From assembly GCA_025350705.1 (NCBI GenBank), contig JANXXH010000084.1, positions 1 to 45,569 on the forward strand: 45,569 nucleotides of DNA, given 5' to 3'. A model generated the notes under the pieces. The model was not told where the DNA came from and made no database searches. It saw nothing but the letters and a program-made list of their open reading frames with translations. Positions within the stretch are counted from its first letter, which is position 1, and each line of letters opens with the position of its first letter. Positions 1 through 45,569 of the stretch are shown piece after piece. The stretch is from Gallionella sp. (lineage in GTDB: Bacteria; Pseudomonadota; Gammaproteobacteria; Burkholderiales; Gallionellaceae). Both the position numbers and the translations under genes were made by a program.

Positions 1-1196
1 ATCCAGTGCCGCACCGGAATATCCGTGCCGCTTTGCAGATGCGCCTGACAGCCGATGTTGGCGGTGACTATCTGCACCGGCTTTCCGCTTTGCAAAGCAT
101 CCAGTTTGTTGTGCAGCAACTGCTGTGACAATTCCTTTTGCAGAATCGAATAGGTTCCTGCCGAGCCGCAGCACAAATGTTTGTCTGCTACCGGCGTCAA
201 TTCGTAACCGGCCTTGCTCAACAATTCCTCGATCACGCCGACGATCTTTTGCCCGTGCTGCAAGGTGCATGGGGAATGGAATGCGGCCTTGCCGCGCGGG
301 TTAGATTTCAAGAGTCGCAGCAGGCCGTCTTTTTCTGCGGCGAGTATCTCGCTGAGGTCGCGGGTCATGCCGGAAATCCTTGCCGCCTTTGCGGCGTAGG
401 CCGGATCATCGCGCAGCAGATGGCCATACTCTTTCACCATCGCGCCGCAACCGCTCGCTGTCATCACCACCGCCTCAGTACCCTGCTCTACTTGCGGCCA
501 CCATGCATCGATGTTGCGGCGCATGTAGTCCAGCCCGTCTGCATGCGCATTAAGATGATAGCTGACCGCGCCGCAGCAACCGGCTTTTTCCGCACTCGAC
601 AAAGTGATGCCTAGCTTGTCCAGCACGCGCGCGGCGGCGGCATTGGTATTGGGCGCGAGGCCGGGCTGTACGCAACCTTCCAGCACCAGCATGCTGCGCG
701 CGTGACGTGTCGTCGGCCAGGGTTTTGCTTCTTTGGCGAGCGGAATATTCTTTGCCAGCGCGCCCGGCAACAGCGGGCGGAACAGTCGGCCCAGCGCGAG
801 CAACAAATTAAACATTGCAGTGCGCGGCAGCACCGCGCGCAGCATCCAGCGCTGCACAGATTGCCACAGGCTGCGTCCGATTTTTTGTTCGGCGATGGAA
901 CGACCGATGTCGACCAGACGGCCGTATTGCACGCCGGATGGGCAGGTGGTTTCGCAGGAGCGGCAGGTGAGGCAGCGGTCCAGATGCAGCATGGTTTTAT
1001 CGGTCACCTCTGCGCCTTCGAGCATCTCCTTGATCAGATAGATGCGACCGCGCGGGCTGTCCAGCTCGTTGCCCAGCAGTTGATAGGTGGGACAGGTGGC
1101 GGTGCAAAATCCGCAATGCACACAGGCGCGCAGGATGGCCTCTGCCTCCTGGCCGTCAGCGGTGTTCTTGTATGCCTCAATGAGATTGGTTTGCAT
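1..1196 (-). CDS. glcF: Glycolate oxidase iron-sulfur subunit GlcF (3' end outside window)
   Basis: Iron-sulfur subunit of glycolate oxidase, passing electrons from the GlcD/GlcE flavin subunits to the respiratory chain. The first codons give two ferredoxin-type clusters with Cys at residues 25, 28, 31, 35 and 75, 78, 81, 85. A CCG motif (HLCCGSAGTYS), typical of heterodisulfide-reductase-like domains, lies near 150-180. The frame stays open to the window edge after 398 codons and reads IPVRHW there; the family is about 400-410 residues, so only a few codons are missing. The ATG at 1196 lies 5 nt after the glcE stop. Last visible gene of the hprA-aceB-glcDEF operon. Confidence 0.93.
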   Translation of the reverse strand, partial: MQTNLIEAYKNTADGQEAEAILRACVHCGFCTATCPTYQLLGNELDSPRGRIYLIKEMLEGAEVTDKTMLHLDRCLTCRSCETTCPSGVQYGRLVDIGRSIAEQKIGRSLWQSVQRWMLRAVLPRTAMFNLLLALGRLFRPLLPGALAKNIPLAKEAKPWPTTRHARSMLVLEGCVQPGLAPNTNAAAARVLDKLGITLSSAEKAGCCGAVSYHLNAHADGLDYMRRNIDAWWPQVEQGTEAVVMTASGCGAMVKEYGHLLRDDPAYAAKAARISGMTRDLSEILAAEKDGLLRLLKSNPRGKAAFHSPCTLQHGQKIVGVIEELLSKAGYELTPVADKHLCCGSAGTYSILQKELSQQLLHNKLDALQSGKPVQIVTANIGCQAHLQSGTDIPVRHW

Positions 1197-1201
1197 GTTT
1201 T

Positions 1202-2275
1202 TTATAAATCCTTATACATGCGTCCGGGATTGAAGATGCCGTGCGGATCAAATGTTTTCTTCAGCCGCTGGTGCAATACCAGCAGCGGTGGTGTCAGCGG
1301 ATGGAACGGCTCGTCATTTGGTTCAGTGCTGCGGAACAGCGTCGCGTGACCGCCAAGCGCAGCCGCAGCCTCGCGTATAGTTGCCGGCAATGCATCGCTC
1401 GCCAGCCAGCGCAGCGCGCCGCCCCACTCGATCAGTTGCTGTGACGACACCTTGATCGCAGGCACATTGATCGTTGCCGCGCAGGAAGGCAGCGACAGAC
1501 GCCAAAGATTTTTCGCCGATTCAAAAAATTCGTGCTGCTGTTCGCGCACGCTATGCCAGAAACGTTCGGCATCTTGCAGCACCTCGCCGCCAAGTTTCTG
1601 CCGCACCGACTTTATTGCAGCAGAGGCACCGGACAGGCGCACGCTCAGCACGCCGACATGGTAGCAAGTCGCGGACAGCGACAGCGGTTGTGCCGCCCAG
1701 CGGTTCATCGTTTCCAAAGCCTCGCGCTCTGCCATTTCAAAACGCAGAGTCAGCTCTTCGGCAGGCAGCGGCAAGATTTTCAGCGACACTTCCAGCAGCA
1801 GTCCCAGTGTGCCGAGCGAGCCCGCCATCAAACGCGACACGTCGTAACCGGCGACATTCTTCATGACCTGTCCGCCGAAGCGCAGATCATCGCCCTTGCC
1901 GTCTATCATGCGCACGCCCAGCACGTAGTCGCGCACTGCACCCGCGTAGGCGCGACGCGGCCCGGACAATCCTGCGGCGATGCAACCGCCCAGCGTCGCA
2001 CCCGCACCGAAATGCGGCGGCTCGAACGGCAGCATCTGACGCTTGGATGCCAGCGCAGCCTCGATCTCGGCCAGCGGCGTACCGGCGCGCGCGGTGAGCA
2101 CCAGCTCGGTAGGCTCGTAGGAAACAATGCCGCGATAGGGCGTCACGTCCAGTGTGGCGCCTTGCACAACACGTCCATAGAAAGACTTGCTGCCCGAGCC
2201 TTGGATGCACAGCGGGCGGCGCTCGCGTCCTGCCTCGCGCACAATGTTACTGAGTTGTTCGATGGAGTCCTGCAT
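1202..2275 (-). CDS. glcE: Glycolate oxidase FAD-binding subunit GlcE
   Basis: Second flavin-binding subunit of glycolate oxidase, 357 residues from the ATG at 2275. The N-terminal half is a PCMH-type FAD domain (IQGSGSKSFYGR near residue 24, then FGAGATLGGCIAAGLSGPRR, then QVMKNVAGYDVSRLMAGS). The C-terminus ends in the FNPGRM motif of the FAD-linked oxidase family. The frame stays open upstream to 2539, but that extension runs through the 3' end of glcD and its composition is unlike GlcE; the ATG at 2275 gives the family length of about 350. It follows glcD by 20 nt and precedes glcF by 5 nt, consistent with one mRNA. Confidence 0.93.
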   Translation of the reverse strand: MQDSIEQLSNIVREAGRERRPLCIQGSGSKSFYGRVVQGATLDVTPYRGIVSYEPTELVLTARAGTPLAEIEAALASKRQMLPFEPPHFGAGATLGGCIAAGLSGPRRAYAGAVRDYVLGVRMIDGKGDDLRFGGQVMKNVAGYDVSRLMAGSLGTLGLLLEVSLKILPLPAEELTLRFEMAEREALETMNRWAAQPLSLSATCYHVGVLSVRLSGASAAIKSVRQKLGGEVLQDAERFWHSVREQQHEFFESAKNLWRLSLPSCAATINVPAIKVSSQQLIEWGGALRWLASDALPATIREAAAALGGHATLFRSTEPNDEPFHPLTPPLLVLHQRLKKTFDPHGIFNPGRMYKDL

Positions 2276-2295
2276 CGCTCTATACTTTACATTTA

Positions 2296-3750
2296 TTACA
2301 AACGTGGAATGTCGGGGAACGGCACTTGCCCGTGATGCACATGCATGCGGCCGAATTCCGCGCAGCGGTGAACGGTGGGAATCACCTTGCCGGGATTGAG
2401 CAGGCCGGACGGATCGAACGCCAGTTTCACTTCGCGGAATATCTGCAATTCCCCGGACTTGAATTGCGCACACATCTGGTTGATCTTCTCGATACCGACA
2501 CCGTGTTCGCCGGTGATGGTGCCGCCCACTTCCACGCACAACTCAAAAACTTTTCCGCCCAGTTCCTCGGCGCGATGCAATTCGCCGGGCCGGTTGGCAT
2601 CGTACAAGATCAATGGATGAAGATTGCCGTCACCGGCATGGAACACATTGGCGACCCGCAAGCCATATTCCTTGGACAACTCGTCGATGCGGCTCAGCAC
2701 GTGACTCAACTCGCGGCGCGGGATGGTGCCATCCATGCAGTAATAATCTGGTGAGAGACGACCCACAGCAGGGAAGGCGGCCTTGCGCCCGGCCCACAGC
2801 CTGAGTCTATCCGCTTCATTCGCCGAGGTGCGCAGCGAAGTCGCGCCGCAGCGCGAGAGTATCGTTTGCATCTTCGCGATCTCTTCGGCGACTTCTTCCG
2901 GCGTGCCGTCCGATTCGCACAACAGGATCGCTTCAGCGGCTAGCGGGTAACCGGCGTGAACAAAATCTTCCGCGGCCTTGATCGACAACTTGTCCATCAT
3001 TTCCAGACCGGCCGGGATGATGCCATCTGCGATGATCTCGCCGACTGCATTGCCCGCGTCAGCCACCGTGGCGAACGCGGCCATCACTACCTGGGCAAGT
3101 TCCGGCTTGGGCAGCAGCTTGACCGTCACCTCGGTGATCACGCCGAGCATGCCCTCGCTGCCGGTGAACAGCGCGAGCAGATCGTAGCCGGATGAATCCA
3201 GTGCCTCAGAACCTATCTCCAGCAGCTCGCCATCCATCGTGCAGGCGCGCAACTTGAGCACGTTGTGTACGGTGAGGCCGTACTTCAGGCAATGCACGCC
3301 ACCGGCGTTTTCTGCGACATTGCCGCCGATGGAACAAGCGATCTGGCTGGACGGATCGGGGGCGTAATACAGTCCGTGCGGCGCAGCCGCCTCGGAGATC
3401 GCGAGGTTGCGCACGCCGGGTTGCACGCGCGCGATGCGCGCGAGCGGATCGAGCGACAGGATGCGCTTGAACTTGGACAGGCTGAGCAGCACGCCGTCGG
3501 AGAGCGGCAGCGCACCGCCTGACAGACCTGTGCCTGCGCCGCGCGCGACCACCGCCACATTTTCGCGGCGGCACAGCAGCAGGATCTCGCGCACCTGCTG
3601 TTCGGTTTCGGGCAACGCAACGATCATCGGCACCTGACGGTAAGCCGACAGGCCGTCGCACTCGAAAGGCTTGAGGTCTTCCTGCTCGAACAGCACAGCT
3701 TCCGCCGGAAGAATCTCCAGCATCTGTTTTATCAGTTCATGCTTTTTCAT
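2296..3750 (-). CDS. glcD: Glycolate oxidase catalytic subunit GlcD
   Basis: FAD-linked subunit that oxidises glycolate to glyoxylate. 484 residues against about 499 in E. coli. The PCMH FAD-binding domain shows ARGAGTGLSGGALP near residue 70 and SQIACSIGGNVAENAGG near 135. The C-terminal FAD-oxidase domain has HAGDGNLHP and GTITGEHGVG and ends with LNPGKV. The ATG at 3750 is 21 nt after the aceB stop. It works with GlcE and GlcF; the glyoxylate formed is the substrate of the upstream malate synthase, so the operon forms a short pathway. Confidence 0.96.
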   Translation of the reverse strand: MKKHELIKQMLEILPAEAVLFEQEDLKPFECDGLSAYRQVPMIVALPETEQQVREILLLCRRENVAVVARGAGTGLSGGALPLSDGVLLSLSKFKRILSLDPLARIARVQPGVRNLAISEAAAPHGLYYAPDPSSQIACSIGGNVAENAGGVHCLKYGLTVHNVLKLRACTMDGELLEIGSEALDSSGYDLLALFTGSEGMLGVITEVTVKLLPKPELAQVVMAAFATVADAGNAVGEIIADGIIPAGLEMMDKLSIKAAEDFVHAGYPLAAEAILLCESDGTPEEVAEEIAKMQTILSRCGATSLRTSANEADRLRLWAGRKAAFPAVGRLSPDYYCMDGTIPRRELSHVLSRIDELSKEYGLRVANVFHAGDGNLHPLILYDANRPGELHRAEELGGKVFELCVEVGGTITGEHGVGIEKINQMCAQFKSGELQIFREVKLAFDPSGLLNPGKVIPTVHRCAEFGRMHVHHGQVPFPDIPRL

Positions 3751-3771
3751 GGTCGGCGCCGGAATAAAAAA

Positions 3772-5364
3772 TTATTCCATCACGTCATAACAATAATTAG
3801 TGAGGAATTCCACCATCGGTTCCTTGGCAAGCAACTCCTCGAACACTTTCGCAGCCTGCTGATAATTTCCCGCGACAAAGCGCTTTTCGCTCACTCCTGC
3901 GGTGATGCCGGCAAGTGCTGAGGGGATCGTCGCGCGCACCATCTCCAGCGTGACCTTGCGTCCGTCGTCCAGAACGCCGTGCGGGCTGTGTATCCACTGC
4001 CACACTTGCGAGCGGGAGATCTCTGCGGTGGCTGCATCTTCCATCAGATTATGTATCGGCACGCAGCCGGTGCCCGCCAGCCAGGCACCGAGGTAGGCGA
4101 TCGCCACCTCGATGTTGAAGTGCAGCCCCGTTTCGGTGATCGGGCCTTGCGGTTCGAATCTCAACAGGTCGGCAGCCGATGCCTTCACGTCTTCGCGTTT
4201 CTTGTTCAATTGATTCGGTGCGGGCATCAGCCGGTCGAACACTTCCTTCGCGAGAGGAACCAGTCCGGGGTGTGCCACCCAGGTGCCATCGTGTCCATCG
4301 CCCGCTTCGCGCTCCTTGTCGGCGCGCACTTTGGTCAGTGCCGCATCATTCGCAGCCGGGTCGTTCTTGATCGGTATCTGTGCCGCCATCCCGCCGATGG
4401 CATGTGCATTGCGGCGGTGACAGGTCTTGATCAACAACAGCGAATAGGCGCGCATGAAGGGTGAGGTCATGCTCACCAACCCGCGGTCGGCCAAAACGAA
4501 ATCAGGATTACGCGCAAACTTCTTGAAGCAGCTGAAGATGTAATCCCAGCGCCCGCAGTTCAATCCGGCCGAGTGCTCGCGCAGCTCGTAAAGAAATTCG
4601 TCCATCTCGAAAGCGGCGAGGATGGTCTCGATCAGCACCGTCGCCTTGACGGTGCCGCGCGGAATGCCGAGCCGTTCCTGGGCATGAATGAACACGTCAT
4701 TCCACAACCGGGCCTCGAGATAGCTTTCCATCTTGGGCAGATAAAAATACGGCGCGGTGCCGCGTGACAGCAAGGCCTTTGCATTGTGAAAAAAATACAG
4801 GCCGAAGTCGAACAGGCTGGCGGACACCGGCTTGCCGTCCACGGTCACATGCTTCTCTACCATGTGCCAACCGCGCGGGCGCATGAACATCACCGAGATT
4901 TTTTCATTCAACCGGTAGGTCTTGCCATCCGGGTTGACGTGCTTGATGGTGCGCGCGACCGCATCGCGCAAATTGATCTGCGCGTCGATCACGTTGAGCC
5001 AGGTCGGCGTCATCGAATCTTCCATATCCGCCATGTACACGCTCGCTCCGGCATTGAGTCCGTTGATCAGCATCTTTCGTTCCGCAGGGCCGGTCAATTC
5101 GACGCGTCGATCCAGCAGCTCGGCGGGCACCGGCGCGATGGTCCAATCGCTGTTGCGCACGTCAGCAGTCTCGTCCAGAAAGTCGGGCAACTTGCCTGCA
5201 TCCAGCTCGGCCTGACGCTGCACCCTGCGCTTGAGCAAAGATTGCCGCACGGGTTCGAACTTGCGTGCCAACTCGGCGATGAAGGCCAGCGCCTCATGAG
5301 TCAGGATGGCGTATTGCTCAGTCGTGAGAGGAGCCGTGATGTTGATGCCTGCGGGGTAATTCAT
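3772..5364 (-). CDS. aceB: Malate synthase A
   Basis: Condenses glyoxylate with acetyl-CoA to give malate. 530 residues, close to E. coli AceB (533). It shows the family signature REHSAGLNCGRWDYIF (about residues 255-270), the early motif MADMEDSMTPTW and the C-terminal catalytic region ending GVLDDGRKVT. No isocitrate lyase gene is visible in the window, so here the enzyme probably drains glyoxylate made from glycolate rather than serving a classical glyoxylate shunt; that role is inference from the operon. Spacing is 24 nt to hprA upstream and 21 nt to glcD downstream. Confidence 0.96.
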   Translation of the reverse strand: MNYPAGINITAPLTTEQYAILTHEALAFIAELARKFEPVRQSLLKRRVQRQAELDAGKLPDFLDETADVRNSDWTIAPVPAELLDRRVELTGPAERKMLINGLNAGASVYMADMEDSMTPTWLNVIDAQINLRDAVARTIKHVNPDGKTYRLNEKISVMFMRPRGWHMVEKHVTVDGKPVSASLFDFGLYFFHNAKALLSRGTAPYFYLPKMESYLEARLWNDVFIHAQERLGIPRGTVKATVLIETILAAFEMDEFLYELREHSAGLNCGRWDYIFSCFKKFARNPDFVLADRGLVSMTSPFMRAYSLLLIKTCHRRNAHAIGGMAAQIPIKNDPAANDAALTKVRADKEREAGDGHDGTWVAHPGLVPLAKEVFDRLMPAPNQLNKKREDVKASAADLLRFEPQGPITETGLHFNIEVAIAYLGAWLAGTGCVPIHNLMEDAATAEISRSQVWQWIHSPHGVLDDGRKVTLEMVRATIPSALAGITAGVSEKRFVAGNYQQAAKVFEELLAKEPMVEFLTNYCYDVME

Positions 5365-5388
5365 GATTGTTCCCTGGTTAATGGCGCG

Positions 5389-6336
5389 TCATGCAACACG
5401 GTTTTGTGGCGTGCCTGCAACGAAGGCTTCGATATTGTCTATGAGCTGATCTGCCAGAGTCTGCATCGCCGCCCTGCCCGACCAGGCATTGTGCGGAGTC
5501 AGGATGAAATTGGGCAGGTTCAAGTCCAGCAACGGATTCCCGTCTCTGGGCGGCTCCTTGACCAGCACGTCGAACCCGGCTCCGCCGATGCGTTTGGTGC
5601 GCAGTGCTTCCAGCAATGCTGCTTCGTCCACCAGACCACCGCGCGCGGTGTTGATCAGGATCGCGTCGGTTTTCATGCGCGCGAATTCTGCTGTGCTGAT
5701 TAAGTGACGGGTCTGATCGTTAAGAGGCAGGTGCAAGGTGATCACATCGCTTTCGCTCAGCACCTTGTCGAACGCTGTGTAACCCGGACGCACTCCGGAA
5801 GCACCTTTGTGTTCAGCGAGCAGCGCCTTCATGCCAAATGCCGCCGCGATCTGCGCCACTGATTTGCCGATCGCGCCGTTGCCCATGATGCCCAGCGTGC
5901 TGCCGTATAAATCCTGCACCGGATGGGTGAACAAACAAAATTGTTCAGCGCGTTGCCATTCACCATTTTGCACGTCGGCACGAAATGCGATCAGGTTGCG
6001 GCGCAACGCCAGCATCATCATGAACACATGCTCGGGCACGGTGTGCACCGAGTAATTGCGGATGTTGGACACGACGATGCCGCGCTCCTTGCAGCATTCG
6101 AGATCCACGTTGTTGGTGCCGGTGGCGGCCACCGCGACCATTTTCAGCTTGGGCAGTTGAACCAGCATTTCCCGGCTCAACTGCACCTTGTTGGTAATGG
6201 CGATCGTGGCATCTTTCAGTCGTGCAACGGTCTGTTCGGCAGATGTCGCCGGATATTCCTTCCACTGGTGCGCAAAGTCCGGACGACGGATATCGGCGAT
6301 GATGCTGGCTGAATCGAGAAAAACAATTGTTTGCAT
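5389..6336 (-). CDS. hprA: D-2-hydroxyacid dehydrogenase, probable glycerate dehydrogenase / hydroxypyruvate (glyoxylate) reductase
   Basis: NAD(P)-dependent reductase of the D-isomer 2-hydroxyacid dehydrogenase family, 315 residues. The Rossmann motif is GNGAIG (near 150). The catalytic triad is visible as Arg in NTARGGLVDE, Glu in VKEPP and His in LTPHNAWSGRAA; the TPH-x-AW pattern is the one seen in HprA-type enzymes. It begins the hprA-aceB-glcDEF operon, so hydroxypyruvate or glyoxylate are the likely substrates, giving a second exit (glycerate or glycolate) for C2 carbon. Substrate choice cannot be read from sequence alone. Confidence 0.88.
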   Translation of the reverse strand: MQTIVFLDSASIIADIRRPDFAHQWKEYPATSAEQTVARLKDATIAITNKVQLSREMLVQLPKLKMVAVAATGTNNVDLECCKERGIVVSNIRNYSVHTVPEHVFMMMLALRRNLIAFRADVQNGEWQRAEQFCLFTHPVQDLYGSTLGIMGNGAIGKSVAQIAAAFGMKALLAEHKGASGVRPGYTAFDKVLSESDVITLHLPLNDQTRHLISTAEFARMKTDAILINTARGGLVDEAALLEALRTKRIGGAGFDVLVKEPPRDGNPLLDLNLPNFILTPHNAWSGRAAMQTLADQLIDNIEAFVAGTPQNRVA

Positions 6337-6553
6337 ATGATCTTTTTCCGGGAGAGTACCGTTGACTGAAAATCACACGGATCAAACAAGATTAAATCAT
6401 AAATCAGACACCAAGAGCGATGTAAAGCGCGAAATGACCTTATGCGTTTGCAGTGAATTACCCGGCACTCGGGTGTCTGCACGACAGGATTATTAATAGT
6501 TGCCATCACCATGATGGACTTTGCTATATCGCCCGTTGTTCAACTGTCCGATC

Positions 6554-6588
6554 AAAAAAAGTAAGGCCCGCATCGCTGCAGGCCTTAC
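6554..6588 (-). terminator. Rho-independent terminator of the tRNA-Lys/tRNA-Thr unit
   Basis: On the minus strand, 9 nt after the encoded CCA of tRNA-Thr, an 8-bp stem (GTAAGGCC with GGCCTTAC, 6561-6588) is followed by seven T residues (6554-6560). This ends the tRNA transcript before the hprA promoter region. The 217 bp between this element and the hprA start (6337-6553) hold no gene or convincing promoter that I can see. Confidence 0.88.
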
Positions 6589-6596
6589 GTGGGTAT

Positions 6597-6672
6597 TGGT
6601 GCCGCTTATCGGATTCGAACTGATGACCTACCGCTTACAAGGCGGTTGCTCTACCAACTGAGCTAAAGCGGC
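6597..6672 (-). tRNA. tRNA-Thr(UGU)
   Basis: Minus-strand cloverleaf of 76 nt with encoded CCA. The acceptor stem GCCGCTT pairs with AAGCGGC and the discriminator is A. The anticodon arm CCGCC-TTGTAAG-CGG places TGT in the loop, reading ACA/ACG threonine codons. The T arm is GTTCGAAT. It lies 37 nt downstream of tRNA-Lys on the same transcript. Confidence 0.96.
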
Positions 6673-6709
6673 AAGGAAAAACGAGGAAGCTAAAGATTCT
6701 TCTGCAAAA

Positions 6710-6785
6710 TGGTGGGTCGAGCGAGATTCGAACTCGCGACCAACGGATTAAAAGTCCGCTGCTCTACCGGCTGAGCTATCGACCC
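6710..6785 (-). tRNA. tRNA-Lys(UUU)
   Basis: Minus-strand cloverleaf of 76 nt with encoded CCA. The acceptor stem GGGTCGA pairs with TCGACCC and the discriminator is A. The anticodon loop CTTTTAA gives TTT, for lysine AAA/AAG. The T arm is GTTCGAAT. It lies about 10 nt after the predicted transcription start of the promoter at 6802-6829. Confidence 0.97.
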
Positions 6786-6801
6786 TCGCAAAAGAGCGCG
6801 A

Positions 6802-6829
6802 ATTATACGGGTTTAGCCCACCCTGTCAA
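6802..6829 (-). promoter_or_regulatory. Consensus sigma-70 promoter of the tRNA-Lys/tRNA-Thr unit
   Basis: On the minus strand a perfect -35 box TTGACA (6824-6829) and a perfect -10 box TATAAT (6802-6807) are separated by 16 nt. The stretch after the -10 box begins TCGCGC; a G+C-rich discriminator like this is usual for stable-RNA promoters under stringent control. The tRNA-Lys 5' end is 16 nt downstream of the -10 box. Confidence 0.9.
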
Positions 6830-6831
6830 CG

Positions 6832-6860
6832 AAAAATACCTTGCACCAAGGCTTGTGCAA
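6832..6860 (-). terminator. Probable terminator after queC
   Basis: Directly after the queC stop on the minus strand, a short hairpin (TTGCAC with GTGCAA, 6841-6860) is followed after 4 nt by five T residues (6832-6836). It would end the long ruvB-tol-que transcript just before the tRNA promoter. The stem is short, so strength is uncertain. Confidence 0.55.
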
Positions 6861-7538
6861 CTATATTGCGCGATACGCTGTTGGATCGTCTACACCGGCA
6901 GCGGAAAATCCTGCGCGGCGCAAGCGGCAGGAGTCACATACACCACAGGCCCGCCCCGATTCATCGGCCTGATAACAGGAAACCGTCTGCGCAAAATCAA
7001 CACCCAGCGTATGGCCCTGATGGATTATTTCTGCTTTGGTCATGTTCAGCAACGGCGCATGCACGGTGAGAGGATGTCCTTCCACAGCCGCTTTAGTGGC
7101 GAGATTCGCCATGCGCTCAAAAGCCTCGATATAGGGCTGGCGACAATCAGGATAGCCGGAATAATCGACCGCGTTCACGCCGATGAAAATGTCCTGCGCG
7201 TGCAACACCTCGGCCCAGGCCAGGGCAAGCGAGAGCATGATGGTATTGCGCGCGGGAACGTAGGTAAGCGGGATGCCCTGAGTGGGTTGCTGCGGAACCG
7301 CGATGTTGCTATCCGTCAGCGCCGACCCGCCAAAACCGGTGAGGTCAATCCTCACCACCCGATGTTCTTTCGCACCCAGCGTTTGCGCAACCCGCTGCGC
7401 AGCAGCCAGCTCGGCATGGTGGCGTTGTCCATAATCCACACTCAAGGCGTAGCAGACGAAGCCCTGTGCGTGAGCCATTGCCAGCACAGTTGCGGAATCC
7501 ATCCCGCCAGATAAAAGCACCACGGCATTTTTCATCAT
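6861..7538 (-). CDS. queC: 7-cyano-7-deazaguanine synthase QueC
   Basis: Converts 7-carboxy-7-deazaguanine to preQ0 with ATP and ammonia in queuosine biosynthesis. It shows the PP-loop SGGMDS (residues 10-15), the signature [14 protein letters not shown] and a C-terminal zinc site (CYQ...CGVCDSC). I chose the ATG at 7538, whose A overlaps the last base of the queE stop (TGATG), giving 225 residues; the ATG at 7535 is equally possible. An in-frame ATG at 7562 lies inside queE and would add residues unlike the family. Co-transcribed with queE, the preceding pathway enzyme. Confidence 0.94.
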
Positions 7539-8296
7539 CAGTGTCCGGGCACGTTGTTCCATAAAAGTTTGTGCAGCTGGACTTGCAAACGAACCGGCAA
7601 ACGGTCACGCAATATCCATTCAGCCAACCGGGTAGCATCCAGCGTACCGTGCGCAGGCGAAAATAACACCGCGCATCTTTCAGCGAGATGATGTTGCTGC
7701 AGGATTTGTTTTGCCCATTGGTAATCTTTTTCGTCGCACAACACGAATTTTATTTCGTCATGCGGAGCCAATAGCGGCAAATTTTCCCAGCGATTTTTCG
7801 CCACTTCGCCGGATGCCGGAGCTTTGATGTCCACCACGCGCATCACACGTGCATCCACTTCGCTGATATCCAGTGCCCCGCCGGTTTCCAAAGACACTTC
7901 GTAACCTGCATCACATAAAGCGCGCAACAATGGCAGGCAATTTTTTTGCGCCAGCGGCTCACCGCCGGTGACGGTCACATAATGCGGGCTATATTCAGCA
8001 ACTCGCCTGAGAATGTCTCCCAGGCTCATATTTTCTCCACCTGTAAAAGCGTAAGTCGTGTCGCAATATGTGCATCGCAGCGGACAACCGGTCAAGCGAA
8101 TGAATGCCGTAGGCAAACCTACGCGACTGGTCTCGCCTTGCAGCGAATAAAAAATCTCGCTGATGCGCAGTTGCGACACGTTACTGGCGAAGTCAGCCGC
8201 TTGCGGGAGCAACTGCGAGGCCGCCCCTCCCGCACCAGAGGGTTCCACCCCACCGTCTCGGGGCGGCAGTTGCGCGTCTGAATTGGCTTGCGGCAT
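7538..8296 (-). CDS. queE: 7-carboxy-7-deazaguanine synthase QueE, with an unusual N-terminal extension
   Basis: Radical SAM enzyme that makes 7-carboxy-7-deazaguanine from carboxytetrahydropterin. The radical SAM cluster motif is CPLRCTYC, preceded by [29 protein letters not shown] follows, as in the family. The protein has 252 residues, whereas QueE is usually about 210-225. The excess is the first 40 or so residues ([16 protein letters not shown] through FASNVSQ), low in hydrophobics, encoded largely by a palindromic repeat at 8174-8256. Homology begins at [12 protein letters not shown]. No obvious internal start codon precedes that segment, so the extension is probably translated. It overlaps queC by one base. 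Confidence 0.93.
8174..8256 (-). repeat. Coding palindromic element, copy A (in queE)
   Basis: About 83 bp matching the element in ispE (37797-37878). The 36-bp 3' part (8174-8209) is identical at 33 of 36 positions. Internal inverted repeats are visible: TGCGGGAG with CTCCCGCA, and GCCGCCCC with GGGGCGGC. It is read in the same frame as the ispE copy (LLPQ, three residues, then ASNVS). Confidence 0.82.
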
Positions 8297-8301
8297 ATGG
8301 A

Positions 8302-9108
8302 CTACTTGGGGGCAGCGAGCAATTTCTTGGCTTTGATGGCTGCTTTGCTGCCGGGATATTTTGCGATGATGTGTTTAAGCGTTTTTCGCGCCGCATTGGC
8401 TCGCTTCAACCCTTGCTGACAACGTGCAATTCCCAACAACGCATCGGCAGCTCTAGGTGTATCGGGAAAATCCTTGAGCAACCCCTGATAGGTATCCAAT
8501 GCGCCCTGGTAATCCTTCAGCACAAATTGAGCATTGCCCAGCCAATAATTCGCATTGGACGCATGCACCGAATCGGGATATTTTTTCAGGAACTCCTGAA
8601 ATGACTTGGCCGCATTCGCATGGTTGCCGGTTTTGTACAGACCATAGGCAGCCTCGAAGGCCCGGTTCTCCGGTGCCGGATCGGATGGATCGGCTGAAAT
8701 GGGTGCTACAGGTGTTTTAGCATTTGCGGCTGCGGCTTCTTTGGCAGCGGCAGCAGCGGCTTCTTTGGCAGCGGCTTCTTTGGCAGCTTCTTCAGCAGAT
8801 TCGAAATGACGCATGCGCGTATCCAAATCAACATAAAAATCTTTTTGGCGCTTTTCGGCATCTTGCAAACCATGCGTTGCTTCTTCATTCTGTCCGCGCA
8901 GTTTGCGGATCTCCGTATTCAATGCGTCGATCTGGCTTTGCAGATCCAGCATGGATTTGGTTTGCTGCTTGATGGCATCATCCAACTTCAGCACGCGCGC
9001 CTCGAGTTGCTTGATCTGTTTTCGTGCCTCGTCGTCCTCCAACAATCCTGCCTGTGCGGGAAGGGCGAAACAAAAACACAACAACAAGAGTGCGCGCTGC
9101 TTCAGCAT
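8302..9108 (-). CDS. cpoB: Cell division coordinator CpoB (YbgF), periplasmic TPR protein
   Basis: Periplasmic Tol-Pal-associated protein that coordinates outer-membrane constriction with peptidoglycan synthesis. 268 residues. Signal peptide is MLKQRALLLLCFCFALPAQA, then a coiled-coil trimerisation region (about 25-100), an Ala/Lys/Glu-rich linker with repeated KEAAA units (about 105-128), and a C-terminal YbgF domain of three TPRs (AYGLYKTGNHANAAKSF, YWLGNAQFVLKDYQGAL, ADALLGIARCQQGLKRA). It lies 10 nt after pal, the normal position in tol operons, and 5 nt before queE. Confidence 0.94.
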   Translation of the reverse strand: MLKQRALLLLCFCFALPAQAGLLEDDEARKQIKQLEARVLKLDDAIKQQTKSMLDLQSQIDALNTEIRKLRGQNEEATHGLQDAEKRQKDFYVDLDTRMRHFESAEEAAKEAAAKEAAAAAAKEAAAANAKTPVAPISADPSDPAPENRAFEAAYGLYKTGNHANAAKSFQEFLKKYPDSVHASNANYWLGNAQFVLKDYQGALDTYQGLLKDFPDTPRAADALLGIARCQQGLKRANAARKTLKHIIAKYPGSKAAIKAKKLLAAPK

Positions 9109-9118
9109 GTTTGCTGCT

Positions 9119-9616
9119 TTAGTACTTTATATCGCTCCGGCGATTCTGCGACCAGGAAGCTTCGTCATGACCGGTCGCTTTGGGCTTTTCTTCGCCATAG
9201 CTGACGGTTTCGATCTGGCTGGCTTTCGCACCGCCCAGCACCAGCATCTTCTTCACGCTTTCTGCGCGGCGCTGACCAAGGGCCAGATTGTATTCGTTGC
9301 TGCCGCGTTCATCACAATTGCCTTCCACGCGAATTTTGCGGCTGGGATGCTCGTTCAAGTATTTACCATGCGCCAACACGATAGGCTTATCGGCATCCTG
9401 CACAGCAGAGACATCGAATGGGAAATAGACGCTGCGCTTGGCCAGAATATTGGCCGGGTCATTCAAAGGATCGACCGCGACGGCAGCCGGTTCAGCGGCG
9501 ACCGTTTCTTTTGCCGCTGGAGTCTCGGGAGCCGCTGCAGCAACTTCTTTCGGTTTCTCGCTGGCACAGGCCGCGAGCAAATTCACCAACAAAACACAGA
9601 TAACAAGTTTCTTCAT
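9119..9616 (-). CDS. pal: Peptidoglycan-associated lipoprotein Pal
   Basis: Outer-membrane lipoprotein that anchors the membrane to peptidoglycan through an OmpA-like domain. 165 residues. Lipoprotein signal with lipobox LLAAC (Cys17), an Ala/Pro/Glu-rich linker to about residue 48, then the OmpA-like domain: YFPFDVSAV, EGNCDERGSNEYNLALGQRR (the peptidoglycan-binding segment with Asp and Arg) and SYGEEKP near the end. It sits 24 nt after tolB. Confidence 0.97.
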   Translation of the reverse strand: MKKLVICVLLVNLLAACASEKPKEVAAAAPETPAAKETVAAEPAAVAVDPLNDPANILAKRSVYFPFDVSAVQDADKPIVLAHGKYLNEHPSRKIRVEGNCDERGSNEYNLALGQRRAESVKKMLVLGGAKASQIETVSYGEEKPKATGHDEASWSQNRRSDIKY

Positions 9617-9640
9617 GACGCTTCTCCTTTGCTAGATTTC

Positions 9641-10918
9641 TTATAGATGTGGTCCCCACACCGGTTCACGTGCATCTCCGCTTTGTGTGAACATATGTTG
9701 TTGCACACGGCCATCGCTGGATACAGTTGCTAATATACCACGACCCCGCGCTTCGCTGGCAAACAGAATGAGCTTCCCGTTGGGTGCAAAGCTGGGTTTT
9801 TTCTCCCATCCTCCTGCGGTGAGAATTTCCACCTGCCCGTTCTGAATATCCTGCACGGCGATATAGAATTTGCCGTTGATAAAATGTGTGTAGACAAAAC
9901 CCTTGCCATCCGGACTATAGCGCGGCGAAAAATTGTTGCCTTCGCCAAACGTCACGCGTTGCTCGGTTCCTCCGCCCGCCGGTACACTGTAAATTTGCGC
10001 AGTACCGCCGCGATCGGAGGTGAACAACAGTGATTGCCCGTCCGGCGAAAAATTCGGTTCGGTATCGATCACACCGCTGAAGGTGATGCGGCGAAGCCCG
10101 CTGCCATCCGGACGTACCAGATAGATTTGCGAGCTTCCATCGCGAGTCAACACGACAGCCATTTGTTTACCGTCCGGCGACCATGCCGGCGCACTATTGC
10201 TGCCGTGAAAATCGGCCAGCACAGTCCGCTGGTTGGTATATAACGATTGCACGTATACAACCGCATGTCCGGTTTCGAAGCTCACGTAGGCAAGATGGCT
10301 GCCGTCCGGTGACCACGCGGGTGACATGATAGGTTCGTTTTGCGCAAGCACGGTTTGTTCGTTATATCCGTCGCTATCCGCCACGATCAGGCTGAACTTC
10401 TTTCCCTGACGGTTCACATATGCGATGCGCGTGCCGAACACACCCTTGTCTCCGGTTAATTTCTCGTAGATCAGATCCGCGACGCGATGCCCGACAGCGC
10501 GAACCTGATCACCATTCGCCGAGACCGCCTGGCCTGACAACTCTGCCTGCTTGACCACATCCAGCAAACGAAACCGCGCTTCGATGCGGCCATTGGCTTG
10601 CAATGCAACAGAGCCTATCACCAACGCATCAGCACCACGCGCCTGCCAATCCGGATAGCTGACCTCGGATAATTCGTGCGGCGCTTTTCCAGCCAGATCA
10701 ACCGGCCGGAACAACCCGCTGCGCTGCAAATCGCCCATCACCACTGCGTTGATGGTTTTCGCCAGCAGGTCATCCCCGCCGAAAGGCACGATCGCAATCG
10801 GGATCTGGTGCTCCCCCGCACCGATGATCTCAATATCCAATACAGCACTGGCCACCGATACCTGAACAAACAACAGCAACCCGATCATGCTCCGCAATAC
10901 ACGCAACACCATAAGCAC
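9641..10918 (-). CDS. tolB: Tol-Pal system protein TolB
   Basis: Periplasmic beta-propeller that binds Pal and TolA. 425 residues. Signal peptide to about residue 25 (QVSVASA), an N-terminal alpha/beta domain (IAIVPFGG, then ADALVIGSV) and a C-terminal six-bladed propeller with repeated WSPDG/FSPDG motifs (SPAWSPDGSHLAYVS, APAWSPDGKQMAVV, EPNFSPDGQSLLFTS, SPRYSPDGKGFVYT). It starts 5 nt after tolA. Confidence 0.97.
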   Translation of the reverse strand: MLMVLRVLRSMIGLLLFVQVSVASAVLDIEIIGAGEHQIPIAIVPFGGDDLLAKTINAVVMGDLQRSGLFRPVDLAGKAPHELSEVSYPDWQARGADALVIGSVALQANGRIEARFRLLDVVKQAELSGQAVSANGDQVRAVGHRVADLIYEKLTGDKGVFGTRIAYVNRQGKKFSLIVADSDGYNEQTVLAQNEPIMSPAWSPDGSHLAYVSFETGHAVVYVQSLYTNQRTVLADFHGSNSAPAWSPDGKQMAVVLTRDGSSQIYLVRPDGSGLRRITFSGVIDTEPNFSPDGQSLLFTSDRGGTAQIYSVPAGGGTEQRVTFGEGNNFSPRYSPDGKGFVYTHFINGKFYIAVQDIQNGQVEILTAGGWEKKPSFAPNGKLILFASEARGRGILATVSSDGRVQQHMFTQSGDAREPVWGPHL

Positions 10919-10923
10919 TCCTG

Positions 10924-11625
10924 TTATTCGGTCGGCTTGAAGACCAGATTCAGTTCACGGAAACGATTGAACAACTGCACATCCGGCGGCAACGGCAAGG
11001 GATCGGATTTCCGGATCGCGCGCTCCACCGCATTGTCATACGCCTCATTGCCGCTGGATTTTTTCAGCTCCACCTTCAGCACCGCACCTCCCGGCAGCAA
11101 TGTCACCAAAAAAATAACGCTCGCATCTCGCTCCACATTAGTGGGCCCAATATTGCGCTTTATCTTGGCTGTGATTTTTGCCTTGTACTCATCCACCAGT
11201 TTATTTATCGCCGCGGTTTGTTCCTCTTGTTGCTTTATCCGCTCGGCCTGAGCACTTGCAGCTTTTTGTTCTGCAAGGCGGGCTTCCGGATTTACCTCGG
11301 CAGGTTTGGGTGTGTCCGGCCTGGGTTTGGCCACTTCGACGGCCTTCAGATCAGGTTTCTTTTTATCCGGCATCGCGATGTCGGGTTTGATTATTTTTTC
11401 CTGGGGCGGCGGCTTCACCGACTCCGCGACCTTGGGATTAACAGGTGCGGCGGTGACCCCGTCCGGCAGGTCCGGCCATAACTCCACACTCATCGTCGCG
11501 GGTGAAAAGGGCTGCCTGTTCCAATTAAAGCCCAGATACAACAACGCGAAAAACACGATGTGCACCACCATGGCCAAAATGCCTGCGGGCAACCTATAGG
11601 GTTCGGAATAAACCGTCGCGCTCAT
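10924..11625 (-). CDS. tolA: Cell envelope integrity protein TolA
   Basis: Inner-membrane protein that transduces proton-motive force from TolQR to TolB-Pal. 233 residues, much shorter than E. coli TolA (421) because the central helical region is short. One N-terminal membrane helix (about 14-34, with His as in TolA/TonB families), a Pro/Lys-rich segment with many KP pairs (about 70-110), an Ala/Glu/Lys helix, and a C-terminal TonB/TolA-like domain (GGAVLKVELKKSSGNEAYD). Its ATG overlaps the tolR stop (ATGA). Confidence 0.93.
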   Translation of the reverse strand: MSATVYSEPYRLPAGILAMVVHIVFFALLYLGFNWNRQPFSPATMSVELWPDLPDGVTAAPVNPKVAESVKPPPQEKIIKPDIAMPDKKKPDLKAVEVAKPRPDTPKPAEVNPEARLAEQKAASAQAERIKQQEEQTAAINKLVDEYKAKITAKIKRNIGPTNVERDASVIFLVTLLPGGAVLKVELKKSSGNEAYDNAVERAIRKSDPLPLPPDVQLFNRFRELNLVFKPTE

Positions 11626-12044
11626 TTCGTGGCTTGCGTCAACAGACCGACTTTCTGGATATGTTGTTGCTGCAGCACGTCCATCACATTGATGACCTCT
11701 TCGTAACGCACATTCTTGTCGGCGGAAATCACCACGGCTTGATCCGCATGCGCTCCCTGCCTGGCTTTCAATATCGCGATCAGCTCCCCGCGGGAAACTT
11801 TGCTTTCCTGCCCGCCTTTGGAATGGTCATGCAACGCCAGCGAAGCATCCCGTTTGATGATGACTTCCATCGGCGCAACCGGCGGCGCGAGCGCCTGAGA
11901 CACACTGGGCAAGTCGATCTTGCCCGGATTCATCAGCGGTGCGGTCACCATGAAGATCACCAGCAACACCAGCATCACGTCGATATACGGCACGACGTTG
12001 ATCTCGTTCATCAGGCGGTTACTGGTTCGGCGATTCGATCTCAT
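11622..12044 (-). CDS. tolR: Biopolymer transport protein TolR
   Basis: Ion-channel subunit of the Tol motor, ExbD/TolR family. One N-terminal membrane helix carries the proton-path Asp in NVVPYIDVMLVLLVIFMVTA, followed by a periplasmic domain. I chose the ATG at 12044 because a GAGAG stretch lies 7 nt upstream and the 140-residue product starts close to the membrane helix, as in E. coli (142). An in-frame ATG at 12068 overlaps the tolQ stop (ATGA) and would add 8 residues; either could be used. Confidence 0.94.
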   Translation of the reverse strand: MRSNRRTSNRLMNEINVVPYIDVMLVLLVIFMVTAPLMNPGKIDLPSVSQALAPPVAPMEVIIKRDASLALHDHSKGGQESKVSRGELIAILKARQGAHADQAVVISADKNVRYEEVINVMDVLQQQHIQKVGLLTQATK

Positions 12045-12064
12045 GGGTGGGCTCTCTATCGGGC

Positions 12065-12742
12065 TCATGACTGGCGTTGCAATACGTTGGAGAATTCCTC
12101 GGTAAAGCTGTCGAAGCGTGTGGACAGGCGATTGATCTCGTGCGCGTAGCGGTTGTAGGCGACCACCGCCGGGATCGCGGCGAACAAACCCATCGCGGTC
12201 GCCACCAATGCTTCGGCGATGCCTGGCGCGACATGCGCCAAAGTCGCCTGCCCGACGTTCGCCAGACCGCGGAACGCGTTCATGATCCCCCACACCGTGC
12301 CGAACAATCCCACATAGGGGCTGACCGACCCGACCGAGGCGAGAAATGCCAGATGCGATTCCAGCCGATCCATCTCCCGTTGATAAGTCGCACGCATCGC
12401 ACGGCGTGTACCCTCCATCGCCGCACTGGCATCCACGCCTTGCTGCTTGCTCAACTTGGCGAACTCGCCAAAACCGGCAGCAAAGATACGCTCCAGTGCA
12501 CCCTGATCGCGCAGGGAGCTACTGTTTGCATAACTGTAAAGTTGATTCAAATTCTGGTTGTGCCAGAACGCATCTTCAAATTCTTCGGTCAGCCTGACCT
12601 CATCGCGAATGACGAACATCTTGAGGAAGATATACCACCACGACATCAACGACACCACCAGTAATAAGCCCATCACTAATTGCACCAGTATGCTGGCATT
12701 GGCGATCAGATGTAAAAATGATAAATCCTTGGTTACTTCCAT
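12065..12742 (-). CDS. tolQ: Tol-Pal system protein TolQ
   Basis: Motor subunit of the MotA/TolQ/ExbB family, 225 residues against 230 in E. coli. Three membrane helices: about 15-37, 125-150 (SVSPYVGLFGTVWGIMNAF) and 165-190 (EALVATAMGLFAAIPAVVAYN). The conserved Thr/Gly residues of the proton path are present in GLFGTVWG and the third helix. It forms the energising complex with TolR and TolA encoded next. The ATG at 12742 follows ybgC by 16 nt. Confidence 0.96.
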   Translation of the reverse strand: MEVTKDLSFLHLIANASILVQLVMGLLLVVSLMSWWYIFLKMFVIRDEVRLTEEFEDAFWHNQNLNQLYSYANSSSLRDQGALERIFAAGFGEFAKLSKQQGVDASAAMEGTRRAMRATYQREMDRLESHLAFLASVGSVSPYVGLFGTVWGIMNAFRGLANVGQATLAHVAPGIAEALVATAMGLFAAIPAVVAYNRYAHEINRLSTRFDSFTEEFSNVLQRQS

Positions 12743-12758
12743 GCCCTTTGACCTTTCT

Positions 12759-13181
12759 TTAGTTCTTCAATTTATTACGCAATACTTCCGGCACGCTGAC
12801 CGGCTTGAAGCTTTCCAGCGAGACGCATACCAGATGCAATTCGGCTTCGGTCAATAACTCCTCACCGCGCCGCACAGTTTGCAACAACGACATGCGGCTG
12901 CGGCCGATCTCCTTGATCTGCACCGTGACCTCCAGCAAATCATCGAGCAGCGCGGGCTTGAGATAATCCAGCTTGATCGAGCGCACCACGAACACCGCCC
13001 CAAATTCCTTCATCAATCCGGCGTTGCTGTAACCGTGCGTGCGCAACCACTCAGTCCGCGCCCGCTCCATAAAGTTCAAATAGCTGGCGTGATAAACCAC
13101 CCCGCCCGCGTCGGTGTCCTGAAAATACACACGTACTTGTAGTGAAAATATGGGCGGTGAAAATATTTTGTCTTTGCTCAT
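12759..13181 (-). CDS. ybgC: Acyl-CoA thioesterase YbgC, tol-pal associated
   Basis: Hotdog-fold thioesterase normally encoded at the start of tol-pal operons; it hydrolyses acyl-CoA or acyl-ACP thioesters. The catalytic motif FQDTDAGGVVYHASYLNFMER is present near residues 20-40, with the Asp of DTD as the expected active-site residue. The ORF extends to 13211, but the ATG at 13181 avoids overlap with ruvB, leaves 4 nt after its stop and gives 140 residues, the family size. Confidence 0.94.
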   Translation of the reverse strand: MSKDKIFSPPIFSLQVRVYFQDTDAGGVVYHASYLNFMERARTEWLRTHGYSNAGLMKEFGAVFVVRSIKLDYLKPALLDDLLEVTVQIKEIGRSRMSLLQTVRRGEELLTEAELHLVCVSLESFKPVSVPEVLRNKLKN

Positions 13182-13185
13182 TCTA

Positions 13186-14289
13186 TCAATCTTCATCCAA
13201 CGGCAATTCAATATTGACCGGATTCAGATTGATCGGATTATTGGCAACCGTCAAACCGAAATGGCGATAGGCGATCGCGGTGGCCATACGTCCGCGTGGC
13301 GTGCGTTGCAGATAGCCCTGCTGGATCAGGTACGGCTCCAGCACGTCCTCGATGGTATCGCTCTCCTCGCCGATCGCGGCGGCAAGGTTGTCCAGACCGA
13401 CCGGGCCACCGAGGAATTTTTCGATCACCGCCAGCAATAATTTTCGATCCATGATGTCCAGCCCGCGCGCATCCACATCCAGCATGGTCAGCGCGGCATC
13501 CGCCACTTCGCGGGTCGCATCGCCATCTGCCTTCACGTCGGCGTAGTCCCTCACGCGGCGCAACAGCCGGTTAGCGATACGCGGCGTGCCGCGCGAACGC
13601 TTGGCGATCTCGAGCGCGCCGTCGTGGGTCAGATTCATTTTCAGCAGACTCGATGAGCGCATCACGATGCGCTGCAATTCTTCAGGTGTGTAGAACTCCA
13701 GCCTGGCGACGATGCCGAAGCGGTCGCGCAACGGGTTGGTCAGCATGCCTGCACGGGTAGTTGCACCCACCAGCGTGAACGGTGGCAGATCGAGCTTGAC
13801 CGAACGTGCCGCCGGACCTTCGCCTATCATGATGTCGATCTGGTAATCCTCCAGCGCGGGATACAGTATCTCTTCCACCACCGGAGACAACCGATGTATC
13901 TCGTCGATGAACAGTACGTCGTTGGGTTCAAGATTGGTCAGTAATGCCGCCAGATCGCCGGCGCGCTCCAGTACCGGACCGGAAGTGTGGCGCAGGTTCA
14001 CACCCATTTCGCGCGCGATGATCTGCGCCAGCGTGGTCTTGCCCAGACCGGGCGGGCCGAACAGCAGCACGTGATCGAGCGGCTCTTTGCGCCGCTTCGC
14101 CGCCTCGATGAATATCTCCAACTGCCCGCGTATCTTCTCCTGCCCGACATATTCGTCGAGCTGCTTGGGGCGCAGTGCACGCTCCAGCGCTTCTTCATGC
14201 TGAGAGGCAGGCGCAGCCGAAATTATCCGACTGGACTTTGGGTTCAGCTGGGGGGACGGCTCGGCGGTGAGATTATCGCTGTGGATCAT
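13186..14289 (-). CDS. ruvB: Holliday junction branch migration helicase RuvB
   Basis: AAA+ motor that drives Holliday junction branch migration with RuvA. 367 residues, slightly longer than E. coli (336) through an extended N-terminus of about 30 residues. Walker A is GPPGLGKT (78-85), Walker B is FIDEIHRLS (near 130), and [19 protein letters not shown] contains the sensor and arginine-finger region. The C-terminal winged helix ends with [17 protein letters not shown]. It is the first visible gene of the ruvB-ybgC-tol-que cluster; ruvA and ruvC are not in the window. Confidence 0.97.
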
Positions 14290-14386
14290 GATGGTGATTA
14301 CTTTTCATATACCGGCTAATTTCAATTCAGGCTAATTTTGGCGAATTGCTTATTGTATCCGCACCGCGTTCAGCTTCCTGCGAGAC

Positions 14387-14689
14387 TCAATGATTCGTCC
14401 GATGGTCAGGACATTTGCAAGGGGGATGATTCAATTTTTTCACGGCTTCTGCAAGTGTTTTCTGAGTAACTGCGCCAAAGCCCCTGGCATTTTTGAAGTA
14501 TCTTCGTGGTAAACCTTCCATATTATTGTCGGTACTGCGCTCCCACGCAGAATATGGCTCAGCAAATAAAAAGGTTGATGCCGTGCCGTTATTATTGGGG
14601 AATTCCTTGCTGATGTCCCGTATAGCCGGCGATTCTGTTGCATCCAATCCATGGTATGCACTTTTGTATCCCGCTAGCGCTTGATCCAT
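14387..14689 (-). pseudogene. IS30-family transposase relic (C-terminal fragment)
   Basis: A 100-codon ORF whose second half reads like the C-terminal end of IS30 transposases: FAEPYSAWERSTDNNMEGLP, then RRYF, VTQKTL and VKKLNHPPCKC. Typical IS30 proteins have HPYSSWERGTNENTNGL, QYFPK and LNNRPRK at these places, so the NEN motif that carries the catalytic Glu is TDNN here and the protein would be inactive. The rest of the transposase is missing. A strong GGAGG lies 6 nt before the ATG at 14689, which may be chance or reuse. No inverted repeats were identified. Confidence 0.7.
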
Positions 14690-14967
14690 CTTGAGCCTCC
14701 ACCTCCAGCCTTTTTTTCTCGATTTAGGTCTTCCGCTTCCCATTCTTAGGATTAAAGGACGAATTTTGGCTACCCCAAATATATGGTCTGGCATTTTAGT
14801 GTCATAGAACCTATCACCCTATAAGCCAGTAGCTGCGCCATTCACGACCATATTCCAGGTAATATTTTCAGTGCTGGCATGCAATATGCTGCTTAAATAT
14901 CATCAGCAAAGATTCAAATTCGCGGCACTAAGGCCGTAATGATTTGGCAGGCAGAAGGAGATGTATC

Positions 14968-15192
14968 ATGAGTATCACGATGAGCATGAGCAGCTACGAA
15001 ATCGAACACGATTCAATGGAAGCGGAATACGGCGCAGAGATAATGTGCGCCGGCTGGAACCCCGCTGTTGACTGGCTGTGTCAACAACAACTGCTCGCCC
15101 CAACCGAGAAACAACAGCTGTCCATGCCGACTGACCTGACTGCCGTGATTGCGGAATTGATCTTGGCCAAGATGTATGCCTGCCAACGCTAG
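14968..15192 (+). CDS. Small hypothetical protein (74 aa), MSxT...MSSY N-terminus
   Basis: Not recognised. The start at 14968 is set by AAGGAG 8 nt upstream; the frame also opens at 14944, without a ribosome site. The protein is acidic at first (SSYEIEHDSMEAEYGAE), then has a predicted amphipathic helical part with CAGWNPAVDWLCQQQ and PTDLTAVIAELILAKMYACQ. No signal peptide or long membrane helix. Its beginning resembles that of the 57-residue ORF at 15484 (MSxT, two or three residues, then MSSY). It follows the IS30 relic in a low-density region. Confidence 0.55.
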   Translation: MSITMSMSSYEIEHDSMEAEYGAEIMCAGWNPAVDWLCQQQLLAPTEKQQLSMPTDLTAVIAELILAKMYACQR

Positions 15193-15251
15193 CTTTAATT
15201 CAGCGAAAGTCAAAGAAATACGCCGTGCGATATGACAGATGAAAGGGTACC

Positions 15252-15371
15252 ATGCTTAAGTTATGTGTCTATTACCACGGTGTGCTGCGATACACCATAA
15301 TTGCAAATATGGAAAAAGCCCAGGCGTTGCGGGAAAAAGGGTTCTATGTCGTGGTCGAACCCGCCATCTGA
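15252..15371 (+). CDS. Small hypothetical protein (39 aa)
   Basis: Short ORF with AAGGG 7 nt before the ATG. It encodes a compact peptide (MLKLCVYYHGVLRYTIIANM, then EKAQALREKGFYVVVEPAI) with an alternating hydrophobic pattern like a beta-alpha-beta unit. No family recognised. It lies between two small ORFs that share an N-terminal motif, all on the plus strand, which favours it being real. Coding status needs expression or conservation data. Confidence 0.4.
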   Translation: MLKLCVYYHGVLRYTIIANMEKAQALREKGFYVVVEPAI

Positions 15372-15483
15372 TTCGTCGATCTCAGATTTCAAACGATAGG
15401 TTTCAGTTTCACGCAGCAAGTACGAATCTGCAGGGAGCATGCAGGCAACCGTAATTCCATGACGGAAGATAAAGGGGCGCACC

Positions 15484-15657
15484 ATGAGTTTCACTCTGGA
15501 TATGAGCAGCTATCAACCCTTAGACGATGTAATCAGCACAGTGGACGATGAAGAGATCATTCTCTTTGGCCGCGCTCTTGAAATGATTGATATCGACCTG
15601 GCTTATCAGCATCAACTTAGCCTACCCCTGTTTCTTGCCAATGAACCGGCTCATTGA
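15484..15657 (+). CDS. Small hypothetical protein (57 aa), MSxT...MSSY N-terminus
   Basis: The ATG at 15484 is preceded by AAAGGGG. The product starts MSFTLDMSSYQPLDD and continues with an acidic, helical sequence (STVDDEEIILFGRALEMIDI, then DLAYQHQLSLPLFL). The first ten residues match the pattern of the 74-residue ORF at 14968 (MSITMSMSSYE), suggesting related small proteins or a shared leader. No known domain. Confidence 0.5.
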   Translation: MSFTLDMSSYQPLDDVISTVDDEEIILFGRALEMIDIDLAYQHQLSLPLFLANEPAH

Positions 15658-16040
15658 CCAACGCGGGCATTTGCATTTGAACGCGACAATCGAGCTTTCT
15701 GCTGCACCCATCAGCCCCGCACCCTTTTAAATTCAGCACAAGCACTTTGGTTGCGATCTGCCGGGTTGCTCACTATCTTTACATCCGGCACCAAAATGCG
15801 CTTGCGGGATGGCATCGCGACTCCATGCAGTAATCGGTAAAATTGTTTTGGGTTTGCCAGACGAAATTACCCCCACAGCAAGTTAAATCTATCCGGACGA
15901 TATGGACTTGTCATGTGACTGCTTTCTTGTCATGATGACCCTGGGTTGCTGGGGAGCGGCCATTCATGATATCCAGTTATGAAAAATATATTCAGTACGG
16001 CCTTAAGTCATTGCCGAAAAATTTCTGAAAGAAGAATTTC
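15658..16040 (+). other. Gene-free stretch before the cyclase operon
   Basis: 383 bp with no ORF I can support. It presumably carries the promoter for the CHASE2 cyclase set, but I see no clear -35/-10 pair. AAAGAAGA lies about 7 nt before the ATG at 16041 and can serve as the ribosome site. Confidence 0.5.
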
Positions 16041-18050
16041 ATGAGTAGGAATTCCAGGGTTGCGCCATTTCTGTTTGCCTTTATTCCAATCTTCATTGTC
16101 ATCGCGCTTTACTATAACCAGAATTCGTTCCTTGAGGCTTTTGAAGCCAAGACCTACGACCTGAGATTCAGGGATTTGCGCGGCGCTATCCCACCCAGCA
16201 AGGACATCGCCATCGTTGCGATCGATGACAAGAGCATTGCCGAATTGGGACGATTCCCCTGGACCAGAATCCAATATATTCCTCTTCTCGAGCAGCTCTC
16301 TGCTGCGGGCACAAAAGTCGTGCTGCTCGATGCATTTTTTTCAGAGCGTGAAAAGTCGAGCGTAGATAGAGCCTTTGCGGCGGCGATCAGGAAGGCCGGT
16401 AATGTTGTGCTGGCCGTGCCTTTCGATTTTGACAAAGAACTTCGTGTGACCGGCAGCACGCACAGCCTCCCAGAGATCGAAAGCGCTGCGGCAGGGATAG
16501 GACACATCAATCTGTTACCAGAAGACGATGGCGTAAATCGCCGCAACAAACTTCTCGTTGAGGCAGATGGCAAGCTGATCCCATCCCTTGGTTTAAGGGG
16601 AGCCATGTTTGCACTGGGTGAAAAAGAATTCGTCGCCAGTCCTTTCGAGATCAGCCTGGGAAAGAGACACATCCCGGTAGAAGAAAATTACTCGATGTGG
16701 ATCAATTACACGGGTAAGCCGGGCACCTATCCGCGCTACTCCTTTACCGACATCGTTCACGGACGGATAGACCCCGCGCTGTTAAAAGACAAGGTGATCT
16801 TTATGGGTGCAACGGCGCTGGGCATCTACGACATGAGGGTCACCCCGTTCGACAACAATTCGCCCGGGGTTGAAGTGCACGCAACGGTTGCGGACGACAT
16901 CATCAGCGGCCGCTTCATTCGCCGCACCGGGCTGGAGGCGCTGTTCGACATGGGACTTATCGTGGCGTTGGGATTGGTTACGTTTTACCTGACCATGCGC
17001 TTGCGCCTGCATATTGCGATCCCTGCGGTATTCCTGCTTTCAGCAGGCTACGTGTGGCTGTCCTATTGGATATTTCTTCAGGGCCACTGGGTCAGCATGA
17101 TCTATCCGCCACTGGCGGCCATGATCTCGCTGTCGATTGGTGGCAGCTTCCGCTATCTGGTGCTGGATCGCAGTGCAAGAGAGATGCGCTCGATGTTTTC
17201 CAGTTATCTGTCGGCCAAGCTGGTCACTCGTTTGGAGAAGGATCCTGATATCGCCAAGATCGGCGGCGATAACAAGGAGGTAACAGTATTGTTCACGGAC
17301 ATCAAAGGCTTCACCACCTTTAGCGAGAAGCGCCCTCCTCAGGAGGTCGTCACCAGGCTGAACGAATATCTCGCTGCAATGGTGCATGTGATCGAACAAT
17401 TCGACGGCACGGTGGACAAATTCATCGGTGACGGCATCATGGCCTATTGGGGGGCACCTATTGAGCAAGCCGATCACGCAAAACTTTCCGTAGCCTGCAT
17501 GCTGGCCATGGAAAAGGAGATGGAACGTCTTGGCGCCAAGTGGAAGGTAGAAGGCGTGGAACCATTTTCAATTCGCGGCGGAGCGCAGTCGGGCGAGGTG
17601 GTGGCCGGCAATGTCGGCTCACTCGGCAAGAAGATGGAATATACGTTGATCGGGGATACGGTAAATCAGGCGGCCCGGCTTGAAGGCGCTGCAAAATATT
17701 ACGGTGTGGATTTTCTGATCGGTGAGAGCACCTATTTGATGACCAGCGATATCTATCGCTACAGGGAATTGGATAAGGCCAGGATGGTTGGCAAGCAGGT
17801 TCCTGTTACAATTTATGAGCTGCTGGGGAGTTTGTCAGAACCGGAAGATGAACGGCTCGCGAAGTTTGGTGCGGCATTGTCACTCTATCGTGCGCAAAAG
17901 TGGGAAGAAGCAGGCAGATGTTTTGCCGCCATATTGAATGAGATTCCAAAAGATAGGCCAAGCAGGATATATTATGATCGTTGCGAGTACTTCAAGGGAA
18001 ATCCGCCGGCAAAGGATTGGGATGGCATATTTAACCGAACAGACAAATAA
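16041..18050 (+). CDS. CHASE2-domain class III adenylate/guanylate cyclase
   Basis: Membrane receptor cyclase of 669 residues. One N-terminal membrane helix (about 8-25), then an extracytoplasmic CHASE2 sensor (about 27-290; IAIVAIDDKSIAELGRFPW and VFMGATALGIYDMRVTPF-like motifs), three membrane helices (about 300-375) and a cytoplasmic class III cyclase. Metal-binding Asp420 (LFTDIKGFT) and Asp464 (FIGDGIMAYWG) are present, as are Asn542 and Arg546 (GDTVNQAARLE), so catalysis looks intact. The final 60 or so residues resemble a TPR-like helical tail. It probably makes cAMP in response to a periplasmic signal. It precedes, by 75 nt, the large exported protein at 18126. Confidence 0.93.
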   Translation: MSRNSRVAPFLFAFIPIFIVIALYYNQNSFLEAFEAKTYDLRFRDLRGAIPPSKDIAIVAIDDKSIAELGRFPWTRIQYIPLLEQLSAAGTKVVLLDAFFSEREKSSVDRAFAAAIRKAGNVVLAVPFDFDKELRVTGSTHSLPEIESAAAGIGHINLLPEDDGVNRRNKLLVEADGKLIPSLGLRGAMFALGEKEFVASPFEISLGKRHIPVEENYSMWINYTGKPGTYPRYSFTDIVHGRIDPALLKDKVIFMGATALGIYDMRVTPFDNNSPGVEVHATVADDIISGRFIRRTGLEALFDMGLIVALGLVTFYLTMRLRLHIAIPAVFLLSAGYVWLSYWIFLQGHWVSMIYPPLAAMISLSIGGSFRYLVLDRSAREMRSMFSSYLSAKLVTRLEKDPDIAKIGGDNKEVTVLFTDIKGFTTFSEKRPPQEVVTRLNEYLAAMVHVIEQFDGTVDKFIGDGIMAYWGAPIEQADHAKLSVACMLAMEKEMERLGAKWKVEGVEPFSIRGGAQSGEVVAGNVGSLGKKMEYTLIGDTVNQAARLEGAAKYYGVDFLIGESTYLMTSDIYRYRELDKARMVGKQVPVTIYELLGSLSEPEDERLAKFGAALSLYRAQKWEEAGRCFAAILNEIPKDRPSRIYYDRCEYFKGNPPAKDWDGIFNRTDK

Positions 18051-18125
18051 GACATTCGGCCTTGCATAAGGGTTGAGGCTTCGACTGAAATTCTTTCAAA
18101 CTAATTATTACGGGTGGTATTCCAC

Positions 18126-21100
18126 ATGCGTATTGTCGCTATCACGATACTGACTTTGATCTTGTTTGTATCTGCCCGTGCGGATACCACTGATATTTCT
18201 TCTCCGGCAGGCCTGCCTAAAGTCGAACTTGTGCAGGAGTTCACCGTTGTCGGGATGCGAAAATTGCTTGGTTGGAGCGGAGGCAATTCTTACTTCGCAA
18301 AAAAAGATGGCACCGTCAGTATAGTGGACAAGGATGGCAAAGAACTGGCTGCCTTGCAGGCAAAGGACAGCAAAGGAATACCAATACTCAAGCAGCCGGA
18401 AGCCGTTGCTGTTTCAGACGGCGAGATCTATGTCGTCGACAGTGAAACCAATCTTGTTGCAATGTTCTCTGCGCAAGGTAAATACCAGGGGAGCTTCGGC
18501 ACCAAAAGCAGCAGAGGTTTGTTTGGCGGAACGGGGAATGCACTAAGTTCACCGCGTGGTGTTGCTGTCCACGAAGGCATAATCTACGTGGCTGACACCG
18601 GCAATGGCAGGATACAGTTGTTTGGCAGCAACGGCGTTTTCCTGACTACTCTAGAGATTGACGGCGCTAGCGAAAACAGCGCCGCAAAAGCAAAAAAGCT
18701 GCCCTACAAGTTGCGTGAGCCAACCGGCATTGCGATCGATGCCATGGGACATATCTATGTGCTGGACGAAAATGATGCCTTGATCAAGGTCTACAGCCCT
18801 GACGGTATATATCTGAAACATCTTCCGGAAGAAACGAAGGCATTATCTTTCAGTATCTCCCGTGACGGTATCTATGTGGCAGACCGGGACTCCTATGCGA
18901 TCAACAAATATGATTTCAAAGACAGGCTGGTGTACTCCTTTGGCTCCAAAGGAAATGGGCGCGCACAGTTTAAAAGCATAGCCGGACTGGCTACCAATCA
19001 GGACCGTCAGGTGTTGATAGGCGATGGCGAAAAGGGGATCGCGGATATATTCATGGTCGAGAGTGGCGCGACTTTTGAGCCCGAGGTCAATCGTCCTTCA
19101 AGAACCTCGGTGCGATGGGAGCAGATCATCCCGGTGTCGGTGGGCAAGATGGCCGGAGATGGCAAAGGAACCATGTATGGTATCGATGCGGAAAACAACA
19201 AGATAGTCCATATCGTTAACGGAGCTGTGGCCGGTGAAATCAAAGCGAAGGATTTTTCTCCGGTGTCAGTTGCCGTCGACAGGAATGGAACACTTTGGGC
19301 GCTGGACAAGAGGAAAGCCAAGGTCATCAAGCTGGACGAATCAGGTAATATCCTCACCAGTTTTGGTTCCCCGGGGAGCCAAAAAGGCGAGTTCGACGAT
19401 GCTGAAGATTTTGCCATTTCCAGTGGCGGGCTGGTATTTGTCGCCGACCGGGGAAATCGCAGGGTGCAAGCATTCAGCAACGATGGCGTGTTCCTTAAAG
19501 AGATTCGCAACGATGCTTCCGGCAAACTGGAGGATCCTGCAGCGATCATTCTTGATTCTCAGGATGTGATCTATGTCCTGGATAAAGGCCGTTCTGTCAT
19601 ATCCACTTATTCGGCCAACCTGGAACCGCTGTCCGTTTTTGGCAAACCGGCGGGGGGTGCTGCAATCCTCACCAAGCCTGTGGCCATGATGGCAACCCCG
19701 GATGAGTTGTTCGTTCTTGACTCAGGCCAGGTTAAAGTTTTTTCACACAAGGGACAGTATGTCCGTTCATTCGCGGCCAGCGGCAACGGCCCCGGAGAGC
19801 TTGATGAACCAATGGCGATCATTGCAACGGGCGACACGACCTTCGCTATTTCAGAGCGCGGAAATAAACGAGTGCAAATTTTTTCCACATTGTATAAACC
19901 ATCGGCTCCCTCGCAGATGGCAGCGCAGGACGCGGTACACTCTATTCAATTGCAATGGGCGGCCTCTGCGCTGCCTTACATCAAACAGTACCGTATCTAC
20001 AGGTCGCAGAGCGAAAACTCTGCGTTCGTCCAGCTCGCCACCAGCAACACCAATCAATACATGGACACGGGTCTGGAAGCCGGCAAGAAATATTATTACC
20101 GAGTGGCAGGAGAAACCAATTACGGGTACGTAGGACCGAAGAGCGAGCCGGTGAATGGGATCGCCAAGCAGTACATTCCGTCACCATTGGAAAATGTCAT
20201 GGTGGAATCCACCCAAGTGCAACTTAAAATCACCTGGAAGCCTGTAGACCCGCAATATTTCAGTGCCTTTCTGATTTATCAGAAAGAGGGAGAAGCCTTT
20301 ACCAAGGTTGGTGAAACGGCCCTGCCGGAGTTCATAATAAATTCACTGACTCCCAATACCGGATATACCTACTATATTGCGACGCGCAGCACCGATGGGA
20401 CCGAATCGGATAAGGCTGCTGCCACAGCCACTACTCTTCCCTCCAATAACGCACCGCTGGAAATCGAGGTGCTCAAACTAAGGGATGTCTTCTCTAATTC
20501 TTATAAGCTTTACGAGCAAGACTGGGTAGGCCGCATCAAACTGACCAACAACACCGGCAAACCCATAGAAAAAATCAAGATCAGTTTTATGCTGAACAAC
20601 TTCATGGATTTTCCCACAGAAGGTAAAGTCAACAAACTGCTGCCGGGACAGAGTGAAGAGGTCACTCTAAAAGCGGTGTTCAATAATAATATTCTGACCA
20701 TCACCGAAGATAGCTCCATACAGGCGATGATAGAGGCGAGCTATTTTCTGAATGGAAAACGGGAGGTATACGGCAAAAATGCCTCTGTCACGGTCTATGA
20801 TAAACACCGTATGACTTGGGATGAGCATGAGCGTTTTGCTTCATTCGTAACACCCAAAGATACGCCGATAATCGATTTCGCACGTTCGGTCGCGACCCAG
20901 TTCAAGGAAACCAAAGACGAGTCACATCTGGCCGCAGTGCTGTTCGACTCGATGGGAGTGATGGGGTTTACCTACATCCAGAATCCAACTGACCCCTATC
21001 AAGTATCCCTTGCCAAGACGGCGACGACAGCAAAAACGGACACGGTCGACTATGTCCAGTATCCACGTGAGACGCTGGAGCGCAAATCGGGTGACTGTGT

Positions 21101-21908
21101 CGATCTGGTCGCGTTCTACTCCACCGCCCTTGAGAGCATGGGGATCAGCACTTTGGCGCTCGAGGTGCCGGATCACTTGCTGATGATGTTCGCCACCGGC
21201 ATCAGTGCCGACCCCGATGGCTACACGATGAATGACATGTATGTGATACACGACGGCATGCTGTGGATCCCGGTCGAGACCACCGTCGTTGGAAAACCTT
21301 TTATTAAGGCATGGGAGTTGGGTGCCGCAAACTATTACAAATGGAAAGGCAAGGGACTTGCGATACTGGATGTTCACAGTGCGTGGAATACTTACAAACC
21401 AGCCACGCTGCCCAATTCCTCATTAAAGACCATGGACATTGCTTCAGGGGCTATCGAGAAAAAATTCCCGGGAGATTTTCTGTCCATGCTCAAGATCAGC
21501 TCCCAGACCAAGACCCGGCGTTATCTTCAGGCGATACAAAAAAATCCTGCCGACATGGATGCGCATCTGCAGATGGGTATCATCCTTGCCAAAATCGGGG
21601 ACAGGAAGGAAGCGACTAAATATTTTGACAAGGTTCTCGTCGCCGAACCAAAGAATGCGGCGGCACTGAACAACCGGGGTAACGTCTTTATGCTCGACGG
21701 AAAGTATCCTGATGCGCAGAAGGCCTATCTTGCCGCGTCTCAGGCAAGCCCGGACGATCCCTACGTCTGGGTCAATCTGGCAAAATCATACAAGGCGGTG
21801 AACGATACAAAGAAAGCGAAGGCGGCCTTTATCAAGGCGCAAAAACTGGATCCGTCGGTCAAGGAGCAATATAAGGCATTGGCGCTGGAACTGTTAAACT
21901 CATTGTAG
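18126..21908 (+). CDS. Exported NHL-repeat / fibronectin III / transglutaminase-like / TPR protein (1260 aa)
   Basis: Large multidomain protein. I chose the ATG at 18126, which begins a clean signal peptide (MRIVAITILTLILFVSARA); the frame opens 4 codons earlier. Order: NHL beta-propeller repeats (about 35-590; for example GIIYVADTGNGRIQLF, LVFVADRGNRRVQAFS), two fibronectin type III domains (about 590-770), a beta-rich domain (about 775-890), a transglutaminase-like domain with Cys991 (KSGDCVDLVAFYS) and His1017 (EVPDHLLMMF) followed by WIPVETT, and C-terminal TPRs (about 1130-1255). It probably works in the periplasm or outside the cell, with ligand or surface binding plus a thiol-enzyme domain. 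Exact function unknown. Confidence 0.9.
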   Translation: MRIVAITILTLILFVSARADTTDISSPAGLPKVELVQEFTVVGMRKLLGWSGGNSYFAKKDGTVSIVDKDGKELAALQAKDSKGIPILKQPEAVAVSDGEIYVVDSETNLVAMFSAQGKYQGSFGTKSSRGLFGGTGNALSSPRGVAVHEGIIYVADTGNGRIQLFGSNGVFLTTLEIDGASENSAAKAKKLPYKLREPTGIAIDAMGHIYVLDENDALIKVYSPDGIYLKHLPEETKALSFSISRDGIYVADRDSYAINKYDFKDRLVYSFGSKGNGRAQFKSIAGLATNQDRQVLIGDGEKGIADIFMVESGATFEPEVNRPSRTSVRWEQIIPVSVGKMAGDGKGTMYGIDAENNKIVHIVNGAVAGEIKAKDFSPVSVAVDRNGTLWALDKRKAKVIKLDESGNILTSFGSPGSQKGEFDDAEDFAISSGGLVFVADRGNRRVQAFSNDGVFLKEIRNDASGKLEDPAAIILDSQDVIYVLDKGRSVISTYSANLEPLSVFGKPAGGAAILTKPVAMMATPDELFVLDSGQVKVFSHKGQYVRSFAASGNGPGELDEPMAIIATGDTTFAISERGNKRVQIFSTLYKPSAPSQMAAQDAVHSIQLQWAASALPYIKQYRIYRSQSENSAFVQLATSNTNQYMDTGLEAGKKYYYRVAGETNYGYVGPKSEPVNGIAKQYIPSPLENVMVESTQVQLKITWKPVDPQYFSAFLIYQKEGEAFTKVGETALPEFIINSLTPNTGYTYYIATRSTDGTESDKAAATATTLPSNNAPLEIEVLKLRDVFSNSYKLYEQDWVGRIKLTNNTGKPIEKIKISFMLNNFMDFPTEGKVNKLLPGQSEEVTLKAVFNNNILTITEDSSIQAMIEASYFLNGKREVYGKNASVTVYDKHRMTWDEHERFASFVTPKDTPIIDFARSVATQFKETKDESHLAAVLFDSMGVMGFTYIQNPTDPYQVSLAKTATTAKTDTVDYVQYPRETLERKSGDCVDLVAFYSTALESMGISTLALEVPDHLLMMFATGISADPDGYTMNDMYVIHDGMLWIPVETTVVGKPFIKAWELGAANYYKWKGKGLAILDVHSAWNTYKPATLPNSSLKTMDIASGAIEKKFPGDFLSMLKISSQTKTRRYLQAIQKNPADMDAHLQMGIILAKIGDRKEATKYFDKVLVAEPKNAAALNNRGNVFMLDGKYPDAQKAYLAASQASPDDPYVWVNLAKSYKAVNDTKKAKAAFIKAQKLDPSVKEQYKALALELLNSL

Positions 21909-21974
21909 GACTAAAGAACTGTTAAGCTCGCTATCAGGGCTGACTTGTGTCAATAACCGTAGAAGGAGAAAATG

Positions 21975-22367
21975 ATGAAGAAACTGACCATGCTGCTTTT
22001 GTTGAGTTTTATTTTCGGTTCACAGGCGCTCTATGCAGATGAGAAGAGCAATAGCACACAGAGTTTCTGGGATACGCTCCGAAGCAAACTCGAGTCGTTG
22101 ACCCCGCAGAAGAAAGTGGCCGCAACCAATGCAACCGGCGGCGTTCGCGGTGCCGCAGTGGCATCCGAAGATGTGTACTGGAAAAACGAAGCTACAGGGC
22201 AGACCATAGATTCGGATGAGCTGGAGGCATTCAAGAAGGCGCTCAAACTGATCGACGCGGGAAATAAGGCTCAGGCAAAATCGGCCTTCTCCGAATTCAT
22301 CAAAAAATATCCAAGCAGCGCTTTGCGCAAAGAGGCTGACCAAGCCTTGGCACTTTCCTCCTCCTAA
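21975..22367 (+). CDS. Small exported TPR-like protein (130 aa)
   Basis: Signal peptide (MKKLTMLLLLSFIFGSQALY, cleaved after YA), a variable linker (about 25-75) and a C-terminal helical pair like the end of YbgF/TPR proteins (LEAFKKALKLIDAGNKAQAK, then SAFSEFIKKYPSS). GAAGGAG lies 6 nt before the ATG at 21975 and only 3 nt before the adjacent ATG at 21972, so I prefer 21975. It lies 66 nt after the large NHL protein and is probably co-transcribed; a helper role in that system is inference. Confidence 0.75.
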   Translation: MKKLTMLLLLSFIFGSQALYADEKSNSTQSFWDTLRSKLESLTPQKKVAATNATGGVRGAAVASEDVYWKNEATGQTIDSDELEAFKKALKLIDAGNKAQAKSAFSEFIKKYPSSALRKEADQALALSSS

Positions 22368-22373
22368 ACGCTC

Positions 22374-22446
22374 CCTCGTATGGGCAACCCGGATGAAACG
22401 TAGCTTCTAGTGGTATACGAGGCTTTCAAATTCAATTTCATCCGGG
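22374..22446. repeat. Two interleaved inverted repeats between convergent genes
   Basis: Stem 1 is CCTCGTAT (22374-22381) with ATACGAGG (22415-22422). Stem 2 is CCCGGATGAAA (22388-22398) with TTTCATCCGGG (22436-22446). Both are perfect and they cross each other, so RNA from this 73-bp gap could form either hairpin or a pseudoknot. The genes on both sides converge here, so a bidirectional termination role is possible, although there is no long T run. Confidence 0.7.
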
Positions 22447-22455
22447 CTATATCGC

Positions 22456-23004
22456 TTACAGAATGAACGGTACGAACATCTTGGTTCGTTCCATATACTT
22501 CCGGTATGCCTCGCCAAAATAGCGGATATTTTCAATTTCTTCCGCGCGCGCGGCGATCACCATAAAACCATTCGCGATCACGGCGAGAATGCCTCCGGCC
22601 AGCGAGGGCTGCTTGAAGAAAAATCCCCAGCAAAGAAAGAGCAGCGAGACATACATTGGGTGCCTGATGTAGCGGTACACACCGGCGGTCACCAGAGTGG
22701 TCGTCTTCTCGAATTCGTACAATGGCGCATCATCGCGTCTGGTGTCCAGTTTCCCAAACTGTTGTAACAGCCCGACGCTAAAAAGAACCAGGAACAAAGA
22801 GGCAGTAAATAAAATTCCGGAAATAATTTGATGAGTAGTATTCGTTCCAACGTACCAGACACGCATGTTCATTACGAAAAGTCCGAGCATGCACTCCCAG
22901 GCAAAGAAGCGATAGAACCCGTGCGAGCCGGGCTTGCGCAAAGAAGCACGCGACACAAAGACCAACGCCAGCGTTACAACAATAAATACGGCTGCTTCCT
23001 GCAC
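22456..23004 (-). CDS. Isoprenylcysteine carboxyl methyltransferase / phospholipid methyltransferase-like membrane protein
   Basis: Integral membrane protein of 182 residues with about four or five helices. The C-terminal half carries the ICMT/PEMT-family signature: VYRYIRHPMYVSLLFLCWG followed by EEIENIRYFGEAYRKYMERT and a final MFVPFIL. Such proteins methylate lipids or small thiol/isoprenoid substrates with S-adenosylmethionine; the substrate here cannot be inferred. It is read toward the 3' end of the cyclase/NHL set and lies downstream of ftsX on the same strand (37 nt). Confidence 0.82.
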   Translation of the reverse strand: MQEAAVFIVVTLALVFVSRASLRKPGSHGFYRFFAWECMLGLFVMNMRVWYVGTNTTHQIISGILFTASLFLVLFSVGLLQQFGKLDTRRDDAPLYEFEKTTTLVTAGVYRYIRHPMYVSLLFLCWGFFFKQPSLAGGILAVIANGFMVIAARAEEIENIRYFGEAYRKYMERTKMFVPFIL

Positions 23005-23041
23005 AGTTGTCCCCCTGCTCTACGTGGTGGAACGCCTTCCA

Positions 23042-23962
23042 TCACGATCGGCTCCGCGACGGAAACATCCGGGGTTCGATCTCCGACAAATGTCGCGCCA
23101 CTGAAAGCCATGCACCCAGCCAACCAAGATACATCGAAAACAATAACAGTGTCAGGCTGTCGCCGGGCGACAGCATATGCAAAACAAACTGGCTGGCGTA
23201 AAGCTGCGATAGCCCGCTGAGTTGATAGTTGAGCAGTAGCAGGCTGATGGTGATGATGAGCCAGGCCATGGCGCCGCCGAGCAACCCCTGCGTCGCGCCG
23301 AAATATAGAAATGGCCGGCGAATGAAGCCATTGGTGGCACCAATCAGTTTAGCCACTTCGATCTCGTCGCGCTGGGTAAGTATCTGCAGGCGGATGGTGT
23401 TGAAGGTGATGGCAATCAGTGCAAGGCTGAGCAGGCTGGCCAGTATCAACACCACCATCCGCCCGAACTTGAGCAGAGCTTCGAGCTTGTAAGCCCAGGC
23501 TGAGTCGAGTTGCGCCTGCTCCACCTTGGGCAGCTTCTCCAGTTCGTTGCGCAGAGCTTCCAGCGTTGGCACTGCGCTTGGCTTGGGATAAACGATAAAG
23601 GCATCCGGCAAGGGGTTCTGGTTCAGACCACCGATCACGTCGGCAAGTCCGGTGCTTCGTTTGAGTTGCTCCAGCGCTTGAGCGCGGGCAACAAATTCGA
23701 CGCGTGAGATAGCGGGATGCTTCTCCAGCTGTTTACGCAACTTATCAGCGTCGTCGGCATTCGCATCCATAGCCATGAACAAACTGATCTGCGCTGTGCC
23801 GGACAGTTGCGCGACCATTCCTTCTGCGTTTTGCAGCAGCACATACATGCCCGCAGGAAGGCTGAGTGCGATGCCAATGACCAGAATATTGAGGCTTCCT
23901 GCCAATGGCGAGGCAAACATGCGCCGCAATACACCTATGCTTTGCGCCAGTGAGTGCCTCAT
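23042..23962 (-). CDS. ftsX: Cell division ABC transporter subunit FtsX
   Basis: Membrane partner of FtsE at the division septum, controlling peptidoglycan amidases through its periplasmic loop. 306 residues with a first membrane helix (about 22-44), a large extracytoplasmic domain (45-165) and three further helices in the FtsX/MacB-type core (ITFNTIRLQILTQRDEIEVA and KLIGATNGFIRRPF are typical). Its ATG overlaps the ftsE stop (ATGA). Confidence 0.96.
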   Translation of the reverse strand: MRHSLAQSIGVLRRMFASPLAGSLNILVIGIALSLPAGMYVLLQNAEGMVAQLSGTAQISLFMAMDANADDADKLRKQLEKHPAISRVEFVARAQALEQLKRSTGLADVIGGLNQNPLPDAFIVYPKPSAVPTLEALRNELEKLPKVEQAQLDSAWAYKLEALLKFGRMVVLILASLLSLALIAITFNTIRLQILTQRDEIEVAKLIGATNGFIRRPFLYFGATQGLLGGAMAWLIITISLLLLNYQLSGLSQLYASQFVLHMLSPGDSLTLLLFSMYLGWLGAWLSVARHLSEIEPRMFPSRSRS

Positions 23963-24654
23963 ATCTGTCTTGATCCTGCCGAATGACCAGTAGCTCCAGC
24001 AGTGGTTTGCAACTCTCCCTGCTTGAGCGCGAGCACGCGCACATCGGTATTTTGCAGCACGCTTTCATCGTGGGTGGAGATCAACAGAGTGGCGCCGACC
24101 TGATGGAAGGATTTGAATATCGCCATGATCTCCTGCGCGTATTCGGCATCCAGATTGCCGGTCGGCTCGTCGGCCAGCAGGATAGACGGGCGATTCACGA
24201 TGGCGCGAGCGATGCACAGCCGTTGTTGCTCGCCACCGGACAACGCGATGGGATTGGATTTTTCGCGCTTGAGCAGACCGACCTTGTCGAGTGCCGCACG
24301 CACCCGCTTGTGGCTTTCCCGGTAATCGAAACCGCATATCTGCAGCGGCAGCAAGACGTTGTCGAACGCATTGCGGTCGAACAACAGCTTGTGATCCTGA
24401 AAGATGATGCCGAGGTTGCGGCGCAGAAAAGGCAGCGCGCGGCTTTTGAGAACGCCGACGTTCTGATGGTTAACCAGCACGCTGCCGAGGTTGGGTCTTT
24501 CGATCGCGGCGATAAGTTTAAGCAAGGTGCTCTTGCCGGCACCGGAGTGTCCGGTGAGGAACACCATCTCGCCCTTGGCGATTTCAAACGAGACGTTCTT
24601 CAACGCCTGATAGCCCCCAGGGTAACGCTTGTGGACTTGGTTAAAGGCGATCAT
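23959..24654 (-). CDS. ftsE: Cell division ATP-binding protein FtsE
   Basis: ABC ATPase of the FtsEX complex, 231 residues. Walker A is GHSGAGKST (about 35-43), signature LSGGEQQR, Walker B ILLADEPTGNLD, and the switch His in STHDE. MIAFNQVHKRYPGG is the usual beginning. It is transcribed with ftsX. A large inverted repeat separates it from ftsY. Confidence 0.97.
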   Translation of the reverse strand: MIAFNQVHKRYPGGYQALKNVSFEIAKGEMVFLTGHSGAGKSTLLKLIAAIERPNLGSVLVNHQNVGVLKSRALPFLRRNLGIIFQDHKLLFDRNAFDNVLLPLQICGFDYRESHKRVRAALDKVGLLKREKSNPIALSGGEQQRLCIARAIVNRPSILLADEPTGNLDAEYAQEIMAIFKSFHQVGATLLISTHDESVLQNTDVRVLALKQGELQTTAGATGHSAGSRQI

Positions 24655-24673
24655 TTGAAATTCAAAACCGTGT

Positions 24674-24741
24674 CCACGAAAAGCACGAAAGACACGAAAA
24701 AAGGATTGTGGACAATTTCGTGCCTTTCGTGCTTTTCGTGG
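24674..24741. repeat. Large inverted repeat between ftsY and ftsE
   Basis: Two 26-bp arms (24674-24699 and 24716-24741) are complementary at 25 of 26 positions with a 16-bp spacer. Each arm is itself built from repeated CACGAAA units (CCACGAAAAGCACGAAAG is the beginning). It fills almost the whole 99-bp gap between two minus-strand genes, and could form a strong RNA hairpin between ftsY and ftsE or a cruciform in DNA. Confidence 0.92.
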
Positions 24742-24753
24742 ATAAATGTTTTT

Positions 24754-25713
24754 TCACTCGTCCAACCCCAATAGCGCGGCGACAAAATCTTCTGCGACAA
24801 AGGGGCGCAGATCATCCAGCCTCTCGCCTACTCCGATAAAGCGTATCGGAACCGGATGCGATTTGGCTATCGCGGCGATCACACCGCCCTTGGCGGTGCC
24901 GTCCAGTTTGGTCAATATCAGTCCGGTGACGCCGAGCGCTGCATCGAAGGCTTTGACTTGACTCAGTGCATTCTGTCCGGTGTTGGCATCCAGCACCAGC
25001 AACACCTCGTGTGGTGCGTCGGGCAAGACTTTAGTGATGACACGCTTCACTTTTTTGATCTCTTCCATCAAATTCGCCTGAGTGGTCAGTCGCCCGGCGG
25101 TATCGGCCAGCACCACATCGATCTTGCGTGCGTGGGCGGCTTGCACCGCGTCATAAATCACCGCAGCGGCATCCCCGCTTTGCTGCGTGATCACCGAGAT
25201 GCTGTTGCGCACTCCCCATGCCATCAGTTGTTCGCGTGCCGCTGCGCGGAAGGTGTCGCCTGCCGCGAGCAATACCGACAAACCCTGATCTTGCAAATGT
25301 TTCGCCAGCTTGCCTATCGAGGTGGTCTTGCCCACACCGTTCACGCCCACGATCATGATGACGAAAGGTTTATGGGCATCGACCTGCAGTGGCTGCGCCA
25401 GCGGCTTGAGTAGTTTGAGCAGGCAATGAGAAAGCGCTTCTTTTAGTTGCACAGCTTCGCTCAAATGCTGCTCTTTGACCCGCAGGCGCAAATCGGCAAG
25501 CAGCGCTTGGGTCGTGCTCACGCCGACATCCGAGGTGATCAGGATGGTTTCCAGTTCTTCATAAAGATCGTCGTCGATCTTTCCGCTGCGGCTGAACAAG
25601 TCCGCCATCTGGCTGCCGGTGCGCGCCAATCCCGACTGCAGTTGCTTGACCCAACTGATCTCCGATCTCTTTGTGACGGGCTTGGGTGGCGATTTTTTCA
25701 GGAAGCTGAGCAT
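24754..25713 (-). CDS. ftsY: Signal recognition particle receptor FtsY
   Basis: GTPase that docks the signal recognition particle and ribosome at the membrane. 319 residues; the acidic A domain of E. coli FtsY is absent and only a short basic N-terminus precedes the NG domain, as in many beta-proteobacteria. Motifs: GVNGVGKTTSIGKLA (G1), DTAGRLTTQ (G3), TKLDGTAKGG (G4), FIGVGERLDDLRPF at the end. It is the first gene of ftsY-ftsE-ftsX. Confidence 0.97.
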   Translation of the reverse strand: MLSFLKKSPPKPVTKRSEISWVKQLQSGLARTGSQMADLFSRSGKIDDDLYEELETILITSDVGVSTTQALLADLRLRVKEQHLSEAVQLKEALSHCLLKLLKPLAQPLQVDAHKPFVIMIVGVNGVGKTTSIGKLAKHLQDQGLSVLLAAGDTFRAAAREQLMAWGVRNSISVITQQSGDAAAVIYDAVQAAHARKIDVVLADTAGRLTTQANLMEEIKKVKRVITKVLPDAPHEVLLVLDANTGQNALSQVKAFDAALGVTGLILTKLDGTAKGGVIAAIAKSHPVPIRFIGVGERLDDLRPFVAEDFVAALLGLDE

Positions 25714-25818
25714 GATTAAAGAGTCTGGCTAGTAAGAAGCAAAGTGTCGCATAATATGCGCATATTTTATGCTGAATAATCATTAAAGGGTTAGGGTTAT
25801 GAAAACGGGATCAGGAAT

Positions 25819-27186
25819 ATGAAAACTTATTTATTTTACATCGCATTGTTGCTGGGGTGGATGCAGGGTGCCGCTCAAGCGGAGGTGTTCGAACGCACGC
25901 TGACGAACGGACTGAAAGTCGTCGTCAAGGAAGATCACCGCGCGCCGGTGGTAGTGCAACAAATATGGTACAAGGCGGGCAGTATGGACGAGTTCACCGG
26001 CACTACAGGCATCGCGCACGTGCTGGAGCATATGATGTTCAAGGGCACCAAGGCCGTGCCGGTGGGTGAATTTTCCAAACGCATCGCGGCGGCAGGCGGG
26101 CGCGAGAATGCGTTCACCAGCAGCGACTACACCGCTTATTTTCAGCAACTGCACAAATCCCAATTGCCATTGGCGATGAAACTGGAATCCGACCGGATGC
26201 AGAACCTCGATCTGACCGAGAAGGAATTCGGCAAAGAGATCAAAGTGGTCATGGAAGAGCGGCGCATGCGCACCGACGATGAGCCGCAATCGCTGATGAA
26301 TGAAATCATGAAGGCCGCGATCTATCAGGAACATCCGTATCAACATCCGGTGATCGGCTGGATGAGCGATCTGGAAGTCATGACGGTAAACGATGCCAGG
26401 GTTTGGTATAACCGCTGGTACGCGCCGAACAACGCCACATTGGTCATCGCCGGTGATGTCAAGCCCGACGAAGTGTTCGCTCTGGCGCAACGCCACTACG
26501 GTGCCATCCCCCGGCATAAGTTACCGGCACGACGCAACTATACCGAACCACAGCAAGCGGGTATCAAGCGCCTGATCGTGAAAGCACCCGCCGAGTTGCC
26601 GCAACTGGTGATGGCTTACCACGCGCCGACGATCAAGAATCCCGAGCAGGATTGGAAACCTTACGCACTGGAGATGCTGGCCGGTGTGCTGGACGGCAAC
26701 GATTCGGCGCGTCTGAACAAACATCTGGTGCGCGATCAACAGATCGCCAGCGCGGCGGGGGCGGGCTATGACTCGACCGCGCGCGGCCCGAGCCTGTTCA
26801 TGCTGGAGGCCACGCCGAGCACAGGCAAGACGGTGCAGGATGTGGAAGCCGCATTGCGCGGGGAGATCGCGCTATTGGTTAAAGATGGGGTGAACGAGGA
26901 TGAGTTGAAACGCGTCAAGGCACAGGTAACGGCATCCGAGATATTCAAGCGCGATTCGCTGTTCTATCAGGCGATGCAGATCGGGGAGATGGAGAGCATA
27001 GGCTTGGGATACAAAGCGATTCCGGTGACACTGAAAAAACTTCAGGCGGTGACGGCAGAGCAAGTGCAGCAAGTCGCCAAGGAATTTTTGCAGGACGACA
27101 ACCTGACGGTCGCGGTGCTCGATCCGCAGCCGCTTTCCGGCAAACCGAAACATAAGACTGAGGGAGTATCGTCACATGTTCGCTAA
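25819..27186 (+). CDS. M16 family zinc metallopeptidase, catalytic member of a pair
   Basis: Exported insulinase-family peptidase, 455 residues. Signal peptide to about residue 21 (GAAQA). The inverted zinc motif HVLEH is at 67-71 with the distal Glu in the MEERRMRTDDEP region (about 145), so it should be active. Middle domain features VIAGDVKPDEVFALAQRHYG are typical. It overlaps the next M16 gene by 11 nt; two-gene sets of this kind pair an active subunit with one lacking the zinc motif. The peptide substrate is unknown. Confidence 0.94.
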   Translation: MKTYLFYIALLLGWMQGAAQAEVFERTLTNGLKVVVKEDHRAPVVVQQIWYKAGSMDEFTGTTGIAHVLEHMMFKGTKAVPVGEFSKRIAAAGGRENAFTSSDYTAYFQQLHKSQLPLAMKLESDRMQNLDLTEKEFGKEIKVVMEERRMRTDDEPQSLMNEIMKAAIYQEHPYQHPVIGWMSDLEVMTVNDARVWYNRWYAPNNATLVIAGDVKPDEVFALAQRHYGAIPRHKLPARRNYTEPQQAGIKRLIVKAPAELPQLVMAYHAPTIKNPEQDWKPYALEMLAGVLDGNDSARLNKHLVRDQQIASAAGAGYDSTARGPSLFMLEATPSTGKTVQDVEAALRGEIALLVKDGVNEDELKRVKAQVTASEIFKRDSLFYQAMQIGEMESIGLGYKAIPVTLKKLQAVTAEQVQQVAKEFLQDDNLTVAVLDPQPLSGKPKHKTEGVSSHVR

Positions 27187-28507
27187 AACAAAAACATTCA
27201 AGGCGATTTGCGTCGCAGCTTTGTGCTGCATATCGGCCATTGCTTACGCCACTCCAAAAATACAGCACTGGCAGAGTGCCAGCGGCGCGAAAGTGTTGTT
27301 CGTGGAAGATCATGACATTCCGATGCTGGATGTGGCGGTGAGCGTTCCGGCGGGCAGCAGCTTCGATACCGCAGAAAAATCCGGCGTGGCGGGATTGACC
27401 CATGGCATGCTGGATTCGGGTGCGGATGGTTTGAGCGAGGACGACATTTCACGCGGCATTGCAGACATCGGCGCGCAATTCGGCGGGAGCTTCGACTATG
27501 ACCGTTCCAGTGTGAGCCTGCGCACTTTGAGTAACGCGGCAGAGCGAGACAAGGCATTGGACATCATGGCTCGCGTGTTGCAACACCCGATGTTTCCGGA
27601 ATCAATTCTGGCGCGAGAAAAAGTGCGGTTGATCGCCGCGCTGAAAGAATCCGACACCAAGCCTGAAAGCATCTCCGAGAGGGCTTTTCAAAAAGCGGTG
27701 TTCGGCACGCATCCTTATGCGTTGCGCAGCTCGGGCGAGGTCGAGACCGTGGAAAAAATCACCGTGCAAGATTTGAAGGATTTTTACCGTGCGCATTACC
27801 AGCCCGGCAAAGCGGTGGTTGCCATTATGGGTGATGCGACGCGTGCCCAGGCGGAAGCCATCGCGCAACAGCTCACCGCACAATTGCCGTCATCTGCCGC
27901 GCCATCCGCATTGCCCAAGGTCGTGATGAAGATCGCCGCGAGCGAGCAGCGTATCCCTCATCCTGCCACGCAAAGCCACATACTGATCGGTGCGCCGGGC
28001 ATGGCACGGGGCGATCCGGATTTTTTCCCGTTGTATGTCGGCAATTACACCTTGGGCGGCGGCGGCTTCGTGTCGCGCCTGATGGAGGAGGTACGCGAGA
28101 AGAAGGGTCTGGCTTATAGCGTCTATAGCTACTTCATGCCGCTGAAACAACCGGGCGCATTCCAGATCGGCCTGCAAACCAAAAAGGAACAGGCCGAAGA
28201 GGCGTTGCAAATAGCGCGCAAAACGCTGGCGGATTTCATCGCCCAAGGACCGACCGAAAAAGAATTGCAGGCCGCCAAGCAGAATATCATCGGCGGATTC
28301 CCGCTGCGCATCGACAGCAACCGCAAGATACTCGACTATCTGAGCATCATCGGTTTCTACGATCTGCCGCTGACTTATCTGGACGACTTCACGCGCAACA
28401 TCGACAAGGTAACCACGGCGCAGATCCGCGAAGCATTCGCGCGCCACATCGATCCCAATGCGATGGCGACGGTGATCGTGGGGGCACCCGAGGGGGCGGC
28501 GAAATAA
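27176..28507 (+). CDS. M16 family peptidase-like protein without zinc motif
   Basis: Second M16 protein, 443 residues, with a signal peptide (about 1-24, ending AIAYA). At the place of HxxEH it reads GLTHGMLDSGADG, so the zinc ligands are gone and it is likely the non-catalytic partner of the preceding gene, as in known heterodimeric M16B pairs. Other family features are kept (LRSSGEVETVEKITVQDLKD, LGGGGFVSRLMEEVREKKGL). The ATG at 27176 overlaps the upstream stop. Confidence 0.92.
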   Translation: MFAKTKTFKAICVAALCCISAIAYATPKIQHWQSASGAKVLFVEDHDIPMLDVAVSVPAGSSFDTAEKSGVAGLTHGMLDSGADGLSEDDISRGIADIGAQFGGSFDYDRSSVSLRTLSNAAERDKALDIMARVLQHPMFPESILAREKVRLIAALKESDTKPESISERAFQKAVFGTHPYALRSSGEVETVEKITVQDLKDFYRAHYQPGKAVVAIMGDATRAQAEAIAQQLTAQLPSSAAPSALPKVVMKIAASEQRIPHPATQSHILIGAPGMARGDPDFFPLYVGNYTLGGGGFVSRLMEEVREKKGLAYSVYSYFMPLKQPGAFQIGLQTKKEQAEEALQIARKTLADFIAQGPTEKELQAAKQNIIGGFPLRIDSNRKILDYLSIIGFYDLPLTYLDDFTRNIDKVTTAQIREAFARHIDPNAMATVIVGAPEGAAK

Positions 28508-28518
28508 ACAAGGCCAAA

Positions 28519-29082
28519 ATTAACAAGGTCAGAATAATCGGCGGCGAGTTGCGCAGCCGCATGATCAGCTTCCCCGATGCGGAAGGGCTGCGACCTACCC
28601 CGGATCGAGTGCGCGAGACCTTGTTCAACTGGCTGGGGCAGACATTGTACGGTCGCACCTGCCTCGATCTGTTCGCCGGGAGCGGCGCGTTGGGCTTCGA
28701 AGCTGCCTCGCGAGGTGCCGAACGCGTGGTGATGGTGGAAATGAACCGCACAGTGCTGCGCGCCTTGCAGGACAACATCAATAAACTGGGATGTGTGAAT
28801 GTGTCCGTACTGGGGCAGGATGGGCTAGAATTCGTTTTGCGTGATGCGCAAAAATATGACGTGATTTTTTTAGACCCGCCGTTTCAGTACAATTCTTTGG
28901 GCGACTATCTGCCCAAGCTGCTGGAAATCTTGCCGCAACACCTGAATAGGAACGGCATGGTGTATGTCGAGACCGGTGAAGCGATAGATGTACCGCCAAC
29001 ATGGCAGGTGCTTAAATCAGGCAAGGCGGGGCAGGTGTATTATCAGTTACTGGCAGTTACGCAAATTCAATTAGCGGGATAG
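28519..29082 (+). CDS. rsmD: 16S rRNA (guanine966-N2)-methyltransferase RsmD, non-canonical start
   Basis: Methylates G966 of 16S rRNA. Motifs: LRPTPDRVRETLFNWL, the SAM-binding LDLFAGSGALGFEA and the catalytic FLDPPF. Homologues begin with a basic segment then R-I-I-G-G-x-x-R; here the codons for NKVRIIGGELRSR lie upstream of the first ordinary start (TTG at 28549), and no ATG, GTG or TTG occurs in frame between there and the 3' part of the M16 gene that I checked (to 28447). I therefore propose ATT at 28519, which has AAGG 5 nt upstream; ATA at 28504 is another option. It starts 11 nt after the M16 stop. Product identity is sure, the start is not. Confidence 0.9.
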   Translation: MNKVRIIGGELRSRMISFPDAEGLRPTPDRVRETLFNWLGQTLYGRTCLDLFAGSGALGFEAASRGAERVVMVEMNRTVLRALQDNINKLGCVNVSVLGQDGLEFVLRDAQKYDVIFLDPPFQYNSLGDYLPKLLEILPQHLNRNGMVYVETGEAIDVPPTWQVLKSGKAGQVYYQLLAVTQIQLAG

Positions 29083-29113
29083 CAGGATGAACACGGCGAT
29101 ACGAAGTATTTGG

Positions 29114-29172
29114 GGCGGGCAATCCTGCTGCCCCGCGCTCCCGCACCGGAGGGCTGCGCTCCACCGTGTTAC
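29114..29172 (-). repeat. Partial intergenic copy (C) of the queE/ispE palindromic element
   Basis: In the 198-bp gap between rsmD and coaD. The plus strand reads CTCCCGCACCGGAGGGCTGC and then a CACCGTGTTA end, matching the complement of both the queE copy (CTCCCGCACCAGAGGG...CCACCGT) and the ispE copy (TCCCGCACTGG...CACCGTGTCA). The other half of the element, with the ACGTGTCG end, is not recognisable. The rest of the gap shows no gene. Confidence 0.65.
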
Positions 29173-29226
29173 GCGGGCACCGCAAGGAGCCGCGTAGCGA
29201 ATGACGAGGCATATCAAGATGGATAG

Positions 29227-29766
<540 letters not shown>

Positions 29767-29785
29767 ATTGTCTTTATCGTATTGA

Positions 29786-30064
<279 letters not shown>

Positions 30065-30080
30065 CCTCATCCAAAAATTT

Positions 30081-30140
30081 TGTAGGAGCGGGTCATGCCC
30101 GCGATTGTTTTATTGTTCGCGGGCATGGCCCGCTCCTACA
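30081..30140. repeat. REP-like inverted pair after the ferredoxin gene
   Basis: Two 24-bp arms (30081-30104 and 30117-30140) in opposite orientation, complementary at 23 of 24 positions with a 12-bp spacer. Each begins TGTAGGAGCGGG and ends CATGCCCGCGA, itself a small palindrome. This matches the TGTAGGAGCG class of REP sequences known mainly from Pseudomonas, mobilised in trans by RAYT transposases. Sits between convergent genes, where it could also act as a terminator. Confidence 0.9.
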
Positions 30141-30151
30141 CACAACTTCGG

Positions 30152-30994
30152 CTAGCGCCCCTTCCAGATTCCCTTGATCGCCTCCGCATCGCGACTCGCG
30201 CCCAGCGCGGGCAAGCCATAGAAGTCGAGCAGCATGCGCAGCACGCTGTAGTGATCGATGTGCTGCGAACTGGTACCTGCCACCACCATCGGCCCCGCCA
30301 ATATCGTGACGATGCGATTATCTCCGCGAAAGTCGTCCTCATCCCAAGTGAGTATCAACAAACTGTTGTGCTTGTATGCCCAAGCGACATACGGATCGAT
30401 ATGCGTCTTCAGCCACTGATCCGCTGTCTCGAAACTGCCGTCGTGCATGTCGTCGTCCTGGTCAGGGACAACAAAAGAAACCGTCGGCAGTCTGGAATAA
30501 TCCTGCGGAAAATCGGCAAAGCGCCGGTTGATCCCGGCAGGCAAGCGCGCGCCTTGCCAATTCGCCGCAGGGTTGTGCTTGCGTTGATAATCGCCGGACG
30601 AACAGATCAAATCGCCGGTTGCGGGCAATGATTCTGAAAAAGTAGCGAAACTGAACCCGCCATCCTGCAAGCTCGAAGCAAGATTGTCGTTATTAAAAGT
30701 ATGCGGACAGGAATCGTTGGTGATGCCCTGCGTGGAGCCGGAGAATAACGCCAGATAGTTGGGCTGGCTGGGATGCGTGACTCCATGCGATTCGGTGAAC
30801 AGCACCCCGCGCTTCGCCAGAGCATGGATGTACGAAGCGCTGTTGCGCTTATCCATGATCTGCGCGTAACCATGATTTTCCTCGATGACGATCACGACAT
30901 GGTCGGGGCGCGGCAATACCTCGGCGTATACAGCAGATGCCAGAGTTAAAGCGAGCAGGGTGGTGACGAATAAGTGGCGCATGATGATTTTCAT
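30152..30994 (-). CDS. Exported phosphoesterase (acid phosphatase / phospholipase C superfamily)
   Basis: Secreted enzyme of the PF04185 phosphoesterase type, about 280 residues from the ATG at 30994 (MKIIMRHLFVTTLLALTLAS signal peptide); 30982 is another possible start, and the frame is open to 31045. Motifs: HVVIVIEENHGYAQIM near the N-terminus, ESHGVTHPSQPNYLALFSGS, PDQDDDMHDG and LILTWDEDD, giving the acidic metal ligands expected. Substrate unknown; a phosphate-scavenging phosphatase is plausible. The gene stands alone between repeats. The gap 30995-31185 holds no gene; it contains GTTCGACAAGCTCA and ACGAACGG, fragments of a repeat common between genes. Confidence 0.85.
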   Translation of the reverse strand: MKIIMRHLFVTTLLALTLASAVYAEVLPRPDHVVIVIEENHGYAQIMDKRNSASYIHALAKRGVLFTESHGVTHPSQPNYLALFSGSTQGITNDSCPHTFNNDNLASSLQDGGFSFATFSESLPATGDLICSSGDYQRKHNPAANWQGARLPAGINRRFADFPQDYSRLPTVSFVVPDQDDDMHDGSFETADQWLKTHIDPYVAWAYKHNSLLILTWDEDDFRGDNRIVTILAGPMVVAGTSSQHIDHYSVLRMLLDFYGLPALGASRDAEAIKGIWKGR

Positions 30995-31185
30995 TAGGTA
31001 CGTAAAATCACCGTTCGCCCTGATAAACAGCGACTTTGCTGTCATAGTGTGGCAGCTTAGTCGAATGGCTATGTCGAAGGGCTTGTCTTGCTATAGCGAA
31101 GACTGTGGTTCGACAAGCTCACACCCACAGGGTGCAAGTACCTCTGCGAGGCCACGAACGGTTCGTAGGAGTGTCCGAAAAACGA

Positions 31186-31356
31186 CTACTTCTCAGCCTC
31201 TTCAGCTTTTTTCTTTGTTTCATCGGCGTTTTGTTGCACGATCTGATCTACGCCCTTGGCTTTTTCAAGCACTGCGCGTTGCGGCGCGGCGATCTTTGGA
31301 GTGGAGTTATCGCAGGCAGCAAATAGCAGGGTTATGGCGAGCAAGATGTATTTCAT
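31186..31356 (-). CDS. Small lipoprotein (56 aa)
   Basis: Start at 31356 is fixed by GGAGG 5 nt upstream. Lipoprotein signal with lipobox LLFAAC (Cys15), then a short charged helical tail ending in KKKAEEAEK. No known family; entericidin-like or small outer-membrane lipoproteins are comparable in size only. It lies 98 nt downstream of mutM on the same strand. Confidence 0.7.
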   Translation of the reverse strand: MKYILLAITLLFAACDNSTPKIAAPQRAVLEKAKGVDQIVQQNADETKKKAEEAEK

Positions 31357-31454
31357 GTTTCCTCCAGTTGAGTAATATTGCAGGAAAAGCACTTACAAAA
31401 ATTCGTCGTTCAGGAAACCGATAAAACCGGTTATCACTCTAGCACAATCAACAA

Positions 31455-32270
31455 TTACTTCTGGCAACTCCCGCAATAAAAACTGGAGCGCTGTCCCTGT
31501 TTGATTTGCTTGACGAGTGCGCCGCAGCGTCGGCATGGTTCGCCTGCCCTGCCGTAGACCCAATAAGTCTGCTGGAAGTAGCCGGGTTGGCCGGAGGTGT
31601 TGACGAAATCGCGCAGCGTGCTGCCGCCGAGCTTGATCGCTTCGGCCAGTGTCGCGCGGATTTCCTCTACCAGTTTTGCGCAGCGTGGCAGGCTGAGTTT
31701 TCCGGCGGCGAGTTGCGGTCTGATTCCGGCGCGGAACAGCGCTTCGTTGGCGTAGATGTTGCCCACGCCGACCACGACGCGGTTGTCCATGATGCATTGC
31801 TTGATGCTGACCTTGCGCTTGCGCGTGGCATGGTAAAGATAGCGCGCATCGAATTCGTTTTCCAAAGGTTCGGGGCCGAGCGAGGCAAGCAACGGGTGGG
31901 TATGCACATCGCCGCTATGCCACAGCACCGCACCGAAACGGCGCGGGTCGCGCAGGCGCATCAGTGTGCCGTTGCTCAAAATCAAATCGAAGTGGTCGTG
32001 TTTCTCCGCTGGTGTATCGGCGGGCAGGATGCGCAGGCTGCCGGACATGCCGAGGTGCAGGATCAAGGTGCCGCTGCCGCAATCCATCAGCAGGTATTTT
32101 GCGCGGCGCTTGAGCGAGAGGATGGTCTGCCCGCGCAACAGCTTCGGCATGTTTTTCGGGATCGGCCAGCGCAGGCTGCCGTTGCGGATGATGACATCCT
32201 TGATGACGAGTCCGGTGAGATGTGCATCCAGCCCGCGACGTGTGATCTCTACTTCGGGGAGTTCAGGCAC
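31455..32270 (-). CDS. mutM: Formamidopyrimidine-DNA glycosylase MutM (Fpg)
   Basis: Removes oxidised purines such as 8-oxoguanine. 271 residues. Starts with MPELPEVE, whose Pro after Met is the catalytic nucleophile; a conserved Lys lies in LKRRAKYLL, the H2TH region in NIYANEALFRAGI, and the C-terminal zinc finger has CRRCG and CGSCQ. It overlaps the gene before it by 8 nt, so it is likely co-transcribed with the ABC system. Confidence 0.97.
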   Translation of the reverse strand: MPELPEVEITRRGLDAHLTGLVIKDVIIRNGSLRWPIPKNMPKLLRGQTILSLKRRAKYLLMDCGSGTLILHLGMSGSLRILPADTPAEKHDHFDLILSNGTLMRLRDPRRFGAVLWHSGDVHTHPLLASLGPEPLENEFDARYLYHATRKRKVSIKQCIMDNRVVVGVGNIYANEALFRAGIRPQLAAGKLSLPRCAKLVEEIRATLAEAIKLGGSTLRDFVNTSGQPGYFQQTYWVYGRAGEPCRRCGALVKQIKQGQRSSFYCGSCQK

Positions 32271-33642
32271 GCCGTTTTCGCCAGATGTATATTCCTGCCC
32301 CGGCGAGCAGCAGCGGCAAGAACAGCAGGAAGATGCCGCTGATGATCTCGAGTTGCAGTTTGCTTAACACCAGGCTGCTGTCTTTTGCGGCGCGCGGTTG
32401 CAGGTTGATGAAGCGTTCTTCGCTGGCGAGCCAGTTCACCATATTTAAACCCAGGTCGATGTTGCCGCCGTTGCCTGCATAGCTGTTGGCGAGGAATGCG
32501 CCGTTGCCGACGACCACGATGCGCTGATCGCGGTCATTGATGCGGCGTTGCAGCGCCATCGCGATGACGGCGGGGCCGGGAGTGTCGTGTTGTTTATCGA
32601 AGCGCGGTTTGTCCCCGGGTTTGTCGTTTGGCTTGCTGCGGCTCACCCAGCCGCGCGCGGCGACTTCCACCAGCACGTTGTGCTGCCAGTTTTTACTGTC
32701 ATCAGAAACCAGCGGATTTTCATTCCAGATCAGCGGGCGCGCGGATGGGAAGGCTGTGATCAGATTGAAGTTGCGTGTGATCGTGTGCGGCGGATAGGTC
32801 GCACCCAGCGACCAGGTGGCGGGAGCGTTCATCCCGCTGGCAGCCGGATCGATCACGATGCCGGGCGGCAGCAGCAGGTCGAGTTTTTCGGCGAGGCGTT
32901 CCAGACCGTGCAGCGGCTCGGCGTCCACCAGCCACAGCAGGTTGCCACCGCGCTCCACATAGCGCAGCAGCTTGTCCACTTCACCGCGCATCAGATCGAG
33001 TTGCGGCTGGGTGACCACCAGCACGCTGACGTTGCCGGGGACTTCCTGCGCCAGCGCCAGATTCAGGCTGCTGATGTGAAATCCGTTCTGCTTGAGCTTG
33101 GCACCAAACAGTGCGCCGAGGTCATAGTTGGCGATGCCGTCCAGCTTGCGTTCGCCGTGCCCGTCCAGATACATCACGGTCTGGTCGCGGGTGTGCGCGA
33201 GGCGCAGCAGCGTGCTGGTGAGGATGGGCTCGTTGATCTTGGTCAGGTGTTCGCTGCGCCCGCCAAACTCGACCACCATTTCGCCATTGAAACGGATCTG
33301 CGCCGCGCGGGCTTTTTCCTCGTCCTTGGACGGATCGATGAACACCAGATTGAAGTCGGACTTGTAGCGCTGATAGAGCGACAGGAAATCGCGAATGATC
33401 TTGCGGATGTCGCCCAGTCGCTCGTCCTGTTCGGTCGCATACACGGTGATATTCACCGGGCCGTCCAGTTGCTTGAGCACCTCGATGCTGCCGGGCTCAA
33501 GACTGTTGATGGTGTTGTAGGTGACATCGCGCTGCACGTGATAGCGCGACGCAAGATAACCCAGGCCGCTTGCGACGCCGATCAGGATCAGCACGAACAG
33601 CAGATTTCTGAGAGTGTGGGTCTTGAATAATTTACGCAGCAT
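32263..33642 (-). CDS. GldG-like ABC-type exporter auxiliary protein
   Basis: 459 residues from the ATG at 33642 (MLRKLFKTHTLRN); the frame continues upstream through a repeat, which is unlikely to be coding. One N-terminal membrane helix (about 12-32), a long extracytoplasmic domain with the GldG pattern (NITVYATEQDERLGDIRKII, DLVFIDPSKDE-like, VMYLDGHGERKLD, LLWLVDAEP) and a C-terminal membrane helix (about 430-452). It belongs with the permease and ATPase genes upstream, resembling the GldA-GldF-GldG set of Bacteroidetes gliding. Its cargo in proteobacteria is unknown. Confidence 0.85.
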   Translation of the reverse strand: MLRKLFKTHTLRNLLFVLILIGVASGLGYLASRYHVQRDVTYNTINSLEPGSIEVLKQLDGPVNITVYATEQDERLGDIRKIIRDFLSLYQRYKSDFNLVFIDPSKDEEKARAAQIRFNGEMVVEFGGRSEHLTKINEPILTSTLLRLAHTRDQTVMYLDGHGERKLDGIANYDLGALFGAKLKQNGFHISSLNLALAQEVPGNVSVLVVTQPQLDLMRGEVDKLLRYVERGGNLLWLVDAEPLHGLERLAEKLDLLLPPGIVIDPAASGMNAPATWSLGATYPPHTITRNFNLITAFPSARPLIWNENPLVSDDSKNWQHNVLVEVAARGWVSRSKPNDKPGDKPRFDKQHDTPGPAVIAMALQRRINDRDQRIVVVGNGAFLANSYAGNGGNIDLGLNMVNWLASEERFINLQPRAAKDSSLVLSKLQLEIISGIFLLFLPLLLAGAGIYIWRKRRA

Positions 33643-33678
33643 GGTTAATGTGAAAATCGCGTAGCGGTTCGTTTGCTT

Positions 33679-33764
33679 CCTCTCCCGCTTGCGGGAGAGG
33701 ATTGAGGAAAGGGGACGGGCATGGGACACTCATCATCAGTGGATAGTTATTTGCCATGCCCGTC
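33679..33764. repeat. Two inverted repeats in the gap between ABC permease and GldG-like genes
   Basis: A perfect palindrome CCTCTCCCGC-TT-GCGGGAGAGG (33679-33700), of the kind widely scattered between proteobacterial genes, is followed by an 11-bp inverted pair GACGGGCATGG (33714-33724) and CCATGCCCGTC (33754-33764), the second arm overlapping the permease stop codon. They break an otherwise tight operon, so they may reduce downstream expression or protect mRNA ends. Confidence 0.8.
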
Positions 33765-34506
33765 ACCCGTAGACGCGGTTGTTGTGCAAGCGCTTGACTG
33801 TCAAGATCAGAAACACGGCGGTGAACAAAACGAAGTACGCGGCATCGCTGCTGTCCAGCAAGCCGTTGTTGAAATTCTGAAAGCGATTGAGCGGCGAGAT
33901 GAGATGCCAGGGCGAGTTTTCGGCAGTGGTGCCGATGTCTACCAGCCACAATCCCAGTAGCACCGCCAGTGCGCCGATCGCGGCGATGATAGGTTGTGTG
34001 GTGAGCGCGGAGATATACAGCCCCAGCGCGACATAGCTGGAGATCAGCAGCAACAGGCCGAGGAGGTTGCTCAGCATCAGTCCTTGATCGAGATTTGTTC
34101 CGAGCACAAGCGTGTATAGCATCAACGGAACACCGGTCATCAGCACGACCAAAAAGATCAGCAAGCCCATGAATTTGCCGAGCACTATATGCAAACCGGA
34201 TAGCGGAGCCGAGAGCAGCAGTGCAAAGGTCTGGTTGCGGCGTTCCTCGGCGATCAATCGCATCGTGAACATCGGCACCAGCATCATCAACAGCAGCGCG
34301 AGCGTGTTGAACATCGGGGCGGCAACTGTGGTCGTCACGCCGGGCGGATTGGCGAGCTGTGCGAGCTGCGGTTGTATTTCCAGGAAGGCTTCCAGCCGCG
34401 CCAGAAAGAACCACGCCAAAATGAATTGCAACACGGCGAAGACGATCCAGGTGGACGGCATCGCAAACAGGCTGCGCAGTTCGCGTAGGGCAAGCAGGCG
34501 GATCAT
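33763..34506 (-). CDS. ABC-2 type permease, GldF-like
   Basis: Membrane subunit of an ABC transporter, 247 residues with six predicted helices (about 18-38, 65-85, 110-130, 140-165, 170-190, 220-240). RLIAEERRNQTFALLLSAPL is the conserved cytoplasmic motif of this family. Its ATG overlaps the ATPase stop (ATGA), so the two are translationally coupled. Confidence 0.9.
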   Translation of the reverse strand: MIRLLALRELRSLFAMPSTWIVFAVLQFILAWFFLARLEAFLEIQPQLAQLANPPGVTTTVAAPMFNTLALLLMMLVPMFTMRLIAEERRNQTFALLLSAPLSGLHIVLGKFMGLLIFLVVLMTGVPLMLYTLVLGTNLDQGLMLSNLLGLLLLISSYVALGLYISALTTQPIIAAIGALAVLLGLWLVDIGTTAENSPWHLISPLNRFQNFNNGLLDSSDAAYFVLFTAVFLILTVKRLHNNRVYG

Positions 34507-35300
34507 GGCGCAGGCTCCGCAGTTAGATGGTTTTCAGTGATCGCATGATTTTCAGTGATATCAAGGAACACTTCTTCCAGCGTCATCTTCCCGTTGCCGT
34601 GTTGCATCATGTCGGCGCTGGTTCCGCTGTAGATCAGTTTGCCTTGTTGCATGATCTCGACGCGGTCGCACACGTGCTCGACTTCGGCAAGCAAATGAGT
34701 CGAGAGGATCACGCTGTGATTGTCGCCCAGTTCGCGGATCAGCGTGCGGACATCGCGTATCTGCATCGGGTCAAGACCGACAGTAGGCTCATCCAGCACG
34801 ATCACGGCGGGACTGTGGATGATCGCTTGCGCGATACCGACGCGCTGCTGATAACCTTTGGACAAAGTGCCGATGGTTTTTTTTCCGACCTCTTCCAGGC
34901 CGCAGCGTTGCTTGGCCTGTGCCAGTGCTGCGGCGACATCGGCAGTCTTTATGCCGCGCAAGCGCGCCGCAAAAGTCAGGTAATCGTCCACGCTGAGCTC
35001 CCGGTACAACGGCGGCGTTTCCGGCAGGTAGCCGATGTGTGCCTTGGCTTGCGCCGGATGATGCAACAAACTGATGCCGCAAATGTCTATTTCGCATCCA
35101 TATTGCTCGGCATCGCTCGGCAATAAGCAGCCAGTGAGCATTTGCAGTGTGGTGGTCTTGCCCGCGCCGTTGTGCCCGAGCAGGCCCAGCACCTCGCCGC
35201 GTTTCAATTCCAGCGACACGCTATGAACGACCTCGAGATTGCTGAAGCGGCGCGTCAGGTTGCGTGCGGAAAGGGTTGTTTCGGGAGTGGCGTTAGACAA
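34503..35300 (-). CDS. ABC transporter ATP-binding protein, GldA-like
   Basis: ATPase of the ABC-2 system, 265 residues. Walker A GHNGAGKTT (about 42-50), signature TLSKGYQQRVGIAQ, Walker B VIVLDEPTVGLD, switch His in STHLLAEV. IGYLPETPPLYRELSV is typical of the multidrug/gliding-type ATPases. It is the first gene of the four-gene run ending in mutM, and diverges from the TPR lipoprotein gene at 35400. Confidence 0.94.
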   Translation of the reverse strand: MSNATPETTLSARNLTRRFSNLEVVHSVSLELKRGEVLGLLGHNGAGKTTTLQMLTGCLLPSDAEQYGCEIDICGISLLHHPAQAKAHIGYLPETPPLYRELSVDDYLTFAARLRGIKTADVAAALAQAKQRCGLEEVGKKTIGTLSKGYQQRVGIAQAIIHSPAVIVLDEPTVGLDPMQIRDVRTLIRELGDNHSVILSTHLLAEVEHVCDRVEIMQQGKLIYSGTSADMMQHGNGKMTLEEVFLDITENHAITENHLTAEPAP

Positions 35301-35318
35301 GGTGAAGTGTAGTCGTGG

Positions 35319-35348
35319 TTGTGAGTTTGGTTAAATATAACCTATTAT
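35319..35348 (+). promoter_or_regulatory. Possible sigma-70 promoter for the TPR lipoprotein-lolB-ispE run
   Basis: TTGTGA (35319-35324) and TATTAT (35343-35348) with an 18-nt spacer, in the divergent gap between the ABC ATPase gene and the TPR lipoprotein gene. The -10 box matches consensus at 5 of 6 positions and the -35 at 4 of 6. Confidence 0.35.
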
Positions 35349-35399
35349 GTGCGTCTCTATCAAAAGCAGTTTAATGTTATCGTGAAAGCAGTTAATTTT

Positions 35400-37148
35400 A
35401 TGTCCCAGTTCAAATACGTCCTGCTAGGCAGTTTGCTGCTTACCGCTTGTGCGCACGCCCCTGTAAACCAGACTTCGCAAGATGAAGCTGAAGATCAGGA
35501 CGGTACGGATCAGATTACCCAACCCGAGCCACAGGCAGAAGTGCCGCAGGGGTTGCCCAACATTGCGTTGAGCAAAGAGTTGCTCTATGAATTCCTGCTT
35601 TCCGAAATAGCCAGTCAGCGCGGAAACGATATGCTCGCCATTGAGGGAAGTGCGGATTTGGCAAAGAAAACGCGCGACCCGCGCCTTGCCATGCGTGCTG
35701 CGCACCTGGCGCTTCAATACGGCAAAGTCGACAAGGCTATCGAGGCACTCAGGGTTTGGCGTGACGCTGATCCGTCTTCGATCACCGCAAGACGCATGCT
35801 GTCCTCGGTATTGCTGCGCAGCGGCAAGCTCGACGCAGCCGGTGAGGAATTGGCTCAGTTGCTGAAAGCGGACGAAACCCATTCCGCACAGAACTTTATC
35901 CAGATATATCAAATGCTGGCCACCTATCCGGAGAAGGAAGCGGCGTTGAAGTTGTTGCGCGAGCTCGCGCAGCTCTATCCGCGTGCGGCTGAAGCTCATT
36001 GGGGGGTGGCGCAATTGGCGCTGGTATCCGGCGACGGTGAGCTTGCATTAAACGAGGTAAGACAAGCGCGCAACTTGCGTCCCGAGTGGGATACGGCAGC
36101 CTCATCGGAGGCGATAATATTGCAGAAGGATGCGCCGCAACAGGGTTTGGATGTATTGCGGAAATTTTTATCGAGCTATCCCGATGCGCGTGAAATCCGC
36201 TTGCAGTATGCACGCGCTTTGCTTGATCAAAAACAATACAAGCTGGCGCGTGACGAGTTCCAGCGTTTGGCGGACGAACATCCCGACAACCCGGACATGG
36301 CTTATGCCATCGCCTTGATCTCGTTGCAGTTGAACGATTTGAAGAATGCGGAGGCAGAACTCAAACTAGCGCTCAGTAAAGGCAAGAAAGATCCGGATAC
36401 GGTTCGGTATTACCTCGGGCAGCTGAGCGAGGCCAGGAAAAACGAAGACGAAGCAATCGCCAATTACCGCGAGGTAAAGGGTGGCGAATATCTCGTTGCC
36501 TCACAGATCCGCATCGCTTATCTGCTGAGCAAGCGCGGTCAACTTGCCGAAGCACGCCGACAGTTGCAGGAGGTGCAGGGCGCTGACAATCAGCAGCGTG
36601 CACAACTGGTGATGGTCGAGGCGCAATTATTGCGCGAAGCAAACCAATTCAACGAGGCCTATCAGGTATTGAATCAGTCTTTGGAAAAATTTCCCAATCA
36701 CACTGATCTGCTTTACGAAACCGCGATGATGGCCGACAAGATCGGCAAACCGGATTTGTTCGAGAAATTGATGCGCAAGCTGATCAAGATCAAACCCGAC
36801 CACGCGCAAGCCTACAATGCGCTGGGCTATGAATTGCTGGAGCGCAACGAGCGTATTCCGGAAGCGATGCAGTTGGTGGAAAAAGCCCTGCTGCTTGCGC
36901 CCGATGATGCGTCCATCATGGACAGCGTGGGCTGGGGTTACTATCGCAGCGGCAAGCTGGATGAGAGCGTGAAGATGTTGCGGCGCGCTTTTGCCGGCAA
37001 TGCCAATCCCGAAATTGCAGCGCACTTGGGTGAAGTGTTGTGGGTGCGCGGCGATAAAGAGGAAGCCAAAAAGATCTGGCAAAAAAGCCTCAAGGAAAAT
37101 TCCGGCAACGAGCAACTGCAAACAGTCATTAAAAAATTCGATCCCTGA
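35400..37148 (+). CDS. Tetratricopeptide-repeat lipoprotein (582 aa)
   Basis: The start at 35400 gives a lipoprotein signal (MSQFKYVLLGSLLLTACAHA, lipobox LLTAC, Cys17); the frame also opens at 35349, which would put 17 residues before the signal. After an acidic linker (DEAEDQDGTDQI) come about ten TPR-like repeats through to the C-terminus (for example YALGYELLERNERIPEAM-type and SVGWGYYRSGKLDESVKM units). Probably anchored to the outer membrane and facing the periplasm. Such a protein is usual upstream of lolB in beta-proteobacteria. Function unknown, possibly in envelope assembly. Confidence 0.88.
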   Translation: MSQFKYVLLGSLLLTACAHAPVNQTSQDEAEDQDGTDQITQPEPQAEVPQGLPNIALSKELLYEFLLSEIASQRGNDMLAIEGSADLAKKTRDPRLAMRAAHLALQYGKVDKAIEALRVWRDADPSSITARRMLSSVLLRSGKLDAAGEELAQLLKADETHSAQNFIQIYQMLATYPEKEAALKLLRELAQLYPRAAEAHWGVAQLALVSGDGELALNEVRQARNLRPEWDTAASSEAIILQKDAPQQGLDVLRKFLSSYPDAREIRLQYARALLDQKQYKLARDEFQRLADEHPDNPDMAYAIALISLQLNDLKNAEAELKLALSKGKKDPDTVRYYLGQLSEARKNEDEAIANYREVKGGEYLVASQIRIAYLLSKRGQLAEARRQLQEVQGADNQQRAQLVMVEAQLLREANQFNEAYQVLNQSLEKFPNHTDLLYETAMMADKIGKPDLFEKLMRKLIKIKPDHAQAYNALGYELLERNERIPEAMQLVEKALLLAPDDASIMDSVGWGYYRSGKLDESVKMLRRAFAGNANPEIAAHLGEVLWVRGDKEEAKKIWQKSLKENSGNEQLQTVIKKFDP

Positions 37149-37150
37149 TC

Positions 37151-37723
37151 ATGAGGTGGTGGCTGGTTTTTTTGGGGCTGACTTTATTGAACGGCTGCGC
37201 GTTACTGCCGTCCGCACACTCGCCGGTTGCAAGGCCCGCACAATCTGAAGTTGTACCTTTTGCATTGAACGGACGCGTCTCGATCAAGCATCTGGAAACG
37301 CGCAATTCCGCCGGGCTGCACTGGACGCATCAATCGCAGTCCGATGAGATCCTGCTGCTCAATCCGCTCGGGCAAACAGCTGCCCGAGTCTATCGCGACG
37401 ATGGAAATGCGACACTGGATACCGGCGACAAACATTATCAGGATGTCGATGCAGGATCGTTGATGGAACAGGTGTTGGGTTGGCATCTGCCGCTGAATGG
37501 TTTGCATCACTGGGCGCTTGGAATGGCAGACCCAGAAAGCCCCGCACAAATCGAACGCGCCGACAATGGCCAAATCTCTGTGCTGCATCAGGATGGCTGG
37601 GATGTGAGCTACCTTCGCTATGCCGACGGCAAGCCGGACAGCCTGCCGTCGCGTATACAGTTAAACCATGAAGACTTGCAAATACAATTACTGATCGACG
37701 AGTGGGAATGGAATCCGCAATGA
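37151..37723 (+). CDS. lolB: Outer-membrane lipoprotein receptor LolB
   Basis: Receives lipoproteins from LolA and inserts them into the outer membrane. 190 residues. Lipobox LNGC (Cys16) after MRWWLVFLGLTL. The body has FALNGRVSIKH, AGLHWTHQSQSDEILLLNPL and VLGWHLPLNGLHHWALG, all characteristic. It starts 2 nt after the TPR gene and its stop overlaps the ispE start (ATGA). Confidence 0.95.
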   Translation: MRWWLVFLGLTLLNGCALLPSAHSPVARPAQSEVVPFALNGRVSIKHLETRNSAGLHWTHQSQSDEILLLNPLGQTAARVYRDDGNATLDTGDKHYQDVDAGSLMEQVLGWHLPLNGLHHWALGMADPESPAQIERADNGQISVLHQDGWDVSYLRYADGKPDSLPSRIQLNHEDLQIQLLIDEWEWNPQ

Positions 37724-38688
37724 CACTCACCTGCCCTGCTCCGGCAAAATTGAATCTGTTCCTCCATGTCGTCGGGCGCAAACCGGGCGGTATGACACGG
37801 TGCGCGCAAGCGTCCAGTGCGGGAATGCCGCCCCCCCGCCTCCTCCCGCAATCGGCTGGCTCCGCCAGTAACGTGTCGGAGGCGGACGGCTATCACCTGC
37901 TGCAAACCCTGTTCCGCTTCATCGATCTGCACGACACACTGCACTTCAGCCTGCGCGAAGACGGCGCAGTGCATCGCACCAATGCCGTTGAGGGCGTGGC
38001 CGAAGAGCAGGATTTATGCGTGCGCGCTGCGCGTCTGCTGCAAAGCGAGACCGGATGCGGCTTGGGCGTGGATATCACCGTTGAAAAACGCATCCCGATG
38101 GGCGGCGGCCTGGGCGGCGGCAGCTCGGATGCGGCTACCACGCTGATCGCGCTGAATCGTCTGTGGTCATTGGGTTTGTCACGTGCCCGCTTGATGCAGC
38201 TAGGCTTGCAACTGGGCGCCGATGTGCCGGTATTTGTGTTTGGTGAAAATGCGTTCGCCGAAGGGGTAGGCGAAGAGCTACAGGCCTATCCCTTGGCGGA
38301 GGCGTGGTACGTGGTGTTATTCCCCCCGGTGCATGTGCCGACAGCCCAGATTTTTGCTCACCCGGAATTGACACGCGATACGGTTTCCATCACAATGCGC
38401 GCCCTTTTGGAACAGCAATCTGGTTCCGGGCACTATCGCGAAGGGCAGCAACTTCGCAACGATCTGCAACCTTTGGTGTGCAAGCTCTACCCGGAAGTGG
38501 CGCGTTATATAGCCTGGCTTGAAAAATACGGCAAAGCGATGATGACTGGCTCGGGTGCTTGCGTGTTCGCCGAGTTTGGCAGCTGCAGCCAAGCTGAAGC
38601 AGTTTTAATTGATTTACCCCGCGAAATGCGCGGCGTTGTAGCACAAGGTTTAGCAAGGCATCCGTTGCATGATTGGATGTCTGATTGA
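37720..38688 (+). CDS. ispE: 4-diphosphocytidyl-2-C-methyl-D-erythritol kinase IspE with a 33-residue insert
   Basis: GHMP kinase of the non-mevalonate isoprenoid pathway. The ATG at 37720 overlaps the lolB stop. Family motifs: PAPAKLNLFLHVVGRK, ADGYHLLQTLFRFIDLHD, the phosphate loop PMGGGLGGGSSDAATTL and the final TGSGACVFAEF. 322 residues against 283 in E. coli. Normally GR(x)ADGYH is continuous; here residues 22-54 (37783-37881) are inserted between GRK and ADGYH, and 82 bp of it is the palindromic element shared with queE. The frame is kept and the downstream motifs are intact, so the enzyme is probably functional. Confidence 0.95.
   Translation: MTLTCPAPAKLNLFLHVVGRKPGGMTRCAQASSAGMPPPRLLPQSAGSASNVSEADGYHLLQTLFRFIDLHDTLHFSLREDGAVHRTNAVEGVAEEQDLCVRAARLLQSETGCGLGVDITVEKRIPMGGGLGGGSSDAATTLIALNRLWSLGLSRARLMQLGLQLGADVPVFVFGENAFAEGVGEELQAYPLAEAWYVVLFPPVHVPTAQIFAHPELTRDTVSITMRALLEQQSGSGHYREGQQLRNDLQPLVCKLYPEVARYIAWLEKYGKAMMTGSGACVFAEFGSCSQAEAVLIDLPREMRGVVAQGLARHPLHDWMSD
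37797..37878 (+). repeat. Coding palindromic element, copy B (inside ispE)
   Basis: About 82 bp, starting ACGGTG and ending GTAACGTGTCG. The last 36 bp match copy A in queE at 33 of 36 positions and are read in the same frame (LLPQ, three residues, ASNVS). TGCGGGA and TCCCGCA form an inverted pair as in copy A. The middle part is C-rich here (CCGCCCCCCCGCC) and differs from copy A. Confidence 0.85.
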
Positions 38689-38719
38689 GTTTGATACATG
38701 GTGGCAGAAATCGTAGCGA

Positions 38720-38815
38720 GCGGTTTCGGGGCGGGTTCGGACAGCGCACAGCGACCGGAGCATACACAGAGTATGTGAGGATCGCGAGCACTGCCCGAGC
38801 CCGCCCCGGAATCGC
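38720..38815. repeat. Large imperfect palindrome between ispE and tRNA-Gln
   Basis: Arms of 25 bp (38720-38744 and 38791-38815) match at 21 of 25 positions, all differences being transitions that leave G-U pairs in one strand. The centre holds a second small hairpin CATAC-ACAGA-GTATG. The element looks like a dispersed intergenic repeat. A further small hairpin GGTTGGC/GCCAACC lies at 38832-38852. The 214-bp gap contains no gene. Confidence 0.88.
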
Positions 38816-38902
38816 GCATAACCAGTGACTTGGTTGGCGTCGTTTGCCAACCTAGTCAAATGGCTAGTAGTTTCATCAGTAGATTAATGCCGCTATGTCA
38901 GA

Positions 38903-38977
38903 TGGGGAGTCGCCAAGTGGTAAGGCACCGGATTTTGATTCCGGCATTCGTAGGTTCGATCCCTACCTCCCCAGCCA
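38903..38977 (+). tRNA. tRNA-Gln(UUG)
   Basis: Plus-strand cloverleaf of 75 nt including encoded CCA. The acceptor TGGGGAG pairs with CTCCCCA and the discriminator is G, as in tRNA-Gln. The anticodon loop TTTTGAT gives TTG for CAA/CAG. The T arm is GTTCGATC. Position between ispE and prs is the standard beta-proteobacterial arrangement. Confidence 0.97.
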
Positions 38978-39020
38978 GATTTATGGGCGTATGCCCTGTT
39001 GTTATATTGAAAGGTCGCAC

Positions 39021-39971
39021 GTGTCCTACGACAGCTTGATGGTGTTCACCGGCAATGCCAATCCTAAGCTCGCTGAAGCAGTCGCGCGGCATTTGCACAT
39101 TCAACTCGGACGCGCCAAGGTTGGGCGTTTTTCCGACGGCGAAGTGATGGTCGAGCTGCTTGAGAATGTGCGCGGCCGGGATGTGTTCATACTGCAATCG
39201 ACTTGTGCGCCGACCAATGACAATTTAATGGAAGTGCTAGTGATGGTGGACGCATTGAAACGCGCATCTGCCGGACGTATCACCGCCGCGATGCCGTATT
39301 TCGGCTACGCGCGCCAGGATAGGCGACCGCGCTCGGCGCGTGTCGCGATCACGGCAAAACTGGTTGCGGACATGTTGAGCAGCGCAGGTGTGGATCGTTT
39401 GTTGACGATGGATCTGCACTCCGACCAGATACAGGGATTTTTTGATATTCCGGTGGACAACATCTATGCAAGCCCGATCTTGTTGTCCGATGTGTGGAAG
39501 CACAATTATCCGAATTTGATCGTGGTATCGCCGGACGTGGGTGGCGTGGTACGTGCCCGCGCACTGGCCAAGGAACTGGATGCGGATCTGGCGATCATCG
39601 ACAAGCGCCGTCCCAAGCCGAATGTGGCGAAGGTGATGAACATCATCGGCGAAGTGGCAGGACGCACTTGCCTGATCATGGATGACATGGTGGATACCGC
39701 CAACACGCTGTGCGAAGCCGCCAACGCGTTGAAGGAAAAAGGTGCTACTCGCGTGTTGGCCTATTGTACCCACCCGGTACTGTCCGGCCCGGCGATCGAG
39801 CGCATCGAGAAATCCGCGATGGACGAGTTGGTAGTCACCGACACCATCCCATTGAGCGAAGCGGCGCGCAAGTGCAAGCGCATCCGCCAACTGAGCACGG
39901 CAGAATTGCTGGCGGAAACGATACGCCGCATCAACAACGAAGAATCGGTAAGTTCGCTGTTCGCCGAATAA
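39021..39971 (+). CDS. prs: Ribose-phosphate pyrophosphokinase
   Basis: Makes PRPP from ribose 5-phosphate and ATP. I chose GTG at 39021 with AAAGG 6 nt upstream; it gives 316 residues ([20 protein letters not shown]), the family length. The reading frame upstream runs through tRNA-Gln and is not coding. Motifs: [56 protein letters not shown] and the PRPP-binding [14 protein letters not shown]. Confidence 0.97.
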
Positions 39972-39981
39972 GTTTTTAGCG

Positions 39982-40063
39982 GCAGCCATGTTGGCTGTTG
40001 CAATGTTGGAATCGTCTGGTCGCGGACGATTCTGTTTAGGGAGCTCCAAACAAAGGAGTTCCC
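39982..40063 (+). promoter_or_regulatory. Three successive hairpins in the rplY leader
   Basis: Between prs and rplY: hairpin 1 GCAGCCA/TGGCTGT (39982-39998, one G-U pair), hairpin 2 GAATCGTC/GACGATTC (40009-40032, perfect) and hairpin 3 GGGAGCTCC/GGAGTTCCC (40039-40063, one G-U pair), followed by the ribosome site AGGAG (40070-40074). None is followed by a T run, so this is not a simple terminator; an RNA leader bound by protein L25 or an mRNA stabiliser is possible. Confidence 0.55.
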
Positions 40064-40081
40064 GTTATTAGGAGAAGTGAA

Positions 40082-40819
40082 ATGGCAATCGAAATCAATG
40101 CAACAAATCGTAAGGCGCAAGGTACGGGTGCGAGCCGCCGTCTGCGTAACACCGGCCGCGTGCCAGGTGTTCTGTATGGCGTGGGCGACGTGAACATGAT
40201 CGAACTGGATCACAATGAGCTGTATTACAAGCTGCGCGCAGAGGCATTCCATGCTTCCATCCTGACGCTGAATCTGGAAGGCAAAAAAGAAGCCGTGCTG
40301 CTGCGCGATTTCGTGATGCACCCATTCCGCCAGCAAGTACAACACATCGACTTCCAGCGCGTGGACGAAAAGAAAAAGATGCACATCAAAGTGCCGCTGC
40401 ATTTCTTGAACGAAGCTATCGCGCCGGGCGTAAAAGATGGCGGCGGCAAGGTCAGCCACGTGATGAACGATCTGGACATCACTTGTTTGCCAAAAGACCT
40501 GCCAGCCTTTATCGAAGTAGACTTGTCGCATCTGGCACTCGGCCATTCCGTCCACGTGTCCGATCTGAAGTTACCAAACGGCGTAGAGGCTGCTTCACAT
40601 GGCGCGCATGCTGCTGAAGCGGTAGTGGCTACTGTACAAGTGCCGCGTGGAATGCTCGAAGCTGAAGTGACCGCAGAGGCAGAAGCCGCTGCTGCAGCTT
40701 CTGCAGCTGCAGCTCCTGCGGTGGCTCCAGGAGCTGCTAAAACGGCAGGAGGCGCTGCCCCTGCGGCTGCTCCTGCTGCGGCCGCTCCTGCTGCGCCTGC
40801 CGCGAAAAAAACCAAGTAA
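40082..40819 (+). CDS. rplY: 50S ribosomal protein L25/general stress protein Ctc
   Basis: Binds 5S rRNA in the large subunit. 245 residues: N-terminal L25 domain (about 1-95, starting [20 protein letters not shown]), the C-terminal TL5/Ctc beta domain (about 96-190) and a low-complexity Ala/Pro tail of about 45 residues ending AAKKTK. The tail is a common variable extension in beta-proteobacteria. AGGAG is 7 nt before the ATG. It lies between prs and pth in the standard order. Confidence 0.96.
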
Positions 40820-40840
40820 CTCGATTGGTTGCACAATAAA

Positions 40841-40873
40841 CCCGCCATATTGAAAACTATGGCGGGTTTTTTT
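40841..40873 (+). terminator. Rho-independent terminator after rplY
   Basis: A 9-bp perfect stem CCCGCCATA/TATGGCGGG (40841-40866) with an 8-nt loop is followed by seven T residues (40867-40873). It ends the prs-rplY transcript 20 nt after the rplY stop, before pth. Confidence 0.92.
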
Positions 40874-40899
40874 ATTCAGTCGCCATTCATTCAGAGACT

Positions 40900-41475
40900 A
40901 TGACAGCGATACGTTTGATTGTTGGTCTGGGCAATCCCGGACGCGAATACGAAACCACCCGGCATAACGTCGGTTTCCTGTGGGTGGACGAACTCGCTCG
41001 CCTGCAAAAGTTGAGCTTCAAGAGCGAGTCCAAATTTCACGGCTTGACTGCGCGCGGTCAATTGCACGGACATGAAGTGTTGTTGCTCAAGCCGCAAACC
41101 TTCATGAACCACAGCGGACGATCCGTCGGCACACTGGCGCAGTTCTACAAGATCGAACCGGCAGAAATGCTGGTCGTGCATGACGAGCTGGATCTGCCGC
41201 CCGGTGTGGCGCGTTTAAAAATCGGCGGCGGGCACGGCGGGCACAACGGATTGAAGGACATCATCGCGCATCTCGGCAGCAAGGATTTCTGGCGATTGCG
41301 CATCGGCATCGGTCATCCCGGTGAACGCACTGAAGTGTCCGACTACGTGCTGGGTGATCCGCGTCGAGAAGAGCGTAAACTCATGGAAGAGGCCATGCAG
41401 CAAGCGCAGAACATCGCGCATCTGGTCATTGAAGGAAAAGTTGAAGCAGCGATGTTAAAACTGCATAGCGCCTAG
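40900..41475 (+). CDS. pth: Peptidyl-tRNA hydrolase
   Basis: Recycles peptidyl-tRNA released from ribosomes. 191 residues. Active-site His in [20 protein letters not shown], Asn in the TFMNHSG motif, Asp in VVHDELDLP and the [13 protein letters not shown] segment are all present. Because of the strong terminator before it, it probably needs its own promoter or readthrough. A degenerate copy of 39 bp from its 3' end occurs at 43085. Confidence 0.97.
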
Positions 41476-41550
41476 CAGCGAGAAGCCCACGGCGCACCCC
41501 GAGTGCAAGAAAAATATCACGGCTCCCCCTGATTAAACTACATGCCCTCC

Positions 41551-41579
41551 AAAATAAAAGGGCGGCTTTCACCGCCCTT
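41551..41579 (-). terminator. Terminator of the 37-residue microprotein gene
   Basis: On the minus strand an 8-bp perfect stem AAGGGCGG/CCGCCCTT (41558-41579, loop of 6) is followed by the T-rich run TTTTATTTT (41551-41559). It lies 28 nt after the microprotein stop. The plus side is less T-rich, so direction is probably minus. Confidence 0.75.
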
Positions 41580-41607
41580 CAATTTCACTTCTTGCCGCAA
41601 CCAACCT

Positions 41608-41721
41608 TTAAGAGAGGCCAGCCCAGCCAGCAATCGATACAGACAATGCCGCAAGCCAGCCGAGTGCAATATTGAACTCAGCGTCTTTTGAAAAGTTATT
41701 ATTGCTGTTCTTGTCGTTCAT
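41608..41721 (-). CDS. Membrane-type microprotein (37 aa)
   Basis: Short ORF with AAGGAG 8 nt before the ATG at 41721. Hydrophilic Asn-rich start (MNDKNSNNNFSKDAEF) followed by one hydrophobic helix (NIALGWLAALSVSIAGWAGL). It has a good ribosome site, a terminator downstream and a PhoB-box-like promoter region upstream, which together make a real gene likely. No family recognised. Confidence 0.65.
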   Translation of the reverse strand: MNDKNSNNNFSKDAEFNIALGWLAALSVSIAGWAGLS

Positions 41722-41779
41722 TTTATATCTCCTTAATCGTTGGATGATTTTCCTGATATCTATCAGGCAAAATTATCTT

Positions 41780-41808
41780 ACTTTAGTTATATGACAGTTA
41801 TGTGAAAT
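41780..41808 (-). promoter_or_regulatory. PhoB-box-like direct repeats upstream of the microprotein gene
   Basis: On the minus strand three 7-nt units are spaced by identical ATAA spacers, 11 nt apart: ATTTCAC, CTGTCAT and CTAAAGT. The middle unit is a perfect Pho-box half site (CTGTCAT), the others weaker. GATAAT, a good -10 box, follows 2 nt later. The spacing fits a PhoB-activated promoter; this is a pattern match only. Confidence 0.45.
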
Positions 41809-41851
41809 CAACTTGGTGTGAAACTGTTATGCGCAGGAATGTCGAACCGCG

Positions 41852-42259
41852 CTAGCTTTTGATGAACCTGCAGAGCTCCTGCTGCAATACCGGGTACTCG
41901 CCAGTCGTATTGCCAGTGCGGCCAAGGCGGACTTTGAGCTGGTTATCCGTGGCGAATTGCATCACGGCAGCAAAAGATGCGGGACTGTCCCGCTCCAACC
42001 TGCTCGACGTCACCACGGCTGCGAGACCGTTGAAATGTGTTGGCCGCAGATAATCGGAATAACGCAACCGCTTGTCCATCTGTTGTGTGGCCAGCAGGCC
42101 ACACAAACGCTCGGGCCAATCCGGAACATTGAATATCTCGCCCGTGTCTGTCATACCAAGGATCACCCATTCATATGCGAGTGACCGATCGGCAAAAAAC
42201 TTCGCGCGCGGGGCACGATGAAGCGAACGAAAATGGTCGACAGGTAGAATGGCAGACAT
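41852..42259 (-). CDS. DUF3579 family protein
   Basis: 135 residues. The core WVILGMTDTGEIFNVPDWPE, RLCG, YSDYLRPTHFNGLAAVV and FATDNQLKV is the pattern of the DUF3579 family common in beta-proteobacteria, whose function is unknown. An additional N-terminus (MSAILPVDHFRSLHRAPRAK) and C-terminus flank the core. GGAGG is 7 nt before the ATG at 42259. It lies upstream of the microprotein gene on the same strand and shares a PhoB-box-like upstream pattern. Confidence 0.82.
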   Translation of the reverse strand: MSAILPVDHFRSLHRAPRAKFFADRSLAYEWVILGMTDTGEIFNVPDWPERLCGLLATQQMDKRLRYSDYLRPTHFNGLAAVVTSSRLERDSPASFAAVMQFATDNQLKVRLGRTGNTTGEYPVLQQELCRFIKS

Positions 42260-42308
42260 AGATTCCCTCCAGTGATGTACGTTGATGAACGCACTGTAGA
42301 GAGAGGTT

Positions 42309-42326
42309 GTTACAAGAATATGACAA
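42309..42326 (-). promoter_or_regulatory. PhoB-box-like site upstream of the DUF3579 gene
   Basis: On the minus strand TTGTCAT-ATTC-TTGTAAC resembles the two-unit Pho box (CTGTCAT, 4 nt, CTGTCAT), with 6 and 4 of 7 matches. TACAGT, an acceptable -10 box, follows 10 nt downstream, the spacing expected for PhoB promoters. Confidence 0.4.
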
Positions 42327-42490
42327 GATAGAAATCAGCGGGAGTGTGGTTACTGAATCGCCACAGATTCATCTTTAGCTCGCACCTTTTTACCCAAGCC
42401 ACCTGCCCTTGCCCAAGGGGTTTGTGCTGGGCATGGATTTTTGCCACAATCGGACATGCTTGCTCGAATTCTTATCTGCTAAGTCCCTCG

Positions 42491-43078
42491 ATGACGTTGC
42501 AGCGCGGCGAGCAAGTTTCATGGCTTCTGCGCGGCGCGCTCAGCTACCTGTACTACGACTCCCTCGATGCCACAGGCATCACCAAGGTGAAGTCGCCCGG
42601 CGAATCGATCGGCATGGCTGTTCGCTATTCGGGTTCAATTTTGACTGCCACGTTTGGGCCGGGCTACGAAACACGTCAGACGAAACGCACTGATCCCTTC
42701 GGTCTGGAAACAAATAATAACGAACGCGGGGCGATCTATCAGGGAGACATCTTTTTTCAGGCGGCGCCCTTAACCAGCGTCAGTCTCATCGGCAGCTACG
42801 GACAGGCTAGCCAGTATTTCTGGTTGCGTGGCGGCGTCAAACAACAGATCTCGAATCATGACCAGCAAAGCGATACCACCCTTCACGCGGGCGCCGAAGT
42901 GACAAGTCAGGGAAACAAAGATATCAATACATCCCAGATCGGCGGCGTATTCGAGATAGCCTATCCGCGCTCACGTGCATCACTCCAGCTTCGCGCCGGT
43001 TATTCGCGCAGCGCTTATGCGGCAGGTACACAAGATTCCGGAGCCTATTTTGGGGTTGGCTCCTACTGGGCTTATTAG
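42491..43078 (+). CDS. BcsS-like beta-rich protein, probably 5'-truncated
   Basis: About 195 residues from the ATG at 42491; the frame also opens at a GTG at 42344, but codons 1-48 look non-coding (Cys/Trp/His-rich, no signal peptide). The rest reads like the cellulose-biosynthesis BcsS type: repeated short beta strands, SLIGSYGQASQYFWLRGG, LHAGAEVTSQGNKDINTSQI and a Gly/Tyr-rich end GAYFGVGSYWAY. Related proteins are exported, so absence of a signal peptide suggests loss of the 5' end. No cellulose synthase gene is near. It could be a relic. Confidence 0.55.
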   Translation: MTLQRGEQVSWLLRGALSYLYYDSLDATGITKVKSPGESIGMAVRYSGSILTATFGPGYETRQTKRTDPFGLETNNNERGAIYQGDIFFQAAPLTSVSLIGSYGQASQYFWLRGGVKQQISNHDQQSDTTLHAGAEVTSQGNKDINTSQIGGVFEIAYPRSRASLQLRAGYSRSAYAAGTQDSGAYFGVGSYWAY

Positions 43079-43084
43079 CCTGTG

Positions 43085-43123
43085 ATGCAGCGAGCGCAGA
43101 ACATCGCGCACCCGGCTATCGAA
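43085..43123 (+). repeat. Degenerate copy of the pth 3' end
   Basis: 39 bp matching 41395-41433 in pth at 33 of 39 positions, in direct orientation: ATGCAGC, then AGCGCAGAACATCGCGCA are identical. It would encode MQRAQNIAHPAIE where pth encodes [13 protein letters not shown]. It starts 6 nt after the stop of the BcsS-like ORF and is followed by a stop codon, so it is non-functional. Confidence 0.8.
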
Positions 43124-43136
43124 CCTTAATAGTCCA

Positions 43137-43904
43137 TCAAGGCTTGACGAAACGCAGCGCAAATTTGTCCGTCTGGATCTTCATATCAAAGAAAGCCTGT
43201 TCGCGGGGGTCTGCCGGATTTTTCAGGAAATCGCCTGCTTGCTCCAGCTTGAAACCGGCTTGCTGAAACTCATCCGCGACGACCTTTTCGTCGATACGAT
43301 GCAGCGTCTTTGTTGCTGATATACTGCTACCCGCCTTGGCCGAGTGATCCAGCACAACAAGATGTCCGCCCGGTTTCAACGCATTGAACAGCCGCTGATT
43401 CATCTTTGTGCGGTCAACGGGCATGTAGGCGATGTCGTGGTAATTCATGACGATGGTGATCAAATCCAGCTTGGGCGCATCATTCGGTATCGGATCCTCA
43501 AAAGACCGGACAGCCGGAATGATGTTCGGCTGCGGATTTTTGGCCAGCCGCCCCTCAAGACCCGAACTTGGTTTGGTTCCTTGCGCCCATACGGTTCCCT
43601 TGCTTCCGACAGCCAGCGCAAGCAATTGCGTGGTGTACCCGCCGCCAGCTGCAATATCCAGCACCAGCATGCCGGGTCGAACATCAGTGAACTGCAAAAA
43701 ATCCAGCGGCTTACGCTTGGAATCAGCATCCCTGTCTTCATTGGTACGTATCGGACTGGCAATCACTTGCTTGTAACTTTCGGTTAAGGCTTGCGAGCCC
43801 TCCGGTTGGGGCGATGCGCGTCCGTTCATTCCCCATGCCAATCCCAAAATAACAAGTAAAACCGGAAACCCTCGCGCCCCTGCAACATATTTTGAAATCA
43901 ACAT
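43137..43904 (-). CDS. Predicted exported class I SAM-dependent methyltransferase
   Basis: 255 residues with an N-terminal signal-like segment (about 1-30, GFPVLLVILGLAWGMNGRAS) and a Rossmann methyltransferase domain: motif I LDIAAGGGYTTQLLALAVG, TIVMNYHDIAYM and LKPGGHLVVLDHSAKAGS. It resembles the COG4798-type predicted methyltransferases, several of which carry signal peptides although SAM is cytosolic. GGAGAG is 5 nt before the ATG at 43904. The substrate is unknown. Confidence 0.85.
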   Translation of the reverse strand: MLISKYVAGARGFPVLLVILGLAWGMNGRASPQPEGSQALTESYKQVIASPIRTNEDRDADSKRKPLDFLQFTDVRPGMLVLDIAAGGGYTTQLLALAVGSKGTVWAQGTKPSSGLEGRLAKNPQPNIIPAVRSFEDPIPNDAPKLDLITIVMNYHDIAYMPVDRTKMNQRLFNALKPGGHLVVLDHSAKAGSSISATKTLHRIDEKVVADEFQQAGFKLEQAGDFLKNPADPREQAFFDMKIQTDKFALRFVKP

Positions 43905-44155
43905 GAGTCTCTCCTTTCAATAATTTCGTCATGGTGCACCACTGTCGTCTCATTCTTGCTCGAGACATCGCATCCCTGCCGGGAAAAGTATACTCTGCTA
44001 TCGTCCAATTCTGCCAACCGATAAATGAAGTAAAAATATTTATGCAAATCCACATCTGAACTAATGGAATAATGACTGCCTGGAATTTCACCAAAGCCGC
44101 TCACTGGTAAAGTATAAATCCCAGCTAATCGTTGGCTCAGTGTTAAACCAGACAT
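43898..44155 (-). CDS. Hypothetical protein (85 aa), weak
   Basis: ORF ending inside the start of the methyltransferase gene (7-nt overlap). From the ATG at 44155 it reads MSGLTLSQRLAGIYTLPVSG, then LHKYFYFIYRLAELDDSR and CDVSSKNETTVVHHDEI. The composition is protein-like and the region is A+T richer than its surroundings, but no ribosome site or homologue is recognised. The alternative is a non-coding gap between divergent genes. Confidence 0.3.
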   Translation of the reverse strand: MSGLTLSQRLAGIYTLPVSGFGEIPGSHYSISSDVDLHKYFYFIYRLAELDDSRVYFSRQGCDVSSKNETTVVHHDEIIERRDSC

Positions 44156-44193
44156 TCGAGATATGAAGGCGCTATCCAAATAAAAAAACCACC

Positions 44194-45081
44194 ATGACAA
44201 CCAAACAGATCGTCTACGTACCGGGAAAGAATCCCAAGCCCGAGGCAGCACTGCATAGTGCATTGCTCTGGCGCACCCTTGTCGAGGGGGTGCGTCGCGC
44301 CGACAGGGCTGTGGCCGGTACGCTACAGGCCAGCCAGTTCCATCTGGTCAGCTGGAACTACCTTTATTACCAGGAGTACAAAGATATCACCAGCGACATC
44401 CCCTGGATCGACGCCCTGATCAACAAACATGACCCCACTGAGCAGGACATGCGCGACGCCCACTCCTGGAACATATGGCTGAGCCGCTTCGTGTTGACAC
44501 TGGGAGACCACATCCCCTTGCTGATACGGATGCTGCCCGAAGAAGTGCGCAGCACCGCCCATGAAATCGACCGCTATTTCAACAATACCGGTGGTGTCGC
44601 CCGCAAAATTCGCGATCTGCTGAAGCAAACGCTACGACCCATGCTTGAAAAACAGGACGATGTGCTGTTGATCGGGCATAGTCTCGGCTCTGTCATCGCC
44701 TACGATACCTTGTGGGAGCTGTCACGTCAGGAAGGACTCAAAGGCAAAGTAGATTTTTTGACACTCGGCAGCCCCATGGGTATGCATTACATACAACGGC
44801 GCTTGCTGGGCATGAATGGATCAGGGGGGAAAAGTTATCCTGACCTGATCCGCCGCTGGATAAATCTGTCAGCCGAGGGCGATGTCGTTGCGCTTGGCGG
44901 AAATCTCAACGAGAGTTTTCACGCCATGCTGGAACAGGGCTTGGTCGAATCTATCGAGGATCATTGCCATGGCATCTACAACTTCTATCGAAGCGATGCC
45001 GGCCTCAATTGCCATCGCTCCTATGGCTACATGGTCAATCCGGCGGTAGGGAACATCATTGCAGACTGGTGGAAGCATTGA
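44194..45081 (+). CDS. Alpha/beta hydrolase-like protein
   Basis: 295 residues, cytoplasmic by sequence. The nucleophile elbow GHSLGS holds Ser163, preceded by DDVLLIG and followed by VIAYDTLWELSRQEGL; LTLGSPMGMHYIQRRL comes next, as in lipase/esterase-like hydrolases. A catalytic Asp may be in SAEGDVVALGG and the His in the EDHCHGIYNFYRS or LNCHRSYGY segments. The substrate is unknown. It stands alone in the accessory block. Confidence 0.8.
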   Translation: MTTKQIVYVPGKNPKPEAALHSALLWRTLVEGVRRADRAVAGTLQASQFHLVSWNYLYYQEYKDITSDIPWIDALINKHDPTEQDMRDAHSWNIWLSRFVLTLGDHIPLLIRMLPEEVRSTAHEIDRYFNNTGGVARKIRDLLKQTLRPMLEKQDDVLLIGHSLGSVIAYDTLWELSRQEGLKGKVDFLTLGSPMGMHYIQRRLLGMNGSGGKSYPDLIRRWINLSAEGDVVALGGNLNESFHAMLEQGLVESIEDHCHGIYNFYRSDAGLNCHRSYGYMVNPAVGNIIADWWKH

Positions 45082-45240
45082 TGCAGTGTGGACGCAACAT
45101 ATCGAATCGCACCGGCGCTTGTAGACACGCTTAGCGCGGCTGCTTCCGAGAAAGTCCAAGTTCGGCTTCGAGCTGCGGTTATTCACTCACTTGCAAACGT
45201 TTCTTTTTCTCGGGCTATCTGCACCATTTCATTTCCATAA

Positions 45241-45264
45241 CAGGGCATCCATATTGATGCCCTG
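45241..45264. repeat. Perfect hairpin after the hydrolase gene
   Basis: CAGGGCATC and GATGCCCTG form a perfect 9-bp stem with a 6-nt loop. The nearest T run on the plus strand is about 14-18 nt further on, so it is not a standard terminator. The surrounding 45082-45317 stretch has no gene I can support. Confidence 0.7.
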
Positions 45265-45329
45265 ACGATACCTGATTATTTTTTAGAACTGCTGAACGAA
45301 AACGATGGCAGTTCTGAACCACAGGATAT

Positions 45330-45364
45330 TTATCAACAGCCTTACCCACAAAGATTGTGGATAA
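45330..45364. promoter_or_regulatory. Cluster of DnaA-box-like 9-mers
   Basis: TTATCAACA (45330-45338), TTACCCACA (45342-45350) and the reverse perfect box TGTGGATAA (45356-45364, complement TTATCCACA) lie within 35 bp. The first two each have one mismatch from the consensus. It may mark a DnaA-regulated site or be chance; no dnaA gene or A+T-rich unwinding region is visible in the window. Confidence 0.35.
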
Positions 45365-45569
45365 CCCTGTAAGTATTTCTACGTACATATCGACCATAAA
45401 ATTAAGCGTACTATTCAAGCAGTGGCCGATAAAGACGACCATCACAATCACCACGGGGTGCCAATTGCTGATAGCCACGCTTCTATTTATTTTGGTTGCA
45501 TTGCGTTTCTGTGCAGATGCTGTAATGTTTGACCCTGATCTTGTCGCGGACTTGGTCGAGCAGTTTGGG
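45357..45569 (+). CDS. Unfinished ORF with one membrane helix (3' end outside window)
   Basis: The frame is open from 45318 to the window edge. A GTG at 45357 could start it; the only in-frame ATG is at 45525. From the GTG it reads polar residues, then a hydrophobic helix (about residues 36-53, QLLIATLLFILVALRF), then an acidic stretch (MFDPDLVADLVEQFG). The pattern fits the start of a membrane-anchored protein, but no ribosome site is clear. Confidence 0.35.
   Translation, partial: MDNPVSISTYISTIKLSVLFKQWPIKTTITITTGCQLLIATLLFILVALRFCADAVMFDPDLVADLVEQFG

Follow-up and report, generated by a model that had tools for sequence, protein, structure and literature searches.

The best-known in-frame palindromic inserts in conserved genes are those of Rickettsia, and more cases have been described in other bacteria (excerpts of PMC3733652 and PMC2229807). 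The Rickettsia palindromic elements (RPE) are short palindromic repeats of 105-146 or ~150 bp, found in frame in conserved protein genes (excerpts of PMC10969869 and PMC2229807). The CGTC-tagged REP dimers, which include RPE-4, RPE-6, and Neisseria dRS3, are described in the accessible parts of PMC3733652 as inverted hairpins with intragenic copies and no dedicated transposase. Each CGTC repeat has a CGTC (or TGTC, CCTC) tag, an 8-9-bp stem starting with AT pairs, a 4-5-nt loop, and mostly a CCA tail, and the dimers of H. neapolitanus lie within 41-bp palindromes (same parts of PMC3733652). Palindromic inserts also occur in many protein genes of Magnusiomyces mitochondria, where these bypassed elements are skipped in translation (excerpt of PMC6649704).

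The window, i.e., the whole 45,569-nt stretch of the Gallionella sp. contig JANXXH010000084.1 that was analyzed, contains an ispE gene carrying an in-frame insert (Table 1). The ORF was assigned to IspE by TIGR00154 (261.8 bits, cut-off 138.7); its start was chosen by eye from relatives, and the ORF list begins at a GTG at 37702. IspE was present in all 60 family genomes searched, the own genome included, and 30 ispE loci were fetched, 29 of them from relatives. The IspE of the window reads GRKP-(33 codons)-DGYH, and the relatives read GRR-(P/A/D/S/E)-DGYH, with no insert in any of the 29 family members in which the site was read (L026-L054). The palindromic insert reported in the preliminary description is real, and the alignment of IspE across relatives, proposed there as a check, showed that it is not universal. 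Comparison with GRRPDGYH congeners placed its borders with an ambiguity of 1 nt, so the previous placement at 37783-37881 had the right length but lay about 3 nt too far to the left. The identical site was filled in two other named MAG contigs (L150 and L175). In L175, the IspE gene (3500-4669, minus strand) carries two tandem elements, one with a second repeat nested in it, and reading from close to its start gives a frame of 390 aa. On the E. coli IspE structure (1oj4), the insert site mapped immediately before the DGYH motif. An AlphaFold2 model of IspE with the insert (three-sequence alignment) had a mean pLDDT of 34.3, which was too poor for use.

Table 1. Features of the ispE locus and of the queE copy in the window.
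Feature	Position	Strand	Evidence
ispE coding sequence with insert	37720..38688	+	TIGR00154 above cut-off; ORF list
Whole in-frame insert, 99 bp = 33 codons	37786..37884	+	Missing in 29 of 29 relatives; own-genome family search
Arm X (GGCGGTAT), pairs with first spacer part	37786..37793	+	Own-arm pairing; paired in RNA fold
Unit A, 31 nt, GACACGG...GCGGGA	37794..37824	+	Pattern scan
Spacer, X' then Y, inverted copy of flanking arms	37825..37843	+	Arm/spacer comparison
Unit A', 34 nt (TCCCGCAATCGGCTGGCTCCGCCAGTAACGTGTC), inverted partner of A	37844..37877	+	Pattern scan, 0 mismatches
Arm Y' (GGAGGCGG), pairs with second spacer part; continues into host sequence	37878..37885	+	Arm/spacer comparison; RNA fold
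Second copy, near queE start	8167..8267	-	QueE by TIGR04349 above cut-off
queE copy, Y'	8167..8174		
queE copy, A'	8175..8208		
queE copy, spacer	8209..8227		
queE copy, A	8228..8259		
queE copy, X	8260..8267		

Copies of the element were collected by unit A', which gave 132 distinct copies in the loci fetched by then; unit A was recognizable in 101 and not in 31. The element consists of the inverted units A (30-32 nt) and A' (34 nt) around a spacer (18-19 nt in 100 of 101 copies) that inversely copies the flanking arms: the spacer start complements the arm left of A (X), and the spacer end complements the arm right of A' (Y'). The full layout is host-core-X / A / X'-n-Y / A' / Y'-core-host, in which the spacer X'-n-Y is an inverted copy of the joined ends Y'-core-X. 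The family is palindromic, as had been described, but not a simple palindrome. The distance from A to A' was 83-85 bp in 100 of 101 copies. Most copies are 99 or 102 bp long, and they may be tandem or nested; the tandem copies in L143 and L204 are spaced 99 bp apart. In being short, non-autonomous (too short for a gene), and ended by inverted repeats (A/A'), the element resembles a MITE. In the phosphoglucomutase copy of L010, the A half appeared by eye to be inverted in place, as if the X-X' segment had flipped.

The arms of each copy paired with their own spacer better than with swapped ones: 7.65 vs 4.81 of 8 positions for X/X' and 7.13 vs 4.78 for Y/Y', and the match of left to right flank was 6.17 vs 4.80 (0 of 2000 permutations each). 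These values are from 69 copies, obtained from 98 by removing those with similar outer flanks, with tandem neighbors still included. Perfect stems (8/8) were found for X in 70 and for Y in 65 of 101 copies. The 69 copies carried 36 different X and 26 different Y' eight-mers, so a single conserved stem does not account for the pairing.

In the own genome, the element family is far above chance: the exact A-unit pattern (GACACGG-N14-22-GCGGGA) had 16 matches and its reversed control 0, A' had 10 matches at ≤3 mismatches (control 0), and the element search gave 24 matches, 17 with E < 1e-4. The copy in queE, claimed previously, was recovered (62 bp at 79%, E 1.0e-8). Within the genus, 66 of 76 genomes (own included) matched a composite copy, which is an upper bound for the element because the composite query also contains a second repeat. 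At least 116 stretches with the exact A' pattern were found in named genomes. Among the 80 matches listed, 72 had titles naming Gallionella, Sideroxydans, Ferrigenium, Gallionellaceae, Gallionellales, or Nitrosomonadales, and eight carried other or wider names (e.g., Sulfuricaulis, Gammaproteobacteria), possibly through misbinning. Order-wide, A' (≤3 mismatches) was present in 8 of 399 genomes, namely the own genome, one congener, and six genomes of five other families, and it was not found in eleven further family members of that sample. Further copies are thus numerous in this and other genomes, a point the preliminary description had marked for checking, and the family is present in many genomes of the Gallionellaceae, with sparse occurrences elsewhere in the order. 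By eye, the copies of one genome from another family (G159) have the layout described here, with stems that differ from those here but are alike among themselves. Four viral contigs (L308-L311) each had a copy right before an ATG (by eye), with the same surrounding sequence in three.

The second repeat (TAACCAGCGACTTGG...ATCA, ~60 bp) was seen in L007, L014, and L175 and was covered by roughly 30 of 51 matches (40 of 71 candidates scored). At other loci, this repeat sits inside unit A' between GCCA and GTAAC, and in gltD and one ispE it is also in frame, at ~20 codons. Downstream of the ispE of the window, positions 38818-38880 (plus strand) resemble it by eye, although this stretch was not among the listed matches. 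A palindromic stretch just after ispE (38703-38776, minus strand) matched Rfam sX9 below threshold (36 bits against a gathering cut-off of 44), and the flank of some element copies (AATCGTAGCGAG) also starts this stretch (by eye). An inverted repeat at 24673-24742, with 27-nt arms that are 96% complementary and 16 nt apart, is unlike the element by eye.

A query of joined host flanks located ten genes and hisF in three congeners, and the insert was missing at all sites read (queE in two). When the flanks of every copy were aligned to all fetched loci, they were placed on element-free loci 97 times; they overlapped by 11-22 nt in 78 placements and scattered from -53 to +135 in 19. With an overlap of 5-30 nt required and contexts containing GACACGG or CGTGTC dropped, 34 copies had an empty counterpart, of which 22 were non-redundant. 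The implied insert length was 99 bp at 11 and 102 bp at six of these sites (together 17 of 22), 96 bp at one, and 98, 98, 101, and 106 bp at four. It was a multiple of three at all 15 sites clearly inside an ORF. Among the seven other sites, it was a multiple of three at L126, L162, and L198, and not at L172, at L165 and L190 (hisF end), or at L214 near the queE start, where 102 bp was obtained against another relative.

The boundary between element and host was profiled at 21 sites, L190 being dropped as the same site as L165. The empty sites are from diverged relatives (flanks 75-90% identical), not sister strains. Along T, whose boundaries were extrapolated from the flank alignments, the left flank equaled the empty site at fractions of 0.70, 0.72, 0.65, 0.42, and 0.28, and the right flank at 0.43, 0.60, 0.73, 0.78, and 0.79. 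The host side was above the element side at 19 sites, equal at one, and opposite at one (Wilcoxon p 0.00016). The longest run common to the two flanks and the empty site averaged 3.38 vs 1.67 with swapped sites (0 of 2000), and at eight of the 21 sites the shared core was a mere 1-2 nt. This profile pictures a crossing or a short duplication at a core of few bases, with the outer arms belonging to the element. The reading of X and Y' as wholly host sequence (a 14-18-bp target duplication) was replaced, since the cross-over profile shows the middle alone as shared.

The spacer matched its own empty site better than others (6.32 vs 4.47, 0 of 5000), and this was also the case within three subtypes that we distinguished by the bases with which the spacer begins (0 of 10000). 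Target preference of the subtypes cannot explain the match within subtypes; later co-evolution of spacer and core could. Relatives without the insert had GAGGTGCGRCTRTGA at the hisF end (3 of 3), GCGCAAYTGC at queE (2 of 2), and GAAGGTGC at the Rep helicase gene (2 of 3), each matching part of the spacer found there.

Of the 132 copies, 74 lay clearly within a single long ORF, 16 were ambiguous, eight lay at an edge, and 34 had no long ORF. A long ORF had to have ≥200 codons, to be 1.4 times as long as the next frame, and to extend 20 codons to either side of the copy; among the 74 copies, several are orthologs or occupy the same ORF. Sense copies used frame 1 in 47 of 48 cases (peptide like LLPQSAGSASNVS) and another frame once, and antisense copies used frame 0 in 18 of 26 cases (peptide like DTLLAEPADCGS) and other frames in eight, which puts 65 of the 74 in just two frames. 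These data support insertion in frame into protein genes, among them essential ones, with one frame favored. For the 59 complete intragenic copies, the use expected from stop-free frames was 13.6 for sense 1, 13.7 for antisense 0, and 10.9, 13.1, and 7.7 for the others; the use seen was 37, 15, 5, 1, and 1, in the same order, so the antisense excess was small. A frame bias from stop codons alone was ruled out for sense copies because the other frames are often open.

When 20 host ORFs were scanned, 19 matched NCBIfam. ArgS, HrpA, QueE, Pgm, DapF, MurG, TrpE, and a YhdH-type reductase were above the curated cut-off. Cut or interrupted fragments stayed below it, namely Rep helicase, oligopeptidase A, HemD, AceE, GltD, MsbA, BioF, YhdP, a second HrpA site, an acyl-CoA ligase, and a relative of RNase II. 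RelA, CdsA, HisF, and LigA were named by us from their sequence.

As RNA, the ispE copy folded into two adjacent hairpins (z -2.48); as DNA, its fold was no stronger than that of shuffles (z -0.87 and -0.33). Rfam gave three matches over 37000-39500 (a tRNA, the sub-threshold sX9, and a sub-threshold ycf2 on the tRNA), none of them on the insert. Changes in the stems were counted in 21 orthologous pairs (378 stem positions). Nine changes were two-sided, where simple multiplication would predict about 1.4, and eight of the nine were exactly compensating; 28 were one-sided (11 outer, 17 inner); because pairs share copies (three come from one MurG-type site), the events are fewer than these counts. 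The stems thus change in step, yet they also decay.

We regard the chances as even that this is a non-autonomous palindromic mobile element of ~99 or 102 bp that can fold into a dumbbell and enters the chromosome by crossing at a short core that it has in common with the target. The element would be excised or copied as a single strand and would close into a dumbbell, with A and A' as loops and with the joined ends and their inverted copy as a duplex arm of 14-18 bp. This arm would be the recombination site and would cross with a chromosomal site sharing a core of ~4-6 nt, which would be left on both sides. In integron attC and CTX-phage attP, the arm of a single-strand hairpin is likewise a recombination site with a short core. 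Crossing of the arm with a core-sharing host site would yield the flanks seen, good stems in newborn copies, a near-fixed length, and 99-bp tandem arrays. The multiple of three would be maintained by selection, gene-breaking copies being lost, and the stems may later be maintained or repaired jointly, through template switching from one arm to the other or through selection. Against the dumbbell stand the DNA fold of the ispE copy, the sites with a 1-2-nt core, which an ordinary transposase with a short duplication also fits, and the excess of one-sided over compensating stem changes. A linked recombinase was not found, and no parent transposon with the same ends was present at nine loci of further A units in the own genome. 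It is doubtful, in our judgment, that the element is self-guided, gene-less mobile DNA, that is, a single-stranded dumbbell of 99-102 nt that would find its target by base pairing, with its sole duplex arm as both joined ends and core selector and its centre as a record of the insertion site.

The main rival is a conventional MITE, mobilized by an unknown DDE transposase that duplicates ~5 bp of the target; X and Y' would then be the element's own ends, and the stems would be kept solely by template switching (quasipalindrome correction) or by selection on an mRNA hairpin. This is possible, if somewhat unlikely: the cross-over flank profile is compatible with a short duplication, the compensating changes in orthologous copies indicate stems changing in step after insertion, and template switching has been reported to generate and repair hairpins (excerpt of PMC8794818). 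Own ends alone would not give a spacer that matches the host site of uninserted relatives, also within a subtype, and no transposase was linked; as one-sided change is commoner than compensation, perfect stems in about two thirds of the copies are difficult to explain solely by later correction. The match of spacer and empty site, together with the uninserted hisF, queE, and Rep helicase sites, would also suit a spacer that acts as a guide, pairing as RNA or single-stranded DNA with the target and picking the site. We consider this unlikely, as the match is mostly mid-T, the outer arm parts are element and not host, and the Rfam matches around ispE lie off the insert; we know of no guide RNA or partner protein for such an insertion of the element. 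A REP dimer (REPIN) mobilized by a RAYT/Y1 tyrosine transposase seems very improbable. GTAG and CGTC repeats are known to form short inverted hairpin dimers, with copies inside genes (excerpt of PMC3733652), and PF01797 was found in 63 of 76 genomes of the genus, with one weak match in the own genome. However, PF01797 was also present in nine of the ten genomes without a composite-query match, G070 (83% complete) and G118 matched across unit A without a PF01797 match, neither A nor A' was found at any of 30 fetched Y1 loci, and by inspection the ends of A and A' lack the GTAG tag. The Y1/RAYT transposase was rejected as mobilizer because its presence does not track the element and no Y1 locus carries the units.

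With more than 100 copies on record, this widespread group of iron oxidizers offers enough empty and filled sites to compute the insertion rule. A centre that is complementary to the element's own ends and matches the target suggests a mechanism that the literature searched does not connect with such elements, and the own-end complementarity is a lead on how the element picks its sites. The copies are also natural experiments on how IspE, ArgS, MurG, or DapF tolerate an insert of ~33 residues. For annotation and structure prediction, the insert is a trap.

The preliminary description held that no such family had been described for this group. S. lithotrophicus, which we take to be Sideroxydans lithotrophicus, bears on this statement. 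This species is counted as CGTC-positive in the accessible text of PMC3733652, which limits the statement, as its CGTC family may overlap with the one described here; the statement stands insofar as our searches of open PMC papers gave no description of the present element. Like the CGTC dimers of that text, the element is a dimer of inverted hairpins with intragenic copies and no dedicated transposase found. It differs in an internal stem of 5-6 bp whose loop is 3 nt long and in a consensus without such a tag or tail, and by inspection neither A nor A' fits the text definition of a CGTC repeat in the excerpt of PMC3733652, the S. lithotrophicus consensus not being part of this comparison. The proposed dumbbell arm would resemble attC and attP as a folded single-strand site with a short core. 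Palindromic inserts in many protein genes are shared with Magnusiomyces mitochondria (excerpt of PMC6649704), but those are skipped in translation, whereas the insert here is an open frame of a length divisible by three, which makes skipping unnecessary. The parallel with RPE, already drawn in the preliminary description, is close: a palindromic repeat lies in frame, with a preferred frame, in unrelated conserved genes whose relatives are free of it (ten genes and hisF). Compared by description only, the element differs from RPE in its spacer of inverted ends, its near-constant 99 or 102 bp, and its 99-bp tandem arrays, which are not mentioned for RPE in the excerpts of PMC10969869 and PMC2229807.
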